Source: Poseidonibacter parvus
GTDB taxonomy: Bacteria > Campylobacterota > Campylobacteria > Campylobacterales > Arcobacteraceae
Reading direction: 5' to 3'
DNA: 64,000 bases
Assembly: GCF_001956695.1 (NCBI RefSeq)
Contig: NZ_CP019070.1
Span: 1,426,001 to 1,490,000, forward strand
Shown piece by piece: positions 1-64,000 of this stretch (positions are counted from its first letter, which is position 1; every line of letters starts with the position of its first letter). Position numbers and translations under genes: made by a program. The notes below the pieces were generated by a model that was not told where the DNA came from, did no database searches, and worked only from the letters and a program-made list of their open reading frames with translations.

Positions 1-1
1 T

Positions 2-943
2 CAACGTGAAGCAAAAATTGCAAATCATTTAGCTATTTTATTTGACGAAGAAAAGAAAGAATTAATTGAAAAAGCTGTAATGCTTTCAAAAGCTGATCTT
101 ATGTCAGAAATGGTATTTGAATTTACTGAACTTCAAGGTTTAATGGGTTACTACTATGCAAAACTAGCAGGTGAAGATGAAGCAGTATACACAGCACTAA
201 AAGAGCAATATTTACCTGATGGTGAAGACTCAGAACTTCCATCAAGTACTTTCTCTTCAATTATTGCACTTTCATATAAACTTGATAACTTAATGGGATT
301 ATTCTCTGTTGGAAAAATTCCAACAGGTTCAAAAGATCCATTTGGTCTAAGACGTGCATCTGCAGGTATTGTAAAAATTGCAATTGAGCATAAATTACCA
401 ATAGACTTATCAAAAATCATTGATGCATTAGCTTCTAATTATGAAGGTTTAGATAAAAAACAATTAGTTGAATTCTTTAATGATAGACTATTTAAAATCT
501 TTGAAGTTAATCCTTCTGTTTTAAAAGCAGTTTTAGGAAGTGGTGAAACTGACATTTACGAGATTTCACAAAAATTATGTGCTTTAAATCCAATTGTACA
601 AAGTGATTCATTTAAAGAGTATTCTTCAACATTTAAAAGAGTTGCAAATATCATTAAAGATGTTAACTTAGATGTTACTTTAACTATTAATGAATCATTA
701 CTAGAAGATGATGCAGAAAAAGAGCTTGTGTCTAAATACAATGAAGTAACTTCAAAATCATATGTTACATATGATGAAGAACTAGAAGCATTATTTGCAA
801 TGAAGCCTGAACTTGATACTTTCTTTGAAAAAGTTTTTGTAAATCATGAAGATGAAGCAATTAAAGCAAACAGAAAAAATACAATTGCTCTTGTATATCA
901 AGCATTCAAAAAAATTGCTGATATTAAAGAAATTACAATTTAA
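2..943 (+). CDS. glyS: glycine--tRNA ligase beta subunit (3' part)
   Basis: This is the C-terminal part of the beta subunit of the alpha2beta2 glycyl-tRNA synthetase, which charges tRNA-Gly in the cytoplasm. The reading frame is open from base 2, so the gene begins outside the window. The ELQGLMGYYYAKLAGE segment and the later DPFGLRRAS segment are typical of the GlyS core. The C-terminal part is the anticodon-binding region. The stop at 941-943 is followed directly by a hairpin (949-984) that probably ends the transcript. Confidence 0.93.
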   Translation, partial: QREAKIANHLAILFDEEKKELIEKAVMLSKADLMSEMVFEFTELQGLMGYYYAKLAGEDEAVYTALKEQYLPDGEDSELPSSTFSSIIALSYKLDNLMGLFSVGKIPTGSKDPFGLRRASAGIVKIAIEHKLPIDLSKIIDALASNYEGLDKKQLVEFFNDRLFKIFEVNPSVLKAVLGSGETDIYEISQKLCALNPIVQSDSFKEYSSTFKRVANIIKDVNLDVTLTINESLLEDDAEKELVSKYNEVTSKSYVTYDEELEALFAMKPELDTFFEKVFVNHEDEAIKANRKNTIALVYQAFKKIADIKEITI

Positions 944-948
944 ATTAA

Positions 949-984
949 AAAAGAGTCAAACTTTATGAAGTACTTGACTCTTTT
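949..984 (+). terminator. intrinsic terminator-like hairpin after glyS
   Basis: A perfect 11-bp stem pairs 949-959 with 974-984, and the descending arm ends in TTTT. It overlaps the start codon of the next ORF (965), so it would both end glyS transcripts and hide that start in any read-through RNA. Confidence 0.65.
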
Positions 985-1438
985 CCTTAAAATTATAGCT
1001 TATGCTATAACACTTCCCTTATTTATTATATGGTTACTTTTTTGTGCAATTATTGCACTAATTGGTGCTTTTCTTCCTAAAAAGAATATTGCTATAAATC
1101 TTGATAATGTAAAAAGAAAACAGACCGTTTGTAGTGTCTTAAATAAAAAAGGTCTATTAAGTAATGAAGAGTATAATTTTGAAACAAATGAAGTAGCTTC
1201 ACAATATGAAGGTACAGCTTTTACAGGTTATTTACTTATTTTAGCACCAATAATTTTTTTATTAAAAAATACAAGTTTTGCAGATAGTTTTGTTTTGATT
1301 ATTGTTCATAAATGGATGGATGTTCATAATTTTAAGAAACCTACTGGATATAAAGCTAATAAGTTTTATTTAGGATTAGCAAATACTTGTGTAGCAATTG
1401 CAGCTAATGTTGGGCAATTTTTACATTTACTTAAATAA
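965..1438 (+). CDS. small membrane protein of unknown function
   Basis: I do not recognise the family. The 157-residue product has one or two strongly hydrophobic segments at about residues 5-38 and another at about 88-112, so it is probably an inner-membrane protein. Residues 40-85 are polar and lie between them. It follows glyS by 21 bases, but its ATG sits in the loop of the glyS hairpin, so translation from read-through RNA would be hindered. It converges on the diguanylate cyclase gene with 21 bases between the stops. A start further downstream would delete the first membrane segment, so I keep the ATG at 965. Confidence 0.6.
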   Translation: MKYLTLFLKIIAYAITLPLFIIWLLFCAIIALIGAFLPKKNIAINLDNVKRKQTVCSVLNKKGLLSNEEYNFETNEVASQYEGTAFTGYLLILAPIIFLLKNTSFADSFVLIIVHKWMDVHNFKKPTGYKANKFYLGLANTCVAIAANVGQFLHLLK

Positions 1439-1459
1439 AATAAATTAGTTTTAAAATAT

Positions 1460-3124
1460 TTATATTATAGTAATTCTATTTTTACCTTCTTTTTTTGAAT
1501 GATACATAGCTTTATCAGCTCTTTCTAGAAGTTTTAATATGGAATCATTTTCTTTATATGAGGAAATTCCAAAACTTGCAGTTTTATATTCTGCTATATT
1601 TAGTTTATTTCTTTCTATCTTAGTTCTTAATTTTTCTGCAATCTTAAAAGCTTCCTCTTCTTTTGTTTTAGGACAAATTATAACAAATTCTTCTCCACCC
1701 CATCTTCCAACTATATCTACTTTTCTTGTATTCTTTTTTAATATTTCAGATATATCTATTAAGACTTTATCTCCAACTAAATGACCATGAACATCATTAA
1801 CATTTTTAAAATCATCAATATCTAATAAGATTAAAGAAAATGTATCTTTATATCTTTTAAAAAATAGTTCATTTGTTTCTAATATTGAATCAATTTCTTT
1901 TCTATTATTTAATTTTGTTAAATGGTCTAAAGTAGAGATAATTTTCAATTTATTTTTTTCTTTTTCTAGATCATCAGTATAGTTTAGCTTATTGATTATT
2001 GAATAAGATAAAAGTAATAAGCAAGAAAATATTGCTATCTCTCCTGGTACTTCATTCCAAGTTATAATTCCTGATGCTACTAAATAAGAATAAAGCCAAT
2101 AAATTGAAATTATAAAGAAACTAAAGGTAATAATTTTAGTTTCTTTATCTCCTTTATAAAAGAAATAAATCATAAAGAAAGTTAATATAGGAAGAGATAG
2201 AAAATTATATAAAATATCAAAATACTCATACGTTGAAGGCAGTGAATAAAATCCAAGTAAAGAACCAGCAATAGCGCAAATAAAATAAACTACATGAATT
2301 TGCCACAATCTTCCTATAAGATTAAAGGGCACTTTTTCCTTTATAGTTTTATCCATATACAAAGCCATTCCAATTGGAAAGAAAAAGAACACAGAAGCTA
2401 GTATATATTGTTTTAATAAGGGAAAGTATAAATATAATTCAATAATTTTTGCAGAAATAAGTAAATCTGCTCCTTGTGCTAAAAATAATAAACCTAGTAT
2501 TAATAATTCTACTCTTTTCCATCGTGATAAAAATGATAAAAATAGTATTACACCTACAAATATAGAAACAGAACCTACCATGATTTTTGGCATACTAGTA
2601 TTAAGTAGTTTTTTATATAAATCACTTTCTGATAATATTAAAATTTCTCCCCATAATCCTATATCAAGATAATTGGAGTAGACTCTAATATATAAATATT
2701 CTCCTGAGCTATTTTGCGGTAAAGAAATTTTATGCCAAGGCCATCCGCTAAATTTTCCTTTTCCTTCTTCATTAAAATTTCCAAAGTGATATATTTGCTC
2801 TTTTTTATAATAAAATTGAGAAATCAAATCAATACTTGAAATATATAAAATAGGGTTGTTCATTAAGTTATCAGGAATTTTAACTCTAAACCAGGCATTT
2901 GTTTTTAAAGCTCTATTTGGAGGATTACTTGGAAACTTAATCTCTTTCCATTCTTTAGAGTTTTCATTTTCTATAGTCCATTTTGGAATATCATTTTTAA
3001 AATCAGAATCTCCCCATCTATATTCCCATTTACTATTTGTTAGGTCAATAGTTTGTATTTCATCTGCAAAAGAAGAATTGATATTTAATATGATAATACA
3101 TAGGATTATAAATAACTTTTTCAT
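1460..3124 (-). CDS. diguanylate cyclase with periplasmic DISM sensor domain
   Basis: This protein makes the second messenger cyclic di-GMP from GTP. The order is a signal peptide (about 1-20), a periplasmic domain (about 25-175) resembling the 7TMR-DISM extracellular domain, a run of about seven transmembrane helices (about 180-378), and a GGDEF domain (about 395-554). The active site is GGEEF at 476-480, an active variant. An RxxD product-inhibition site (467-470, RKVD) lies exactly five residues upstream. DISM-type extracellular domains are thought to bind carbohydrate or small ligands. The gene is transcribed alone toward the small membrane protein; its ATG is at 3124. Confidence 0.9.
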   Translation of the reverse strand: MKKLFIILCIIILNINSSFADEIQTIDLTNSKWEYRWGDSDFKNDIPKWTIENENSKEWKEIKFPSNPPNRALKTNAWFRVKIPDNLMNNPILYISSIDLISQFYYKKEQIYHFGNFNEEGKGKFSGWPWHKISLPQNSSGEYLYIRVYSNYLDIGLWGEILILSESDLYKKLLNTSMPKIMVGSVSIFVGVILFLSFLSRWKRVELLILGLLFLAQGADLLISAKIIELYLYFPLLKQYILASVFFFFPIGMALYMDKTIKEKVPFNLIGRLWQIHVVYFICAIAGSLLGFYSLPSTYEYFDILYNFLSLPILTFFMIYFFYKGDKETKIITFSFFIISIYWLYSYLVASGIITWNEVPGEIAIFSCLLLLSYSIINKLNYTDDLEKEKNKLKIISTLDHLTKLNNRKEIDSILETNELFFKRYKDTFSLILLDIDDFKNVNDVHGHLVGDKVLIDISEILKKNTRKVDIVGRWGGEEFVIICPKTKEEEAFKIAEKLRTKIERNKLNIAEYKTASFGISSYKENDSILKLLERADKAMYHSKKEGKNRITII

Positions 3125-3160
3125 TACTCATTATAGTCTTATCTTATAAATAATAATATT

Positions 3161-3190
3161 AAACCATAAAGAAGATTTTCTTTATGGTTT
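3161..3190 (-). terminator. hairpin between msrA and the diguanylate cyclase gene
   Basis: A perfect 12-bp stem pairs 3161-3172 with 3179-3190 around a 6-base loop. It follows the msrA stop by 13 bases on the minus strand and has A/T-rich flanks, so it probably ends msrA. Confidence 0.55.
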
Positions 3191-3203
3191 TTATTTGTAT
3201 TGT

Positions 3204-3698
3204 TTATTGAAGAAATGATCCAAATCTCTCTGAATGGCATGTATATCCATTAGGATTTCTTACTAAATAATCCTGATGATCTGCTTCAGCAGGCCAAAAT
3301 GTATCAAAAGGTTCTAATGTTGTAACAACTGGAGCTTCCCATTTTCCTGATTCATTTACGATTTTTATAATCTCTTTAGCTGTTTTTAGTTCTTCTTCAT
3401 TTTGTATGAATATTGTTGAACGATAGCTTGATCCTATATCATTACCTTGTCTATCAATAGTTGTAGGATTGTGTATTCTAAAAAAATAATCAAGGATTTC
3501 TTTAAAAGATGTTATCGTAGGATCATAAGTAAGTTCAATACCCTCCGCATGTCCAGGATGGTTTCTATATGTTGGGTTGCTATTTTCCCCACCTTGATAA
3601 CCAACTTCTGTATCAATGATACCTTTTTGATTTCTGAATAAATCTTCCATTCCCCAAAAACAACCACCTGCAATATATGCTTTCTTATAATTTGACAT
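3204..3698 (-). CDS. msrA: peptide methionine sulfoxide reductase A
   Basis: The enzyme reduces methionine-S-sulfoxide in oxidised proteins and so repairs oxidative damage. The N-terminus carries the catalytic GGCFWGMED motif with Cys13 as nucleophile. Later parts (GYQGG, NPTYRN, HAEG, HNPTTIDRQGNDIGSSYRS, ADHQDYL) are standard for the family. The length of 164 residues fits a single-domain MsrA without a fused MsrB. Its upstream side (3699-4123) is occupied by a decayed polymerase fragment on the same strand. Confidence 0.95.
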   Translation of the reverse strand: MSNYKKAYIAGGCFWGMEDLFRNQKGIIDTEVGYQGGENSNPTYRNHPGHAEGIELTYDPTITSFKEILDYFFRIHNPTTIDRQGNDIGSSYRSTIFIQNEEELKTAKEIIKIVNESGKWEAPVVTTLEPFDTFWPAEADHQDYLVRNPNGYTCHSERFGSFLQ

Positions 3699-3713
3699 TT
3701 AATTTTCCTGTAT

Positions 3714-3963
3714 TTAAAATTTTATAATATTTTGTAAATCACTTTTATAGTAATCAAGATATTTTACATCATTTACTTTAAATTTTCCTATAGAATAAGT
3801 TTGAGTAGCTAATGACTAAGAAAACTTAGTTATGTCTCTTTTGCTACATATACATCTTTAAGAACAGAGTCTACTTTTAATGGCTTTGAGGTTTAGTAAT
3901 AAGTCATATTTATTTCCGTATTCTAACAATGAAATAATTAATAGAAAAAGGGAGGAAAATAAA
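3714..3963 (-). pseudogene. remnant of a family B DNA polymerase gene (C-terminal part)
   Basis: Reading the minus strand, three successive frames give pieces related to the C-terminus of the intact polymerase at 8466-10412. The first contains GNKYDLLLNLKAIK (intact gene: RNKYDFLLNFKATK). After a shift at about 3878 the next contains VDSVLKDVYVAKET (intact: IDLVLEKVYSLQKT). A third frame ends in VKYLDYYKSDLQNIIKF and a stop at 3714-3716. Stops and shifts rule out a working protein. Its divergence from the intact copy suggests an older, different polymerase gene rather than a recent duplication. The segments were aligned by eye. Confidence 0.75.
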
Positions 3964-3965
3964 TT

Positions 3966-4123
3966 AATGCACTTTACAATAATTTAGTTTATAACTAATT
4001 TATTGTAAGATAATTAATAAAATAATATTTAGATAAAATGAAATAAGTAATTTTAACAATGATAAATATGAATTGTCAATAAGTAATAAAATTTTTATTT
4101 TAAGATAGATAAAAAGGAAAATA
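3966..4123. other. AT-rich leader upstream of the NACHT gene
   Basis: I see no gene here. The stretch is very AT-rich and would have to contain the promoter of the NACHT gene, though no clear -35/-10 pair stands out. It ends in AAAAGGAAA, a good ribosome-binding site for the GTG at 4124. Confidence 0.4.
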
Positions 4124-6790
4124 GTGGAGATTGTGTTATATATATTAATTGGTATTACTGTAGTTTTAGTGGGGATAATTATTTATTTAATTTATAGAAG
4201 AAAAAAATATACACGAGAAAGATTTGCTTTTTTCTCTTTATTTTTACTTTTTTCAATGGCTACTTTATTTTCAGCACATGTTTTTACAAATAATAGTTTT
4301 ATTATAATAGTATATAAAATACTAAACTATTATTTTAATTTAGAGTTGGAAATACCTTATACTGACTGGAGTGGTAAAATTTGGTCAGGATTGATATATT
4401 TTATTTTTGCATCAGTTATTATTTTTATTTCGAAGAATTGGCATGGAGCTAAAAGTAGTCAAGATGTTAAACTTGAAGAAATTCATAAAGAAATGGATTT
4501 TATCAGTGCTGCATTAAAGGGCTTTAAAAGTTTTAATATACCTATAGAAAATAAAAAAGATATTGAAAATCAAGAAATAGCTACTGATTTGACGTTTTTT
4601 AATACATCAAAAGATTGGCATACTCAAGTAAAAGAGTTTTTTATATTTATTAGTTCTCAATATAAAATAACATCAAAAGATTGGTACAGTGAAGAAAACT
4701 TTTATATTGGAAAATATGGAAATATTGATATTGTTATAGTATGTTTCTTAAATAAACCATCTCTTGAAGAAATTAATGAAAAAATACTTTTATCTAAAAA
4801 AAACTGTCCTGATAGGTCTTTTAAAAAATATATAATTGCAATACAAAATGGTGTAGCAGAAAATAAAACTATTGATCATACTGATTATACTATTGATTAT
4901 AGATATAAAGAAGAACTACTAAAAAAAATTGTTAATTTTGATGAATATTTTGATTTCTTAAAAAAAGAATTTTATGAAAAAGAAATAACATCAGGTGATA
5001 ATTTAAAACTTATGGATACTTATGTTAATCAAAAATCTTTTTTACATTTACCTGAAGGTAGTAAAAAGAAAAAACAAAAAAATATTGATAATACAGAAGA
5101 GTATATAATGAAATGGGTTAACAATAAACAAGTTGGAAAACATATATCTTTATTGGGTGAATATGGACAAGGTAAAAGTAGTTTATCTTTAAAAATTGCA
5201 AATAAATTAATTGAAGATGAGAAAAGTAGAATACCAATCATTATTGAATTAAGAGGAAAAAGCCCTAAAAATGAGACTTTATTGGATGTTTTAGCTAGTT
5301 GGGCAACTAGTTTTAATATTAATGCAAAAGCAATTGAAAAGCTACTAGAGGAAGGTAAATTATTAGTTATACTAGAAGGTTTTGATGAAATGGATCTTGT
5401 TGGAGATAAATATATCAGAAGGTTACATTTTAAAAGACTTGTTGAATTTATGAGGTATGAAAAGTCAAAAGTCTTAATTACTGGAAGACCAAACTTATTT
5501 TTAGATAATCATGAAATGGAAGAATTTTTAGAGTTAAATAAAGATAATAATAATTTGTTCTACTGTAATGCTTTAATATTAAAGCATTTAGATTTAAAAC
5601 AAATAGAAGATTCATTACGAAATATTGATAGTAAAACTAAAAATGAAATGCTAAATGTTTTAAAAAATGAAAATGAGAATGTTAATTTCAAAGAATTAAT
5701 ATCTCGTCCTTCCACGCTGTATCAAGCCAGTATTATATGGAATGATTTGGATAAGAAAAATATTAATTCAGCTTCAATAATTGATAAATTTATAAAACAT
5801 TCATACTTAAGACAAGAGGAAAAATTTATTACTATAGGAAGGACCGGTGTTGAATCTATTTTAACAGTTAAGGAAAGAGAATACTTTACTCTTGGTATAG
5901 CTGTCTCAATTATTAAAAGAGATAGTTATTCAAATCAAATTAGTAATTATCAATTACATAGGACGATTACTGAGCTATATGTTAATATTCCAGATGAAGT
6001 TAGTAATGATCATATAAATGGAATTTTATTAAAAAGAAGATTAGAAGATGATCTACATAAAATAGAATCTATTTTTAATGATGTACGAGCGTCCGGAATT
6101 TTTGTAAAAGATTTAAGTAAAAATAATTATTTTAAATTTGCACATAAGTCATTTTTAGAATATTTATTTGCATTTTATTTTACTCACTATAAGTACCAAA
6201 ATGAAATTTATTATACTAAAGTTGTAAACTGTATAACAAATTCTTTTAAAGTACAGGATATTTACAAAATAAAATTAACTGATGAAATTATTCAATTTAT
6301 ATCAGAATTATTATCTAAACAAGATAACTTAAATATTTCTGATGATGTATTAGCAAGAAAACTATTAAAAACAATACTTCCTAATAAAGTTTTTAATCTT
6401 TCACCAAATTTATTCCTTAATAAGTATTTTAGGTATTTTAATGATTTTATAATATCTATATTTATTAGTATAATCTTGTATCATTTATTTACTTATGATC
6501 ATACTCAATTATCAGGAGTTTATATTTTAATAGTATTATTAATAGGTACTCCTTTTATATATATAAAAAGAATTACTAGTTTAAATAGGATTAATCAACC
6601 TCTTAAAATATGGTATAAAACATGTAGTGTAAAAGTCCCTTATACTTGTATTTATTCAGTTATATGCGAAAAATCAATTGAATCTATTCTTGATGACAGA
6701 TATCTAAATAAAACTAAAGAATTAAGTAAAATTTTTAATGATTTAAAAAATAAAGAGATAAGCAAAATAATTAACAATACATCTGAGTAA
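4124..6790 (+). CDS. membrane-anchored NACHT/STAND NTPase, candidate antiphage protein
   Basis: This 888-residue protein starts at GTG. It has about three N-terminal transmembrane segments (about 4-25, 33-55, 88-106), a polar domain (about 150-290) that I cannot assign, and a NACHT-type NTPase domain. The P-loop is GEYGQGKSS at 345-353. The Walker B region is LLVILEGFDEMD, with GFDEMD at 419-424; Glu replaces the usual first Asp. A VLITGRPN sensor-like motif follows. The later FAHKSFLEYLFAFYF segment is the typical end of NACHT helical regions. Two more hydrophobic segments lie at about 775-822. Bacterial NACHT proteins are known antiphage NLR relatives, but function here is inferred. It lies between a polymerase remnant and a phage-type helicase/polymerase pair. 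Confidence 0.8.
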   Translation: MEIVLYILIGITVVLVGIIIYLIYRRKKYTRERFAFFSLFLLFSMATLFSAHVFTNNSFIIIVYKILNYYFNLELEIPYTDWSGKIWSGLIYFIFASVIIFISKNWHGAKSSQDVKLEEIHKEMDFISAALKGFKSFNIPIENKKDIENQEIATDLTFFNTSKDWHTQVKEFFIFISSQYKITSKDWYSEENFYIGKYGNIDIVIVCFLNKPSLEEINEKILLSKKNCPDRSFKKYIIAIQNGVAENKTIDHTDYTIDYRYKEELLKKIVNFDEYFDFLKKEFYEKEITSGDNLKLMDTYVNQKSFLHLPEGSKKKKQKNIDNTEEYIMKWVNNKQVGKHISLLGEYGQGKSSLSLKIANKLIEDEKSRIPIIIELRGKSPKNETLLDVLASWATSFNINAKAIEKLLEEGKLLVILEGFDEMDLVGDKYIRRLHFKRLVEFMRYEKSKVLITGRPNLFLDNHEMEEFLELNKDNNNLFYCNALILKHLDLKQIEDSLRNIDSKTKNEMLNVLKNENENVNFKELISRPSTLYQASIIWNDLDKKNINSASIIDKFIKHSYLRQEEKFITIGRTGVESILTVKEREYFTLGIAVSIIKRDSYSNQISNYQLHRTITELYVNIPDEVSNDHINGILLKRRLEDDLHKIESIFNDVRASGIFVKDLSKNNYFKFAHKSFLEYLFAFYFTHYKYQNEIYYTKVVNCITNSFKVQDIYKIKLTDEIIQFISELLSKQDNLNISDDVLARKLLKTILPNKVFNLSPNLFLNKYFRYFNDFIISIFISIILYHLFTYDHTQLSGVYILIVLLIGTPFIYIKRITSLNRINQPLKIWYKTCSVKVPYTCIYSVICEKSIESILDDRYLNKTKELSKIFNDLKNKEISKIINNTSE

Positions 6791-7041
6791 GTAGGTATAA
6801 AACATGAAAATATTTTTCATTAATCTATATAAAAAAAGAGTATTTCTATGTGTTTATACTTAGAGTATCTTAGAGTTATTTAGATTAACAGATAGATAAT
6901 TTTCTAACTATTATAATATAATATCAAAATACACCAACTTAAGAATTAGAGAGATAACATGAATTCATACTCAGAATTAAAAGATTGTTTACTTAAATAT
7001 TCTGAAATTGAACAATAGGTTGATTTATGCAAGAATATTAC
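6791..7041. other. intergenic region with a 19-codon ORF
   Basis: The region separates two convergent genes. A weak 7-bp hairpin (6804-6820) could end the NACHT transcript. A short ORF, ATG at 6959 to TAG at 7018 with GAGAG upstream, encodes MNSYSELKDCLLKYSEIEQ. It may be the remains of a gene start or chance. Nothing else is recognisable. Confidence 0.3.
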
Positions 7042-8385
7042 TTAATTTATAATTGGTTTAACATTGTTAATTACAATATCTAAAACTTCATTTTTCTTTT
7101 TATTTATCCAACCTGTTGTTTCATCATTGTAAATGATTATATTTGCACTGTTTTTATTTTTAAATGGTCTCATAGCTCTTCCTATGATTTGTTGTAAACG
7201 TGCTGTATCTTCAAAAGGAGGGTAGGCAGGACTTGCGCAAAATACATTTTTAATAGAAGGAATATCAGTACCTTCTCCTAGAAGTTTTGAAGTTCCTATT
7301 AAAACATAATCTGTAATTTTGTTTTCTGTCAAATCAGAAAATATCTCATTTCTTTGTTTTGCTTTTGTACTTGCATCAATATATAATACATTATAAGAAG
7401 ATGATAATTCTTCTTTCAATGTTTGTCCCAATTCAAGAGTATTGACTAAAACTACAGATTGATTAGACTTAAACTTGTTTCTTTCGAACTTTAGAGAATT
7501 TTTAATATCATTTAGTATAAATTCTTTTCTCTTTTTTGATTTATCAATATTTTTCTTAAGCATTCCTAGTTTTATATTAAAATCTAATGTTCGCAAGTAT
7601 TCTTGTTCTATATCGATTTTATAATTTGTATTTTTAAATCTTATATTGGGTTGTACTAAAAAGCCATTTTTATATAAATCAATAATATCAACACTTGCCC
7701 TCTCTTCTCCAACTAAATCATAAAGTTTTTGTTCATTTTTGATATTATTTCTATATGGTGTTGCAGTAAGACCATGTTTATACATAGCAGGAATTGAAGA
7801 TACAACGTCATAATAAACACTTGCACTAGCTTTATGCATCTCATCACAAATAATCTGTGAGTATTTATCTTCTTTAACTCTTTGTAATGTTGCTTCATTG
7901 TTTAATGATTGCCATGTAGTGATTAATATAGGAGCTCCAAACTCTTTTTTTGAAGAGCTAAGTTCACCTATCATTGATGGGTCAATATCTAAAATATCTT
8001 GAAATCTTTTTTTTGTTTGCTTTACTAAATCATATTTAGGAACAATAAAAAGTGTTCTTATATTTCTTTTAGCAATTAAATATGCAGCTATGTTTGTTTT
8101 TCCAGAACCTGTAGGAGCGTAAATATAGCCTGTAAGTGTAGTTCTTGTAAATTTATCAATACAAGCTTGTTGGAAATCTCGTGCTTGAAAATTCTTAATA
8201 TTAATAGTTGCTTGATTTTTTATAATTTGACACTTATCTCTAGCGGGTACATTTACGTTCCATTTTATATCAGTACAAATATTCTTAAATTTACTTAACA
8301 ATGACAAGACTTCGCCATAAGGGAAGATTTTTTCAATAGTTCCATCTATTAGTTTAACTTGTGAGCCTATTATTAATTGCATCAT
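7042..8385 (-). CDS. superfamily 2 DEAD/DEAH-type helicase, phage-like
   Basis: An ATP-dependent helicase of 447 residues. Motif I is PTGSGKT (91-97), motif II DEMH (181-184), motif III TATPYR (207-212), and motif VI QIIGRAMRP (399-407). The GTSKLLGEGTDIP block of motif V precedes motif VI. The overall form resembles the UvsW/restriction-type SF2 helicases carried by many phages. It lies 80 bases downstream of the family B polymerase on the same strand, so the two are probably co-transcribed and may act together in DNA replication, repair or defence. I see no nuclease or methylase domain. Confidence 0.85.
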   Translation of the reverse strand: MMQLIIGSQVKLIDGTIEKIFPYGEVLSLLSKFKNICTDIKWNVNVPARDKCQIIKNQATINIKNFQARDFQQACIDKFTRTTLTGYIYAPTGSGKTNIAAYLIAKRNIRTLFIVPKYDLVKQTKKRFQDILDIDPSMIGELSSSKKEFGAPILITTWQSLNNEATLQRVKEDKYSQIICDEMHKASASVYYDVVSSIPAMYKHGLTATPYRNNIKNEQKLYDLVGEERASVDIIDLYKNGFLVQPNIRFKNTNYKIDIEQEYLRTLDFNIKLGMLKKNIDKSKKRKEFILNDIKNSLKFERNKFKSNQSVVLVNTLELGQTLKEELSSSYNVLYIDASTKAKQRNEIFSDLTENKITDYVLIGTSKLLGEGTDIPSIKNVFCASPAYPPFEDTARLQQIIGRAMRPFKNKNSANIIIYNDETTGWINKKKNEVLDIVINNVKPIIN

Positions 8386-8465
8386 ATCTCCTAAGAATAT
8401 TTCATTTTTAAGATTATATGTAAAAAAATTCTAATATTTCAAAATGATAACAATTTGTAATGTTT

Positions 8466-10412
8466 TTAAAAGTCAAAGAGTGATTCTTGGCTTTTATTAA
8501 AGGGTTCTATGAGTTTATAAGCTTCTTTTACATAATAATTAAAGTCTAAAAACTCGTATGAAAAATCTTCTATATTATTACAAAGTTCTACTTTGTATCC
8601 TACGTTTATTCCTATTACTCTTTGTTCTGAATCTTTATTTAAAGGTGGTAGAATCTTTTTTAAAGGAAATCCATTTTTACTTATAAAATATCTAATAGTA
8701 TTAGATAAAGGTATGTAAGTCTTTTGTAGTGAGTATACTTTTTCAAGGACTAAGTCTATATTTTTTGTAGCTTTAAAGTTTAATAAAAAGTCATATTTAT
8801 TTCTATGATTATGAATAAACTCTTCAATTTTAATACCTTTTATTAAATATGCTTCTACTGCTTTTTGAACTACTAAAGAAGAGTGATTTTGATTCCATGC
8901 TAAGTCATATTTGTATGTACCTATTTTTTTAGCTTCGCCATTTTCTTTCAAAGCTACATAGTTATTAACATCTCTAATCCAAAGCTTTTCATATATTATC
9001 TCTTCTAGTTCTAATCCAGTAAAATCTTGCCATTTTTTTGAGATATCTTCATATTTTGATTTGTCTTTCTTTGCTATTTTAAAAGTAAGACCATCAGTAT
9101 TTGCTTGTATTAAAGTTACTGTTTGTATTTGCATTAGTTTTTCAGCAAGCATACACAACATCAACTGCCCATTAATCGTAATATCCAAAGTCATCTTGAA
9201 GTCATAAAAAGGACTAAACTGATTGTTTGTATCTCCATATGTTGAGTTTAGAGCTAGTTTTAGCATTTTGTTTTGAGAAGTACCTTTTTTATAAGAAAAT
9301 CTCAAATCTCGAATTTCTTTATATATATCAACAAACTCAATTCCAAGATGTTCTGGATATAAATTATTTTGAATTACAATAGATGGATAGTAACTAGCAA
9401 CATCAACATCTATTATTAAAAAATCATTACTTTTATCATAGAACTTACTCTCTACACTTCCATGTAAACCCCCAGTTCCAAAATAGAAAGTAAAACCTTT
9501 ATAGTTTAAATGTAAAGATTGAGCTTCATTTTTAGAGTTTAGTGTACAATAAGAGCCAAGTTCCCCTAGATTGTCTTGGCTAATATTTGAAAAAACTTCA
9601 TTCATAGAATTTGAATACTGCTTTTTTAGATACTTAAGTAGACTTTGAAACTCTACTGTTTCAAAATTAATATAGTCAAAGATAATTTTGTTAAAGTCCA
9701 AGAAGTTTCTAATAGTCTGTTTTGGTTTACCATTTACATAACATATATCTTTTCCAAGTTTTTCTTCAAGATTACGAATAAAGTATCTTTTACCTATTTT
9801 TGTATCACTGTAGTTGAGCATATTTTCATTGTATTTTAAACTTAAGTCTTCTCTAAACTCTATGGCTTCTTTTGAGTGCTCGAAGAATAATAGCGTAGCT
9901 TCTACATCGTGTTTATTATACTTAATTAGATTGTCAAAGTCATTTGGTTTTATATCTTCACCTATTTTAAAGTCCAAATCTTCAATAGAATCCATACGCA
10001 TATTTACTTCTAATACTTTTAGGCTAACTCTCGTAGCTTTATAGTCAAAATTGTGTATTTTCATAAGATCAAGTTGATTGATTTTTAAAGTATTTTTATC
10101 TTCTTTGTAAATGATATTGTTTTTGATAAGTGAATCTGCAAAAAGAAAAACTTTATAAACTAGTTCTTTTATAGAATAACTCTTTGCATTTTTATAAATA
10201 AACTGTAGTACTGCATAATCAAAGTTTAGGTTATTGTATCCTACTAATATCTTTTCATTTTTACTAAGCCACTCAAGTGTTTTTAAAAACTTTGTTAAGT
10301 CGTTTACTCTGGAGCTTAGTTCAAATACTCTTAACTCTTTATTTTGTGCATTTTGAATAACACAAGTGAATATATTAGGAAAGGTTTCTACATCATAAAT
10401 ATAATATTTCAT
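8466..10412 (-). CDS. family B DNA polymerase with 3'-5' exonuclease, phage-type
   Basis: The 648-residue product has an N-terminal DnaQ-like proofreading domain: ExoI DVE (7-9), ExoII NNLNFD (60-65), ExoIII YNKHD (165-169). The polymerase domain has motif A DVDVASYYPS (335-344), motif B KLALNSTYG (385-393) and motif C ANTDG (437-441), where Asn replaces the first of the usual two Asp residues. A GGLHGS segment (314-319) links the two halves. The short size and thumb resemble phage polymerases rather than bacterial Pol II. It starts 15 bases after the M32 peptidase stop and precedes the helicase. A decayed relative lies at 3714-3963. Confidence 0.87.
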   Translation of the reverse strand: MKYYIYDVETFPNIFTCVIQNAQNKELRVFELSSRVNDLTKFLKTLEWLSKNEKILVGYNNLNFDYAVLQFIYKNAKSYSIKELVYKVFLFADSLIKNNIIYKEDKNTLKINQLDLMKIHNFDYKATRVSLKVLEVNMRMDSIEDLDFKIGEDIKPNDFDNLIKYNKHDVEATLLFFEHSKEAIEFREDLSLKYNENMLNYSDTKIGKRYFIRNLEEKLGKDICYVNGKPKQTIRNFLDFNKIIFDYINFETVEFQSLLKYLKKQYSNSMNEVFSNISQDNLGELGSYCTLNSKNEAQSLHLNYKGFTFYFGTGGLHGSVESKFYDKSNDFLIIDVDVASYYPSIVIQNNLYPEHLGIEFVDIYKEIRDLRFSYKKGTSQNKMLKLALNSTYGDTNNQFSPFYDFKMTLDITINGQLMLCMLAEKLMQIQTVTLIQANTDGLTFKIAKKDKSKYEDISKKWQDFTGLELEEIIYEKLWIRDVNNYVALKENGEAKKIGTYKYDLAWNQNHSSLVVQKAVEAYLIKGIKIEEFIHNHRNKYDFLLNFKATKNIDLVLEKVYSLQKTYIPLSNTIRYFISKNGFPLKKILPPLNKDSEQRVIGINVGYKVELCNNIEDFSYEFLDFNYYVKEAYKLIEPFNKSQESLFDF

Positions 10413-10427
10413 AGTTTTGTATTAACT

Positions 10428-11915
10428 TTAATTAAATAAATACCTATTTTCAAGGTGTTCTTTAAAGTATTTAGGATTTAAAGACTCACCAGTAGCTTTA
10501 CTCATTAATTCATCTGTAGAATAAATACTTGCATTACTCCAAATATTTTCTTTTAGCCATGATTTAATTTGAGATAAATCTCCATTTGCTATTGAGTCAT
10601 TTATATTTGGATGAACTTTTTTAACAGTATTAAATTGTTGTGCTGCATACATAGCTCCTAAGGTATATGATGGAAAATATCCAAATAAACCTTCACTCCA
10701 ATGAACATCTTGCATACAAGCATTTTTATAGTTATCTTTTGTATTTAATCCTAGAGCTTCTTGCATTTTATCATTCCACATATCTGGAATATCTGAAGTT
10801 TGAATTTGTCCATTTATTAAAGCTTTCTCAATTTCATATCTTAAAATCACATGTGAAGCATAAGTAACTTCATCAGCATCTACACGAATCAAAGAAGGTT
10901 CAACTTTTGAATAAATTTTTACTAAATTATCAAGAGCAAGTGCTTCATCATTTCCAAAAGATTCAATGATATATGGATGAATTGATTTTAAAAACTCACC
11001 ACTTCTTCCCATTTGCATTTCAAAAAATAGACTTTGACTTTCATGTATTCCCATAGACCTTGCTTGTCCAACTGGAAGAGCTAATAAGTCTTGTGGCAAA
11101 TTTTGCTCATATAAAGCATGTCCTGTTTCATGTATCGTACCCATTAAAGATTGCACAAAATCATTTTCGTCATATCTTGTAGTTAGTCTTACATCTTCAG
11201 GAACTCCTCCACAAAAAGGATGAGCTGAGATATCTATTCGACCTTTGTTGAAATCAAATCCTAAATGTTTCATTACTTTAACACCAAGTTCTTTTTGAGC
11301 TTTTATTTTAAATATACCTTGTGGCTTTATAAAAGTTTGTGATTTTTGCTTTTCTACAATATTTTGAATAAGTTCTGGCAGCCAAGTTTTTACATCTGCA
11401 AAAATACCATCTAATGTTTGGCTTTTCATTCCAGGTTCAAATAAATCTAGTAAAGAGTCATAAGCACTTAATCCATTTATTTCAGATCTAATCCTTGCTT
11501 CTTCTTTCGATAGCTTTATAACTTCATTTAGCCTTGGTTCAAAACCTTTCCAATTATTATTTGCTCTTTGCTCAATCCAGGTATGATTACATTTTGAGTG
11601 AGCTAAACTTTGTGCTTTTACAAGATCGCTTGGAAGAATGGTATTACTTGTATATGTTTTTTGCATTTCTCTTAAAGATGCTTTTTGTATTGCGTTTAAA
11701 TTTTCACCCATAGCATCATTTAAAAGTAGGGCTATTTCTTTATCTACTGATGCTTCATGAATAATCACACCAAACTCTGCCATTGCTTTTGCTCTTGCAT
11801 CGCTTGAACCACTAGGCATCATACTTTGTTGATCCCAATAAACAATAGATTGCATATGAGATAAGTGATGTATTCTTTCATATTTCTCTACAAGCTTTTT
11901 ATATGCTTTCATCAA
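10428..11915 (-). CDS. M32 family metallocarboxypeptidase
   Basis: A zinc carboxypeptidase of the Taq type that removes C-terminal residues from peptides. The zinc motif HETGH is at 262-266, followed by the family marker HESQS at 291-295, whose Glu supplies the usual distal region. The length of 495 residues is normal for M32. There is no signal peptide, so it should act in the cytoplasm in peptide turnover. The start MMKAY leaves two possible ATGs. The closeness to the polymerase downstream suggests a shared transcript although the functions are unrelated. Confidence 0.92.
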   Translation of the reverse strand: MMKAYKKLVEKYERIHHLSHMQSIVYWDQQSMMPSGSSDARAKAMAEFGVIIHEASVDKEIALLLNDAMGENLNAIQKASLREMQKTYTSNTILPSDLVKAQSLAHSKCNHTWIEQRANNNWKGFEPRLNEVIKLSKEEARIRSEINGLSAYDSLLDLFEPGMKSQTLDGIFADVKTWLPELIQNIVEKQKSQTFIKPQGIFKIKAQKELGVKVMKHLGFDFNKGRIDISAHPFCGGVPEDVRLTTRYDENDFVQSLMGTIHETGHALYEQNLPQDLLALPVGQARSMGIHESQSLFFEMQMGRSGEFLKSIHPYIIESFGNDEALALDNLVKIYSKVEPSLIRVDADEVTYASHVILRYEIEKALINGQIQTSDIPDMWNDKMQEALGLNTKDNYKNACMQDVHWSEGLFGYFPSYTLGAMYAAQQFNTVKKVHPNINDSIANGDLSQIKSWLKENIWSNASIYSTDELMSKATGESLNPKYFKEHLENRYLFN

Positions 11916-12041
11916 TATCCTTAAGATTAAAATTAAAAAGATTTTAGCATAAAAAGTTTTTAATAAGCTACTGTTTATTTATTCAAAGTATTCATAGGAT
12001 AAAATTACATTATATAAATAATATTAAGATAAAAGTTTAAA

Positions 12042-12788
12042 ATGAATCTATTTAGTGATTATAAAAATAATGATAATTTACCTTTTCTTATTCCTTTAAA
12101 AGACGGTTATAGCATAAAATGGAATGATAGTTTAAAAGGCTATGATATAAAAATTCCCCATGGCGAGCTATTTTATGCTGAAGATTTTTTTAATAAAAAA
12201 ATAAGTGACAGAAGTGTTGAGTATTTTTTAGAAAATGATACCATTGATTCTAATATTAAAAACTACAGAGAGTTTGAAAAAGATAAATTGCAATCTATCC
12301 AATTTAAAAATATATTATGGCAACATGATAAAATACTTATGTTTGGTAAGGAAATATATGTACCACGATATTCAGCATGGTACGGTGATGAAAATATATT
12401 ATATACATACTCAGGCATTACATTTCAAGCTAAAAAATGGAATAAAGGTTTATTGTATATCAAACAAAAGATTGAAGAAACTCTAAATCTTAAGTTTAAT
12501 AGCGTATTACTAAATTGGTATAGAGATGGTGATGACCATATGGGTTGGCATGCTGATGATGAAAAAGAACTTGGTAAAGACCCAATTATTGCTTCTGTAA
12601 ATTTTGGTGAAGAAAGAGACTTCTTAATAAAATCTAATAAAACAGATGAAAAGATAAAAATACCTTTGAAACATGGCACTCTTCTAATTATGTCTGGGGA
12701 AATACAACATCATTGGAAGCATTCAGTTCCAAAAAGAAAAAAAAGAAAAAATGCAAGATTCAATTTAACTTTTAGAACTATAAAATAG
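12042..12788 (+). CDS. alkB: AlkB-type 2-oxoglutarate/Fe(II) dioxygenase
   Basis: A 248-residue oxidative demethylase of the kind that repairs alkylated bases such as 1-methyladenine and 3-methylcytosine. The iron ligands are H170 and D172 in GWHADDE, and H227 in HHWKHSVP. The 2-oxoglutarate-binding arginines lie in RFNLTFR (239-245). The PRYSAWYGD segment (108-116) is the substrate-side motif common to ALKBH2/3-like forms. The gene diverges from the M32 peptidase and ends one base before the stop of the convergent permease gene, with a terminator hairpin inside that gene. Confidence 0.9.
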   Translation: MNLFSDYKNNDNLPFLIPLKDGYSIKWNDSLKGYDIKIPHGELFYAEDFFNKKISDRSVEYFLENDTIDSNIKNYREFEKDKLQSIQFKNILWQHDKILMFGKEIYVPRYSAWYGDENILYTYSGITFQAKKWNKGLLYIKQKIEETLNLKFNSVLLNWYRDGDDHMGWHADDEKELGKDPIIASVNFGEERDFLIKSNKTDEKIKIPLKHGTLLIMSGEIQHHWKHSVPKRKKRKNARFNLTFRTIK

Positions 12789-12789
12789 C

Positions 12790-15294
12790 TTACTCACCAA
12801 AAAGAACATTTTCTTTTTGATGAATCATTCTAGATGTAAAAAAGCTTACAATCAATAATGTTAATATTGGAATAAAAAAGAAATATGCAAATAATATATC
12901 AGGTCTAAAATCCCAATATGAATCAAAAAGTAGGGCACTTATAAAATATGAACCAATACTTCCTAATATTATTCCAAAAGTACTTGCAGTAAATGATATA
13001 AGACCAAACTCTAATAAAAATGAGTTTCTAATAGTATGGTTTTTAATACCAATCATTTTTAATCTTAATATATTATTCTTTTGTAAATTCATTTGGTATT
13101 GAATAATTATAAAGCTCATAAGTAAACCTATTGTAATTGAATAGATACTCATTTTATCAGTAATTGAAGTAACATTTTTTACAAGGTTTGCAAAAGTTTC
13201 AAATAAATCTTTTACATCAATAATGCTTAAAGATGGAAATGAATCTGTAAGCTTTATAAGTACTTGTGTAGCATCATAATCTCCAGAAGATATAGTTGCT
13301 AACATAGTTTTAGGTGCATCATTTAAAGCTCCTTCTTGCAATATAAAGAAGAAATTAGGAACAAATTCAGTCCAATTTACACTTCTTATATTTACAACCT
13401 TAGCTTCAAGTTCTAAACCTAAAACATCAAATACAAGTGTATCATTTAATTTAATACCTCTTCTTTGTGCATATCTTTTCTCAACACTAACTTCAATTGC
13501 TTTTGAAAAATCAGGTGAATTATAAACACCTGAAAACTCTCTTCCTTCAACTATTTGCTCACTATTTTTTAATTTATTTCTATATGATAGGTTTATAGCT
13601 CTATTTTGTAGTTCATTTGCATCTGCTTTAATTTTTTTATCAGCGTTATTAATAGAGTGCTTTGTAAAATCTAAGTCATTTACTTTTACAATTCTAGCTC
13701 GAATCATTGCTGAAACATTTTCTAATTTTGCACCTAAAGTATTTACTTGTTTTTCTAAATCTTTGATTTGCTCTTCTTTGGCATTTATAACAAAAAATCT
13801 AGGTCTGTCGTTTACACTAAGTGTTAAAGCATTTGATAGTGATGAACCAACTTGTGGAATTAAACTAAAAAACGTAGTACATAAAACAATAGCAGTAAAC
13901 AAAGTCAAAGAAGTTTTCTTTTCTCTTGTAATATTTTTAATAGCCAAAGATAAAGATAGGTTTTCTATATGTCCTGAAAAATCTAATTTCTTTAATATAA
14001 AAGAACCTATTGTAAAAAACAATATAATTACTATTAAAACTGCCAGTGCAAAAAATAGACCAATATTTCTTGCAGGTGATACAAAGTGAGAGATAAGTAA
14101 TAATAGAACTAAAAAAGGTACAAAAGAAAGTACAACTTTAAATAAGTTTTGCTTTTGTCTTTGAAGTAGTGGTAAAATCAAAGGAAAACCTACACTAATA
14201 CTCAAAGCAAATAAAATAAGCGATGATTTTAAGAAAAATATATAATCTAAAGTAAAATCAAAATCTATATCAATAAGTTTTTGAACAATTGGTGCCAAAA
14301 ACTGTGCAGATAAACCAATAAAAGTAAAAACAACAATACTTGAAATACTAACAAGTACAAATAAATGTAATAAATAAGTAAGCATTAAACTTTTTTTATT
14401 AAATCCAAGGTCATTTAGTACGTTTATATCTTTTTGGTGCTTGTTTAAAAAACCTGAGTATAAGTATATTAAACCTACTAAACCTAAAAAGAATGATATA
14501 AGAGAAACTAGTGATAAAAAGTTTGTAACAAAATTTAAAACACGTAATAATCTATCTCTTCCATCATTAGGAGAAAGCACTCTTAAGTTTTGGTCAATAC
14601 TTTTTTCTAGGGTATTCTCTAAGATTTCTAATTTATCATTTTCAATATTTTCTTCAAATAAAAAGTTTAATTTATAAGAAGCAGTTGAACCAAATTGTAA
14701 TAATTCAGTTTTATCTAGTCCCTCTTTACTTATGTAAATTTTAGGCATAAAACCACTAAAACTTATTGCTTTTAAACTATCATCAACTATAACTTTTTTG
14801 ATAATAAAGTTTTCTTTTCCAATTTTTAACTGATCATTTTTCTTTAAATCAAGTAAATCTAAAACTTCTTGATAAACCCAAACTTCATTGCTTTTAGGTG
14901 GATTTATTCCCTTTGGATAAATAGAATTATCTTTAAATGTCATTCCTCCATAAAAAGGAAAGTCTTCATTTATTTTAACAAGTTCCATAAGTCTTGCACG
15001 CTTAGAAGATGAAATCATACTAACAGTAGAAATTCCCTCATTAAAACTTTTTATTTTAGGAAGTTTTGTTTTTATATCTTCTATTTGTTCATTTGTAATT
15101 GCAAATCGTGAAGACACAACTAAATCTGCACCCAATAAGCTCTTTGCTTTTGTCTCAAGTGAGTTATCTATACTTCCTTTAAAAAACTGTAAGTATGATA
15201 ATGCAGCAATTGCTAAGGCAAAATTTAAAATAAAGATTAAAGAAAAAGACTTAGATCTTGCAAGTGCTTTTAAAACTAATTCAAAAATAAGCAT
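12790..15294 (-). CDS. ABC transporter permease, YbbP/FtsX type
   Basis: An 834-residue inner-membrane protein with a transmembrane helix near residue 20, a large extracytoplasmic domain, four central helices (about 250-420), a second soluble domain, and C-terminal helices (about 700-825). This is the layout of duplicated FtsX-like permeases such as E. coli YbbP. It overlaps the ATPase gene by one base and follows a TesA-like esterase gene, matching the tesA-ybbA-ybbP arrangement. The substrate is unknown; a role in envelope lipid or lipoprotein handling is only inferred. Confidence 0.85.
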   Translation of the reverse strand: MLIFELVLKALARSKSFSLIFILNFALAIAALSYLQFFKGSIDNSLETKAKSLLGADLVVSSRFAITNEQIEDIKTKLPKIKSFNEGISTVSMISSSKRARLMELVKINEDFPFYGGMTFKDNSIYPKGINPPKSNEVWVYQEVLDLLDLKKNDQLKIGKENFIIKKVIVDDSLKAISFSGFMPKIYISKEGLDKTELLQFGSTASYKLNFLFEENIENDKLEILENTLEKSIDQNLRVLSPNDGRDRLLRVLNFVTNFLSLVSLISFFLGLVGLIYLYSGFLNKHQKDINVLNDLGFNKKSLMLTYLLHLFVLVSISSIVVFTFIGLSAQFLAPIVQKLIDIDFDFTLDYIFFLKSSLILFALSISVGFPLILPLLQRQKQNLFKVVLSFVPFLVLLLLISHFVSPARNIGLFFALAVLIVIILFFTIGSFILKKLDFSGHIENLSLSLAIKNITREKKTSLTLFTAIVLCTTFFSLIPQVGSSLSNALTLSVNDRPRFFVINAKEEQIKDLEKQVNTLGAKLENVSAMIRARIVKVNDLDFTKHSINNADKKIKADANELQNRAINLSYRNKLKNSEQIVEGREFSGVYNSPDFSKAIEVSVEKRYAQRRGIKLNDTLVFDVLGLELEAKVVNIRSVNWTEFVPNFFFILQEGALNDAPKTMLATISSGDYDATQVLIKLTDSFPSLSIIDVKDLFETFANLVKNVTSITDKMSIYSITIGLLMSFIIIQYQMNLQKNNILRLKMIGIKNHTIRNSFLLEFGLISFTASTFGIILGSIGSYFISALLFDSYWDFRPDILFAYFFFIPILTLLIVSFFTSRMIHQKENVLFGE
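12798..12819 (+). terminator. terminator of alkB inside the permease coding end
   Basis: A 9-bp stem pairs 12798-12806 with 12811-12819 around a CATT loop, and the descending arm is T-rich. It starts ten bases after the alkB stop and lies in the last codons of the convergent gene. Confidence 0.5.
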
Positions 15295-15950
15295 TAAACT
15301 AAATTTCCTTGTGAAAGTTCATAAGTTTTTTCGCATCTTAGTGCAACTTCTTTAGAATGTGTTACAAGAACTAATGTTGTGTTGTTTTTATCAATTAATT
15401 CAAAAAGCTTATCCATAACAGCAATTCCTGTTTCTTCATCTAAATTTCCACTTGGTTCATCTGCTAAAATAATTTTAGGGTTATGTATAAGTGCTCGTGC
15501 AATTGCAACACGTTGTTTCTCACCACCACTTAGTTGTGAAGGAAGGTGATCTAATCTATGCTCTAAGCCAACGCTTTTAAGTAATTCCTTTGCTTTTTCC
15601 TTTGGATTTGAAATATTACAAACTTTTGCAGGTAACATTACATTTTCTAAAGCATTTAAATAAGATACTAAATGAAAGTTTTGGAAAACAAAACCAATAT
15701 TTGAAGCCCTAAAGTCATTTATTTGGCTTTCTTCTAATTGTTTATAAGAAGTGCCATCTAATAAAATATCTCCATCATCTGCTTTTATAATTCCAGAAAT
15801 TAAAGAAAGTAGTGTAGATTTACCACTTCCTGATTTTCCCATAATTGCAATTTTTTGACCAGGTTTAACATGAAAATTTAAATCTTTAAATATTTCAATA
15901 CTCGTTGAGCTTTGATGATAAGCTTTTTTTAATGATTTTATTTCTAACAC
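15294..15950 (-). CDS. ABC transporter ATP-binding protein, YbbA type
   Basis: A 218-residue ATPase of the LolD/MacB class. Walker A is GKSGSGKST (about 37-45), the signature is LSGGEKQRVAIARAL, and Walker B is IILADEPSGNLD. The GNLD form is typical of the FtsX-permease group. The start is GTG at 15950, whose G is shared with the TAG stop of tesA, so the two are translationally coupled. It should energise the neighbouring YbbP-like permease. Confidence 0.9.
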   Translation of the reverse strand: MLEIKSLKKAYHQSSTSIEIFKDLNFHVKPGQKIAIMGKSGSGKSTLLSLISGIIKADDGDILLDGTSYKQLEESQINDFRASNIGFVFQNFHLVSYLNALENVMLPAKVCNISNPKEKAKELLKSVGLEHRLDHLPSQLSGGEKQRVAIARALIHNPKIILADEPSGNLDEETGIAVMDKLFELIDKNNTTLVLVTHSKEVALRCEKTYELSQGNLV

Positions 15951-16546
15951 TACAATTCTTCCTTTATAAATTTAAAAACATTTTTTGCAATTACTTTATG
16001 TCCTTGTGTATTTGGGTGTATTCCATCATTTTGGTTTAATTCTTTTATTCCCGCAACATCTTTTAATAAAAAATCCATACTTTTTAATTTATATTTATTT
16101 TTAACTTCTTTGTACATTTTTTCAAAGTTATTTGCGTATTCTTGGCCATAATTAGGTGGAATTAACATTCCTGCTAGTAAAACTTTTGCATCAGCTTTTT
16201 TTGCATAAAAAACAATCTCTTCTAGATTTTTTTGGCTTTGTTTTAAATCTAAACCTCTTAAACCATCATTAGCACCAAGTGCAATAAAAACTATGCTAGG
16301 TTTTCTTTTTAAATACCATCTAAGTCTAGCTAATCCATCACTTGTAGTTGAGCCACTAACACCACCGTTAATTACTTTTATATCTTTTTTCACTTCTTTT
16401 TGAAGCATATTTTCTACTAGTTTTGGATATGCTTTTTCTTTATCAACACCTAAGCCTTCTGTTAAAGAATCACCTAAAAACAGTATACTACTTGCATTTG
16501 AATAATGAAAAGTAAATAAGCACATAATTAATAAAATCTTTTTCAT
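15950..16546 (-). CDS. tesA: periplasmic GDSL esterase/lysophospholipase, TesA type
   Basis: An SGNH hydrolase of 198 residues with an N-terminal signal peptide (about 1-18). Block I is GDSLTEGLG with the catalytic Ser, block II has the Gly in NGGVSGST, block III is GANDG with its Asn, and block V is DGIHPNTQGH with the Asp-His pair. All four catalytic blocks are present. The family hydrolyses thioesters, lysophospholipids and aryl esters in the periplasm. It begins five bases after the regulator stop and is coupled to the ABC pair. Confidence 0.9.
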   Translation of the reverse strand: MKKILLIMCLFTFHYSNASSILFLGDSLTEGLGVDKEKAYPKLVENMLQKEVKKDIKVINGGVSGSTTSDGLARLRWYLKRKPSIVFIALGANDGLRGLDLKQSQKNLEEIVFYAKKADAKVLLAGMLIPPNYGQEYANNFEKMYKEVKNKYKLKSMDFLLKDVAGIKELNQNDGIHPNTQGHKVIAKNVFKFIKEEL

Positions 16547-16551
16547 AATAT

Positions 16552-17499
16552 TTATCCTTTCTTTAAAAGTGCTCTAGCACATACTTCATTTGTAATTAGT
16601 CCATTTATTAAGCTACCTTTTAAAGCAGCTTTAATTGCAGTATGTTTTTCTTTTACAGCTGCAATTCCTATTACTAGTTTCTCAGGGTTTTTTACAAGAG
16701 GAATACTTGTTAATCTTTTGTTTGTCGCTGCGTTAATTACATTTCCATCAATATCAAAAGCCCAACCAATAATTTCACCCACAGCCTTTGCATTTAAAAG
16801 TGCATCTAATTCTTCTTTATTAATAAAATTGTCTTTATACATAGGAGCTGTACCATCCATTTGTCCAATTCCTACAAAAGAAACATCAACTTTTTTAGCT
16901 AAAGCTAAAACATTTTTTGTTGATTGTTGATTATGAAGTAAATCTCTTTCTTCTTCTGAAGAAACAATTAAAGGTAAAGGCATAGGATAATAAGTAGCAT
17001 CGATCTTATCAGAGATTTTACTAACTACTTCATGTGAAGATGCAGACCCATCATTTGCCATATTTCCTACTAATGATACAAGTTTATGATGAGAACCATT
17101 CATTGGTGATAACTCATTTGCAATCATATTAAGAACCTTTCCTGTTCCTAAACCTATAATTGTAGCTTCACTTGATTCAATAAACTTTTCCATTAAAGAA
17201 GCACCAGCTTGCCCTAAACCAATATTTGTACTAACATCTTTAGAAACAGCTGGTATTACCTCACACTCTTTTAGAGAATATTTTTCTTTTAATTGTTCTG
17301 CAAGTTTCATACATTCAGAAATTGGATGATCTAGTCTTACTTTTATTAACTTTTCACTTACACATAAAGATACCATTCTTTGTGCAGATTGTCTTGAAAT
17401 ACCAAATTGTGTTGCTATTTCTTCTTGTGTACATCCTGCAACATAATAAAGCCATCCAGCGCGAGCTGCAAGATCCAGTTTATCAACTTTTTGAGACAT
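16552..17499 (-). CDS. SorC/DeoR-type sugar-responsive transcriptional regulator
   Basis: The 315-residue protein has an N-terminal helix-turn-helix (about residues 15-50, with CTQEEIATQFGISRQSAQRM) and a SorC sugar-phosphate-binding domain (about 58-313) related to sugar isomerases. SorC proteins sense phosphorylated sugars and control adjacent sugar operons. The divergent polyol genes begin about 1 kb away across the HAD gene, so it is the likely regulator of the transporter operon. It sits two bases after the HAD gene stop. Confidence 0.88.
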   Translation of the reverse strand: MSQKVDKLDLAARAGWLYYVAGCTQEEIATQFGISRQSAQRMVSLCVSEKLIKVRLDHPISECMKLAEQLKEKYSLKECEVIPAVSKDVSTNIGLGQAGASLMEKFIESSEATIIGLGTGKVLNMIANELSPMNGSHHKLVSLVGNMANDGSASSHEVVSKISDKIDATYYPMPLPLIVSSEEERDLLHNQQSTKNVLALAKKVDVSFVGIGQMDGTAPMYKDNFINKEELDALLNAKAVGEIIGWAFDIDGNVINAATNKRLTSIPLVKNPEKLVIGIAAVKEKHTAIKAALKGSLINGLITNEVCARALLKKG

Positions 17500-17501
17500 G
17501 A

Positions 17502-18206
17502 CTATTCTCCTTTTATCTTTTTGTTTGTTAAATGTGGAAGATATAAAAAGAAATTATTCATATCATTAAATACAAAATCAGGCTGAAATTTATATACATG
17601 ATTAGTATCCCAATCTTTTAAATGACTAGCACCTGTAAAGTGCCATACTTTCATTTCTGCTTTTTTTGCACCTTGTATACCTATTAAACTATCTTCAATT
17701 ACTAAAACATTTTTAGGCTCTACGTTAAACTGTTTTGCACAATTTAAATAAATATCAGGTTCAGGTTTACCTCTAGGTCCTAAATCATAAGCACTATTAA
17801 TATCATTTTTAAGATATTCATAAACACCCACGGTTTTTAAAGAACTACTAGCACGACTAAGACTACTACTTGTTGCTACACATTTATTAATATTTAAATT
17901 TTTTAGAATAGTTTCAATACCAGGTATAATCTTTAATTCTGTGTCAAAAGCTTTTAATAATTCTGTTCTATACTCTTTTTCAAAGTTATCCGCTAAATTA
18001 GTATTAAACTTTTCAAGAACATGTGCTTTAGTTTTAGAATATGATTGTCCAATAAAATGATCTTGCACATATTGTGTACTTATGTCTATACCTATTTTAT
18101 TAAATTGTCTTGAGATTACTTGTGCACTTATAATCTCACTATCTATTAATACTCCATCACAATCAAAAATAATTAATTCAATATTTTCATAGTTTTTTAC
18201 TTGCAA
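17502..18206 (-). CDS. HAD-superfamily sugar-phosphatase/phosphomutase-like protein
   Basis: A 234-residue haloacid dehalogenase-type hydrolase of the beta-phosphoglucomutase subfamily. Motif I is DCDGVLIDS with Asp15 as nucleophile and Asp17 as acid/base. Motif II is the Ser in VATSSSLS, and KPEPDIY with VIEDSLIG supplies motifs III and IV. The start appears to be TTG at 18206, with AAAGG about eight bases upstream. First gene of the run HAD-sorC-tesA-ybbA-ybbP and divergent to the polyol operon, so it probably acts on a sugar or polyol phosphate, but the substrate cannot be read from the sequence. Confidence 0.87.
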   Translation of the reverse strand: MQVKNYENIELIIFDCDGVLIDSEIISAQVISRQFNKIGIDISTQYVQDHFIGQSYSKTKAHVLEKFNTNLADNFEKEYRTELLKAFDTELKIIPGIETILKNLNINKCVATSSSLSRASSSLKTVGVYEYLKNDINSAYDLGPRGKPEPDIYLNCAKQFNVEPKNVLVIEDSLIGIQGAKKAEMKVWHFTGASHLKDWDTNHVYKFQPDFVFNDMNNFFLYLPHLTNKKIKGE

Positions 18207-18488
18207 TTTTTTTGCCTTTATAATTGTTTATATTTGTTGAAAGTATACAAGTTTTTATTTAATATTTGCATTATCAGAAAATTTATCAAAAATAGGCCAT
18301 ATGTAAGGATATAAAAAGATTAATAATTTTTATCTAAAAAGTAGCATTAAAATAGCATAAAAAATATTCATTAATTGGTTAAATATTATACAAAATTAAG
18401 TTTCATATTGTTATTATCTTTTCAACAAATGGGCTTTTGCTATTCAAATTAGCAAAAGCCCAATTTAACAAAAACTTAGGAGAGAAAG
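18207..18488. promoter_or_regulatory. divergent control region of the polyol genes
   Basis: The 282 bases between the HAD gene and the binding-protein gene hold no ORF. They must contain both promoters and the operators of the SorC-type regulator. The plus-strand gene has a strong ribosome site (AGGAGAG) at 18479-18485. No single promoter can be assigned with confidence; the notable element is the hairpin at 18431-18461. Confidence 0.5.
18431..18461 (+). promoter_or_regulatory. perfect 12-bp hairpin in the leader of the transporter operon
   Basis: Arms 18431-18442 and 18450-18461 pair perfectly around a 7-base loop, and contain GGGC/GCCC at the base. There is no following T-run, so it is not a simple terminator. 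It ends 27 bases before the start codon. It could stabilise the messenger or serve as a DNA operator. Confidence 0.6.
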
Positions 18489-19796
18489 ATGAATGTTAAA
18501 AAAATATTAAAAACGAGTATGGTTGCAGCAATTGCAGCATTAAGTTTAAATGCAGGTGATTTAACAATTGCTACTGTTAATAATGGCCACATGGTTGAAA
18601 TGCAAAAGTTATCAAAAGTATTTGAAAAACAAAATCCAGATGTAAAATTAAAATGGGTTGTTTTAGAAGAGGGTGTTCTAAGACAAAGAGTTACAACTGA
18701 TATTGCTACAAAAGGTGGTCAGTTTGATATTATGACTATTGGTATGTATGAAGCACCAATGTGGGGTAAAAAAGGTTGGATTGAAGAAATGAAATTCGAT
18801 GCAGCTTATGATGAAAAAGATTTATTACCTGCAATGGTTGATGGTTTATCAAATGATGGTAAATTATATGCAGCTCCATTCTACGGTGAAAGTTCTATGT
18901 TAATGTATAGAAAAGATTTAGTACAAAAAGCGGGAATGACAATTACAGATAATCCATCTTGGGAACATATTGAAAAAGTAGCAAAAGCTATTAACAATCC
19001 TGAAGAAGGAATTTATGGTATTTGTTTAAGAGGAAAAGCAGGTTGGGGTGATAACATGGCCTTAATTACTACTATGGCTAATACTTTTGGAGCTCAATGG
19101 TTTGACAAAGATGGTAAACCACAATTAGACTCTAAAGAGTGGAATTCTGCAATTAACTACTATGTTAACTTAGTAAGTAAATATGGACCTCCAGGTTCAA
19201 GTGGAAATAGTTTCAATGAAATCTTAGCTTTATTTAATGAAGGTAAATGTGGTATGTGGATTGATGCAACAATTGCAGCATCATTTATTTCAGACCCAAA
19301 ACAATCTAAAGTTCACGATAAGATTGCATTCGCTCAATCTCCTGTAGGTGTTACAAGTAAAGGTGCAAACTGGTTATGGTCATGGGCCTTAGCAATTCCA
19401 TCAAGTACTAAAAACTTAACTGATGCACAAAAATTCATCTCTTGGGCAACTTCTAAAGAATATATTGAATTAGTTGGTAAAACTAATGGTTGGGGTAAAG
19501 TTCCAACAGGTACAAGAAAAAGTACTTATGAAAACCAAAACTTTAAAGATGCTGCAGTATTTGCAGATGCTGAGTTAAAAGCAATTTTATCAGCAAATCC
19601 AAAAGATTCTACTTTAAACCCAACTCCTTTTGTTGGTGTTCAATTTGTTACTATTCCTGAGTTCCAAGGAATTGCAACAACTGTTGGTAAACACATGAGT
19701 TCAGCACTTGCTGGAAAAGTTTCTGTTGAAAAAGCATTGAAGTCTTCTCAAAAAGCTGCTGATAGAACAATGAAAAGAGCTAGATACTATAAATAG
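18489..19796 (+). CDS. mtlE: polyol (mannitol/sorbitol) ABC transporter substrate-binding protein
   Basis: A periplasmic binding protein of 435 residues with a signal peptide (about 1-22). It belongs to the extracellular solute-binding family 1. The early stretch with VVLEEGVLRQRVTTD and KGGQFDIMTIG is characteristic of the SmoE/MtlE binding proteins for sorbitol and mannitol. First gene of the polyol operon; it is separated from the permeases by a hairpin that should raise its expression relative to them. Which hexitol is preferred cannot be decided from sequence. Confidence 0.88.
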   Translation: MNVKKILKTSMVAAIAALSLNAGDLTIATVNNGHMVEMQKLSKVFEKQNPDVKLKWVVLEEGVLRQRVTTDIATKGGQFDIMTIGMYEAPMWGKKGWIEEMKFDAAYDEKDLLPAMVDGLSNDGKLYAAPFYGESSMLMYRKDLVQKAGMTITDNPSWEHIEKVAKAINNPEEGIYGICLRGKAGWGDNMALITTMANTFGAQWFDKDGKPQLDSKEWNSAINYYVNLVSKYGPPGSSGNSFNEILALFNEGKCGMWIDATIAASFISDPKQSKVHDKIAFAQSPVGVTSKGANWLWSWALAIPSSTKNLTDAQKFISWATSKEYIELVGKTNGWGKVPTGTRKSTYENQNFKDAAVFADAELKAILSANPKDSTLNPTPFVGVQFVTIPEFQGIATTVGKHMSSALAGKVSVEKALKSSQKAADRTMKRARYYK

Positions 19797-19804
19797 TCTC
19801 TGTA

Positions 19805-19834
19805 ATCAAAAAAAGAGGAAACTCTTTTTTTGAT
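19805..19834 (+). terminator. attenuator-type hairpin after the binding-protein gene
   Basis: A perfect 13-bp stem pairs 19805-19817 with 19822-19834 around a GAAA tetraloop, and the descending arm contains seven T residues. It lies between the binding protein and the first permease, where partial termination would give excess binding protein. Confidence 0.75.
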
Positions 19835-19876
19835 ACATACGTATTAAATTATAAAATTTGTTATGTATGTATCAAA
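19829..19876 (+). promoter_or_regulatory. second hairpin, mutually exclusive with the attenuator
   Basis: A perfect 12-bp inverted repeat pairs 19829-19840 with 19865-19876, extendable inward by a G-T wobble and two A-T pairs. Its left arm uses 19829-19834, the same bases as the descending arm of the attenuator hairpin, so only one of the two can form fully. This is the layout of a terminator/antiterminator pair. Confidence 0.6.
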
Positions 19877-19896
19877 CTAACTTATAAAGGTAAATA

Positions 19897-20772
19897 ATGA
19901 AATTTGATTTAGATAAAAGTACCGTTATGAACTTATTAAAAGCTCCAAGTATTATTGTTCTGTTTTTATGGATGATTGTACCGCTTTCAATGACTTTATA
20001 CTTTTCGGTAATTAGATATAACTTGTTAAATCCAATGGATACAGGTTTTGAAGGTTTAGGGAACTATGAGTTCTTTATGACAGATGAAGCATTTATGCCA
20101 GCTGTTTTTAATTCTCTTATATTAGTAGTAAGTATTATTGCTATTACTATTATTTCAGGAATTATTCTTGCTGTTTTAATTGATAGAAACTTCCCTGGAC
20201 GTGGAATCGTAAGAGTTATGTTAATTGCTCCGTTTTTTATAATGCCAACTGTAAATGCATTATTATGGAAAAATATGTTTATGAACCCTGTTTATGGAAT
20301 GTTTGCATTTTTCTCAAATACGTTTGGATTAGAACCAATTGATTGGATGTCTGATTTTCCTCTTGTATCCATAATTATAATGTTAAGTTGGCAATGGACG
20401 CCTTTTGCATTATTAATTTTTATGACAGCTTTACAGTCACAAGATCAAGAACAAAAAGAAGCAGCTGAATTAGATGGTGCAGGTTTTTTTGCTAAGTTTT
20501 ACTACTTAACATTACCTCATCTTTCAAGATCAATTGCTATTGTAGTTATGATTCAAATGATTTTTCACTTATCTATATTTGCAGAAATATTAATTACAAC
20601 AGGTGGCGGACCAGGTAGTGAAGGTACTAACTTGACATATATGATTTTTACAAATGCATTATTAGACTTTGATGTTGGAATTGCTTCTGCTGGTGGTGTA
20701 TTTGCCATTATCTTAGCGAATATTGTTGCTTACTTCTTAATCAAGCAAGTTGGCAAAAGCTTAATGGCATAA
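19897..20772 (+). CDS. mtlF: polyol ABC transporter permease, MtlF type
   Basis: A 291-residue inner-membrane permease of the MalF class with about six transmembrane helices. The EAAELDGAGFFAKFYYLTLP segment (about 188-207) is the cytoplasmic EAA loop that docks on the ATPase. It pairs with the MtlG-type permease that starts ten bases downstream. The strong similarity in order to the Pseudomonas/Rhodobacter mannitol-sorbitol transporters supports the name. Confidence 0.88.
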   Translation: MKFDLDKSTVMNLLKAPSIIVLFLWMIVPLSMTLYFSVIRYNLLNPMDTGFEGLGNYEFFMTDEAFMPAVFNSLILVVSIIAITIISGIILAVLIDRNFPGRGIVRVMLIAPFFIMPTVNALLWKNMFMNPVYGMFAFFSNTFGLEPIDWMSDFPLVSIIIMLSWQWTPFALLIFMTALQSQDQEQKEAAELDGAGFFAKFYYLTLPHLSRSIAIVVMIQMIFHLSIFAEILITTGGGPGSEGTNLTYMIFTNALLDFDVGIASAGGVFAIILANIVAYFLIKQVGKSLMA

Positions 20773-20782
20773 GGATTTAAAG

Positions 20783-21613
20783 ATGACTTATAAAACAAAA
20801 GAAAAAATAACACACAGAGTATTAGTTACATTAGCATGGGTTATTGCACTAATATTCTTCTTTCCAATTTTTTGGATGGTATTAACAAGTTTTAAAACTG
20901 AATTACAAGCAATTGCAGTTCCTCCAATGTTTATCTTTGAAGGAACTTTTGAAAATTACGCATTAGTAAATGAAAGAAGTGATTACTGGCATCATGCTAT
21001 TAATTCAATTATTACATCATTTGGTGCAACGCTATTATCGTTAATAATAGCAGTTCCTGCAGCATACTCTTTTGCTTTTTCTCCAACGAAAAATACAAAA
21101 GATGTAATGTTATGGATGTTATCAACAAAAATGTTACCAGCAGTTGGTGTATTACTTCCAATTTATTTAATTGCTCAAAAATTTGGGCTATTAGATACTA
21201 AAACGGTTTTAATTGTAATTTTTATGCTTATGAACTTACCAATTATTATTTGGATGTTATTTTCATACTTTAAAGATTTACCAAAAGATATTTTAGAAGC
21301 AGCAAGTTTAGATGGTGCTAATTATCTTCAAGAATTAAGACATGTTGTATTACCACTTTCATGGGGTGGAATTACATCAACAGGATTACTTAGTATTATT
21401 TTATGTTGGAATGAAGCATTTTGGTCAATCAACTTAACTTCAGCAGATGCAGCAACATTAACATCGTTAGTTGCTTCTTACTCAAGTCCTGAAGGATTAT
21501 TCTGGGCTAAGTTATCAGCTATTTCAACTTTAGCTTGTGCTCCAATAGTAGTGTTTGGTTGGTTCTGTCAGAAACAACTAGTTCAAGGTTTAACATTCGG
21601 TGCTGTTAAATAA
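20783..21613 (+). CDS. mtlG: polyol ABC transporter permease, MtlG type
   Basis: The second permease, 276 residues, of the MalG class with about six transmembrane helices and the EAA loop EAASLDGANYLQELRHVVLP (about 173-192). With the MtlF-type protein it forms the membrane channel of the importer. The C-terminal VQGLTFGAVK is the usual ending for MalG-like permeases. Confidence 0.9.
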   Translation: MTYKTKEKITHRVLVTLAWVIALIFFFPIFWMVLTSFKTELQAIAVPPMFIFEGTFENYALVNERSDYWHHAINSIITSFGATLLSLIIAVPAAYSFAFSPTKNTKDVMLWMLSTKMLPAVGVLLPIYLIAQKFGLLDTKTVLIVIFMLMNLPIIIWMLFSYFKDLPKDILEAASLDGANYLQELRHVVLPLSWGGITSTGLLSIILCWNEAFWSINLTSADAATLTSLVASYSSPEGLFWAKLSAISTLACAPIVVFGWFCQKQLVQGLTFGAVK

Positions 21614-21651
21614 ATTATTAAATATTAAAGAAAAAAGAAAAAGGAAATTAT

Positions 21652-22692
21652 ATGTTAGGTGTTGAATTAAAAAATGTTGTTAAAGCTTATGAAGGAACAA
21701 CTATTATACAAGGCGCAAACTTACAAATCAAAAAAGGTGAGTTTGTTGTATTCGTAGGACCTAGTGGTTGTGGGAAATCAACATTAATGAGAACAATTGC
21801 AGGTCTTGAAGAAATTACAAGTGGTGAGATTTCAATTCATGGAGAAGTTATAAATGATACTCCTCCATCAAAAAGAGGAGTTGCTATGGTATTTCAATCA
21901 TATGCACTTTATCCTCATATGAATGTTTATGACAATATGTCATTTTCATTAAAATTACAAAAAGTACCAAAAGCTGAAATAGATCAAAGAGTTCAAAAAG
22001 CAGCTAAATCTTTACAAATGACAAACTTACTAGATAGATTACCTAAAAATCTTTCAGGAGGTCAAAGACAAAGAGTTGCAATTGGACGAGCAATAATTAG
22101 AGAGCCAAAAGTTTTCTTATTTGATGAGCCTTTATCAAATCTAGATGCAAACTTAAGATCTAATACAAGAATTGAAATTGCGAAACTACATAAACATTTA
22201 GAAGCAACAATGCTTTATGTTACACATGATCAAGTTGAAGCAATGACTCTTGCAGATAGAATTGTTGTTTTAAATAAAGGTGTTATTCAACAATTTGGAT
22301 CACCAGATGAACTATATAATAGTCCTGATAATTTATTTGTTGCAGGATTTATTGGAAGTCCAAAAATGAACTTTATTGAAACTAGTAATTCAAACGAAGC
22401 AAAAAATATTGTAGAAAAAAGTGATATTGATAATAAAGCTTCTGTAAAAACAGTAGGTGTTAGACCTGAGCACATTGATTTATGCCAAAGAGATGAAGCT
22501 GATTTTACAGGTACTGTTGATTTAGTTGAGCATTTAGGTGAATATGTAATTTATTACGTAAGTTTAAGTAATGAGCAATTAATTACTGTTAAAAGTGTAC
22601 AAGACCATTTAAAAGTAGGCGATGAAATTTTCATTAATTCTGCTGATAAAAGATTTTATTTCTTTGATAATGATGATAAGGCTATAAAATGA
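21652..22692 (+). CDS. mtlK: polyol ABC transporter ATP-binding protein, MalK/MtlK type
   Basis: A 346-residue ATPase that drives the importer. Walker A is GPSGCGKST (about 37-45), the Q-loop lies in VFQSYALYPHM, the signature is LSGGQRQRVAIGRAI, Walker B is VFLFDEPLSNLD and the switch is THDQVEAM. The C-terminal regulatory OB domain contains VRPEHIDL. The stop overlaps the start of the dehydrogenase gene in an ATGA, so transport and first oxidation are translationally coupled. Confidence 0.92.
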   Translation: MLGVELKNVVKAYEGTTIIQGANLQIKKGEFVVFVGPSGCGKSTLMRTIAGLEEITSGEISIHGEVINDTPPSKRGVAMVFQSYALYPHMNVYDNMSFSLKLQKVPKAEIDQRVQKAAKSLQMTNLLDRLPKNLSGGQRQRVAIGRAIIREPKVFLFDEPLSNLDANLRSNTRIEIAKLHKHLEATMLYVTHDQVEAMTLADRIVVLNKGVIQQFGSPDELYNSPDNLFVAGFIGSPKMNFIETSNSNEAKNIVEKSDIDNKASVKTVGVRPEHIDLCQRDEADFTGTVDLVEHLGEYVIYYVSLSNEQLITVKSVQDHLKVGDEIFINSADKRFYFFDNDDKAIK

Positions 22693-24152
22693 TTTTAGAT
22701 AAAAACTTTTTACAAAATAGTGCATTTAATAAAGCTGAATATAATTACTCGCAAGATGATTTAAGTGCAGGAATTATTCATATTGGTGTTGGAAACTTTC
22801 ATAGATCTCATCAAGCTTATCTTTTAGATTCTTTATTTAATCAAAGAAAAGATTTAAATTATGGAATTATTGGTGCAGGTTTAAGAGAATATGATACTTT
22901 TATGAGAGATGATTTATTAAAACAAGATTGTTTAACTACACTTGTTCAAAGAGATGAAAATACAACTAATACAAGAGTTTTACAATCAATGATTGATTTT
23001 ATTGAGGTTGATAATAACTTATTAGTTGAATCTTTATGTAATGAAAATATAAAAATTGTATCACTTACTATTACAGAAGGTGGATATTATATAGATTCTT
23101 ATGGAAACTTCAATATTCAAAATGAAGAAATTCAAGCAGATATAAATAACCCTGATAATCCAAAAACAGCTTTTGGAATATTAATAAAAGCATTAAAAAT
23201 CAGAAAAGAAAAAGGTCTTAATCCTTTTACTCTTTTAACGTGCGATAATATTGCACATAATGGAAATGTTTTAAGAAATGTAATGGTTAAAATGTCACAG
23301 CAAATTGATGCAGACTTAAGTGAATATATAGCAAGTAATGTATCTTGTCCAAACTCTATGGTTGATAGAATTACACCAACTGCAACAAAAGAAGATATTG
23401 CATTTATTCAAAGTGAATATGGGTATATTGATAATAGACCTGTATTTTCAGAGCCTTTTATACAATGGATTATAGAAGATAACTTTTGTAATGGAAGACC
23501 AGCACTTGAAGAAGTTGGAGTAATGTTTGTTGATGATATAGAACCATATGAATTAATGAAAATTAGAATGCTTAATGGTTCACATGCAGCAATTTCATCT
23601 GTAAGTGCATTGTTAGATATAGATTACGTACATGAAGCTTTAGAAAATGAAACTGTAAAGACATTTTTAGACAGTATTATAAACAAAGAAGTAATACCAG
23701 TACTAAAAGATATTGTTACAGATATTAATCTTGATGAATATTATAATACTGTAATAACAAGATTTGCTAATCCATATATAAAAGATACGATTACAAGAAT
23801 TTGTTTTGATAACTCTAACAAGCAACCAAAATTTATAATTGATAGTATAAAAGATGGAATTAAAAATAATGTTAATGTAGATGGACTTATTTTAGCTTGT
23901 GCTTTATGGTGTAGATACTCAATTGGAACAGATGAAAATGGAAAAGAGTTAGATATAAATGATGCTAGAAAAGATAAACTAAAAGATTTAGCACTAGAAG
24001 CAAAAGATAATCCAATTGTATTTATTCAATTTGATGAAATTTATGGAACATTATCTCAAAATACTTATTTCTCTGAAACTTTTACTAAATTCTTAAATAG
24101 TATTTGGGAAAATGGTGTAGAAAATACAGTTAAAAATTATAATAAACAATAA
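22689..24152 (+). CDS. mtlD: mannitol 2-dehydrogenase (long-chain polyol dehydrogenase)
   Basis: A 487-residue NAD-dependent dehydrogenase that oxidises D-mannitol to D-fructose, and in some members sorbitol or arabitol. The nucleotide-binding segment IIHIGVGNFHRSHQAYLLD (about 30-48) and the MVDRITP, KIRMLNGSHAAIS and CRYSIGTDENG segments are family hallmarks; the Lys in KIRMLNGSH is the catalytic base. The length matches the Pseudomonas-type enzyme, not the shorter mannitol-1-phosphate dehydrogenase, and there is no PTS gene nearby. Confidence 0.9.
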   Translation: MILDKNFLQNSAFNKAEYNYSQDDLSAGIIHIGVGNFHRSHQAYLLDSLFNQRKDLNYGIIGAGLREYDTFMRDDLLKQDCLTTLVQRDENTTNTRVLQSMIDFIEVDNNLLVESLCNENIKIVSLTITEGGYYIDSYGNFNIQNEEIQADINNPDNPKTAFGILIKALKIRKEKGLNPFTLLTCDNIAHNGNVLRNVMVKMSQQIDADLSEYIASNVSCPNSMVDRITPTATKEDIAFIQSEYGYIDNRPVFSEPFIQWIIEDNFCNGRPALEEVGVMFVDDIEPYELMKIRMLNGSHAAISSVSALLDIDYVHEALENETVKTFLDSIINKEVIPVLKDIVTDINLDEYYNTVITRFANPYIKDTITRICFDNSNKQPKFIIDSIKDGIKNNVNVDGLILACALWCRYSIGTDENGKELDINDARKDKLKDLALEAKDNPIVFIQFDEIYGTLSQNTYFSETFTKFLNSIWENGVENTVKNYNKQ

Positions 24153-24174
24153 TACATATTAAAGGAAAAGAAAA

Positions 24175-25101
24175 ATGATTATATGTTGTGGAGAAGCATT
24201 AATAGATATGATTCCTAGTCATCTTGATAATGGAGAAACAGCTTTTATACCTAAAATTGGTGGAGCTGTTTTAAATACATCAATTTGCTTAGGAAGATTA
24301 GGTGCTAATGTAGCTTTTTTAGGCTCAGTTTCAAATGATTTATTTGGTGAAATGATAATAGAAGAATTACAAAAGTCTAAAGTAAACACTTCTTTATGCG
24401 TAAACACTTCATTTAATACAACATTAGCATTTGCAAAAATTGCAAATGGAACTACAACATATAGTTTTTTCGATGAAAATAGTTCAAATAAAAATATATC
24501 TTTAAAAGATGTTGTTTTAGATGACAAAGAAGTAAATACGCTTTATGTTGGTGGAATTTCACTTATGAGTGAACCAAATGGAAGTGAAATTGAAAGCTTT
24601 GTAAATAAACAAAGCTCTTCAAAAGTTGTATTCTTTGATCCGAATATCAGACCTAATTTTATTGAAAATAGATCAATTTTTATACAAAGATTTGAGAATA
24701 TACTTTCTCAAAGTGATATTATAAAAATATCAGACGAAGATTTTGAATGGTTATACCCTGATACTTCTTTTGAAGAACTACATAAAAAATGGCTAGACTT
24801 AGGTCTTAGTATCATTGTTCTTACAAAAGGAAGCGAAGGTGCGATAATTAAAACTAAAAAATATGAAGTATTTGCAAAAGCACAAAAAGTAGAAGTTATT
24901 GATACAATTGGCGCAGGTGACATTTTCAATGGAGCCTTATTATTCTCTTTATCTAAAAACAATAGCTTCTCAAAAAAAGGTTTAGTTAATATTGATGAAA
25001 AATCACTTGAAGAATCATTAATATTCGCAAATAAAGTTGCAGGAATTAGTGTAGGTAGAATTGGCGCTAATCCTCCTTTTTATAAAGAACTAAACTCATA
25101 A
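24175..25101 (+). CDS. fructokinase (PfkB family)
   Basis: A 308-residue ribokinase-family sugar kinase. The N-terminal GGAVLNTSICLGRLGANVAFLGSV form and the C-terminal DTIGAGDIFNGA, with the catalytic Asp in GAGD, are PfkB signatures. Placed directly after mannitol dehydrogenase, it should phosphorylate the fructose product to fructose-6-phosphate. The start at 24175 is preceded by AAAGGAAA. Confidence 0.88.
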   Translation: MIICCGEALIDMIPSHLDNGETAFIPKIGGAVLNTSICLGRLGANVAFLGSVSNDLFGEMIIEELQKSKVNTSLCVNTSFNTTLAFAKIANGTTTYSFFDENSSNKNISLKDVVLDDKEVNTLYVGGISLMSEPNGSEIESFVNKQSSSKVVFFDPNIRPNFIENRSIFIQRFENILSQSDIIKISDEDFEWLYPDTSFEELHKKWLDLGLSIIVLTKGSEGAIIKTKKYEVFAKAQKVEVIDTIGAGDIFNGALLFSLSKNNSFSKKGLVNIDEKSLEESLIFANKVAGISVGRIGANPPFYKELNS

Positions 25102-25114
25102 CTTATTAAAATTT

Positions 25115-25150
25115 AAAAATATCATAAGGTTATAATGTTATGATATTTTT
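25115..25150 (+). terminator. hairpin between fructokinase and zwf
   Basis: A perfect 13-bp stem pairs 25115-25127 with 25138-25150 around a 10-base loop, and the descending arm ends in TTTTT. It separates the transport/entry genes from the Entner-Doudoroff genes. Confidence 0.65.
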
Positions 25151-25170
25151 ATTAAAGGATATAAAAACTT

Positions 25171-26634
25171 ATGAATGAAATAAAAAAACCAACAGATATT
25201 ATAATTTTTGGAGCATATGGTGATCTTTCTTTTAGAAAACTAATACCAGCTTTATACCATCTTTTTAGCGATGGTTACTTAGAAGAAGAAAGTAGAATCA
25301 TCTCCGTATCAAGACAAAAGTTAAGTAGAAAAGAACATATAAAATTAACAAAAGAAAAACTATCAGAATTTATAGAAAAAGAATCATTTAGTAATGAAGT
25401 TTTTGATAAATTTAAAGAAATAATACATTCAGTATATGTGGACTTTGCAGATAATGACAGTTATAAAGATTTAAAAAAGATACTAGATGAAAGCTCAAAT
25501 GAAGATAGAGTTAGTTACTTATCAACATCACCAAACTTTTTTGGGGATATATGTAAGTCTTTAAGCCATTGGGAACTAATAAAACCAACATCTAGAGTTG
25601 TTTTAGAAAAACCAATTGGAAAAGACTTAGAATCTGCAAGAGAAATTAATAATGAAGTATTAAAATATTTTAACGAAAATCAAATTTATAGAATTGACCA
25701 TTATTTAGGAAAAAACACAGTACAAAATATTTTAGCCTTGCGTTTTGCAAATAGAATTATTATGCCTCTTTGGGATGCTACTAATATTGACCATATTCAA
25801 ATTACTGTTGCTGAAAGTGTTGGTGTTGAGGGTCGTGCTGGTTATTATGACCAATATGGCGCTATGAGAGATATGATTCAAAATCATTTAATGCAGTTAC
25901 TTTGTTTAGTTGCAATGGAGCCACCTTGTTCACTTGATGCAAATAGTATCAGAGATGAAAAAGTAAAAGTTTTAAGATCCTTAAGACCAATCACAAGAGA
26001 AAATGTAGCTGCTAATACAGTTCGTGCACAATACTCAAATGGTTCAATAAATGGTCAACCCGTTCCTGGATATCTAGATAATAAAGATATTGAAGAAAGT
26101 CTAACAGAAACATTTGCAGCTTTAAGAGTTGATATTGATAACTGGAGATGGAATGGAGTTCCATTTTATATTAGAAGTGGAAAAAGAATGGAAAAAAGAA
26201 ACTCTGAGATTGTAATACAATTTAAGGATGTTCCTTATTCTATTTTCCAAAATAATGGTGAACCTGTTTCTTCTAATAAGCTTGTTATTACGCTTCAACC
26301 TGAAGAGAGTATTACCTTAAGTTTAATAAATAAAGTACCAGAATTAAGTGAGAACATGAGACTAGAAGAAGTTGATTTAGAGTTGATTTCACCTTCATCT
26401 ACAAAAAGAAAAAATGAAGCATATGAAAGATTATTACTTGATGTTGTAAGATCAAATCCAACACTATTTATGAGATTAGACGAAGTTGAAAGTGCTTGGA
26501 AATGGGTTGATAGTATTTTAGAAGCCTGGGAAGATAATATTGTTCCTATGAAAAAATATGCTGCAGGTACAAATGGACCAAGTGCAGGTGTCCAACTTAT
26601 TGCAAAAGATGGTAGGGATTGGCATGAAGATTAA
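25171..26634 (+). CDS. zwf: glucose-6-phosphate 1-dehydrogenase
   Basis: This 487-residue enzyme oxidises glucose-6-phosphate to 6-phosphogluconolactone with NADP+ or NAD+. The nucleotide loop is GAYGDLSFRKL (about 14-24), the active-site signature RIDHYLGKN contains the catalytic His, and QNHLMQLLCL follows. First enzyme of the Entner-Doudoroff branch. Its end overlaps the start of pgl by eleven bases, so the two steps are coupled. Confidence 0.95.
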   Translation: MNEIKKPTDIIIFGAYGDLSFRKLIPALYHLFSDGYLEEESRIISVSRQKLSRKEHIKLTKEKLSEFIEKESFSNEVFDKFKEIIHSVYVDFADNDSYKDLKKILDESSNEDRVSYLSTSPNFFGDICKSLSHWELIKPTSRVVLEKPIGKDLESAREINNEVLKYFNENQIYRIDHYLGKNTVQNILALRFANRIIMPLWDATNIDHIQITVAESVGVEGRAGYYDQYGAMRDMIQNHLMQLLCLVAMEPPCSLDANSIRDEKVKVLRSLRPITRENVAANTVRAQYSNGSINGQPVPGYLDNKDIEESLTETFAALRVDIDNWRWNGVPFYIRSGKRMEKRNSEIVIQFKDVPYSIFQNNGEPVSSNKLVITLQPEESITLSLINKVPELSENMRLEEVDLELISPSSTKRKNEAYERLLLDVVRSNPTLFMRLDEVESAWKWVDSILEAWEDNIVPMKKYAAGTNGPSAGVQLIAKDGRDWHED

Positions 26635-27331
26635 TAGTCAAAATAATAATGAGAATTTTTTTTCAGAACAAAAAGAGTTAATTGAGTCTTTAAGTCTAAA
26701 GATAATTACAAATTTACAAAATGCAATATTACAAAAAGGAAATGCTTCATTAATTGTTTCAGGTGGTAGTACACCAAAGCCATTATTTGAAGAACTTAGC
26801 TCTTTTGATATTCCTTGGGAAAAAGTAAAAATTGCACTTGTAGATGAAAGATGGATTCCATCTTCTAGTGATGATTCAAATGAAAAGTTAGTTAAAAATA
26901 CACTTTTACAAAACTTTGCTAAAAAAGCACAATTTATTCCAATGTATCAAGAAGATATGACAATTGAAGATTCACAAAAAACTTGTTCAGACATTTATCA
27001 AAATGAATTGTTTCCTTTTGATGTAATAGTATTAGGAATGGGAGCTGATGGACATACGGCTTCTATTTTTCCTAATAATATTAAACTCGAAGAAGCTTTT
27101 GAAACAAATGAGAGCTTATGTGTCTTTATGACACCAAGCAATGCACCTTATGACAGAATGAGTTTAACAAAAAATGCAATATTATCTGCAAATAATATTT
27201 ATTTACATTTTGAAGGTGAACAAAAACAAGAAATCTATAAGCAAGTTCTTGAAGGTATTGATAAGAAACAAATGCCAATAGCTTCAATTTTAAATCAAGA
27301 TAAAAAAATAATAGAGGTATATTACAAATGA
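26624..27331 (+). CDS. pgl: 6-phosphogluconolactonase
   Basis: The enzyme hydrolyses 6-phosphogluconolactone to 6-phosphogluconate. Motifs SGGSTPKPLFEEL, LVDERWIP and VLGMGADGHTASIFPN define the DevB/Pgl family. I place the start at the ATG at 26624 (235 residues), preceded by TAGGGATT. The frame stays open further upstream to 26558, but that would overlap zwf by 77 bases with no homologous extension. The end overlaps edd in an ATGA. Confidence 0.92.
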   Translation: MKINSQNNNENFFSEQKELIESLSLKIITNLQNAILQKGNASLIVSGGSTPKPLFEELSSFDIPWEKVKIALVDERWIPSSSDDSNEKLVKNTLLQNFAKKAQFIPMYQEDMTIEDSQKTCSDIYQNELFPFDVIVLGMGADGHTASIFPNNIKLEEAFETNESLCVFMTPSNAPYDRMSLTKNAILSANNIYLHFEGEQKQEIYKQVLEGIDKKQMPIASILNQDKKIIEVYYK

Positions 27332-29157
27332 ATGAAATAATACTAGAAGTTACAAATAATATCATAGAAAGATCAAAGACAAGTAGAGAGATTTACTTAA
27401 ATAGAGTTAAAGAAGCTAGTAATAAAGGTGTTAATAGATCAAAAGTTGGATGTAGTAATCTTGCACATACAATTGCACCAATGAATGAACAAGAAAAAGA
27501 ATTAATGTCAGATAAAGTTACTCCAAATATTGCAATTGTAACTGCTTATAATGATATGCTATCAGCTCATGAACCTTTTAGTGTTTATCCATCATTAATT
27601 AAAAGAACACTTTTAAATGAAGGTGCAACAGCACAAGTTGCATCTGGAGTTCCTGCTATGTGTGATGGTGTTACTCAAGGTTATGAAGGAATGGAATTAA
27701 GTCTATTCTCAAGAGATAATATTGCAATGGGAACTGCTATTGGACTTTCTCATAATGTTTATGATGGAGCTATTTATTTAGGAGTTTGTGACAAAATTGT
27801 TCCAGGACTTTTAATAGGTGCATTATCTTTTGGACATTTGCCTGCTATTTTTATGCCAGCAGGTCCTATGCCTTCTGGTATTTCAAATAAAGAAAAAGCA
27901 TTAGTACGTCAAGAATTTGCTCAAGGAAAAGTTGATGAAAAAGCATTATTTAAAGTAGAAGCAGCTTCATATCATAGTAGTGGTACTTGTACTTTCTATG
28001 GAACTGCCAATTCAAATCAAATGCTTTTAGAAATGATGGGATTACAACTTCCTAATTCTTCTTTTGTAAATGCAAATACGCAGTTAAGAGATGAATTAAC
28101 ACAAGAAGCTTCAAAAACATTATTGAATTTAACAGAGTATAAAAATAATTTCACACCAATAGCAGATATTATTGACGAAAGAAGTTTTGTTAATGCAATT
28201 GTAGGACTTATGGCAACTGGTGGTTCTACTAATCATACAATTCATTTAATTGCAATGGCAAGAGCTGCTGGAATTATTATAAATTGGGATGATTTTAATA
28301 TGATTTCATCTGTAACACCACTATTATGTAGACTATACCCAAATGGAAGTGCTGATGTTAATCACTTCAGAGATGCAGGTGGTATGAGTGTTGTAATTAG
28401 TGAGCTAATAAATGCAGGTTTAGTACATGAAGATGTAAATACAATTGTAGGTCGTGGTTTAAAAAATTATATAGTTGAGCCTACTTTAAAAGAGAATAAA
28501 TTAGTATTTAATAAAGGTGCCATAATATCAAGAGATAAAGATATTGTTTCAAGCGTTGAAGCTCCTTTTTCAAATGAGGGTGGTATTACTCTTTTAAAAG
28601 GAAATATAGGAAGAAGTATTATTAAAACTTCTGCTTTAAAAGATGAGCATTTATATATTAAAGCTCCTGCAATGGTTTTCTCAACTCAAGATGAGTTAAA
28701 AAATGCCTTTAAAGAAGGTTTATTAAATAAAGATTTTGTAGCAGTTGTTAAATTTCAAGGACCGAAATCAAACGGAATGCCTGAACTTCACGGTTTATTA
28801 CCTTCTCTTGGTGTTTTACAAGATAAAGGGTTTAAAGTTGCAATTGTAACAGATGGAAGAATGTCAGGAGCTTCTGGAAAAGTACCATCTGCAATTCATT
28901 TAGTTAATGAAGCTGCAAAAGGTGGAGCTATTGCACTTATAGAAGATGGAGATATGATTTGTTTAGATGTTAAAAAAGGAACATTAAATATTGAAATCCC
29001 AGCAGAAGAAAAGATTAGAAGAACTATTAAAAAAGTAGACTTATCAGCTAATCATTATAACTATGGAAGAAATTTATTCTCTAGTGTTAGAGACAATATT
29101 AGTAGTGCAGAAGAGGGTGCTACTATCTTTGATATTATTGGAAAAGAGAGAAATTAA
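27328..29157 (+). CDS. edd: phosphogluconate dehydratase
   Basis: A 609-residue iron-sulfur dehydratase of the IlvD/Edd family that converts 6-phosphogluconate to 2-keto-3-deoxy-6-phosphogluconate. Recognisable blocks are VPAMCDGVTQGYEGMELSL, CDKIVPGLLIGAL, SGTCTFYGTANSNQM and VTDGRMSGASGKVPSAIH. The length and the neighbouring KDPG aldolase favour Edd over dihydroxyacid dehydratase (IlvD is about 560 residues). Coupled to pgl by a four-base overlap. Confidence 0.95.
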   Translation: MNEIILEVTNNIIERSKTSREIYLNRVKEASNKGVNRSKVGCSNLAHTIAPMNEQEKELMSDKVTPNIAIVTAYNDMLSAHEPFSVYPSLIKRTLLNEGATAQVASGVPAMCDGVTQGYEGMELSLFSRDNIAMGTAIGLSHNVYDGAIYLGVCDKIVPGLLIGALSFGHLPAIFMPAGPMPSGISNKEKALVRQEFAQGKVDEKALFKVEAASYHSSGTCTFYGTANSNQMLLEMMGLQLPNSSFVNANTQLRDELTQEASKTLLNLTEYKNNFTPIADIIDERSFVNAIVGLMATGGSTNHTIHLIAMARAAGIIINWDDFNMISSVTPLLCRLYPNGSADVNHFRDAGGMSVVISELINAGLVHEDVNTIVGRGLKNYIVEPTLKENKLVFNKGAIISRDKDIVSSVEAPFSNEGGITLLKGNIGRSIIKTSALKDEHLYIKAPAMVFSTQDELKNAFKEGLLNKDFVAVVKFQGPKSNGMPELHGLLPSLGVLQDKGFKVAIVTDGRMSGASGKVPSAIHLVNEAAKGGAIALIEDGDMICLDVKKGTLNIEIPAEEKIRRTIKKVDLSANHYNYGRNLFSSVRDNISSAEEGATIFDIIGKERN

Positions 29158-29158
29158 T

Positions 29159-29794
29159 ATGAAAATAAACGCAAAAGAAGTACTTAGCATTAGCCCAATA
29201 GTACCAGTAATAGCAATAGATAATATTGAAGATGCATTACCACTTGCAAAAGCATTGCAAGATGGTGGAATTAATATAATGGAAATTACTTTAAGAACAG
29301 CAACAGGTCTTAAAGCAATAGAACTTATATCAAAGCAAATGCCTTCTATGAATGTAGGAGCAGGAACTGTATGTAATAAAAAAGATTTAGAAGACTCTAT
29401 TTCTCATGGAGCAGCTTTTGTATTCTCTCCAGGAATAAGTGAAGAGTTAATACAAGCTGCAAAACAAAATGATATCGCTCTAATTCCAGGAGTTTGTACA
29501 GCATCAGAAGTAATGCTAGCACAAAATAATGATATAAACGCATGTAAACTATTTCCAGCAGTACAAGTTGGAGGAGTAAACTTACTTAAAGCCTTTTTGG
29601 GACCTTTTGCAAAAATGAGTTTTTGTCCAACAGGTGGAGTAAGTCTAGATAATATGAATGAGTTTTTAGATTTAAAAAATGTACTTTGTGTAGGTGGTTC
29701 ATGGTTAGTTCCAAAAAAACTACTTGATGAAAAGAACTTTGATGAGATTACAAGAATTGCTAAAAGTTCATTAGAAAAAATCAATAAGGCTTAA
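29159..29794 (+). CDS. eda: KDPG aldolase
   Basis: 2-keto-3-deoxy-6-phosphogluconate aldolase, which yields pyruvate and glyceraldehyde-3-phosphate. The MEITLRT segment carries the catalytic Glu, GAGTV and SPG bind phosphate, and the Schiff-base Lys lies in CKLFPA. The start is the ATG at 29159 (211 residues), one base after the edd stop; an upstream in-frame ATG at 29063 would only add a non-homologous stretch inside edd. Confidence 0.95.
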   Translation: MKINAKEVLSISPIVPVIAIDNIEDALPLAKALQDGGINIMEITLRTATGLKAIELISKQMPSMNVGAGTVCNKKDLEDSISHGAAFVFSPGISEELIQAAKQNDIALIPGVCTASEVMLAQNNDINACKLFPAVQVGGVNLLKAFLGPFAKMSFCPTGGVSLDNMNEFLDLKNVLCVGGSWLVPKKLLDEKNFDEITRIAKSSLEKINKA

Positions 29795-29796
29795 AT

Positions 29797-31452
29797 ATGA
29801 ACGAACAAAGAGATATTCTTTTTGCTAGATTAAAGCAAATTAGAAGCCAGCTTAAAAATATGTCAATTAATGACTTATTTACTCTAAATCCAAAGCGTTT
29901 TGAGGAGTTTTCAACTTCACTAGATGATATGATTTTAGATTATTCAAAAGTTCATGTAAATAATGATGTTATGACAACATTATTTAAACTAGCAAAAGCT
30001 TGTGATGTTGAAGAAAAAAGAGATGCAATGTATCGTGGTGATAAAATCAATATCACTGAAAATAGAGCCGTTTTACATATAGCACTTAGAAATAAACCAA
30101 ATAAACCTATATATGTTGACAATAGAGATATTATGCAAGATGTTCAAGAAGGTTTAGAAAAAATGCAAAAATTTGCAAATGGAATCAGAGATGGTAAAAT
30201 TGTTTCATCAAGTGGTGAAGCTTTTACAGATATTGTAAATATAGGAATTGGAGGTTCACATCTTGGCCCTGCTATGGTTACACAATCATTAAAACCTTTT
30301 CATGATGGTCCTAATGTTCATTTTGTATCTAATATTGATTCATCTCATATTACAGATACTTTAAGTAATCTTGACCCTTCAAAAACATTAATACTAATAG
30401 CATCTAAAACGTTTACAACTATTGAGACAATGACAAATGCAAAAACAGCAATGAAATGGATGTCAAATGCAATTGGTGAAGAAAATGCAGGAAAACATTT
30501 TGCTGCAATTTCAACAGCATTAGAAAAAACTAAAGATTTCGGTATTAGTGAAGACAGAGTTTTTGGATATTGGGATTGGGTTGGTGGAAGATACTCAATT
30601 TGGAGTTCAATTGGATTAGGTGTAATGATAGCAATTGGAACTGATAATTTTTCACAGTTTTTAGATGGTGCTTATGAAATGGATGAGCATTTTAAAAATA
30701 CACCAATTGAGCAAAATATGCCAGTAATACTTGGACTTATTGGAATTTGGCATAGAAATATATGTGAATATCCAACACGTGCAATTTTACCGTATGATCA
30801 AAGATTAAGTTCTTTTCCTTCATATATTCAACAACTTGATATGGAAAGTAATGGAAAAAGTATTTCTTCAAGTGGTGAGAGCTTATATGAAAAAACAGGT
30901 GCAATTGTTTGGGGTGATGCTGGTACAAATTCACAGCATTCATTCTTTCAATTATTACACCAAGGTTCACAAATAGTTCCTTGTGAGTTTATGTTAGGTG
31001 TAAATAAATCAGAAAATGATATGAAAGAGCATAATGATTTATTAATTGCAAACTGTTTAGCACAAAGTCAAGCACTTATGGCAGGGCGAAGAATTGATGA
31101 AGTAATTCGGGTATTAGAAAAAAGAGGAGTTCCACATGAAGAATCAATTAGATTAGCTCCTCATAGACAATTTAATGGTAATCGTCCTTCATCAACTCTT
31201 TTATATAAAAAACTTGACCCTAAAACCTTAGGAAAAATCATAGCTTTATACGAGCATAGAGTTTTCGTAGAAGGTATTATTTGGGGTGTTGACTCATTTG
31301 ATCAATGGGGAGTTGAACTTGGAAAAGAGTTAGCAACAGAGATGTTAACACATGTTCAAGAGACACATAAAAAGAAAAAAGAGTATACGCACAAAGATAT
31401 GGACTCATCAAGTGCTGGATTATTAAACGCAATTAGTGCCTGGCAAGAATAG
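29797..31452 (+). CDS. pgi: glucose-6-phosphate isomerase
   Basis: A 551-residue isomerase linking fructose-6-phosphate to glucose-6-phosphate, which is the required step between fructokinase and Zwf. Signatures are GIGGSHLGPAMV, SKTFTTIETMTNA, WDWVGGRYSIWSSIGL, and DQWGVELGKELA near the end. It begins two bases after eda and is the last gene of the zwf-pgl-edd-eda-pgi operon, which is closed by the hairpin at 31453-31484. Confidence 0.95.
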   Translation: MNEQRDILFARLKQIRSQLKNMSINDLFTLNPKRFEEFSTSLDDMILDYSKVHVNNDVMTTLFKLAKACDVEEKRDAMYRGDKINITENRAVLHIALRNKPNKPIYVDNRDIMQDVQEGLEKMQKFANGIRDGKIVSSSGEAFTDIVNIGIGGSHLGPAMVTQSLKPFHDGPNVHFVSNIDSSHITDTLSNLDPSKTLILIASKTFTTIETMTNAKTAMKWMSNAIGEENAGKHFAAISTALEKTKDFGISEDRVFGYWDWVGGRYSIWSSIGLGVMIAIGTDNFSQFLDGAYEMDEHFKNTPIEQNMPVILGLIGIWHRNICEYPTRAILPYDQRLSSFPSYIQQLDMESNGKSISSSGESLYEKTGAIVWGDAGTNSQHSFFQLLHQGSQIVPCEFMLGVNKSENDMKEHNDLLIANCLAQSQALMAGRRIDEVIRVLEKRGVPHEESIRLAPHRQFNGNRPSSTLLYKKLDPKTLGKIIALYEHRVFVEGIIWGVDSFDQWGVELGKELATEMLTHVQETHKKKKEYTHKDMDSSSAGLLNAISAWQE

Positions 31453-31484
31453 AAATAAAGAGGTATATTAATATCTCTTTATTT
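31453..31484 (+). terminator. terminator of the zwf-pgi operon
   Basis: A perfect 10-bp stem pairs 31453-31462 with 31475-31484, starting directly after the pgi stop and followed by an A/T-rich run with a T-tract near 31497. Confidence 0.65.
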
Positions 31485-31516
31485 ATTTAAAAGTTTATTT
31501 TTTATAATAACAATAT

Positions 31517-31565
31517 AACATTATGATGTTTAAGTTTTAATTAACGTTTAAGTCATTATAATGAC
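31517..31565 (+). promoter_or_regulatory. palindromic sites in front of the gapN-like gene
   Basis: A perfect 14-base palindrome, GTCATTATAATGAC, occupies 31552-31565. A weaker one, AACATTATGATGTT (5-bp arms), lies at 31517-31530. Both contain a CATTAT core and lie 25-70 bases before the gene start. They are candidate operators or part of the promoter for gapN-pyk. Confidence 0.45.
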
Positions 31566-31589
31566 ATTATGAATTTTAAGGAAATAAAA

Positions 31590-33209
31590 ATGAAAACTAA
31601 TAATAAAAAATATGAAAATATATTTACATCTATAGAAGAAATTCCAAAACAATTTCAATTAGATGGTGAAATCTCTCAAGATGAGTATTTAATTGATGGT
31701 TCAATAAAACATTGGAAAGGTCAAAAACAAGATGTTTATTCTCCAATATGTTTAAAAGATGGAAAACAAGTGAAACTTGGAACTTATCCAAAACTAACTC
31801 AAAATGAAGCACATCAAGCTTTAGACTCTGCAATGAACGCATATAATCATGGGATGGGTCAATGGCCACAAATGAAAGTAGAAGAGCGAATAAAAGCAGT
31901 AGAAAAGTTTACTTTCAAAATGATTGAAAAAAGAGAAGAAGTTGTAAATCTTTTAATGTGGGAAATAGGTAAATCACTTAAAGATTCTCAAAAAGAGTTT
32001 GATAGAACAGTTGATTATATTAAAGATACAATTGAAGCTTTAAAAAACTTAGATAGAAAAAATTCTCAATTAGAGATTGAATCTGGAATTTTAGCTCAGG
32101 TAAAAAGATCTCCTCTTGGTGTTACTTTATGTATGGGACCATTTAACTATCCATTAAATGAAACATTTACCACATTAATTCCAGCACTTATTATGGGGAA
32201 TGCAGTTATCTTTAAACCACCAAAATTTGGTGTTTTATTACATAGACCACTTCTTGAAGCATTTAGAGATTCTTTTCCAAAAGGTATAGTAAATACATTA
32301 TATGGAAGTGGGGAAGAGTTATTAACTCCATTAATGAAAAGTGGAAAAATTGATGTATTAGCATTTATTGGTAGTTCAAAAGTTGCTAGTACTATGGAGC
32401 ATCATCACCCAAAACCAAATAGATTAAGGTCAGTACTAAGCTTAGAAGCTAAAAATGCAGCTATTGTAATGCCTGATGCAAATCTTGAAGTTGCTGTAAA
32501 TGAATGTGTTACAGGAAGTTTATCTTACAACGGTCAAAGATGTACAGCTTTAAAGATTTTATTTGTTCATGAAAATATTGTAGGAAGCTTTTTGGAACAA
32601 TTTAATGCAAAAGTAGATGCTATTAAATATGGAATGCCTTGGGATAAAGATGTTCAAATTACACCATTACCTGAATCTAATAAAACTACATATTTAAAAG
32701 ATTTAATAGATGATGCAACTTCAAAAGGTGCAAAAATAGTAAATAAAGATGGTGGCACAATAAAAAATACATTTATGTTCCCAGCTGTTTTATATCCTGT
32801 TAATAAAGATATGAAAGTTTATCATGAAGAGCAATTTGGTCCTGTTGTTCCAATTCTAACTTATAAAGATATTCATGAGCCAATGCAATATTTAATGGAA
32901 TCAAACTATGGACAACAAGTAAGTATTTTTGGAAATAATTCTGATGAAATCGCTAAAATGATTGATAGTTTTGTTAATCAAGTAAGCCGTGTTAATATAA
33001 ATGCTCAATGTCAAAGAGGACCAGATATCTTCCCATTTACAGGAAGAAAAGATTCTGCACAAAGTACACTTTCAGTTGGTGATGCACTAAGAGCTTTTAG
33101 TATTAGGTCAATGGTTGCTATTAAAAATAATAGTGAAAATAAAGAGATAGTGACGAATATTTTAAGAGATCATAAATCTAACTTTTTATCAACTGATTTC
33201 ATTTTATAA
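31590..33209 (+). CDS. gapN: non-phosphorylating NADP-dependent glyceraldehyde-3-phosphate dehydrogenase
   Basis: An aldehyde dehydrogenase of about 539 residues that by family oxidises glyceraldehyde-3-phosphate straight to 3-phosphoglycerate, bypassing the ATP-forming step. The catalytic Cys318 lies in NGQRCTALK and the general base Glu286 in SLEAKN. PFNYPLNETFTTLIPAL is the Rossmann-entry segment. The RGPDIFPFTGRKDS segment near the end is a GapN hallmark. I choose the ATG at 31590, six bases after TAAGGAA; an upstream ATG at 31569 has no such site. The N-terminus is longer than in streptococcal GapN. The context between pgi and pyk supports the assignment. Confidence 0.85.
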   Translation: MKTNNKKYENIFTSIEEIPKQFQLDGEISQDEYLIDGSIKHWKGQKQDVYSPICLKDGKQVKLGTYPKLTQNEAHQALDSAMNAYNHGMGQWPQMKVEERIKAVEKFTFKMIEKREEVVNLLMWEIGKSLKDSQKEFDRTVDYIKDTIEALKNLDRKNSQLEIESGILAQVKRSPLGVTLCMGPFNYPLNETFTTLIPALIMGNAVIFKPPKFGVLLHRPLLEAFRDSFPKGIVNTLYGSGEELLTPLMKSGKIDVLAFIGSSKVASTMEHHHPKPNRLRSVLSLEAKNAAIVMPDANLEVAVNECVTGSLSYNGQRCTALKILFVHENIVGSFLEQFNAKVDAIKYGMPWDKDVQITPLPESNKTTYLKDLIDDATSKGAKIVNKDGGTIKNTFMFPAVLYPVNKDMKVYHEEQFGPVVPILTYKDIHEPMQYLMESNYGQQVSIFGNNSDEIAKMIDSFVNQVSRVNINAQCQRGPDIFPFTGRKDSAQSTLSVGDALRAFSIRSMVAIKNNSENKEIVTNILRDHKSNFLSTDFIL

Positions 33210-33219
33210 AAGGAAAGAG

Positions 33220-34665
33220 ATGGAAAAAAGAACAAAAATATTAGCAACTTTAGGCCCAGCAAGCCATAGCATAGAGACAATAGAAGGCTTAATCAAAGCA
33301 GGTGCAAATATGTTTAGATTAAACTTTTCTCATGGAAGTCATGAATATCACTTAGATACTTTAAATAATATTAGAACTGCTATGAAAAACCTTAATACAA
33401 CAGTAGGAGTATTACAAGATATTTCAGGACCGAAAGTTAGAGTAGGGGATTTAAAAGAACCTTTTGAACTTTTACGTGGTGATGAAATCACTTTTCTAAA
33501 AGAAGAAATTGTAGGATATAAAAAAGAAGATAAAAAATATGTAGTTTCTATTAATTATCCTGATATTCTAGATAAAGTAAAAATAGATGAATATATTTAC
33601 CTTTATGATGGAACTATTAGAGCAAAAGTAATTCAAATAGAAGGTGAAGTAATAGCTCGTATTGAAAACCATGGAATACTATCTTCAAAAAAAGGTGTAA
33701 ATTTCCCAAATACAGTAATTGATATTAATGTAATTACAAAAAAAGATGAAAAAGATATTGCTTGGGGTGTAGAGAATAATGTAGATTACTTTGCAATCTC
33801 TTTTGTTCAAAATGGTAATGATATGAAAAGAGCAAGAGAACTTCTAAATGGCTATAAAGGTAAATTAATAGCAAAAATAGAGAAGTTTGATGCTGTTGAA
33901 AATATTGATGATATTATAGAACAATCTGATGGTCTAATGGTAGCACGTGGGGATTTAGGTATTGAAGTACCTTACTATGATGTGCCAACTATTCAAAAGA
34001 TGCTAATTAAAAAAGCAAATAATGTAGGAATGCCTGTAATTACAGCAACACAAATGCTTTTATCAATGACACAAAATGAAAGAGCAACAAGAGCAGAAAT
34101 ATCTGATGTTGCAAATGCAGTTCTAGATGGAACAGATGTAGTAATGTTATCTGAAGAAAGTGCAGTTGGTGAAGATCCAATAAATGTAGTTGAAACAATG
34201 AGTAATATTATTTCAAAAACAGAAGATATTTATAACTTTGATAAACAAAGTAAATTAGAATACTTAGATGAATTTGATGTAATACAAGCAACTGTAACAA
34301 AATTAGCAGATGATTTAAATGCAAAAGGAATTCTAGCTCTAACAAGCTCAGGAAAATCAGCAATAAAAATGTCAAGATATAGACCAAAAACTCCAATCTT
34401 AACATTTACACATAAGAAAAAAGTATTAAATTCATTAACAGCAGTTTGGGGAGTACAACCAATAGGAACAATAAAAGAAGCACATGCCTCTAAAATGTTT
34501 CAAAAGATGTTAGTATCATTAGAGCAAAAAGGCTTACTTCAAAAAGAAGGACCTTATGTAGCAACAGTAGGGTATCCAGTAGGAATGCCAGGAAGTACAA
34601 ATACAATTAAGATTTTAACTGAGTCTGAGATTGAATATTATTTGAATTTTAAGGGAAAGAAGTAA
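33220..34665 (+). CDS. pyk: pyruvate kinase
   Basis: A 481-residue glycolytic kinase that converts phosphoenolpyruvate and ADP to pyruvate and ATP. GPAS, MFRLNFSHG, MVARGDLGIEVP and PVITATQMLLSM are the substrate and metal-binding signatures; RAEISDVANAVLDGTD is the helical block. It starts ten bases after the GapN-like gene and ends the sugar block with a shared bidirectional terminator. Confidence 0.95.
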   Translation: MEKRTKILATLGPASHSIETIEGLIKAGANMFRLNFSHGSHEYHLDTLNNIRTAMKNLNTTVGVLQDISGPKVRVGDLKEPFELLRGDEITFLKEEIVGYKKEDKKYVVSINYPDILDKVKIDEYIYLYDGTIRAKVIQIEGEVIARIENHGILSSKKGVNFPNTVIDINVITKKDEKDIAWGVENNVDYFAISFVQNGNDMKRARELLNGYKGKLIAKIEKFDAVENIDDIIEQSDGLMVARGDLGIEVPYYDVPTIQKMLIKKANNVGMPVITATQMLLSMTQNERATRAEISDVANAVLDGTDVVMLSEESAVGEDPINVVETMSNIISKTEDIYNFDKQSKLEYLDEFDVIQATVTKLADDLNAKGILALTSSGKSAIKMSRYRPKTPILTFTHKKKVLNSLTAVWGVQPIGTIKEAHASKMFQKMLVSLEQKGLLQKEGPYVATVGYPVGMPGSTNTIKILTESEIEYYLNFKGKK

Positions 34666-34689
34666 AATTTAATATTATTTAGTGTATCT

Positions 34690-34720
34690 AAAAAAGGGCT
34701 AAATAATAGCTCCTTTTTTT
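34690..34720. terminator. bidirectional terminator between pyk and the sensor kinase
   Basis: An 11-bp stem with one bulged T pairs 34690-34700 with 34708-34719, with A6 on one side and T7 on the other, so it can work for both convergent genes. It overlaps the stop codon of the kinase gene. Confidence 0.7.
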
Positions 34721-37226
34721 ATATCTTACTTATAGATTCTTTTATTTCATTTTTTTCTATTTTTAAAATAGATTTTTTTTCTAATTCTTCTTCTAAATTG
34801 TCTTTGTAAATCATAACAAAGTTATTAGATACATTTTCCTTTAAGCTAACAATTTCATCATTTTTTAATGTAGAAGTATCTAAAATTGCCTTACTAATAT
34901 TATCACTACTATTGATTTTTAAAAACTCATTTATATTAGTAGCTTGAATAACTTCATATTTTTTTCTTAGTTCTACAATCATAATAATGAAAGTAATTGG
35001 ATTATTATTTAAAATTAAAACTTTTTCTACTTTCTTTACACTCTCTTTTGGTGCAGGAATAATTTCATCTACATTTTTTCTACTTTGAACATTTTTACTT
35101 TTTTCTTGTGTGATCTCAATATCTTTTGGAAGAATTATTTCAAAAGTTGTACCAATATTAATTTCACTATTAACAAATATTTTACCTTTAAGAAGAGAAA
35201 CTAATTCTTTTGTAATAGATAAACCAAGTCCTGTACCACCATATTTTCTACTTGTACTTCCATCTACTTGTTTAAATCTATCAAAGATAGTAGCTACTTG
35301 ATTTTCGGAAATTCCTATACCATCATCTTTAACAAAAATTCTAATATATTCGCTATCATCTTTAACATTTAAAGATATATTACCTTTATTTGTAAACTTA
35401 ATAGAATTACTAAGAAGGTTATCAATTATCTGATTAAGTCTGTAATTATCAGTATTGATAACTGATATCGTACTATCAATGTTTAAAGATAAATTTAATG
35501 ATTTCGCATTAGCTTGTTCTGAAAACTTATTATAAAGTTTGTCAAAAAAATCTTTTAGAATAATTTTATCATTGTTTACTTCAAGCGTTCCCTTATCTAT
35601 TTCTGTTAAGTCTAAAAGATCATTTACTAATAAAAGCAAATCTTTTCCACAATTATTTATTATTTCTATATTTTTTACATCTTTTTCATCAAGATTCTCT
35701 TTAGAATTCTTCTTCATTATTGAAGAAATTATATTTATTGAATTTAAAGGAGTTTTTAATTCATGACTTATATTAGCCAAAAATTCATCTTTTGATTTAT
35801 TTGATTCTTCTGCAACTTCTTTAGCTTCATAAAGTTTGATTGTTCTTTCATTAAGCACACCAATCATATTTACAAAGTTATTACTTAATTTATCTATTTC
35901 TTCAATATTAGTATCAAGAACTTTTATTTCATTATTCATGTCCATTATTTTAGATGTTTGTTTAGAAAGTTTAGTAATTGGAGTTGTAATACTATCTGAG
36001 AATTCATTAGTTCTTTTTAGTAATAAATAAAAGAATATTATATAGAAAAGTAATAAAAAGGCAATTGCTGCATAACCAATTTTATTTGATAAGTTTTGAA
36101 GTATTTCAATAGAAGAAAAAATATTTTTCTTGTCAATTAATACCAATAATTTCCAACCAGTCTCATTTACATCTTGTTCATAAACTAAATAATCTTTACC
36201 ATTAAGCCCGAAAGATGCTTCTTTGATATTATTTTCTAATATATTCTTAAAATGTTTAGCAGAATCACTTTTGTTTGTAATAAGATTAAACTCTTCAGGT
36301 TTCTCAACTGTTTTTAATATGGCATCAGTATATAGATGTTCTTTTAATTCTTTTAATCCTAATAAATGTTCAATTTCTTCAGACATTGCAATAATCATAC
36401 CTTTTTCATCTACCATGAATAAATTTGCATTATAAGGCAATTTTTTATCTAATACATTTTTGACAAAAACATCAATAGAAATATCTAAACCTGTAACTCC
36501 TTCTAAAAAACCATTATTATAAATTGGAACTAAAGAAGACAGCATCCAACCATTACCAGCAGGATCTAAATAAGCACTAGTCCATGTAGATTTTTTTGTT
36601 GGATTATGTTTATTGTCAGCTAAATAATAAAAGTTATAATCTTCCATATGAATATGCTCACCATATTGTTTAGCTACATCATCAATAAATGGATAAAGTC
36701 TATTCATATCATCCCAACTATTAAAATATGAAGCAACAATATTGGGATTTATATCAACAACACTTTTTAAAGAAATATCCATAGCTTCAGTAAAAATGGC
36801 CTTTTGCTTTTCTTTTTCAGTAATCTTAGTTTTAGACGAATAATATAAACTAGAACCAATTTTATTTTCTTTATAAAAAACACCATTTGGGGCGATATTG
36901 AATTTAGGGTTTCCATTTGGTAAACCAAAAACAGAAGGGTTTTCAAAAAGTTTTTCATGTTCTCTTTGAAGTTGAGTATTAATTCTTGAAATTGTACTTA
37001 ACTTATCACTAATAATATTAGCTTCATTTTCTAGAACTGTTTTACTGTATAGTTTGGCTTCAGCTAAAAGTAATTCTGTATTTTTCGATGAAATATAAGA
37101 ATTAATAGAAAAGTATAAAACTACTAATGCAACTTCAACAACAAATATTGGTACAAGTGAAAATTTTAAAAAATGCTTTGAAAGTATTTTTTGTAACTTT
37201 TCTTGTTTTCCTTTTATTTTTTGCAC
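34719..37226 (-). CDS. membrane sensor histidine kinase with Cache domain and degenerate receiver-like tail
   Basis: An 835-residue kinase with two transmembrane helices (about 21-43 and 382-404) bracketing a large periplasmic double-Cache domain. A linker leads to a HisKA domain with phospho-acceptor His488 in NISHELKTPLNS, and a HATPase domain with N box DNLLSNSIKF (602-611), G1 DDGIGI (634-639) and G2 GGTGLGLS (663-670). Residues about 733-835 look like a receiver fold, but the acidic pair is replaced by Asn (LILNNNP); an Asp in AILDTST could be the phospho-acceptor relic. The start is GTG with AGGAG five bases upstream. No response regulator gene is adjacent. Confidence 0.88.
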   Translation of the reverse strand: MQKIKGKQEKLQKILSKHFLKFSLVPIFVVEVALVVLYFSINSYISSKNTELLLAEAKLYSKTVLENEANIISDKLSTISRINTQLQREHEKLFENPSVFGLPNGNPKFNIAPNGVFYKENKIGSSLYYSSKTKITEKEKQKAIFTEAMDISLKSVVDINPNIVASYFNSWDDMNRLYPFIDDVAKQYGEHIHMEDYNFYYLADNKHNPTKKSTWTSAYLDPAGNGWMLSSLVPIYNNGFLEGVTGLDISIDVFVKNVLDKKLPYNANLFMVDEKGMIIAMSEEIEHLLGLKELKEHLYTDAILKTVEKPEEFNLITNKSDSAKHFKNILENNIKEASFGLNGKDYLVYEQDVNETGWKLLVLIDKKNIFSSIEILQNLSNKIGYAAIAFLLLFYIIFFYLLLKRTNEFSDSITTPITKLSKQTSKIMDMNNEIKVLDTNIEEIDKLSNNFVNMIGVLNERTIKLYEAKEVAEESNKSKDEFLANISHELKTPLNSINIISSIMKKNSKENLDEKDVKNIEIINNCGKDLLLLVNDLLDLTEIDKGTLEVNNDKIILKDFFDKLYNKFSEQANAKSLNLSLNIDSTISVINTDNYRLNQIIDNLLSNSIKFTNKGNISLNVKDDSEYIRIFVKDDGIGISENQVATIFDRFKQVDGSTSRKYGGTGLGLSITKELVSLLKGKIFVNSEINIGTTFEIILPKDIEITQEKSKNVQSRKNVDEIIPAPKESVKKVEKVLILNNNPITFIIMIVELRKKYEVIQATNINEFLKINSSDNISKAILDTSTLKNDEIVSLKENVSNNFVMIYKDNLEEELEKKSILKIEKNEIKESISKI

Positions 37227-37350
37227 GATAGCTCCTAAGTATTATGGATTTTATTATTAACATTGTATAGTTAAAAAGTATCAAAATAGTATTATTATTA
37301 AAAATATAATTTTATTTTATTCTTTTAAATGCTTTAATAAAGCTATCGTG
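37224..37350 (-). promoter_or_regulatory. long-range inverted repeat covering the kinase start codon
   Basis: CACGATAGCT at 37224-37233 is the exact reverse complement of AGCTATCGTG at 37341-37350. On the kinase messenger the downstream copy contains the GTG start and adjoins its AGGAG site, so pairing with the leader copy about 107 bases upstream would hide the translation start. Confidence 0.4.
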
Positions 37351-37463
37351 TATAAATAATAATAAAAATACTATAAAAATAACATTTACAAGTTTTATAT
37401 ATTATTTGAAGTACTTTTGTTGTAAAATCTAAGAATAAATAAATAGAAAAAAGGATAAGAATA

Positions 37464-37805
37464 GTGAAAAAAAGTTTATTAACTATATCTTTAATATCAG
37501 CAGCATTATTTATAAATGGTTGTGAAGAAAAACAAAATAAAATAAATAGATATTTACAAAACTGGACAGGTGTAAATGGTGTAATTGAAATATATGCGGG
37601 TGAAAAACTTGTAAAAAGATTTATAAAAATAGATAAACTTTCTACTGCAATTTCTACTGACGGAAAAGATTCTAGAAATTACAGATATGGATATGGATTT
37701 TTAGATGAAAATTTAAATTTTAAGCAAGATAGTAATGAAAAGAAAGTTTATTTTGAAGTTTCTGATTATTCAACTTATGTTTTTTTTGAAAACCCAGGTC
37801 AATAA
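37464..37805 (+). CDS. putative lipoprotein of unknown function
   Basis: The 113-residue product starts at GTG with AAGGAT upstream and has a lipoprotein signal ending in FINGC (Cys20). The mature part starts EEKQNKINRYLQNWTGVNG and has no recognised domain. It is followed one base later by a second lipoprotein gene, so they form a pair. Location should be the inner face of the outer membrane or the inner membrane. Confidence 0.6.
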   Translation: MKKSLLTISLISAALFINGCEEKQNKINRYLQNWTGVNGVIEIYAGEKLVKRFIKIDKLSTAISTDGKDSRNYRYGYGFLDENLNFKQDSNEKKVYFEVSDYSTYVFFENPGQ

Positions 37806-37806
37806 T

Positions 37807-38004
37807 ATGAAAAAGTATATTTTCTTAATTCTATGCTCTTTCTTTTTTACTTCATGTGCTACATGGACAGGTATAAAGCAGGATACTTCAACTGCATGGC
37901 AAGTGATAAAAGACTTATCATCAAAAGGTTGGGAAACAACTAAAGATGTATCATCTGATGCATATAATGGAACAAAAGAAAAAATTGATGAAATTGCTAA
38001 GTAG
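37807..38004 (+). CDS. small putative lipoprotein
   Basis: A 65-residue product starting at the ATG at 37807, with a lipobox ending FFFTSC (Cys17). The mature part has repeated Trp/Lys/Ser-rich units (SKGWETTKDVSSDAYNGTKE) suggesting an amphipathic helix. The frame stays open upstream to 37735 inside the first lipoprotein, but only the 37807 start gives a proper signal peptide. Function unknown. Confidence 0.6.
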   Translation: MKKYIFLILCSFFFTSCATWTGIKQDTSTAWQVIKDLSSKGWETTKDVSSDAYNGTKEKIDEIAK

Positions 38005-38020
38005 TAATAAATTTAATAAA

Positions 38021-38098
38021 TGGAGCTGGTGAAGGGACTTGAACCCCCGACCTGCTGATTACAAATCAGCTGCTCTAGCCAAGCTGAGCTACACCAGC
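38021..38098 (-). tRNA. tRNA-Thr (TGT)
   Basis: A full cloverleaf with acceptor GCTGGTG/CACCAGC, anticodon stem CTGAT/ATCAG, anticodon TGT, T-loop GGTTCAAGT and an encoded CCA. Last gene of the four-tRNA operon. Confidence 0.95.
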
Positions 38099-38134
38099 AA
38101 CAGTGTTATTATAAATTCTTAAAAAGTTTAAGAA

Positions 38135-38211
38135 TGGTGTCAAGAGAGAGACTTGAACTCTCGACCTCCGGCTTATGAGACCAGCGCTCTAGCCAGCTGA
38201 GCTACCTTGAC
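38135..38211 (-). tRNA. tRNA-Met (CAT)
   Basis: Cloverleaf with acceptor GTCAAGG/CTCTTGAC-type pairing, anticodon CAT in the loop CTCATAA, and encoded CCA. The features fit the elongator Met tRNA; an Ile tRNA whose C34 is converted to lysidine cannot be fully excluded. Confidence 0.88.
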
Positions 38212-38223
38212 TTATGGCTAATT

Positions 38224-38300
<77 letters not shown>

Positions 38301-38347
38301 ACCTATAAATTTTAATGATTAAATAATCAAAAAAATAAACTCTTAAA

Positions 38348-38422
38348 TGGATGGGGTAGAAGGATTCGAACCTTCGAATGACGGCACCAAAAGCCGTTGC
38401 CTTACCACTTGGCGATACCCCA
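38348..38422 (-). tRNA. tRNA-Gln (TTG)
   Basis: Cloverleaf with acceptor TGGGGTA/TACCCCA, anticodon TTG, and encoded CCA. The first pair is U1-A72, as usual for Gln; the discriminator base is U rather than the G of E. coli. First gene of the operon. Confidence 0.94.
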
Positions 38423-38439
38423 ATCGTTTAAGTGACGAA

Positions 38440-38468
38440 ATTATAGTAAAAAAGTATACTATTGTCAA
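38440..38468 (-). promoter_or_regulatory. consensus sigma-70 promoter of the tRNA operon
   Basis: On the minus strand TTGACA (38463-38468) and TATAAT (38440-38445) are separated by exactly 17 bases. The expected start lies about 10 bases before tRNA-Gln. Confidence 0.85.
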
Positions 38469-38541
38469 TAGCTTTTAGATTAAATTTTAATATTTTTGAT
38501 ATAATAACAAAAATATCAAATACTATATAAAGAGAATAAAA

Positions 38542-39573
38542 ATGAATGCAATACAAAGAGTAAAAGAAGCTATTTTAGAAATTCAAAAAGGTAATATGGT
38601 TATTATGCTTGATGATGAAGATAGAGAAAATGAAGGTGACCTAGTTTATGCTGCAGCACTAAGCACACCAGAAAAAGTAAATTTTATGGCAACACATGCA
38701 AAAGGTTTAATTTGTGTTTCAGTTACAAAAGAAACTGCTAATAAATTAGAATTAAATCCTATGGTAAACTCTAATACTTCATCTTATGAAACTGCTTTTA
38801 CAGTTTCAGTTGATGCTGTTGATGCTTTAACAGGTATTAGTGCAGGGGAAAGAGATGACACTATTAAAATTCTTGCTAATCCTATTTCAAATGCAATTCA
38901 ATTAGCTCGTCCAGGACATATATTTCCATTAATTGCAAAAGATGGTGGAGTATTAGTACGAACTGGACATACAGAAGGAAGTGTTGATTTATGTAAATTA
39001 GCAGGATTAAATGGAGAAGCTGTTATTTGTGAAATCATGAAAGAAGATGGAACAATGGCAAGACGAGATGATTTAGATATTTTTGCCAATAAGCATGATA
39101 TGAAACAAATTTATATTTCTGATTTAGTTGAATACAGATTATCACATGAAAAACTTGTTGAAGAAGTTTCAAGTTGTGATATACAATTTTTTGGTACTAA
39201 TACAATTAAAAAAGAATTCAAAGATCATTTAGGAAGTATTCATACAGCTATATTATTTGGAGATATAAGTGAAGTTAGTCATGTTAAATTTCATACAGTA
39301 ATTCCTGATATAAAACTTTTTCTAAATGATGAAAAATTACATTCAATGCTTAAAACAATAAATTTCTTACAATCAAAAGGTGGAATTCTAATATTTTTAA
39401 GTGATGATCAAACATCAAAAGAATCTCAAAAAGATTATGGAATAGGGGCTCAAATATTAAGCACTCTTAATGTTAAACAATTAAAACTAATGACAAGTGG
39501 AGGAAAACATTCCTTTGTTGGTTTAAATGGATTTGGTTTAGAAATATTAGAAGAAATACAAATAGAGTGTTAA
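38542..39573 (+). CDS. ribB: 3,4-dihydroxy-2-butanone 4-phosphate synthase with degenerate GTP cyclohydrolase II domain
   Basis: The N-terminal domain (about 1-200) makes the four-carbon unit of riboflavin from ribulose-5-phosphate; DDEDRENEGD and RPGHIFPLIAKDGGVLVRTGHTE carry the metal and substrate residues. The C-terminal part (about 205-343) aligns with GTP cyclohydrolase II in outline (VKFHTVIPD, GIGAQIL, LTSGGKH-like segments) but lacks the three zinc Cys residues, so it should be inactive as RibA. Degenerate RibBA forms are known in this phylum. A separate ribA would be needed elsewhere. Confidence 0.9.
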   Translation: MNAIQRVKEAILEIQKGNMVIMLDDEDRENEGDLVYAAALSTPEKVNFMATHAKGLICVSVTKETANKLELNPMVNSNTSSYETAFTVSVDAVDALTGISAGERDDTIKILANPISNAIQLARPGHIFPLIAKDGGVLVRTGHTEGSVDLCKLAGLNGEAVICEIMKEDGTMARRDDLDIFANKHDMKQIYISDLVEYRLSHEKLVEEVSSCDIQFFGTNTIKKEFKDHLGSIHTAILFGDISEVSHVKFHTVIPDIKLFLNDEKLHSMLKTINFLQSKGGILIFLSDDQTSKESQKDYGIGAQILSTLNVKQLKLMTSGGKHSFVGLNGFGLEILEEIQIEC

Positions 39574-39585
39574 TACACTCTATTT
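39560..39585 (+). terminator. terminator of ribB with the stop codon in its loop
   Basis: A perfect 11-bp stem pairs 39560-39570 with 39575-39585; the TAA stop (39571-39573) lies in the four-base loop. T-rich sequence follows. Confidence 0.7.
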
Positions 39586-39597
39586 ATTTTAATTTTA

Positions 39598-40086
39598 TTA
39601 ACTTACAGCAGATTTAATTAATTCTAATGTTCTTTGAGGAATCACCATCTCTTTAGATAATGAACTTTCATTATTTTTGTAATATTTTGATTCTAATATC
39701 GTATTTATCTTGTCTTGAAACTTTTCAATTACAGTTTCTTGTGTATCTTTATCTTCAATATCTAAGAATTGTTTAGGTTCTTGATTTATAATACGAGCAA
39801 ATCTAAAGTCAAATAATGATTTATTATCAAACTCTTCATTAAATGTTTTACAAATAGCCTTATAAACATCATTTAATTCAGCCTCATACTTTCTATAAAT
39901 AGTACCAGCAGAATCATTTAAATATTTATTGAAATTACCATAATCAAGTAATAGTTCTTTGATTTCATCTTGTGTTAAACTATCATTTTCAACATCAAAT
40001 TTTTTTGATAATAAATGATTACAACAATAGTGTACCACTTCTTGCTCATTTACTTTAAGATTATTTAAAAATTCAGATATTTTCAT
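39598..40086 (-). CDS. hypothetical protein
   Basis: I do not recognise this 162-residue protein. It is soluble, acidic and probably all-helical, has two adjacent Cys (HYCCNHLL, about 19-26), and has no signal peptide. It stands alone downstream of pckA on the same strand but beyond the pckA terminator (40114-40143). A ribosome site AGGAGA precedes the ATG. Confidence 0.6.
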   Translation of the reverse strand: MKISEFLNNLKVNEQEVVHYCCNHLLSKKFDVENDSLTQDEIKELLLDYGNFNKYLNDSAGTIYRKYEAELNDVYKAICKTFNEEFDNKSLFDFRFARIINQEPKQFLDIEDKDTQETVIEKFQDKINTILESKYYKNNESSLSKEMVIPQRTLELIKSAVS

Positions 40087-40113
40087 TAATTTCTCCTATA
40101 ATTTGTAATAAAA

Positions 40114-40143
40114 AAAAGGAGTGAAAATTAATCCACTCCTTTT
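40114..40143 (-). terminator. intrinsic terminator of pckA
   Basis: A 10-bp stem pairs 40114-40123 with 40134-40143; on the minus strand it is followed by a run of eight T residues. It lies 28 bases past the pckA stop. Confidence 0.85.
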
Positions 40144-40171
40144 AACATTAAATTTTATAAAAAATTATACT

Positions 40172-41752
40172 CTATAAAATTGGTCCTGCAGCTGTGAAAT
40201 CATATTCACTTTCTAAAGTTAAGTATTTTTTAAAGTTTTCAATATACATTGAAGCTAATTTCTTTTTAGTTTCATCATATTCTGCTTTACTTTCCCAAGT
40301 ATTTCTAGGATTTAATACTTTAGTTTCAACACCATTTAGTGTCTTAGGAATTGCAAGATTAAAAATAGGTAATGTTTCAAATTCAGAGTTTTCAATAGAA
40401 CCATCTAAAATACCATTAATACAAGCTCTTGTATTTTTAATAGTCATTCTAGTTCCAACTCCATAAGCTCCACCTGTCCATCCTGTATTTACAAGGTAAA
40501 CATTAACATTGTGCTTATCAATTTTTTGACCTAATAACTCTGCATAAACTGTTGGATTTAATGGTAAGAATGCTTCACCAAAACAAGATGAGAATGTAGC
40601 AACTGGCTCAGTAATTCCTCTCTCTGTTCCTGCAACTTTTGCAGTATAACCACTTAAGAAGTAATACATAGCTTGTTGTTTATCAAGTTTTGCAACTGGC
40701 GGTAAAACACCAAATGCATCAGCACATAAGAAAATAATATTAGTAGGATGTCCACCCATCATATCTGGTGTATGATTTTCAATATGATTTATAGGGTAAG
40801 AAACTCTTGTATTCTCAGTTTTAGAACCATCTGAATAATCAACAACACCATTTTCATCATATACAACATTTTCTAATATTGCACCTTTTTTAATAGCACC
40901 AAAGATTTCAGGTTCTGAACTTGAATCTAGATTAATTACTTTTGCGTAACATCCACCTTCAAAGTTAAATACTCCATGATCATCCCAACCATGTTCATCA
41001 TCACCAATTAAAGCTCTTTTAGGATCTGTTGATAGTGTTGTTTTTCCAGTTCCTGATAAACCAAAGAATAAAGCTGTATCGCCATTTTCTCCAATATTAG
41101 CAGAACAGTGCATTGCAAGCTTACCTTCTAAAGGAAGCCAGTAATTCATCATTGAGAAAACACCTTTTTTCATCTCACCAGCGTACCAAGTACCACCAAT
41201 GATTGCAACATTATCTTCTACATTAAATACAACATATACTTCTGAATGTAAATTGTGACTAGCATAAGCCATGTCAACAGTTTTACAAGAATTATAAATT
41301 GTAAAGTCTGGAACAAAATTATCAATCTCTTCTTGTGTTTGAGGCATGATAAACATATTTTGAATAAAATGTGCTTGCCAAGCAACTTCAGTTATAAATC
41401 TTACAGATTTTCTTGAATCTAAAGATGCACCACAATATACATCAGTAACAAATAAATCTTTGTTACTTAATTGTTTTTTTGAAGTAACTAATAATTCTTC
41501 ATAAACTTCTTTAGATACCTTTTGATTTATATCACCCCAAGCAATATATTTATTCGATGGATCTTGATTAACAAAAAATTTATCTTTTGGACTTCTACCT
41601 GTAAAAATACCTGTATCTATCATTAATGCACCAGTTGAAGACACTTTCGCACCTTCATTTGCAACTGCATAATCTATTAATGCATCTACATCAAGATTTC
41701 TTTTAACCATTCCAACGTTTTCTAAACCTAAAGAGTCTTTAATTTCAGACAT
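40172..41752 (-). CDS. pckA: phosphoenolpyruvate carboxykinase (ATP)
   Basis: A 526-residue enzyme that converts oxaloacetate and ATP to phosphoenolpyruvate, CO2 and ADP, the entry step to gluconeogenesis. The kinase-1a P-loop is GLSGTGKT (231-238), followed by the metal site [29 protein letters not shown] and the [12 protein letters not shown] segment bind substrates. It follows oadB by 27 bases, so oxaloacetate-using enzymes are grouped in one transcript. Confidence 0.96.
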
Positions 41753-41779
41753 AATTTAATTCTTCCTACTAATTAATTT

Positions 41780-43102
41780 TTATTTAAATATTGATAAAAG
41801 GACACCCGCTGCAACGGCTGAACCAATTACCCCAGCAACATTAGGACCCATCGCATGCATTAATAAAATGTTCGATGAATCATATTGTTGAGCTTCTTTA
41901 CTTACAACCCTTGCTGCCATTGGAACTGCTGATACACCAGCTGCTCCAATTAAAGGATTGATTTGATTTTCTTTTGAACTTAATAAATTCATAAGTTTTG
42001 CCATTAAAACACCCATAGCAGTACCTGCTGAGAATGCTAAAAGACCAATTGCCATAATTCCCATAGTTTCAGCAACTAAGAATTGTTCAGCTGCAAGCTT
42101 TGAACCAACTCCTAATCCTAAGAATATAGTAACTATATTAATCAATGAATTCTGCATTGTATCAGAAAGTCTATCAACAACTCCTGATTCCTTAGCAAAG
42201 TTACCTAAACATAGAGCTCCAATAAGTGGAGATGCATCTGGTAAAATTAGTAAAGTTAACATTACTACTACTAAAGGAAATACTATTTTCTCTAATTTTG
42301 AAACTTTTCTTGCTGTTTTCATTCTAATTTTTCGCTCAGCTACAGATGTAAACATTCTCATAATTGGAGGTTGAATAACTGGAACTAAAGCCATATAAGA
42401 ATAAGCAGCAACTGCAATCGCACCTAATAATTCAGGTGCTAATGCAGAGGCTATAAATATTGATGTTGGACCATCTGCTCCACCAATAATAGAAATAGCA
42501 GCAGCTTGTTCTAATGTAAATTCGATACCTGGCACATATTGTGATAATAATACTGCTGCAACTAATGAACCAAAAATACCAAATTGAGCTGCACCACCAA
42601 GTAATGCAGTTTTAGGATTTGCTAATAATGGACCAAAGTCAGTCATAGCTCCAACTCCCATAAAAATTAGAAGAGGGAAAAATCCATTTGTTATACCCAT
42701 ATTATAAATAATACCAAGCATTCCATCAGCACCAGCTATTTCAGCGATTGGAATATTGGCTAAAATTCCACCAAACCCAATAGGTATCAAAAGTAGTGGC
42801 TCAAAACCTTTTTTGATTGCTAAATAAAATAGAACAAAACAAATTATAATCATAATAACTCTACCAAAGCTTTGTGCAAACTTTGTTAGTTCTTCACCAT
42901 GAGGGCCTTTTAATCCTTCTTGAGGATTAAGAATCGCTTTTATCCCAGTTGTACTGTAAAATGAATCAACTAAACCAGACATAGATTTTGATTCATACTC
43001 TTTTTTCTCTCCTGCAACTTCAACAGGTGCTGTTGCTGCAAAAGAATTTACTGTGAATACACAAAAGAGGGTAAATAAAATTAAAAATAAACTTTTTTTC
43101 AT
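41780..43102 (-). CDS. oadB: sodium-pumping oxaloacetate decarboxylase beta subunit
   Basis: A 440-residue integral membrane protein with about ten helices that decarboxylates carboxybiotin and pumps Na+ outward. Family segments include [28 protein letters not shown] with the buried Asp, and the C-terminal [18 protein letters not shown] and [15 protein letters not shown]. There is an N-terminal signal-like hydrophobic segment. It lies 18 bases after oadA. Confidence 0.94.
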
Positions 43103-43120
43103 TATTACTCCAATAAACTA

Positions 43121-44941
43121 TTAACCAATAATGGCTAAAGTTTGTCCTTCCTCAACTGCTGCATTAGGTCCAACTAAAATTTGTTTAATAGTACCTGCTG
43201 CTGGAGCATTAATATCAATTTCCATTTTCATAGCTTCTAAAATCATAATTTGTTGATCTTTTTCAACTTTTTCACCTTCTTTTACAAGGATCTTCCAAAC
43301 TGCACCATTTACAACAGCAGGAACTTCTACACCTTCACCATTTGAAGCTGCAGGAGCTGCAGCAGCAGGTGCTTCACTTGAAGCAGCTACAGGAGTTACT
43401 TGAATGTCTGCATTTCCTTCAGCAATTGATACATTAAACTTTTGACCATCTACTACAACTGTATAGTTTCCATTTGCATTACTCATATTTTTACCTTCTC
43501 CTAAATTACATTCTTTATCATTTTCACATGTAGAATCATTTTTTCTAATATTTAATGGTGATTCACCTTTTAAAAATGCGATACCTTTTTCATCACAAGC
43601 AGCAGCAATGAAAATGTTTTCTTCACTAGCTTCAATACCTTCCATTTCTAATCTTTGTTTCCAAACAGATATTTTTTTCTTTTCATCTCTATCTGCAATA
43701 TCTAAAGGATTTTCTTTAGTTGGTTCCATTTTTAGTTTTTCAGCAGCAAGAGCTACAATTTCTTCATTTGGTGCTACTGGAGTTTTACCAAAATATCCTA
43801 ATACCATTTTTCCATAACCTGGAGCTATTTGTTTCCATGGTCCAAACATAACATTAGCATATGCTTGTTGCCAATAAAATTGTGATACTGGAGTTACAGA
43901 AGTACCATAACCACCTTTTTCAACAACTTCTCGCATAGCTTTAATTACTTCTGGGAATTTATCTAAAGTTCCATTATCTCTCATCATTTGAGTGTTTGCT
44001 GTTAAAGCACCACCTGGCATTGGTGAGAAAGGAATTAAAGGAGAAACTTGAGTAGCTTCTGGTGGAATAAAGTAATCTTTTAATTGATCGGCTAAAACTT
44101 CTTGATATTTCAGAACTTTTTCAATTTCTAAACCACCTAAATCAAAGTTTTTACCTTTTACAGCGTGTAACATAGTTAAAATATCTGGTTGTGAAGTTCC
44201 ACCTGAAACTGGACTTGCTGCTAAATCAATACCATCAGCACCAGCTTCTAATGCGGCTAAGTAACCAGCAACAGATACACCAGCTGTTTCATGAGTATGT
44301 AATCTAATATGAGTATCGTTTCCAACTAAATTTCTAGCCATTTGAATTGTTTCATATACTTTTTGTGGAGATGAAGTTCCTGAAGCATCTTTAAAACAAA
44401 TAGAATCATGAGGAATTCCGCTATCTAAAATTTGTCTTAATGTTTTTTCATAGAAAGCTACATCATGTGCACCTGAACATCCTGGAGGTAAATCCATAAG
44501 AGTAACAACTACTTCATGATTTAATCCGTACTTCTTAATACACTCAGCAGAGTATTCTAAGTTTTGTACATCATTTAAAGCATCAAAGTTTCTGATTGTA
44601 GTTGTTCCATGTTTTGCGAACATTTTTGCGTGTAAGTCAATTAATTCTCTAGAACCTGTATCTAACATTACTGTATTAATACCACGTGCTAGTGTTTGTA
44701 AGTTTGCATCTGGACCAACAATTTCTCTGAATTTGTCCATCATTTCAAATGCATTTTCTTGTAAGTAGAAAAATAAAGATTGGAATCTAGCTCCACCACC
44801 AAACTCAAAATGAGTTATTCCTGCATCTTTCGCAGCTTCAACAGCTGGAAAAAAGTCATTCATTAAAACTCTACCTCCAAAGACAGATTGGAATCCGTCC
44901 CTAAATGTAGTATCCATGACATCTATATACTTTTTAGCCAT
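43121..44941 (-). CDS. oadA: oxaloacetate decarboxylase alpha subunit (biotin carrier)
   Basis: A 606-residue protein with an N-terminal carboxyltransferase domain (DTTFRDGFQSV at about 10-20, and RLHTHETAGVS) and a C-terminal biotinyl domain with EAMKM (biotin on Lys572) after an Ala/Pro-rich linker (about 515-535). It removes the carboxyl group from oxaloacetate onto biotin. An unusual Cys/Asp/Glu-rich linker (STCENDKECNLGEGKN, about 472-487) sits before the biotinyl part. The adjacent oadB and oadG rule out a pyruvate carboxylase role as the simplest reading. Confidence 0.94.
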   Translation of the reverse strand: MAKKYIDVMDTTFRDGFQSVFGGRVLMNDFFPAVEAAKDAGITHFEFGGGARFQSLFFYLQENAFEMMDKFREIVGPDANLQTLARGINTVMLDTGSRELIDLHAKMFAKHGTTTIRNFDALNDVQNLEYSAECIKKYGLNHEVVVTLMDLPPGCSGAHDVAFYEKTLRQILDSGIPHDSICFKDASGTSSPQKVYETIQMARNLVGNDTHIRLHTHETAGVSVAGYLAALEAGADGIDLAASPVSGGTSQPDILTMLHAVKGKNFDLGGLEIEKVLKYQEVLADQLKDYFIPPEATQVSPLIPFSPMPGGALTANTQMMRDNGTLDKFPEVIKAMREVVEKGGYGTSVTPVSQFYWQQAYANVMFGPWKQIAPGYGKMVLGYFGKTPVAPNEEIVALAAEKLKMEPTKENPLDIADRDEKKKISVWKQRLEMEGIEASEENIFIAAACDEKGIAFLKGESPLNIRKNDSTCENDKECNLGEGKNMSNANGNYTVVVDGQKFNVSIAEGNADIQVTPVAASSEAPAAAAPAASNGEGVEVPAVVNGAVWKILVKEGEKVEKDQQIMILEAMKMEIDINAPAAGTIKQILVGPNAAVEEGQTLAIIG

Positions 44942-44946
44942 TAATA

Positions 44947-45189
44947 TTAACCTTTTAGATTTTTATGATGTTGAACAGCTGCAACAATTGCAGCTACTTT
45001 CGCAGTTTCATTACCTGAAGCAGAAGGCGTAGGCCTTTTAACTGGTTCTATTTTCTTTTCAGGAAAATATTTTGTTAATAATGCAGCTTGAGCTTTAAGC
45101 ACAAAAATCATAATAATCAAAAATGAGAATACAACACCCATTCCTAACATCATAAATTTTAATGCTTCCGTAACTAAGTTTAATTCCAT
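44947..45189 (-). CDS. oadG: oxaloacetate decarboxylase gamma subunit
   Basis: An 80-residue small membrane subunit with one N-terminal helix (about 8-32) and a polar tail; OadG anchors the alpha subunit to the membrane complex. I choose the ATG at 45189, preceded at seven bases by GGAG. A GTG at 45210 in frame has no ribosome site. It precedes oadA by five bases. Confidence 0.85.
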   Translation of the reverse strand: MELNLVTEALKFMMLGMGVVFSFLIIMIFVLKAQAALLTKYFPEKKIEPVKRPTPSASGNETAKVAAIVAAVQHHKNLKG

Positions 45190-45302
45190 AACAGTCTCCG
45201 TGGTTACCACAATGTGATTATTAATGTAATAATATATTAAACTAGCTTTAGTAACATTTATAAGTATCTTTGATTTTTATTAAATTTATAAATTTGGTTT
45301 TT

Positions 45303-45398
45303 TTATAATACTTTATCTCCAAACTGGTAAATTAAAGTGTCTACTTTATGAAAAAAATCCATAACGTTATTTTTAGTTTCAATAATTTTTCTTGCCAT
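45303..45398 (-). CDS. 31-residue small ORF upstream of oadG
   Basis: The ATG at 45398 is preceded by AAAGGA at a proper distance and opens a 31-codon frame starting MARKIIETKNNVMDFF and ending IYQFGDKVL before TAA. The predicted product could be a single amphipathic helix. It lies 113 bases upstream of oadG on the same strand. The good ribosome site and normal codon choice suggest a real small protein, but length alone cannot prove it. Confidence 0.45.
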   Translation of the reverse strand: MARKIIETKNNVMDFFHKVDTLIYQFGDKVL

Positions 45399-45434
45399 TT
45401 TGTATCCTTTAGTATTTAATATTTCAAATTTTAT

Positions 45435-45476
45435 AATATTTTTTCAAAACTATTGAAAAATATTGCAAATTGTAAT
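45435..45476 (+). promoter_or_regulatory. operator-like palindromes in front of the S24 repressor gene
   Basis: Two overlapping inverted repeats lie 34-75 bases before the gene. The first pairs AATATTTTTTCAA (45435-45447) with TTGAAAAATATT (45453-45464), with a one-base asymmetry. The second is ATTGCAA-A-TTGTAAT (45462-45476), 6 of 7 arm positions symmetric. They overlap AT-rich promoter-like sequence (TATAAT-like near 45475), so they are candidate autoregulatory sites. Confidence 0.45.
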
Positions 45477-45509
45477 ATAATTATGTAAATAGTATGTAAG
45501 GAAGAAAAA

Positions 45510-46166
45510 ATGCTAATTGTAAGTGAAATTATAGATAAATTAAAAGACATATTAAGTGCAGATGGTGTTAATGGAAAAATATTTGATAAAGATGTTGCTA
45601 CATCTTTGGAACTTTCACAAGCTAATTTTGCCACTATGAAAAATAGAGGAAAGATACCATACTCAAATATCTTAAACTTTTGTGCAAAGAAAAAGATTTC
45701 AATTAATTGGTTACTTTACAACCAAAACCCAGGCTCTCTTGTTGATAGTACTGATAAATACTGGATTAAATATTTTCCTGAAGTAAGTGTTAGTGCAGGT
45801 GGGGGTGCTTATGAAAATGATGATGACTTTGAATCTTTAGAAGTTCCAGCTTATTTTGTAAATATGTTAGGTGGGAAAGAAAATCTTAAAAATATTGATG
45901 CAATTAATGTAGTAGGGGATTCTATGGAACCAACATTAAATGATGATAATATAATATTTATGGATAAAACAAAAAATGACTGTTCAAGAGATGGAATATA
46001 CGCATTTACAACAGTTCATGGTTTATTTGTTAAAAGAATTCAAAAAAGAGTAGATGGTAAGTTAGATATTATTTCTGATAATAAAGATTACCCTTCACAG
46101 GTTTTAGCTAATAATGATATTAAAATTATTGGAAAAGTTATAAGTTCATTTGGTTCAGTGTATTAA
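45510..46166 (+). CDS. S24-family CI/LexA-like repressor
   Basis: A 218-residue protein with an N-terminal CI-type helix-turn-helix (about 1-70) and a C-terminal S24 peptidase domain. The Ser138 (VVGDSMEPTL) and Lys175 (LFVKRIQ) pair is the self-cleavage dyad, and Ala96-Gly97 in VSVSAGGG is a likely cleavage site. Such proteins repress genes until cleaved during DNA damage. No phage genes adjoin it, so it may be a stand-alone regulator in a lineage where classic LexA is generally missing. Confidence 0.88.
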   Translation: MLIVSEIIDKLKDILSADGVNGKIFDKDVATSLELSQANFATMKNRGKIPYSNILNFCAKKKISINWLLYNQNPGSLVDSTDKYWIKYFPEVSVSAGGGAYENDDDFESLEVPAYFVNMLGGKENLKNIDAINVVGDSMEPTLNDDNIIFMDKTKNDCSRDGIYAFTTVHGLFVKRIQKRVDGKLDIISDNKDYPSQVLANNDIKIIGKVISSFGSVY

Positions 46167-46168
46167 AA

Positions 46169-47128
46169 TTAGAAAAGAGATAACTCTTTCTCTTCTTTTA
46201 ATAAGGCTTGCTGTATTTGTTCAAGTTCGAATCCAGTAATAAATAAAGCATTAAAAGATTGTTTTTTTATAATTTCTTTTAAGTTCTCAATACTTTTTAT
46301 ATCTTGAGAACTTAAATATATTTTTTTTGCGTAAGAAAACTTTTCTTCTAAATAATTAACTTCTTTTTCAATTAAAGAGAGCTCATTTTGAACTATAATA
46401 AATCTATCACTTTTACCAAACTCTACAATATTAAAATTTTTATCTAAAAAAGTGGGTTTAAAAAAATTAAAGTTTTTCAATTTTGAATCATCAAAATCAC
46501 TAATATCTAAAAAATCATAAATTCTTATAAAATCTTCTACATAAATAGAAGGTATTTTAATTTTTTGAAAGTATATGTTTTTGTATGTAAAAGAAGTTTC
46601 AAAAAGAGAATGTTCAATTAAATTTGATATTTCAAACTTTTCTTTTTCAAAAGCACAATTATTAGGATAAAGTTTATTTAATAGTTCAATATCTTTTGAA
46701 ATAAGAATAGTATTTTCATTAATATCATCAAGTGAGGATAATAACTCATCAAAATTATTTGATATAAACTTTAAATTCTTTTCGTAAGAAGATAAAGCTT
46801 TCAATAAATTAAAACTAACAATATTACAAAAATATGCTTGAAGGTTAAAAGTTGCAAGTTTATATCTAAGTAATTTTACAATTGCATTAGTAATATTATC
46901 TACTTTTATCCAAGCAATTTCATTATCAATTATAGGATAGAAGCTTTCTGTGATTATTGCAAAGGCACCTCTTTGTACAGCTATTTGAACATCATCCAAA
47001 TTTGAAGCAATAAAAAGATCACCTTCTTTTATTTTATTAACATCAGTTTTAAAAGAGTATATAAAAGATATTGATGGAGAATTTAAAAGTTTTCCATCAA
47101 TAATATCTAGAATAGAGTTTATTTGCAC
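46169..47128 (-). CDS. MurE/MurF-like N-terminal-domain protein without ATP site
   Basis: A 319-residue protein. Residues about 20-60 (SFKTDVNKIKEGDLFIA and VQRGAFAIITE) resemble the UDP-substrate-binding domain of MurE/MurF ligases, but the P-loop GTNGKT and the rest of the catalytic domain are missing. It overlaps the metG stop by one base. A hypothetical gene in this position next to metG is found in Campylobacter as I remember it. Role unknown; an enzyme is unlikely. Confidence 0.6.
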   Translation of the reverse strand: MQINSILDIIDGKLLNSPSISFIYSFKTDVNKIKEGDLFIASNLDDVQIAVQRGAFAIITESFYPIIDNEIAWIKVDNITNAIVKLLRYKLATFNLQAYFCNIVSFNLLKALSSYEKNLKFISNNFDELLSSLDDINENTILISKDIELLNKLYPNNCAFEKEKFEISNLIEHSLFETSFTYKNIYFQKIKIPSIYVEDFIRIYDFLDISDFDDSKLKNFNFFKPTFLDKNFNIVEFGKSDRFIIVQNELSLIEKEVNYLEEKFSYAKKIYLSSQDIKSIENLKEIIKKQSFNALFITGFELEQIQQALLKEEKELSLF

Positions 47129-49083
47129 TAACTTATTTTTGTACCTATTTTTTTACTTGATTCTGGTCTAATTAATGATAAACCATCTTCATCTTTGGCA
47201 GCCATTAGCATTCCTTCACTAATCATTCCCATTAGTTTTGCAGGTTTTAAGTTTGCAACAACACATGCTTGTGTTCCTACTAAATCTTCTGCAGAATAAA
47301 ATTCTTTAATACCTGCTAAGATTTGTCTATTTCTTCCTTCACCTAAATCAACTTGCAGTTTTAAAAGTTTTTTAGACTTTGGAACTTCTTCTGCTTCAAC
47401 AATTGTTCCAATCTTTAAAGATGTTTCAAAAAATTTATCAATTGTAATTAAGTTATCATCTTCTTCTATAACTTCATCTTTTTTTGAAGATTTTTCTTCT
47501 GTTGTATTTTTTTCAACAACAGCTGGTTTTGCTTGCTCTAAAAGAACTTCTTCAATTCGGGGGAATAATTGCTCAACTTTTGTAATAGTAGTATCTGCAA
47601 TTAACTCTTTATTTTTAAGTAATGAAGTATAAGTTGCATTATCAATAGTAATTCCAATTGAAGTTGCGATTTTTCCAATTTTTTCAGGCATTACTGAATC
47701 TAGTAGAAGTGAAACTCTTGCCATTATATTTGTAATTAAAGCTACTAAAGCCATGGCTTCATTAGTTTTACCTTCTTTCATTTTAGCCCATGGTTCGTAA
47801 TCACCAATTGCTTTGTTTGCAATTGTTAATACTTTCCAAATATCTTCAAGGTATCTATTTAATTGCATATCCCATAAATAAAGTTCAACTTTATCTAAAA
47901 TTTCTTCTACTTCATCTAGCTCTTTTTGGTGATATTTTTTTACATCAACAGAAGTAACTTTAGAATCAAAATATTTTCCACTCATACCAGAAATTCTATT
48001 TAATAAGTTTCCTAAGTCATTTCCTAGATCTGAATTAATTCTATCCATTAAAGCTTTTTGTGAAAAATCTCCATCTTGTCCAAAAGGAACTTCTCTAATC
48101 ATAAAGTATCTAAATGCATCTAAACCATAAGCATCAGCTACAAGTTTTGGATCAACAACATTTCCTTTTGATTTAGACATTTTTTCACCATCTCTTGTCC
48201 ACCATCCATGTGCTGCAATATGCTTTGGAAGAGGTAAATCTAATGACATTAAAAAAGCTGGCCAATAAATAGCATGGAATCTTAAAATATCTTTTCCTAC
48301 TAAATGAACATTTGCAGGCCATTGATTCATATTTTTTTCGTCACTTCCATAACCAAGTGCTGTGATATAGTTCATAAGTGCATCAAGCCAAACGTACATA
48401 ACGTGTTTTGGTTCATTCATAGATTCAGGAAGTTTAACACCCCAATCAAATGAAGTTCTTGAAATTGATAAATCTCTTAATCCACCTTTAACGAAGTTTA
48501 TTACTTCATTTTTCTTAGATCTTGGCAAGATACAATCATCATTTTCTTCATACCATTTGATTAATTTGTCTTCATAAGCTGATAATTTAAAAAAGAAACT
48601 TTCTTCTTTTACAATATTTGTAGGCTTTCCACAATCAGGACAAAACTGCTCATCAACTAACTGCTTTTGAGTAAAGAATGTCTCACATGATACACAGTAA
48701 TAACCTTCATAGTCACCTTTGTAAATATCACCTTTATCAAACATTTTTTGAAATGCATGTTGAACACCAATTTTATGCTCATCATCAGTTGTTCTAATAA
48801 ATTTATCATAAGAAATATCAAAATCATCCCATAATGTTTTAAACTTTCCAGATACTTCATCAGCATATTCTTTTGGAGTTTTTCCTCTTTGTTCAGCACT
48901 TTGAGCGATTTTTTGACCATGCTCATCAGTTCCTGTAAGAAAATATGTATTTGCACCAGTTAATCTTGAATATCTAGCTAGCATATCAGCTATAATTGTT
49001 GTATAAGCGTGTCCTATGTGTGCAACATCATTTACATAATATATTGGTGTAGTGATATACACATTTTTACAAGATTCTTCCAT
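47128..49083 (-). CDS. metG: methionine--tRNA ligase
   Basis: A 651-residue class I synthetase. The HIGH form is HIGHAYTT (about 22-29), the zinc knuckle has CVSC and CPDC (about 125-146), and the KMSKS loop is EKMSKSKGN. A C-terminal dimerising tRNA-binding domain (about 545-651) contains VGTIVEAEEVPKSKKL-like EMAPII sequence. A charged linker joins the two parts. Charges both Met tRNAs encoded at 38135-38300. Confidence 0.95.
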   Translation of the reverse strand: MEESCKNVYITTPIYYVNDVAHIGHAYTTIIADMLARYSRLTGANTYFLTGTDEHGQKIAQSAEQRGKTPKEYADEVSGKFKTLWDDFDISYDKFIRTTDDEHKIGVQHAFQKMFDKGDIYKGDYEGYYCVSCETFFTQKQLVDEQFCPDCGKPTNIVKEESFFFKLSAYEDKLIKWYEENDDCILPRSKKNEVINFVKGGLRDLSISRTSFDWGVKLPESMNEPKHVMYVWLDALMNYITALGYGSDEKNMNQWPANVHLVGKDILRFHAIYWPAFLMSLDLPLPKHIAAHGWWTRDGEKMSKSKGNVVDPKLVADAYGLDAFRYFMIREVPFGQDGDFSQKALMDRINSDLGNDLGNLLNRISGMSGKYFDSKVTSVDVKKYHQKELDEVEEILDKVELYLWDMQLNRYLEDIWKVLTIANKAIGDYEPWAKMKEGKTNEAMALVALITNIMARVSLLLDSVMPEKIGKIATSIGITIDNATYTSLLKNKELIADTTITKVEQLFPRIEEVLLEQAKPAVVEKNTTEEKSSKKDEVIEEDDNLITIDKFFETSLKIGTIVEAEEVPKSKKLLKLQVDLGEGRNRQILAGIKEFYSAEDLVGTQACVVANLKPAKLMGMISEGMLMAAKDEDGLSLIRPESSKKIGTKIS

Positions 49084-49111
49084 TTATTTACCTCTTTTAT
49101 AAATTATAATA

Positions 49112-49318
49112 TTAAAATTCAAACCCACCGCCTGAGCCTTTATTCATAGAGGCGTAGACAGCTAGTACATATTTATTTCTTAAGTCACAATCAAAAAACT
49201 TATCACATGGAGTACATGATTCTAAAGATTCTTTTACTTGACACTCTTTTAATTCAACTAGTTTTTGATCAAGTTTAATTTCCCACTCATCAATTACTAA
49301 TTCGTCTTTATTATCCAT
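49112..49318 (-). CDS. small Cys-containing conserved protein
   Basis: A 68-residue soluble protein with four Cys ([19 protein letters not shown]), spaced as in a small metal or iron-sulfur site. The C-terminus is Gly-rich (GSGGGFEF). It overlaps the fbp stop by eight bases and precedes metG, a position that looks conserved with Campylobacter. I do not know a function. Confidence 0.7.
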
Positions 49319-50153
49319 TCTTTTTATAAACTTCTAATACTCTATTTATTTCAGTGTTTGATCCAAAGAAACAAGGAGTTGTATCATGAATATGAGTTGT
49401 TTCAACTTCTAAAGCTCTTTTAAATCCATCAACTGCTTGCCCATTTGCTTTTTCATAAGTATATGCAAAAGGAAATACTTCAAATAGTTGTCTTAATTTA
49501 CCTTTTGGTCTATCAGTTGTACCTGGATAAGAAAACAATCCACCACCTTTTAATAAGATTTGGTGTAAATCAGGAACCATACCACCTGAATATCTTAATC
49601 TATAGCCATCATTAAAAATATCATCAATTAATTCTTTATGATAAGGTGCCCAACAATTTTGAGTAGAGCCAGGTGCATTAAGCTTTCCTTTTTCCTCTAA
49701 AACGATATTTTGAATAAATTCAAATTTACCCTTTTTTAGTCTATACATTTTAACATCATCAATAGCAACTACCATTTCTACACGTGGACCAAATACAACA
49801 TATACAGAGGCAATGATACTTTTTGCATCAAAACCACCTTTATAAATTCCATAAATAGAACCAACAGATAAATTTACATCAACTAGTGATGAACCATCTA
49901 AAGGATCATAAGCAATTAAATATTCGCCATCTTCATTTAAAGATACAATTTCTTCTTGTTCTTCACTTACAATTGCTTTTATACTTGGAATTGTTTTGAA
50001 AATATCTTCGATAATAACATCACTTGCAATATCAAGTTTTAACTGAGTATCACCAGTTGAATTTTCTTGTTCACTTTTACCAGTGTCACCTGTTTCAATT
50101 AACTCTTTAATCTTAATACTTGCTTCTTCTATGGCTTTGATTATATCTTGCAT
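49311..50153 (-). CDS. fbp: fructose-1,6-bisphosphatase class 1
   Basis: A 280-residue gluconeogenic phosphatase that makes fructose-6-phosphate. [17 protein letters not shown] (about 79-95) is the metal-binding motif of class 1, and the EE pair in VSEEQEEI precedes it. [11 protein letters not shown] and [14 protein letters not shown] complete the active site. It lies two bases after mobB. With pckA it gives the gluconeogenic route in the same window as the Entner-Doudoroff genes. Confidence 0.94.
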
Positions 50154-50155
50154 TT

Positions 50156-50653
50156 TTATACTCTTTTCGCGTTTTTATCAATCCAGATAATCATATCTTC
50201 TGGAGAGTTTAAATCAATTTTATCAATTGATGATGGTATATCATCGTCATTTATCGTATCATCACTTGCAATTGCATTTGTAACTTTAAAATAAGTTTCA
50301 TCTAAATTATTTCTAAAAATAGAGATTCTAGGTAAATCCAATGTTTTTAATCCTTCAACTAATAAGTAATCAAAATCATTAAATAAAGCTATCATTTCTT
50401 CAATACTAGAAGTCTCTTTTTTTAGTAAAGTAGTTTTATTAGGACTTACAACTGCAACATCTGCACCTGTTTCTCCAAATTTATATGAATCTTTTCCAAC
50501 TCTATCAAACATAGCTTTATCTTTTGGATCATGTTTAATAATACAAACTTTAAAACCCTTATCTTGTAGAATATTTGAAACTTTAACAATTGCAGTAGTT
50601 TTTCCACTATTTGATGGTCCTGAGAAAGCCACCACTAATCTTTTTTTATTCAT
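50156..50653 (-). CDS. mobB: molybdopterin-guanine dinucleotide biosynthesis protein MobB
   Basis: A 165-residue GTP-binding protein that aids MobA in attaching GMP to molybdopterin. The P-loop is GPSNSGKTT (about 11-19), and IIKHDPKD plus GADVAVVSP and LLVEGLK are MobB segments. I choose the ATG at 50653; the frame stays open to 50860, but that stretch overlaps the divergent lipoprotein gene. Confidence 0.88.
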
Positions 50654-50720
50654 AAAATGGATTTTATCTAAATGATGGTTAAAGTATTGTAAAATATCAG
50701 CTTCAAAGTTGGGAGAAACA

Positions 50721-51200
50721 ATGTACAAAACTTTATTTTTATCAATATTATCAACTATATTTATTGGATGTTCATCTACAAGTGCACTTAAGCATTTTGA
50801 AAAAGAAGAAATTGAAGCTAAAGCTATGCAATATACAAAAAAAGCTGATGTAATAATCAATAAAGAACAAAAAGTACTTTTATGGGTAACTTATTTAAAT
50901 AGTACAGATATTAAAGAGTTTGATACTAATTATGAATCATTTCTAACATCAACATATTTTACTGATGCTTTATCACAAGATATTGGTGATAATAATTATA
51001 GTTTTTCATTAAATAAAAAAACACCACTATCTATAGAAGAGATTTCTAAAGATAATAAATTATATAAAGATATTTTATCTAAAAATACTTGGGGTAAATA
51101 TTACTTAGTAAAATTTGAAAAAGATAAAAATATTGAAGAATTAATTTTTACCTTATCAAATAATAGTGCTAATTCGGCAGAACTAAAGTTTGTAAAATAG
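50721..51200 (+). CDS. putative lipoprotein
   Basis: A 159-residue product with a lipobox STIFIGC (Cys17). The start is the ATG at 50721 with GGGAGA directly upstream; a TTG at 50709 is in frame but lies before that site. The mature protein has no recognised domain. It diverges from mobB and its end overlaps the convergent slt gene by 32 bases. A lipoprotein at this place next to slt appears in Campylobacter as I recall. Confidence 0.7.
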   Translation: MYKTLFLSILSTIFIGCSSTSALKHFEKEEIEAKAMQYTKKADVIINKEQKVLLWVTYLNSTDIKEFDTNYESFLTSTYFTDALSQDIGDNNYSFSLNKKTPLSIEEISKDNKLYKDILSKNTWGKYYLVKFEKDKNIEELIFTLSNNSANSAELKFVK

Positions 51201-52821
51201 AGGATAAACTAAGTTTATTTTCTTTATTTAAATGATTATTATATACATAATAGTTTGTTAAAACTTTTCTACCATATTTTCTAGTTTCATCATAAGAAAT
51301 TTGTTCCATACTCATAAATGGCTCAAACCTATTTTTTTCTTTAAATAGTCCACGTTTAAACTGTTTTCTTGTGTATCCTGGACCTCCATTATATGCATAA
51401 GCAATAAATAATGGATTGTTATTAAACTGTTTACTTAAAGAATTTAAATGTTTATTTGCATATCTTAGATTTACTTCTGGTAAAAACTGTTCATAAATAT
51501 TATATGGTTCATTTAACTGCTTTGCTAATGCTTTAGATAAAAAAGGCATAATTTGCATTACACCTTGTGCAGTTGCAAAGGAAACAGCTGAAGAAATAAA
51601 CCTACTTTCTTGTCTTCCAATTGCATACATTAAAACCTGTCTATTAATATCATAGTTTTTCATTACATCTCTAAATGGCTTTATAAAATATTGTTTTTTG
51701 TATCTTGAATGTCTTTCTAAAACATAGGCATAGTGAGGTAAAGTGGAAGAATCAGTAAATAAATTACTATACTTTTCTAATTTCTTATCATCAAGATTCT
51801 TTTTTGTATCAGCTTCAACTTTTATCCATTCAAATTGATCTAAAGTATTATATGATGTTTTTGTATTTGGAATATCAATATCGTAGTATATATTATTTAT
51901 ATCAACATTTAAAAGTTCTTTTACGTATAGTGAGTAAATATTATTATCCCAACTATTTGAAACTTCATGTAAAAAAGATTTGTTTTGAGTTAATAAATAT
52001 ATCCAAAAAAGTGTTTTATCTTTTGTTGATTGAAAATATGCTTTTTTGTAAGCTATTTGTAAATAATTTAATGCTGCTTCTTCTTGTTTATGATTGATAG
52101 CATTTAAAGCTAATGAAAAAAATGTTTGATGTGTAAGTAGAGAATTGTTTTTAACATTAAATAATGATTTTTGTAAATTGTTTAATTCATCTCGATGAAC
52201 TGCATAGGAAATAAATTTATTAAAGTTTTTTTCTTTTGATATCTTATCAATAAATGTATTAGGAATTATATGGTCTATTATATTTTGACGATAATTTTTT
52301 CTAGTATCAAAAAATAATCTATAGAATCTGTTTGTATTTGTATTAATCAACTCATTAAAAGGATCATTCGAAGCAATTATTTTTAAATCATTTTTTAAAG
52401 TAGGGTACTTAGCTATTTTTTCTATTGCAAAGTTTAAATCGTTTTTTGACATTTTAGTTGCATCAAAAATACTTAAACCAAGTGCTATACATCTTGAATC
52501 TTCTTTTAATAATTCTTTTGCATTAGCTCTATAACATTTAAGATCTTTATTTGGTATTGTCGAAAACTTTTTATTAAAAGCTTTTTTTACTCGTCCACTT
52601 TTTGATTTAGCCATATCATAGGCATTTTGTGCATTTTCTTGGCTAATATCTTTTTGTTTTAAGTATTGAATTATAAAAAAATCTTTTGCATAAGATTTTG
52701 GCTTTTCATCAAGCCAATCAAGAGTAACTTTGAAGTTTTTATCAGTTATATTTAAAACTTCATTATTTGCACTTGCATTTACTAAAACAGCGCAAAATAA
52801 TGAAGCTATAATTTTTTTCAA
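51169..52821 (-). CDS. slt: soluble lytic murein transglycosylase
   Basis: A 550-residue periplasmic muramidase with a signal peptide (about 1-18), a long alpha-helical superhelix (about 20-380) as in Slt70, and an SLT catalytic domain. Glu405 in GRQESRF is the catalytic acid, followed by AQGVMQIMP and AYAYNGGPGYTR. It cuts peptidoglycan with anhydro-muropeptide formation. It lies nine bases after yggT. Confidence 0.92.
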   Translation of the reverse strand: MKKIIASLFCAVLVNASANNEVLNITDKNFKVTLDWLDEKPKSYAKDFFIIQYLKQKDISQENAQNAYDMAKSKSGRVKKAFNKKFSTIPNKDLKCYRANAKELLKEDSRCIALGLSIFDATKMSKNDLNFAIEKIAKYPTLKNDLKIIASNDPFNELINTNTNRFYRLFFDTRKNYRQNIIDHIIPNTFIDKISKEKNFNKFISYAVHRDELNNLQKSLFNVKNNSLLTHQTFFSLALNAINHKQEEAALNYLQIAYKKAYFQSTKDKTLFWIYLLTQNKSFLHEVSNSWDNNIYSLYVKELLNVDINNIYYDIDIPNTKTSYNTLDQFEWIKVEADTKKNLDDKKLEKYSNLFTDSSTLPHYAYVLERHSRYKKQYFIKPFRDVMKNYDINRQVLMYAIGRQESRFISSAVSFATAQGVMQIMPFLSKALAKQLNEPYNIYEQFLPEVNLRYANKHLNSLSKQFNNNPLFIAYAYNGGPGYTRKQFKRGLFKEKNRFEPFMSMEQISYDETRKYGRKVLTNYYVYNNHLNKENKLSLSSILQTLVLPN

Positions 52822-52830
52822 GAATTTACT

Positions 52831-53103
52831 TTAAAAGAATAAGTTTTTTAAGAAAATTTCTAAAAACATTAATCCAAAAATAAGTATTATTGGAGCTAAA
52901 TCCATTCCACCAAAAACAGTAGGAATATATTTTCGTACCAAATTATAAGCAGGTTGTGTTAATCTATATAACATTTGAACAATTGGATTATTTGGGTCTG
53001 GGTTAACCCATGTCAATAGGGCTGATATGATAATAACCCATTTATATAAAGATATAATTGTTAAAACAACAGTTAAAACTGAAGTAGTAAAAGCATCTAT
53101 CAT
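52831..53103 (-). CDS. YggT family membrane protein
   Basis: A 90-residue protein with two hydrophobic segments (about 5-32 and 65-88) and the [20 protein letters not shown] segment that defines the YggT family. The family is linked to osmotic tolerance or membrane organisation in some bacteria; the role here is unknown. Overlaps the gltX-like gene in an ATGA. Confidence 0.9.
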
Positions 53104-54320
53104 TTTGCAATTTCTCCTAAATAGTTTTTAATTAAAGGATATATTTCAGATAATAAAGGACCTTCTTTTTGTCCTGTTAGAATATATCTTAATGGTGTTG
53201 ATAAAGATTTATCTTCTAAAGAAGTATTATCTTTAATATATTTTTCTAAATCTTCAAAAGTTTCAAAAAATGGTGCTTTTTTTATACACTCTTTTATTTC
53301 TAAAAACTCTTCTTCAAAGCCTTCAAGTTTGTCTTTTGAAGTAAAAACTATATCAATTTTATTTTTTAATTCTTTAATAGTGCTAACTTCATTTAAATAA
53401 ATCTTAGCTAATTTACCAATATCTAAATCAGCGAAACCTAAGATTTTTGATAATCTTAATTCATCCATTGATTCAATGTGTTTTTTATTAATTTCTTTTA
53501 ATTTTTCAATATCAAATAATAGTTCTTCTTTTGAAGTCTTTTCAATATCAAACCATTTAATAGCATCTTCAAGTGTAAATATCTCAGAAGGAACTTCATT
53601 CCCTAAAAGTACTAAATAATTTGCAATCGCACTAGGAAGAAAACCTTCATCAATAAAATACTTAACAGAACTGTTAATACTAGATGAAACTTTTGGAAGA
53701 TGAATATAGTTTATTTCTTTATCATAAGAAAGTAAGTTTCTAATATGAACTTGCTTTGCAGTATCTTCTTCGTGTTCATTTGATCTAATAACAGTTGAAA
53801 TATCCATTAGCATATCATCAATTGAGCATGCATAATTATATGTAGGTGACTTATCATGATTTAAAATTATAAAAGAATCAACATCTTTGTCAAAGCTTTT
53901 AATTCTAACTGTAAAAGGAGCATTTACTTCTAAAACTGCTTCATCAGATAGTGTTTCACAAAAACCGTCATATTTATAAGGTTTATTGTTTTTAATAGCT
54001 TCTTGTTTTAATTCTTCAAGTTTTTCATCGCCGCAAAAACATGAAAAAGCTTTTTTTTGTGTTAAAAGTTGCATTGCCATTTTTTGATGATATTTTAAAG
54101 AGTCACTTTGATGAACAGCTCTTGAGTAATCAATAGAAAACAAAGATAAAATTTCTAAGATTTCATTATCTTTTCCTTCTATATTCTTCTTTTTATTTAT
54201 ATCTTCAATTCTTATAACTAAATCTTCATTTAACTGCTTTGCAACTATATAGTTTAAAATAGCTAAACGAAGGTTATTTAAGCTCATACTTTCAACAGAA
54301 CTTGGTGCAAATCTTAACAA
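53100..54320 (-). CDS. GluRS2-type glutamyl-tRNA synthetase homologue lacking HIGH and KMSKS motifs
   Basis: The 406-residue protein follows the glutamyl-tRNA synthetase fold throughout: RFAPS at the start, IRIED (37-40), [22 protein letters not shown] (about 158-169), [18 protein letters not shown] (about 227-244). But where the ATP motif HIGN/HIGG should be it has ESMSLNNLR (10-18), and the KMSKR loop is replaced by a shortened SSSINSS (212-218). Both class I signatures are absent. Its position with yggT and slt identifies it as the GluRS2 (tRNA-Gln-specific) locus of this phylum. Aminoacylation activity is doubtful. Confidence 0.85.
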
Positions 54321-54321
54321 A

Positions 54322-55614
54322 CTATTTCCTTACTATTGCAAATGTTAAATTGTTTATTTCTTCATGAGAAGCAATAAATTTATTTAAATCTTCTAATTTT
54401 AAATCTTGAATTAATTCTAATTCTTTTTGAGGATAATTTTGCTCTAAACCTCTATAATAAAGAGTAAAAGCTTTATTTAGTCTTTGAGATAATACTTCAT
54501 TTCTTAAAGGTTCACTACCTGTTAAAAAGTTTTTAGCAGCATCTAACTCTTCTTGAGTAACACCTTTTTTTACAAAATCTTTTACAATTTGTGTTACTAA
54601 AGTTTGTGCTTCTTTTGCACTTTCATTTTTTGTTTGTAAATACCCACTAAAGAAAGTATGAGATTTATTTATAGAAACAGAGCCATAAGCACTATAAGCA
54701 AGTCCTCTTTTTACTCTAATTTCTTCCATAAGTCTTGAACCAAAACCAGAACCACCTAAAATAAATGATGCTACTTTTGAAATATATCTTTTTTCATCTT
54801 TAGCTGTAACATTGTAAGAACTTCCAAAATAGATATAAGCTTGTTCAGTCTCTTTGATTAAAGTTTCTTCTTGTTTTTCTGATTTAAATTTAATCTCTTC
54901 TAATTCTCTTTTAACACCTGGTTTTAATGCATCTAAAACTGGTGTAATTAAAGTTTTAAACTCTTTGTAATCAAAATCTCCACCAGCAACAATAATTAAA
55001 TTATTTAGGTTAATTGTATCATTGATAAAGGTCTTTATATCTTTAAGTTTAATTTTCTCTATTGACTCAACTGTACCAGAACTTGGGTTTTGTAAAGCAG
55101 TATCTTTGAATAACACTGATTTTAATAAATTCTTAGCAGTATAATCAAAATCATTCTCTTTTCTTTTTAAAGCACCAATTTTTAATGTTTTTAATTTATT
55201 TAAAGTATCTTCACTATAGTTTGGTGATTTGATTAAATTTGTTAATAACTGTATTGATTTATTAGATACATCTTTTAAGTTTGATAACTCAATTACAAAT
55301 GTCTCAAATCCATTTGAAGTGTGTAAAGAAATAGCATTCTCTTCTAGCTTTTGAGCAAAACCTGTTGAACCTAACTCTTTAGTTCCTTCATTTAATAATT
55401 GTGAAGAAAGACTTGCTAACCCACTTTTATTTTTATCTTGAATATAACCTGAGTTTTGAAAAACTAATTGTAGATTTAACGTTGGTAAACTCTTTTGTTT
55501 TTCAAAAACTACTGGTATTTTTATTCCATTTGTTTCTATATGCTTTATCGTAGCACTCATTAAACTTCCTTGTAAAATTACTAATGCAAATATATATTTT
55601 TTTAATTTTTTCAT
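54322..55614 (-). CDS. M16-family peptidase homologue without the zinc motif
   Basis: A 430-residue secreted protein with a signal peptide (about 1-20) and two M16 half-domains. [16 protein letters not shown] begins the first, but the HxxEH zinc motif is missing; the region reads [17 protein letters not shown]. The second half has the [15 protein letters not shown] substrate-binding block. It is therefore like the inactive partner subunit of M16B pairs and may need an active partner encoded elsewhere. It lies seven bases after mqnC. Confidence 0.85.
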
Positions 55615-55621
55615 AAAAGGA

Positions 55622-56692
55622 TTAATACCTCTCTAATATCTCATAGGCTGTATTTCTTTTTGCAGGATTTTCACCTATGTCTTTTATAAGCCTAATCATT
55701 TCTTCTTGATTCATTCTATTTGAAGCTCCTGCTGCTTTAACAACATTCTCTTCCATCATAGTACTTCCTAAATCATTTGCTCCAAAATTTAAAGCTAATT
55801 GACCAATATATGAGCCCTGAGTCACCCAAGAACTTTGCATATTTTTAAAATTATCTAAGTAAAGTCTTGAAACTGCTAATAATCGTAAGTATCTATTCGA
55901 TGATTGTGGTTTAATATCTGGTATTTCTTTTAAAAGTTGCGTATTAGCACCTTGAAATGACCACATAATAAATGCTCTAAATCCACCTGATTTATCTTGT
56001 AAATCTCTTAGCATTTCCCAATGTTCAATTATCTCTTCATCTGTTTCAACTGTTCCAAACATCATTGTTGCAGTTGTTTTCATTCCAATAGAATGTGCTA
56101 ATTCATGAACATTTATCCAATCTTTACTATCCATTTTATTAGGAGCAATAATATCTCTTACTCTATCACTTAAAATTTCAGCACCAGCACCTGGAATTGA
56201 GCTTAAACCTTTAGCTTGTAATCTTTTTAGCACTTCTAAAATAGTGATTTTAGATACTTTTGCAATATATTTAATTTCAATTGCAGAAAAACCATGAATA
56301 GTAATTTGTGGATACTTCTCATGAATATGAGAAACTAACTCTTCATAATAATCAATTTTAAGTTTTGGGTGAACTCCACCTTGAAATAAAATTTGCGTTC
56401 CACCAATTTCAAGTAATTCATCAATCTTTTGATCAATTTCATCAAATTTAAGTACATAAGAATCATCATCTCGTCCATGTCTATAAAAAGCACAGAATTT
56501 ACAATCAACCCAACATACATTTGTATAGTTAATATTTCTATCAACTATAAAAGATGTAGTTTTATCAGGATGAAGTTCTAGTTTTCTTTTACTTGCAAGT
56601 TCACCTAATTCTAATAATGAAGCATTTTTAATTAAATCTAATGCTTCTTCATTTGTTATTCTTCTATTTAATAAATCCATTTTTTTAACCAT
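55622..56692 (-). CDS. mqnC: cyclic dehypoxanthine futalosine synthase
   Basis: A 356-residue radical SAM enzyme of the futalosine menaquinone pathway. The iron-sulfur motif is C60-WVD-C64-KF-C67, followed by AFYRHGRDDDSYVL, GGTQILFQGGVHPKL and SIPGAGAEILSDRVR, which fit MqnC rather than MqnE. It starts at 56692 in a TAATG overlap with bamA; AGGGAG is nine bases upstream. Confidence 0.9.
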   Translation of the reverse strand: MVKKMDLLNRRITNEEALDLIKNASLLELGELASKRKLELHPDKTTSFIVDRNINYTNVCWVDCKFCAFYRHGRDDDSYVLKFDEIDQKIDELLEIGGTQILFQGGVHPKLKIDYYEELVSHIHEKYPQITIHGFSAIEIKYIAKVSKITILEVLKRLQAKGLSSIPGAGAEILSDRVRDIIAPNKMDSKDWINVHELAHSIGMKTTATMMFGTVETDEEIIEHWEMLRDLQDKSGGFRAFIMWSFQGANTQLLKEIPDIKPQSSNRYLRLLAVSRLYLDNFKNMQSSWVTQGSYIGQLALNFGANDLGSTMMEENVVKAAGASNRMNQEEMIRLIKDIGENPAKRNTAYEILERY

Positions 56693-58950
56693 TAGAAACT
56701 ACTCCCTAGTGAGAATTCAAATGATGATGTATCATCATCAGCTTTTGCATCTAAAGCTTTAGCGAAGATAAGCTGTAATGGTCCTAAAGGAGAAATCCAT
56801 TCTAAAACAGCACCAGTACTTGATCTTTGAATTTCCGTAAAATCATCTTGTCCAATCATTCCATAATCATAGAACAATGCCCATCTCATTTTAGCATTTG
56901 GAATTAAAGGGAAACTCATTTCTAAAGAGTTTGCCCATAAATTTTTATATGGTTTACCAACTTCACCTGTATCATTAGAAGGGAACGCATAAGATGAGAA
57001 TCCTCTTAAACTTTTTGTACCACCAAGATATAGTGAATCACCTTGATTAATTTGTCCATTATCAACTAAAACACTAACTTTTGTTCTAAATCTAAAAATC
57101 CAATCTAATTCTGCGTAGTCATTTAAACTATTAAAATATTTAAAGTATGAAGTTGATTTTAAGTATTTTGAATCTCCACCAACACCTGCGTATTGTAAAG
57201 AAGTTCCAATTTTCATACCTTCTCTTGGTAATTGATAATTATCTGTATTATCAAAATTTATATAAGGAACTAAAGAACTAGAAATATAATCAGTATCAGT
57301 ATAGGGATTAGTAATAGTAGATATATCATCATACTCATAATCTTCACTAATAAAATCTAATTTATATCTAATACCAGCTCTTAAATTTCTTACAATTTCT
57401 CGACCAACACCAACAGAAAAACCTTTTGTAGATTTATCTAAATCATAAACACTTCTACTAATTTCACTCTCACTATTATGTGCTTCAATATCTCCACTGT
57501 ACTTACTATCATTAATAGCAGGATTACTTAAACTTAATGTAAAATCACTTTTATTAGCAGATAAATCAGCACTTAGTCCAACACTTAAACCAGAACCAAA
57601 TATATTTGAATCTTTTACAGAACCATTAACCATAAATTTATCATATGAACCATATCCACCACCAACAGTTAAAGCTCCTGTTGCTGCTTCAACTACATTT
57701 ACTAAAATATCAATTTTATCTTCTGATACTCTTTTTTGTTCAATGTTTACTTTTTCAAAATATGAAGATCTTCCTAATTTTGATTTTGAATCATTTAAAT
57801 CAGTTTGGTTAAATAATTCTCCTGGAGCTAAATAAATATCTCGTCTAATAACTCTATCTAGTGTTCTAGAGTTTCCAGAAATTTTAACATCATTAATATA
57901 AACTTTTTTACCTGGAATTACATTAAATACAACATCAACTTTTGAGTTTTCAGTGTCTTTTTTAACATCAAATCTAACTTGTGCAAAAGCATAACCTTTG
58001 TTTGCAACTTGTGTTTTAATATAGTTTTGATCTTTTCTTAATTTTTTAATATTAAAAGTATTTCCAATAATTAAGTCTAACTCTGGATAAATATCTTTAG
58101 GATCAACTATTGTTGAATCTACATAAATTTTAATATCATTTGTATAGTATTTAGTACCTTCTTTAATAAAAAAGTCTAAATTTGCTTGATTTGAAGCAAA
58201 ATCAATATTTAAAAATGGTTCTTTAACTTGTGCATCAAGATAACCCTTTTCAAAATATAATTCATTAATTCTTCTTGCATCGTATTTTAATTGATCAATT
58301 TTAACTTCACCATCATTTTGACCAAACCACCATGAAGCAAATTCAACTTCTTTGTTTGCTGAAACATTATCAAAATCATCTTGGTCTAGTTCGTTTGAAC
58401 CATAATAGTTAGCTTTTTTGATGATGATTTCATCACCTTTATTTACATTAAATGTAAGTTTTAAAGAGTGTTCATTTAATGTTTCAATTTCAGTTTCAAC
58501 TACTGAGTTAATATATCCTTCTTCTTCAAGCATATTTAGCAAAATCTTCTTTGCGTCTTTTACTCTTTTTTCAGTATACATTGACCCTTTTTTAAGTTTA
58601 ATCATTGTTTTTAATGATTCTATATCATCAGTTCTTGATTTATAACCTTGTATATCTATATTAGCTATAGAAGGCTTTTCTTTAAAGTTTAATTGTAATT
58701 TTCCATTATCGTTAATGGCAACTATATCATCAAAATAGCCAAATTTATAAAACTCTTTTATTGCATTATTTATTTTGTCATTGTTAAATTCATCACCAAC
58801 TTTTATGTCTAGTGTTTCATTTACTATTTTAGAAGATATCTTATTTAAATTATTATATTCTATAGATTGTATTGTATCTGCGCATAGTGCTGTTGCACAA
58901 GCTAAAGAAAAAAGCATTATTTGATTTTTCACAACTTTCCTTAATTTCAT
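56692..58950 (-). CDS. bamA: outer membrane protein assembly factor BamA
   Basis: The 752-residue core of the beta-barrel assembly machine. After a signal peptide (about 1-24) come five POTRA repeats (about 25-420) and a C-terminal 16-strand barrel. GGTKSLRGFSSYAFP (about 646-660) matches the conserved (V/I)RGF loop region, and the last residue is Phe as in many barrel proteins. It heads the run bamA-mqnC-M16-gltX-yggT-slt. Confidence 0.94.
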   Translation of the reverse strand: MKLRKVVKNQIMLFSLACATALCADTIQSIEYNNLNKISSKIVNETLDIKVGDEFNNDKINNAIKEFYKFGYFDDIVAINDNGKLQLNFKEKPSIANIDIQGYKSRTDDIESLKTMIKLKKGSMYTEKRVKDAKKILLNMLEEEGYINSVVETEIETLNEHSLKLTFNVNKGDEIIIKKANYYGSNELDQDDFDNVSANKEVEFASWWFGQNDGEVKIDQLKYDARRINELYFEKGYLDAQVKEPFLNIDFASNQANLDFFIKEGTKYYTNDIKIYVDSTIVDPKDIYPELDLIIGNTFNIKKLRKDQNYIKTQVANKGYAFAQVRFDVKKDTENSKVDVVFNVIPGKKVYINDVKISGNSRTLDRVIRRDIYLAPGELFNQTDLNDSKSKLGRSSYFEKVNIEQKRVSEDKIDILVNVVEAATGALTVGGGYGSYDKFMVNGSVKDSNIFGSGLSVGLSADLSANKSDFTLSLSNPAINDSKYSGDIEAHNSESEISRSVYDLDKSTKGFSVGVGREIVRNLRAGIRYKLDFISEDYEYDDISTITNPYTDTDYISSSLVPYINFDNTDNYQLPREGMKIGTSLQYAGVGGDSKYLKSTSYFKYFNSLNDYAELDWIFRFRTKVSVLVDNGQINQGDSLYLGGTKSLRGFSSYAFPSNDTGEVGKPYKNLWANSLEMSFPLIPNAKMRWALFYDYGMIGQDDFTEIQRSSTGAVLEWISPLGPLQLIFAKALDAKADDDTSSFEFSLGSSF

Positions 58951-59030
58951 AATTAGACAATAATATATCTAAATTCACTTTATATAAATATTAAGATATA
59001 ATCACAAAATTAATTTACAAAAAAGGTGCT

Positions 59031-59864
59031 GTGTTGAATATAGGAATAGTTGGTTTAGGACTTATGGGTGGTTCTTTAGCAAAGGCTGTTAAAAAATATG
59101 GAATTGCTAAAAAAGTATATGGATATGCTAGAAGTGAAAAATCAAAAAAAGAGATTTTAGAATTAAATTTAGTAGATGAATTAGTTGATATTCAAAGATT
59201 AAAAGATGAGTGTGATTTGATTGTATTAGCAATACCTGTTGATAATATCATTTCATTTTTACCAAATTTACTTGATATTGATAAAAATACTACAATAATG
59301 GATTTAGGTTCAACAAAAGAGTTTATAGTAAAAAATATTCCTAATGAAATTAGATCAAATTTTGTTGCAGCTCATCCTATGTGCGGATCTGAAAAGTTTG
59401 GACCAAAAGCCTCTATGGATAATTTGTATGAAGGTAAAACTGTAGTTTTATGTGATTTGGAAGCAAATGATGAATTACATAAAAATAGAGCTATAAAAGT
59501 ATTTCAAGATATTGGAATGAGACTTGTTTTTATGAACTCACATAATCATGATGTTCATGCTTGTTATATGTCACATCTTCCACATGCTATTTCATATTCA
59601 CTTGCAAATACAGTAATGAATCATGAAGACCCTAAATCAATTATTGCTCTTGCTGCTGGTGGATTTACAGATATGAGTAGAATTGCAAAATCTAGTCCAA
59701 ATATGTGGACAGATATTTTTAAACAAAATAGAGAAAATTTATTAAATTCAATTGATTTATTTGAAGACCATATGAAAAAAGTTAGACAAATGGTTGAAGA
59801 TGAAGAGTATGAAAAGTTAGAAGAATGGATGAAAAAAGCTAATACTTTACATGAAATACTTTAG
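59031..59864 (+). CDS. tyrA: prephenate dehydrogenase
   Basis: A 277-residue NAD-dependent enzyme making 4-hydroxyphenylpyruvate for tyrosine. The Rossmann loop is GIVGLGLMGGSLAKAVK (about 5-21); HPMCGSEKFGP and the catalytic His in the SHLPHAISY block are TyrA signatures. The start is GTG at 59031 or the next codon, TTG at 59034; AAAAGG lies just upstream. No chorismate mutase domain is fused. Confidence 0.92.
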   Translation: MLNIGIVGLGLMGGSLAKAVKKYGIAKKVYGYARSEKSKKEILELNLVDELVDIQRLKDECDLIVLAIPVDNIISFLPNLLDIDKNTTIMDLGSTKEFIVKNIPNEIRSNFVAAHPMCGSEKFGPKASMDNLYEGKTVVLCDLEANDELHKNRAIKVFQDIGMRLVFMNSHNHDVHACYMSHLPHAISYSLANTVMNHEDPKSIIALAAGGFTDMSRIAKSSPNMWTDIFKQNRENLLNSIDLFEDHMKKVRQMVEDEEYEKLEEWMKKANTLHEIL

Positions 59865-59876
59865 GTATTTCATGTT
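59850..59876 (+). terminator. terminator of tyrA
   Basis: A perfect 11-bp stem pairs 59850-59860 with 59866-59876. The TAG stop (59862-59864) lies in the loop, and T-rich sequence follows. Confidence 0.65.
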
Positions 59877-59885
59877 TTCATACTT

Positions 59886-60692
59886 TTATGTATTTAAAAT
59901 TGCTTCTTGAACTTTTATAGCTTGCTTATGTTCATAAACGTCATGACATCTAATAATTGAAGCCCCATTTTTAATAGCTTCTAAGTGTATTGCTATTGTA
60001 CCTGCTAATCTATCTTCAACTTTTGAAGGACTAATTAAATCAATCATAGATTTTCTGCTTGCACCTATTAAAAGTTCACAATCAAAATGTTTAAAGTATT
60101 CTAAGTTTTTTAAAAGTAATAAGTTATGCTCTAATGTTTTTCCAAAACCAATTCCAACATCTAAAATTATCTTTTTATTTTCAATTCCAAAGCTATTTGC
60201 TTTTTGAATTTGTTTTTTAAAAAAATTGTCAATGTCCAAGACTACATCATTATATTCAGGTTTATCTTGCATATTTGAAGGCTTATTTTGCATATGCATT
60301 ATTACAACTTTTGCAGCATATTTTGATACAAGGGAGCAAACTTCATCATTTTGTAAACCTGTTATATCATTTACAATTGTAAAACCCTTATTTAAAACAA
60401 AATCTATTACTAAAAGAGAATAAGAATCAATGGAAAAATCTACTTTTTCAAAGTATTTTTCCTTATAAATAATTTCAACAATATTTTTTAATCGTTCTAA
60501 TTCTACTTTTTCATCAACTGCTATACTTCCAGGTTTACTTGAAACTGCACCAATATCAATAATATTAGCACCATTTTCAATCATTAACTCAATTTTAGAA
60601 GCAGTTTGTTTGTAATCAAATCTACTGCTTTTAAAAAATGAATCTTCATTGGCATTTAAAACACCCATTATTTTTGTTTTGTATGTTTTCAT
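59886..60692 (-). CDS. folP: dihydropteroate synthase
   Basis: A 268-residue folate enzyme that joins dihydropterin pyrophosphate and p-aminobenzoate. Segments MGVLNANEDSFF (usually NxTPDSF), IIDIGAVSSKPGS, NDITGLQ, DVGIGFGKTLEHN and LIGASRKS follow the family order. The first loop has Asn-Glu instead of the common Thr-Pro. It sits after holB in the lysC-hobA-holB-folP run. Confidence 0.92.
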   Translation of the reverse strand: MKTYKTKIMGVLNANEDSFFKSSRFDYKQTASKIELMIENGANIIDIGAVSSKPGSIAVDEKVELERLKNIVEIIYKEKYFEKVDFSIDSYSLLVIDFVLNKGFTIVNDITGLQNDEVCSLVSKYAAKVVIMHMQNKPSNMQDKPEYNDVVLDIDNFFKKQIQKANSFGIENKKIILDVGIGFGKTLEHNLLLLKNLEYFKHFDCELLIGASRKSMIDLISPSKVEDRLAGTIAIHLEAIKNGASIIRCHDVYEHKQAIKVQEAILNT

Positions 60693-60701
60693 TTATAGTT
60701 C

Positions 60702-61328
60702 TTATTTTTTAGTATTTGATAGTGATAAAAGTAGGGTAGTTAAAATATTTATAGGTCTTGAGTTTAACTCAAGAAGTTTTGAACTTTTAGAAAATAAATC
60801 TAATTGTTTTTCATCAAGCTTTATTTTTTGTTTATTTACTTTTAATAAAATTGATTCAATAACAGCTTTTGCATCTTTTTTTGATATTTTTTGATTCTCT
60901 TTTAAATATGAGTAAATATCTTTTAAATCAAGTTTTGAAATATCAAGTGAAATTTCATCTTTTAAAGATGATGTTTTTAAATACTTAAATGGCATTCTAG
61001 AATAAATTGTTGGTAAAATTGAAGACTTTGAATTTGTAAGAATAATAAATATTACATTTTTAGGAGGTTCTTCTAAGACTTTTAATAAAGAGTTTTGTGC
61101 TTCTTTTCTAAAAGTACTTCCACAAAGAAAAATATATTTATCTTCATTTGAAGCAATATATGCTTCTTTTATAGCTTGATTAGCTTGTAAAATCTGAAAC
61201 TCTTCTTTTTCTTCATTTTTAATTATTCTAATATTATGAGGAGAATAAAAAGGTAATAATTCATTTAATGTTTGAGTTATATCATTAACTATTAAAATAG
61301 TTGAGTTATTAATCTTTTTATCAATCAT
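60702..61328 (-). CDS. holB: DNA polymerase III subunit delta'
   Basis: A short (208-residue) delta' subunit of the clamp loader. QNSLLKVLEEPPKNVIFIILT is the typical Walker-B-region block, and SRMPF stands in the place of the SRC sensor motif, without the Cys. The P-loop is missing, as is usual for delta'. It lies one base after hobA. Assignment rests on this block and on the conserved gene order. Confidence 0.85.
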   Translation of the reverse strand: MIDKKINNSTILIVNDITQTLNELLPFYSPHNIRIIKNEEKEEFQILQANQAIKEAYIASNEDKYIFLCGSTFRKEAQNSLLKVLEEPPKNVIFIILTNSKSSILPTIYSRMPFKYLKTSSLKDEISLDISKLDLKDIYSYLKENQKISKKDAKAVIESILLKVNKQKIKLDEKQLDLFSKSSKLLELNSRPINILTTLLLSLSNTKK

Positions 61329-61329
61329 A

Positions 61330-61881
61330 TTAATTTTCTACGTTTACTTCTGCAAAAAGAGCTGAGCTTACAGTTTTATTATATAGTCTAAACATTTGTA
61401 GTAATTTCATATCTAAAGCTTCATCACTAGATCTAAGATTAAAGGCATCTTGCTGTTCTTCATCAAAAAGCCAAAGAAAAGAGTTTTTTGAAACTTTTGG
61501 AATAACAGCTCTTACATCTTGGCTTCGGCCAATATACCAAAAACAATATCCATTTGGAAAAGATATATTTAACATATCTTTTATATATGAAATATCATCA
61601 TCTGATTTAATATTATCCATGTATTTGTAAAAAGATTTAAAATCATAAAAAGGTAGAAATGGTCTATTTAATTTTGGTGAATTAATATTTGATAAAACAT
61701 ATTCTAAAAACCATTCTCTATCTTTATCAGTTAATACAATTACAGATGCACCTTTTTCTAATAAATTTACGATATTTTTAGATACTAAAGGTGTCCATTC
61801 ATATTTTTTTTCTTCTAACCAAGGAGAGATTAGTCTATCTTCCCTAATTACATCAACTGTCCAGTTTAAAAATTCTTGCAC
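61330..61881 (-). CDS. hobA: DnaA-interacting initiation factor HobA
   Basis: A 183-residue protein matching HobA, which in Helicobacter binds DnaA domain I and helps it assemble at oriC. Length, the start MQEFLNWTVDVIREDRLISP and the position between lysC and holB support this. HobA has a SIS-like fold without enzyme activity and is known only from Campylobacterota, so it is a strong taxonomic marker. Confidence 0.88.
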   Translation of the reverse strand: MQEFLNWTVDVIREDRLISPWLEEKKYEWTPLVSKNIVNLLEKGASVIVLTDKDREWFLEYVLSNINSPKLNRPFLPFYDFKSFYKYMDNIKSDDDISYIKDMLNISFPNGYCFWYIGRSQDVRAVIPKVSKNSFLWLFDEEQQDAFNLRSSDEALDMKLLQMFRLYNKTVSSALFAEVNVEN

Positions 61882-61883
61882 GC

Positions 61884-63095
61884 TTATTTATCCAGATTAT
61901 AAGCTTCGTGTAATGCTCTTACTGCTAATTCAGCATATTTTTCTTCTATAATCATTGATATTTTGATTTCTGAAGTTGAAATAATTCTAATATTAATATT
62001 CTCTGTTGCTAATGCAGAAAAAGCTTTTGATGCGACACCTGTATGAGATTTCATTCCAACACCGACAATTGAAACTTTACAAATATTTTCATTGTAATCA
62101 ATATTTTTAGATTGACTTTTGAATTTTTCCATTACGCTTTTACATAATGTAAAATCAGTTGTAGGAATAGTAAAATCTAAATCAGTTGTACCATCAAGTC
62201 CTCTTGTTTGAACTATCATATCAACATTAATATCAGCATCAGCTAATGATGTAAAGATTGATGCAGCAATGCCAGGCTTATCAGTTACTCCGTACATACC
62301 AACTCTTATTTGATTTCTATCTAATGCGATTCCACTTACAACTGGTTTTTCCATAATATTCTCTTCCTTTGTTATTAACGTACCTTCAACTTCTGGAGTG
62401 AAGCTAGATCTTGATACTAAATTTACATTTAATTTCTTAGCCATTTCTACTGATCTATTTTGTAAAACTTTTGCTCCTAGTGAAGCTAATTCTAACATTT
62501 CATCATAAGAAATTTTTTCTAGTTTTTTTGCTTTTGGTTCAATTCTTGGGTCTGTTGTGTAAATACCATCAACGTCAGTATATATTTCACAAATATCAGC
62601 TTGTATAGCGCCTGCAATTGCAACAGCAGATAAGTCACTTCCACCACGTCCAAGTGTTGAAACTCTATTCGTATTAATTGTAACACCTTGAAAACCTGCA
62701 ACAATTACAGTTTTACCTTCACTAATAGCATTTTTAAGATTTGTAGTATCAATATCTTCTATTCTTGCTTTTGTATGAGCTTCATCTGTAATAATTCCAG
62801 CTTCTCTACCACTCATTGAAGTTGTTTTATAACCTTGTTCATTTAAAGCAATTGATAATAGTGCTGAAGTAACTCGCTCACCTGAACTTAATAACATATC
62901 CATTTCAGCAGGATTTGCTTCTTTTGAAAAACTTTCCGCATATTCAATTAATTTATTAGTCTCACCACTCATTGCAGAAACTACAGCAATAACATCATGA
63001 CCTTCATCTTTAATTTTCTTTATAATATTTGCTACATTTTGGATTCTCTCAAGTGTTCCTACACTTGTTCCACCAAATTTTAATACTTTTAACAT
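61884..63095 (-). CDS. lysC: aspartate kinase
   Basis: A 403-residue enzyme that phosphorylates aspartate, the first step to lysine, methionine and threonine. KFGGTSVG (6-13) binds ATP, GFQGV and TLGRGGSDLSAVAIA are kinase-domain blocks, and two ACT regulatory domains fill about 265-403. This fits a feedback-regulated monofunctional kinase. The stop is two bases before hobA. Confidence 0.94.
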   Translation of the reverse strand: MLKVLKFGGTSVGTLERIQNVANIIKKIKDEGHDVIAVVSAMSGETNKLIEYAESFSKEANPAEMDMLLSSGERVTSALLSIALNEQGYKTTSMSGREAGIITDEAHTKARIEDIDTTNLKNAISEGKTVIVAGFQGVTINTNRVSTLGRGGSDLSAVAIAGAIQADICEIYTDVDGIYTTDPRIEPKAKKLEKISYDEMLELASLGAKVLQNRSVEMAKKLNVNLVSRSSFTPEVEGTLITKEENIMEKPVVSGIALDRNQIRVGMYGVTDKPGIAASIFTSLADADINVDMIVQTRGLDGTTDLDFTIPTTDFTLCKSVMEKFKSQSKNIDYNENICKVSIVGVGMKSHTGVASKAFSALATENINIRIISTSEIKISMIIEEKYAELAVRALHEAYNLDK

Positions 63096-63112
63096 TTATT
63101 CATCAATCCTTT

Positions 63113-63607
63113 TTAAATATAACCTTCACTTTTAAAATATTTTATAACTTGTTTGTATACTGTTCTTTTAAAGAAAGTTATATAATCATAAATATTTTTT
63201 GTTGGTACAAACTTGAATTCACTGAATTCTGGTATTTCAGTTTCAATATTTATTTTTGCACCTTTTTTTAACTTTACTAAATAATATTTTTGTATTTGTC
63301 CATCATACGGTTGCATCTTTTTTGCAATTGCTGGAGGGAAATCATAAGAAACCCATTTTGGATATTCTGCAATAATTTCCACATCTCCTGTTCCAATTTC
63401 TTCTTCAAGCTCTCTATACAAAGCTTCCTTAGGTGTTTCACCTTCGTCAATTCCACCTTGTGGAAATTGCCATGCATTATCTACATCTGTTCGTGAAGCA
63501 ATAAATATTTCACATGTATGTGGGTATTTAGCTGATAGTACAATCGCTGCTACATTAGGTCTGTAATTTTTGGTATTATCTTTTGTGATTTCATTTTTAT
63601 CAGTCAT
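63113..63607 (-). CDS. rppH: RNA pyrophosphohydrolase
   Basis: A 164-residue Nudix hydrolase that removes pyrophosphate from the 5' end of messengers and so starts decay. The Nudix box runs from GGIDEGETPKEALYREL to EEEIG (about 51-72). NAWQFPQGG before it and YPKWVSYDFPP after it are typical of RppH/NudH. It precedes lysC by 17 bases and diverges from hemW. Confidence 0.92.
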   Translation of the reverse strand: MTDKNEITKDNTKNYRPNVAAIVLSAKYPHTCEIFIASRTDVDNAWQFPQGGIDEGETPKEALYRELEEEIGTGDVEIIAEYPKWVSYDFPPAIAKKMQPYDGQIQKYYLVKLKKGAKINIETEIPEFSEFKFVPTKNIYDYITFFKRTVYKQVIKYFKSEGYI

Positions 63608-63662
63608 AAATATATTTTCCCTTATAATTAGCCAAAGATTTTACAAAAAATAGGATTAAAAA

Positions 63663-64000
63663 TTGCTTTTATACATACATATACCTTTTTGTGACAGTAA
63701 ATGTTTTTACTGCGCATTCAATTCATATACAGATAAGTTTCATTTAAAACAAGAGTATATGAAAGCTTTAAAATTACAATTAAAAACAGAATTAAATAAT
63801 TATGTAAAAAAACATAATAAACAAATAGAAACAGTTTTTATAGGTGGTGGAACACCATCATGCATCAAACATCATGAATATAAAGAAGTATTTGAAATAT
63901 TCAAACCTTACTTAATTGAAGGTGCTGAAATCACAACAGAAGCAAACCCAAATTCTGCCTCATATGAGTGGCTAGAAAATATGTACAATTATGGAGTAAC
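63663..64000 (+). CDS. hemW: HemW-like radical SAM protein (5' part)
   Basis: The frame runs to the window end. It starts at TTG 63663, seven bases after AGGA (63652-63655), and gives LLYIHIPFCDSKCFYCAFNS with the C10-x3-C14-x2-C17 cluster motif. FIGGGTPS (about 60-67) and EITTEANP follow. This is the HemN/HemW family; the missing N-terminal extension favours the heme chaperone HemW over coproporphyrinogen dehydrogenase HemN. An ATG-only reading would start at 63759 and lose the cluster motif. Confidence 0.88.
   Translation, partial: MLLYIHIPFCDSKCFYCAFNSYTDKFHLKQEYMKALKLQLKTELNNYVKKHNKQIETVFIGGGTPSCIKHHEYKEVFEIFKPYLIEGAEITTEANPNSASYEWLENMYNYGV

Follow-up and report, generated by a model that had tools for sequence, protein, structure and literature searches.

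Bacterial NACHT proteins related to NLRs are a known kind of protein, and they are thought to be the source of the animal NLRs, which break membranes via separate adaptors and gasdermins. Animal NLRs such as NLRC4, NLRP3 and NOD2 resemble the protein described here in the fold of their NACHT, helical and winged-helix parts; however, they lack membrane helices and carry leucine-rich repeats where our protein has a membrane hairpin.

In the known NACHT defence proteins, an N-terminal effector and a C-terminal sensor flank the NACHT switch, and their role in anti-phage defence is established (PMC12169576). The bNACHT proteins (Kibby et al. 2023; bNACHT25, PMC12169576) share with our protein a central NACHT module between variable N- and C-terminal parts. 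Among their experimentally examined examples, those of clade 6 carry PD-(D/E)XK nucleases and those of clade 14 SNaCT domains (PMC12169576), whereas the family of our protein has membrane helices at both ends and a predicted inactive REase-like domain. Also similar are the NACHT proteins with an NA-iREase1 domain (PF22722), for example L004 and L006 in our comparison, which have a Pfam-named inactive REase just upstream of NACHT and, by profile, the same linker. Unlike our protein, they have NNH5 helices at the start and WD repeats at the end, and sequence profiles show no match between their core domains and ours. For inactive REases that are coupled to NTPases, a role as nucleotide sensors has been proposed (PMC12839542). 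Finally, DS-8, a metallophosphatase-NACHT protein found with DefensePredictor (PMC13092281), is likewise a NACHT-type single-protein defence system, and its NCBIfam model matches two of our family members weakly; its effector is a metallophosphatase, and the accessible part of its description mentions no membrane helices (PMC13092281).

Here we describe a family of NACHT proteins, which we call TM-NACHT, whose members probably protect their hosts from phages through an action on the cell membrane. As a discrete family spanning several phyla, this architecture is absent from Pfam, NCBIfam, PADLOC-DB and the literature we surveyed; the paper that defined the bNACHT proteins, which lies outside this comparison, may describe a clade bearing transmembrane (TM) helices.

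A predicted NACHT NTPase with membrane segments at both ends

The window, a stretch of 64,000 nucleotides from Poseidonibacter parvus, lies within a complete genome of 2.87 Mb. At 4124..6790 on the + strand, which also holds for every part of the gene listed below, it carries a stand-alone gene for a membrane-anchored NACHT NTPase of 888 aa. The gene has a GTG start, and inspection of the sequence revealed an AAGGA ribosome-binding motif directly 5' of it. A sister species (G099; same locus as L027) encodes an orthologue of 890 aa with 78% identity that begins at the same residue. Codon changes between the two sequences gave a dN of 0.13 and a dS of 0.79, which indicates purifying selection on the gene. 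Between these sister species dN/dS was about 0.17 overall, about 0.35 in the middle domain and about 0.23 in the C-terminal membrane region, while the NACHT and winged-helix parts changed slowest.

Searching the window with PADLOC returned nothing relevant, and neither PADLOC nor NCBIfam holds a model for the protein. Since the middle domain has no Pfam model either, and the protein none in PADLOC-DB 2.0, proteins of this type are likely missed by current defence annotation. Searches of PDB sequences gave no usable match, and Pfam hits to Ntox50 and GT87 fell below the cut-off and were discarded.

The protein runs from three N-terminal TM helices through a middle domain and the NACHT core to a C-terminal membrane hairpin. 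NACHT is its best Pfam match, yet at 20.6 bits it stays below the curated cut-off of 26.7; the same model matches all 22 members of the family alignment described below (best 2.4e-9). The core (residues 320-545; 5081..5758) contains a Walker A motif, GEYGQGKS (residues 345-352; 5156..5179), a Walker B motif, KLLVILEGFDEM (residues 412-423; 5357..5392), and the motif KVLITGRPN (residues 449-457; 5468..5494), whose R455 is invariant in the family. Walker A (GxxGxGKS/T), Walker B ((D/E)GFDEM) and the GR-motif arginine after the fourth strand are conserved among the members and intact in the window protein. A helical and winged-helix part follows (residues 546-735; 5759..6328), with the motif FAHKSFLEYL at 672-681. 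The structure predicted for the whole protein (pLDDT 78, pTM 0.61) superimposes on NLRC4 with a Z of 22.9 and an rmsd of 4.9 over 389 residues, on NLRP3 with a Z of 22.2 and on NOD2 with a Z of 20.8, the aligned spans for the three being 357-389 residues. By this model, the protein is a NACHT/STAND NTPase with the NACHT-helical-winged helix fold of NLRs.

A sequence-only reading of this DNA had already called the protein a NACHT protein with membrane segments at its N- and C-terminus; the Pfam matches in all 22 members and the NLR fold of the predicted structure agree with the first point, and the three N-terminal and two C-terminal helices with the second, membrane helices at both ends being a conserved trait of the family. 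It had also considered the Walker B motif unusual. Its reading of the residues, LVILEGFDEMD, is correct, but they are no oddity: the first acidic position is E in 11 of the 22 members and D in the other 11, and we reject the motif as a sign of altered activity.

The membrane segments and their topology

The three N-terminal helices comprise residues 3-24 (4130..4195), 31-54 (4214..4285) and 82-104 (4367..4435), and the first is followed by a positively charged RRKKYTRERFAF motif that is conserved in the family. All 22 genome members have three N-terminal hydrophobic segments, the third being weak in L039, L040 and L042, and the bundle, including its RERFAF motif, is well conserved. The C-terminal hairpin (residues 767-818; 6422..6577) is formed by TM helices 4 and 5, at about 767-790 and 797-818. 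Every genome member has at least one hydrophobic segment near its C-terminus; by hydropathy, the number of TM segments there ranges from one to about seven among the relatives, and their composition is variable too. The region is of low complexity and rich in G, A, L and V in L042, L031, L033 and L035. In these four and in L046, the C-termini contain low-complexity repeats of the GLGLGL, AGAFAGA and LLLFLL types, which suggests repeat expansion of membrane segments.

In the family alignment, the loop between TM1 and TM2 contains 93 K/R in 306 residues, against 33 in 623 for the loop between TM2 and TM3. By the positive-inside rule, this charge distribution predicts a cytosolic NACHT module and an N-terminus on the outer side of the membrane; the orientation of the bundle is a proposal, no solved structure serving as its template. 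P-loop NTPases of the KAP type, with TM helices inserted in the P-loop domain, were considered and rejected: here the TM helices lie outside the NTPase core, within which the highest hydropathy of the window protein is 1.02, and Pfam gives no KAP match.

TM-NACHT proteins form one clade that crosses phyla

Scanning genomes directly with the single window protein revealed no relatives, whereas a scan based on an alignment, with one genome per species, recovered the family. Among the matches listed, the relatives align almost end to end with E values from 0 to about 1e-66, and generic NACHT proteins follow at 1e-23 and weaker. Bacterial genomes yielded at least 21 relatives of full or nearly full length, and a contig of a Mu-like prophage (L138) one more; the family is probably larger. 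Our 22-member alignment combines the window protein with 19 full-length or nearly full-length relatives and the more distant L048 and L049; the arrangement of three TM helices, middle domain, NACHT and C-terminal membrane region is common to all 22.

A maximum-likelihood tree that also included 21 other NACHT proteins groups the TM-NACHT proteins in one clade (support 100/99, or 100/98 when L048 and L049 are included), and none of the 21 others has the TM layout. Within the clade, members from at least seven phyla (Campylobacterota, Bacteroidota, Planctomycetota, Bacillota, Cyanobacteriota, Chloroflexota and Pseudomonadota) stand in mixed order, which argues for horizontal transfer. L048 and L049, both from Campylobacterota, form a more distant sister branch with about 20% identity that keeps the TM-NACHT-TM layout.

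Close to the host, the gene is rare. It is present in 2 of 104 genomes of its own family, and the count is 2 of 397 at the level of the class as well as of the phylum, a patchy distribution rather than that of a core gene, as the defence role proposed in the sequence-only reading would have it. The nearest relative carrying the gene is a Campylobacterota genome. A tblastn search with the window protein found only generic NACHT proteins on plasmids and nothing in phages, and further scans of viral contigs gave no second phage-borne member besides L138.

Most copies lie among ordinary genes, and a minority in phage or defence settings

At the window locus, the gene is on its own, flanked by msrA on one side and by a pair of helicase and PolB-like genes on the other, and further ordinary genes nearby encode a GGDEF protein and an M32 peptidase. 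The pair (7042-10412), consisting of the helicase and a 648-aa PolB-like protein without a Pfam match, is found in most of the genus beside variable cargo; it is possibly an old replication cassette of a phage or mobile element. The helicase itself is present in 7 of 10 genomes of the genus, at 90-95% identity. In G099 the TM-NACHT orthologue lies 2.8 kb beyond the helicase, adjoining genes for an ion channel and a DUF2779 protein, with an integrase-like gene nearby. The DUF2779 protein (L027:6783-8357) and an unassigned 321-aa protein (L027:1742-2707) both lie near the orthologue and close to the integrase-like gene. In another genome, the genes around the cassette include a sensor kinase and a chemotaxis receptor.

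Because the neighbours of the cassette differ between genomes, we consider this a variable site and not a clear defence island. A defence island at this locus was not supported, given how widespread the PolB-like and helicase genes are in the genus and the sensor kinase and chemotaxis receptor found there in the other genome. The earlier reading had placed the gene in an accessory island with decayed and phage-type genes that fitted defence. The accessory hotspot stands, with the conserved PolB-like/helicase cassette adjoining it; a clear defence island is not supported, and ordinary genes lie beside the gene as well.

The survey of neighbours in other genomes, which the same reading had proposed as a check, supports its expectation in part: one copy lies in a Mu-like prophage and two related copies in BREX loci, but most lie among ordinary genes, defence-type neighbourhoods being the minority. 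In L046, from Chloroflexota (L046:2-8517), the BREX operon starts its visible order with brxC and a gene for the N-terminal half of PglX, after which come TM-NACHT and a gene for the C-terminal half; the halves correspond to positions 1-661 and 662-1264 in a single PglX model. The related L044 (L044:75-4182) has the same upstream half of pglX, and its contig ends before the downstream side. On the viral contig L138 (L138:905-14032), TM-NACHT lies on the opposite strand between the minor head and head protease genes, in the head module of a Mu-like phage that also includes terminase, portal, major head and neck genes. A gene of this type, transcribed against the phage structural operon, occupies a position that is usual for cargo genes serving the lysogen. 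The L138 member has three N-terminal and three C-terminal TM segments, and a quick tree places it within the family clade (98% SH-aLRT), where its branch is long.

The rare and patchy distribution, the mixing of phyla, the copy in a Mu-like prophage, the two copies in BREX loci and the literature on NACHT defence proteins together lead us to infer an anti-phage role. A membrane STAND regulator with a task outside defence, such as stress signalling or the control of transport, would accord with the finding that in most genomes the gene is alone among ordinary genes, and STAND proteins do include transcription regulators. Nevertheless, we regard this as quite unlikely, given a gene that is so rare and patchy, whose tree mixes phyla and which is carried by a Mu-like prophage and within BREX loci.

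The middle domain is predicted to have an inactive REase-type fold

The sequence-only reading could not place a region at about 150-290. Better bounds are about 160-262 for the middle domain (4601..4909), followed by a linker at 263-312 (4910..5059), and the predicted fold suggests a placement. Folded alone on 22 sequences, the middle domain reached a core pLDDT above 90. Its structural matches were individually modest, with a best Foldseek E of 0.017 and a best Z of 7.5, under the level of 8 below which we do not trust a single structural match. The best 50 matches include EndoMS, TIP26, EcoT38I, FokI, DdmD, McrC and AspBHI, as well as Can2, XisH, Hjc, Shedu, a tRNA splicing endonuclease, the N-terminus of Avs4 and RPB5. 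Almost all 50 we take to be PD-(D/E)XK, RPB5 or TSEN-type folds or close relatives of these. From the uniformity of this list, and the lack of a conserved catalytic acid or lysine, we read the middle domain as a likely inactive fold of the REase type (PD-(D/E)XK-like), as modelled.

Sequence profiles gave a more complex picture. Pfam does not match the middle domain to NA-iREase1 (PF22722), yet middle domain and linker together scored 41 against the NA-iREase1 profile, compared with at most 15 for unrelated controls. When the alignment was split, the linker carried the match, and the core scored 12-16, about the level of the controls. As the linker alone accounts for the score, we set aside homology of the middle domain to NA-iREase1 on this basis, and the claim of a PD-(D/E)XK fold thus draws on the predicted structure. 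The linker profile is common to other NACHT proteins bearing REase or iREase domains, and in plasmid-borne NACHT proteins Pfam places NA-iREase1 at the position matching the middle domain. Common descent of the two cores is plausible.

Could the domain instead be an active PD-(D/E)XK nuclease effector, as in the clade 6 bNACHT proteins? The resemblance of the predicted fold to PD-(D/E)XK proteins would suit this, as would the related soluble NACHT protein L005, which keeps an ECK motif at that position. However, the alignment of 22 members has no conserved D, E or K in the two core strands (193-198 and 203-208), and we consider an active nuclease very improbable. Because the catalytic residues are absent, the domain should not be a killing enzyme on its own; it is likely a sensor or adaptor.

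A model for membrane-based defence

With slightly better than even confidence, we read the window protein as an NLR-like switch of the STAND/NACHT type that is embedded in the membrane and most likely protects against phages by abortive infection, oligomerising into a membrane-disrupting effector. In our model, the resting protein would be a monomer with bound ADP. Its three N-terminal helices and its C-terminal hairpin would anchor it in the inner membrane, with its N-terminus on the outer side and both the NACHT module and the inactive REase-like domain on the cytosolic side. A signal of infection would trigger nucleotide exchange; the sensor is probably the fast-evolving REase-like domain, the C-terminal membrane region or both. 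The NACHT modules would then assemble into an oligomeric ring. This would cluster the N-terminal helix bundles into a pore or some other breach of the membrane barrier, and the cell would no longer support the phage. We assign the effector role to the N-terminal bundle because the known NACHT defence proteins carry their effector at this end; the effector could instead be a partner protein. For sensing, the REase-like domain appears to be the best candidate and the C-terminal hairpin the other.

The TM parts may also be only anchors or sensors. With the N- and C-terminal membrane parts in this role, the protein would monitor the membrane, for instance for entry of phage DNA or for damage by a holin or superinfection, and it would act via the REase-like domain, such as by binding nucleic acid, nucleotides or a partner. 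In support, the C-terminal position is that of the sensor in NACHT proteins (PMC12169576) and is occupied here by a variable membrane region, the REase-like domain evolves at about twice the overall dN/dS of the protein, and the pairing of inactive REase with NTPase is the one for which nucleotide sensing has been proposed (PMC12839542). Against it, the N-terminal position is normally that of the effector and holds a well-conserved bundle, and the REase-like domain lacks catalytic residues. We consider this alternative rather unlikely, less so than a role outside defence.

The membrane-disrupting switch has a stronger form, which we put forward tentatively and hold to be somewhat less probable than not: a bacterial NLR in the membrane that is sensor and pore-former in one, in which NACHT oligomerisation assembles a transmembrane pore from the protein's own N-terminal helices and a dead restriction-enzyme domain is reused as the phage sensor. 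If true, this would be a one-protein inflammasome-plus-gasdermin, and a widespread bacterial form in which one protein brings its own membrane helices would link sensing to membrane attack far more simply. Separately, the same genome encodes a second NACHT protein (L008; G000:C1:1046359-1046877), whose open frame of 1932 aa scores above the Pfam cut-off.
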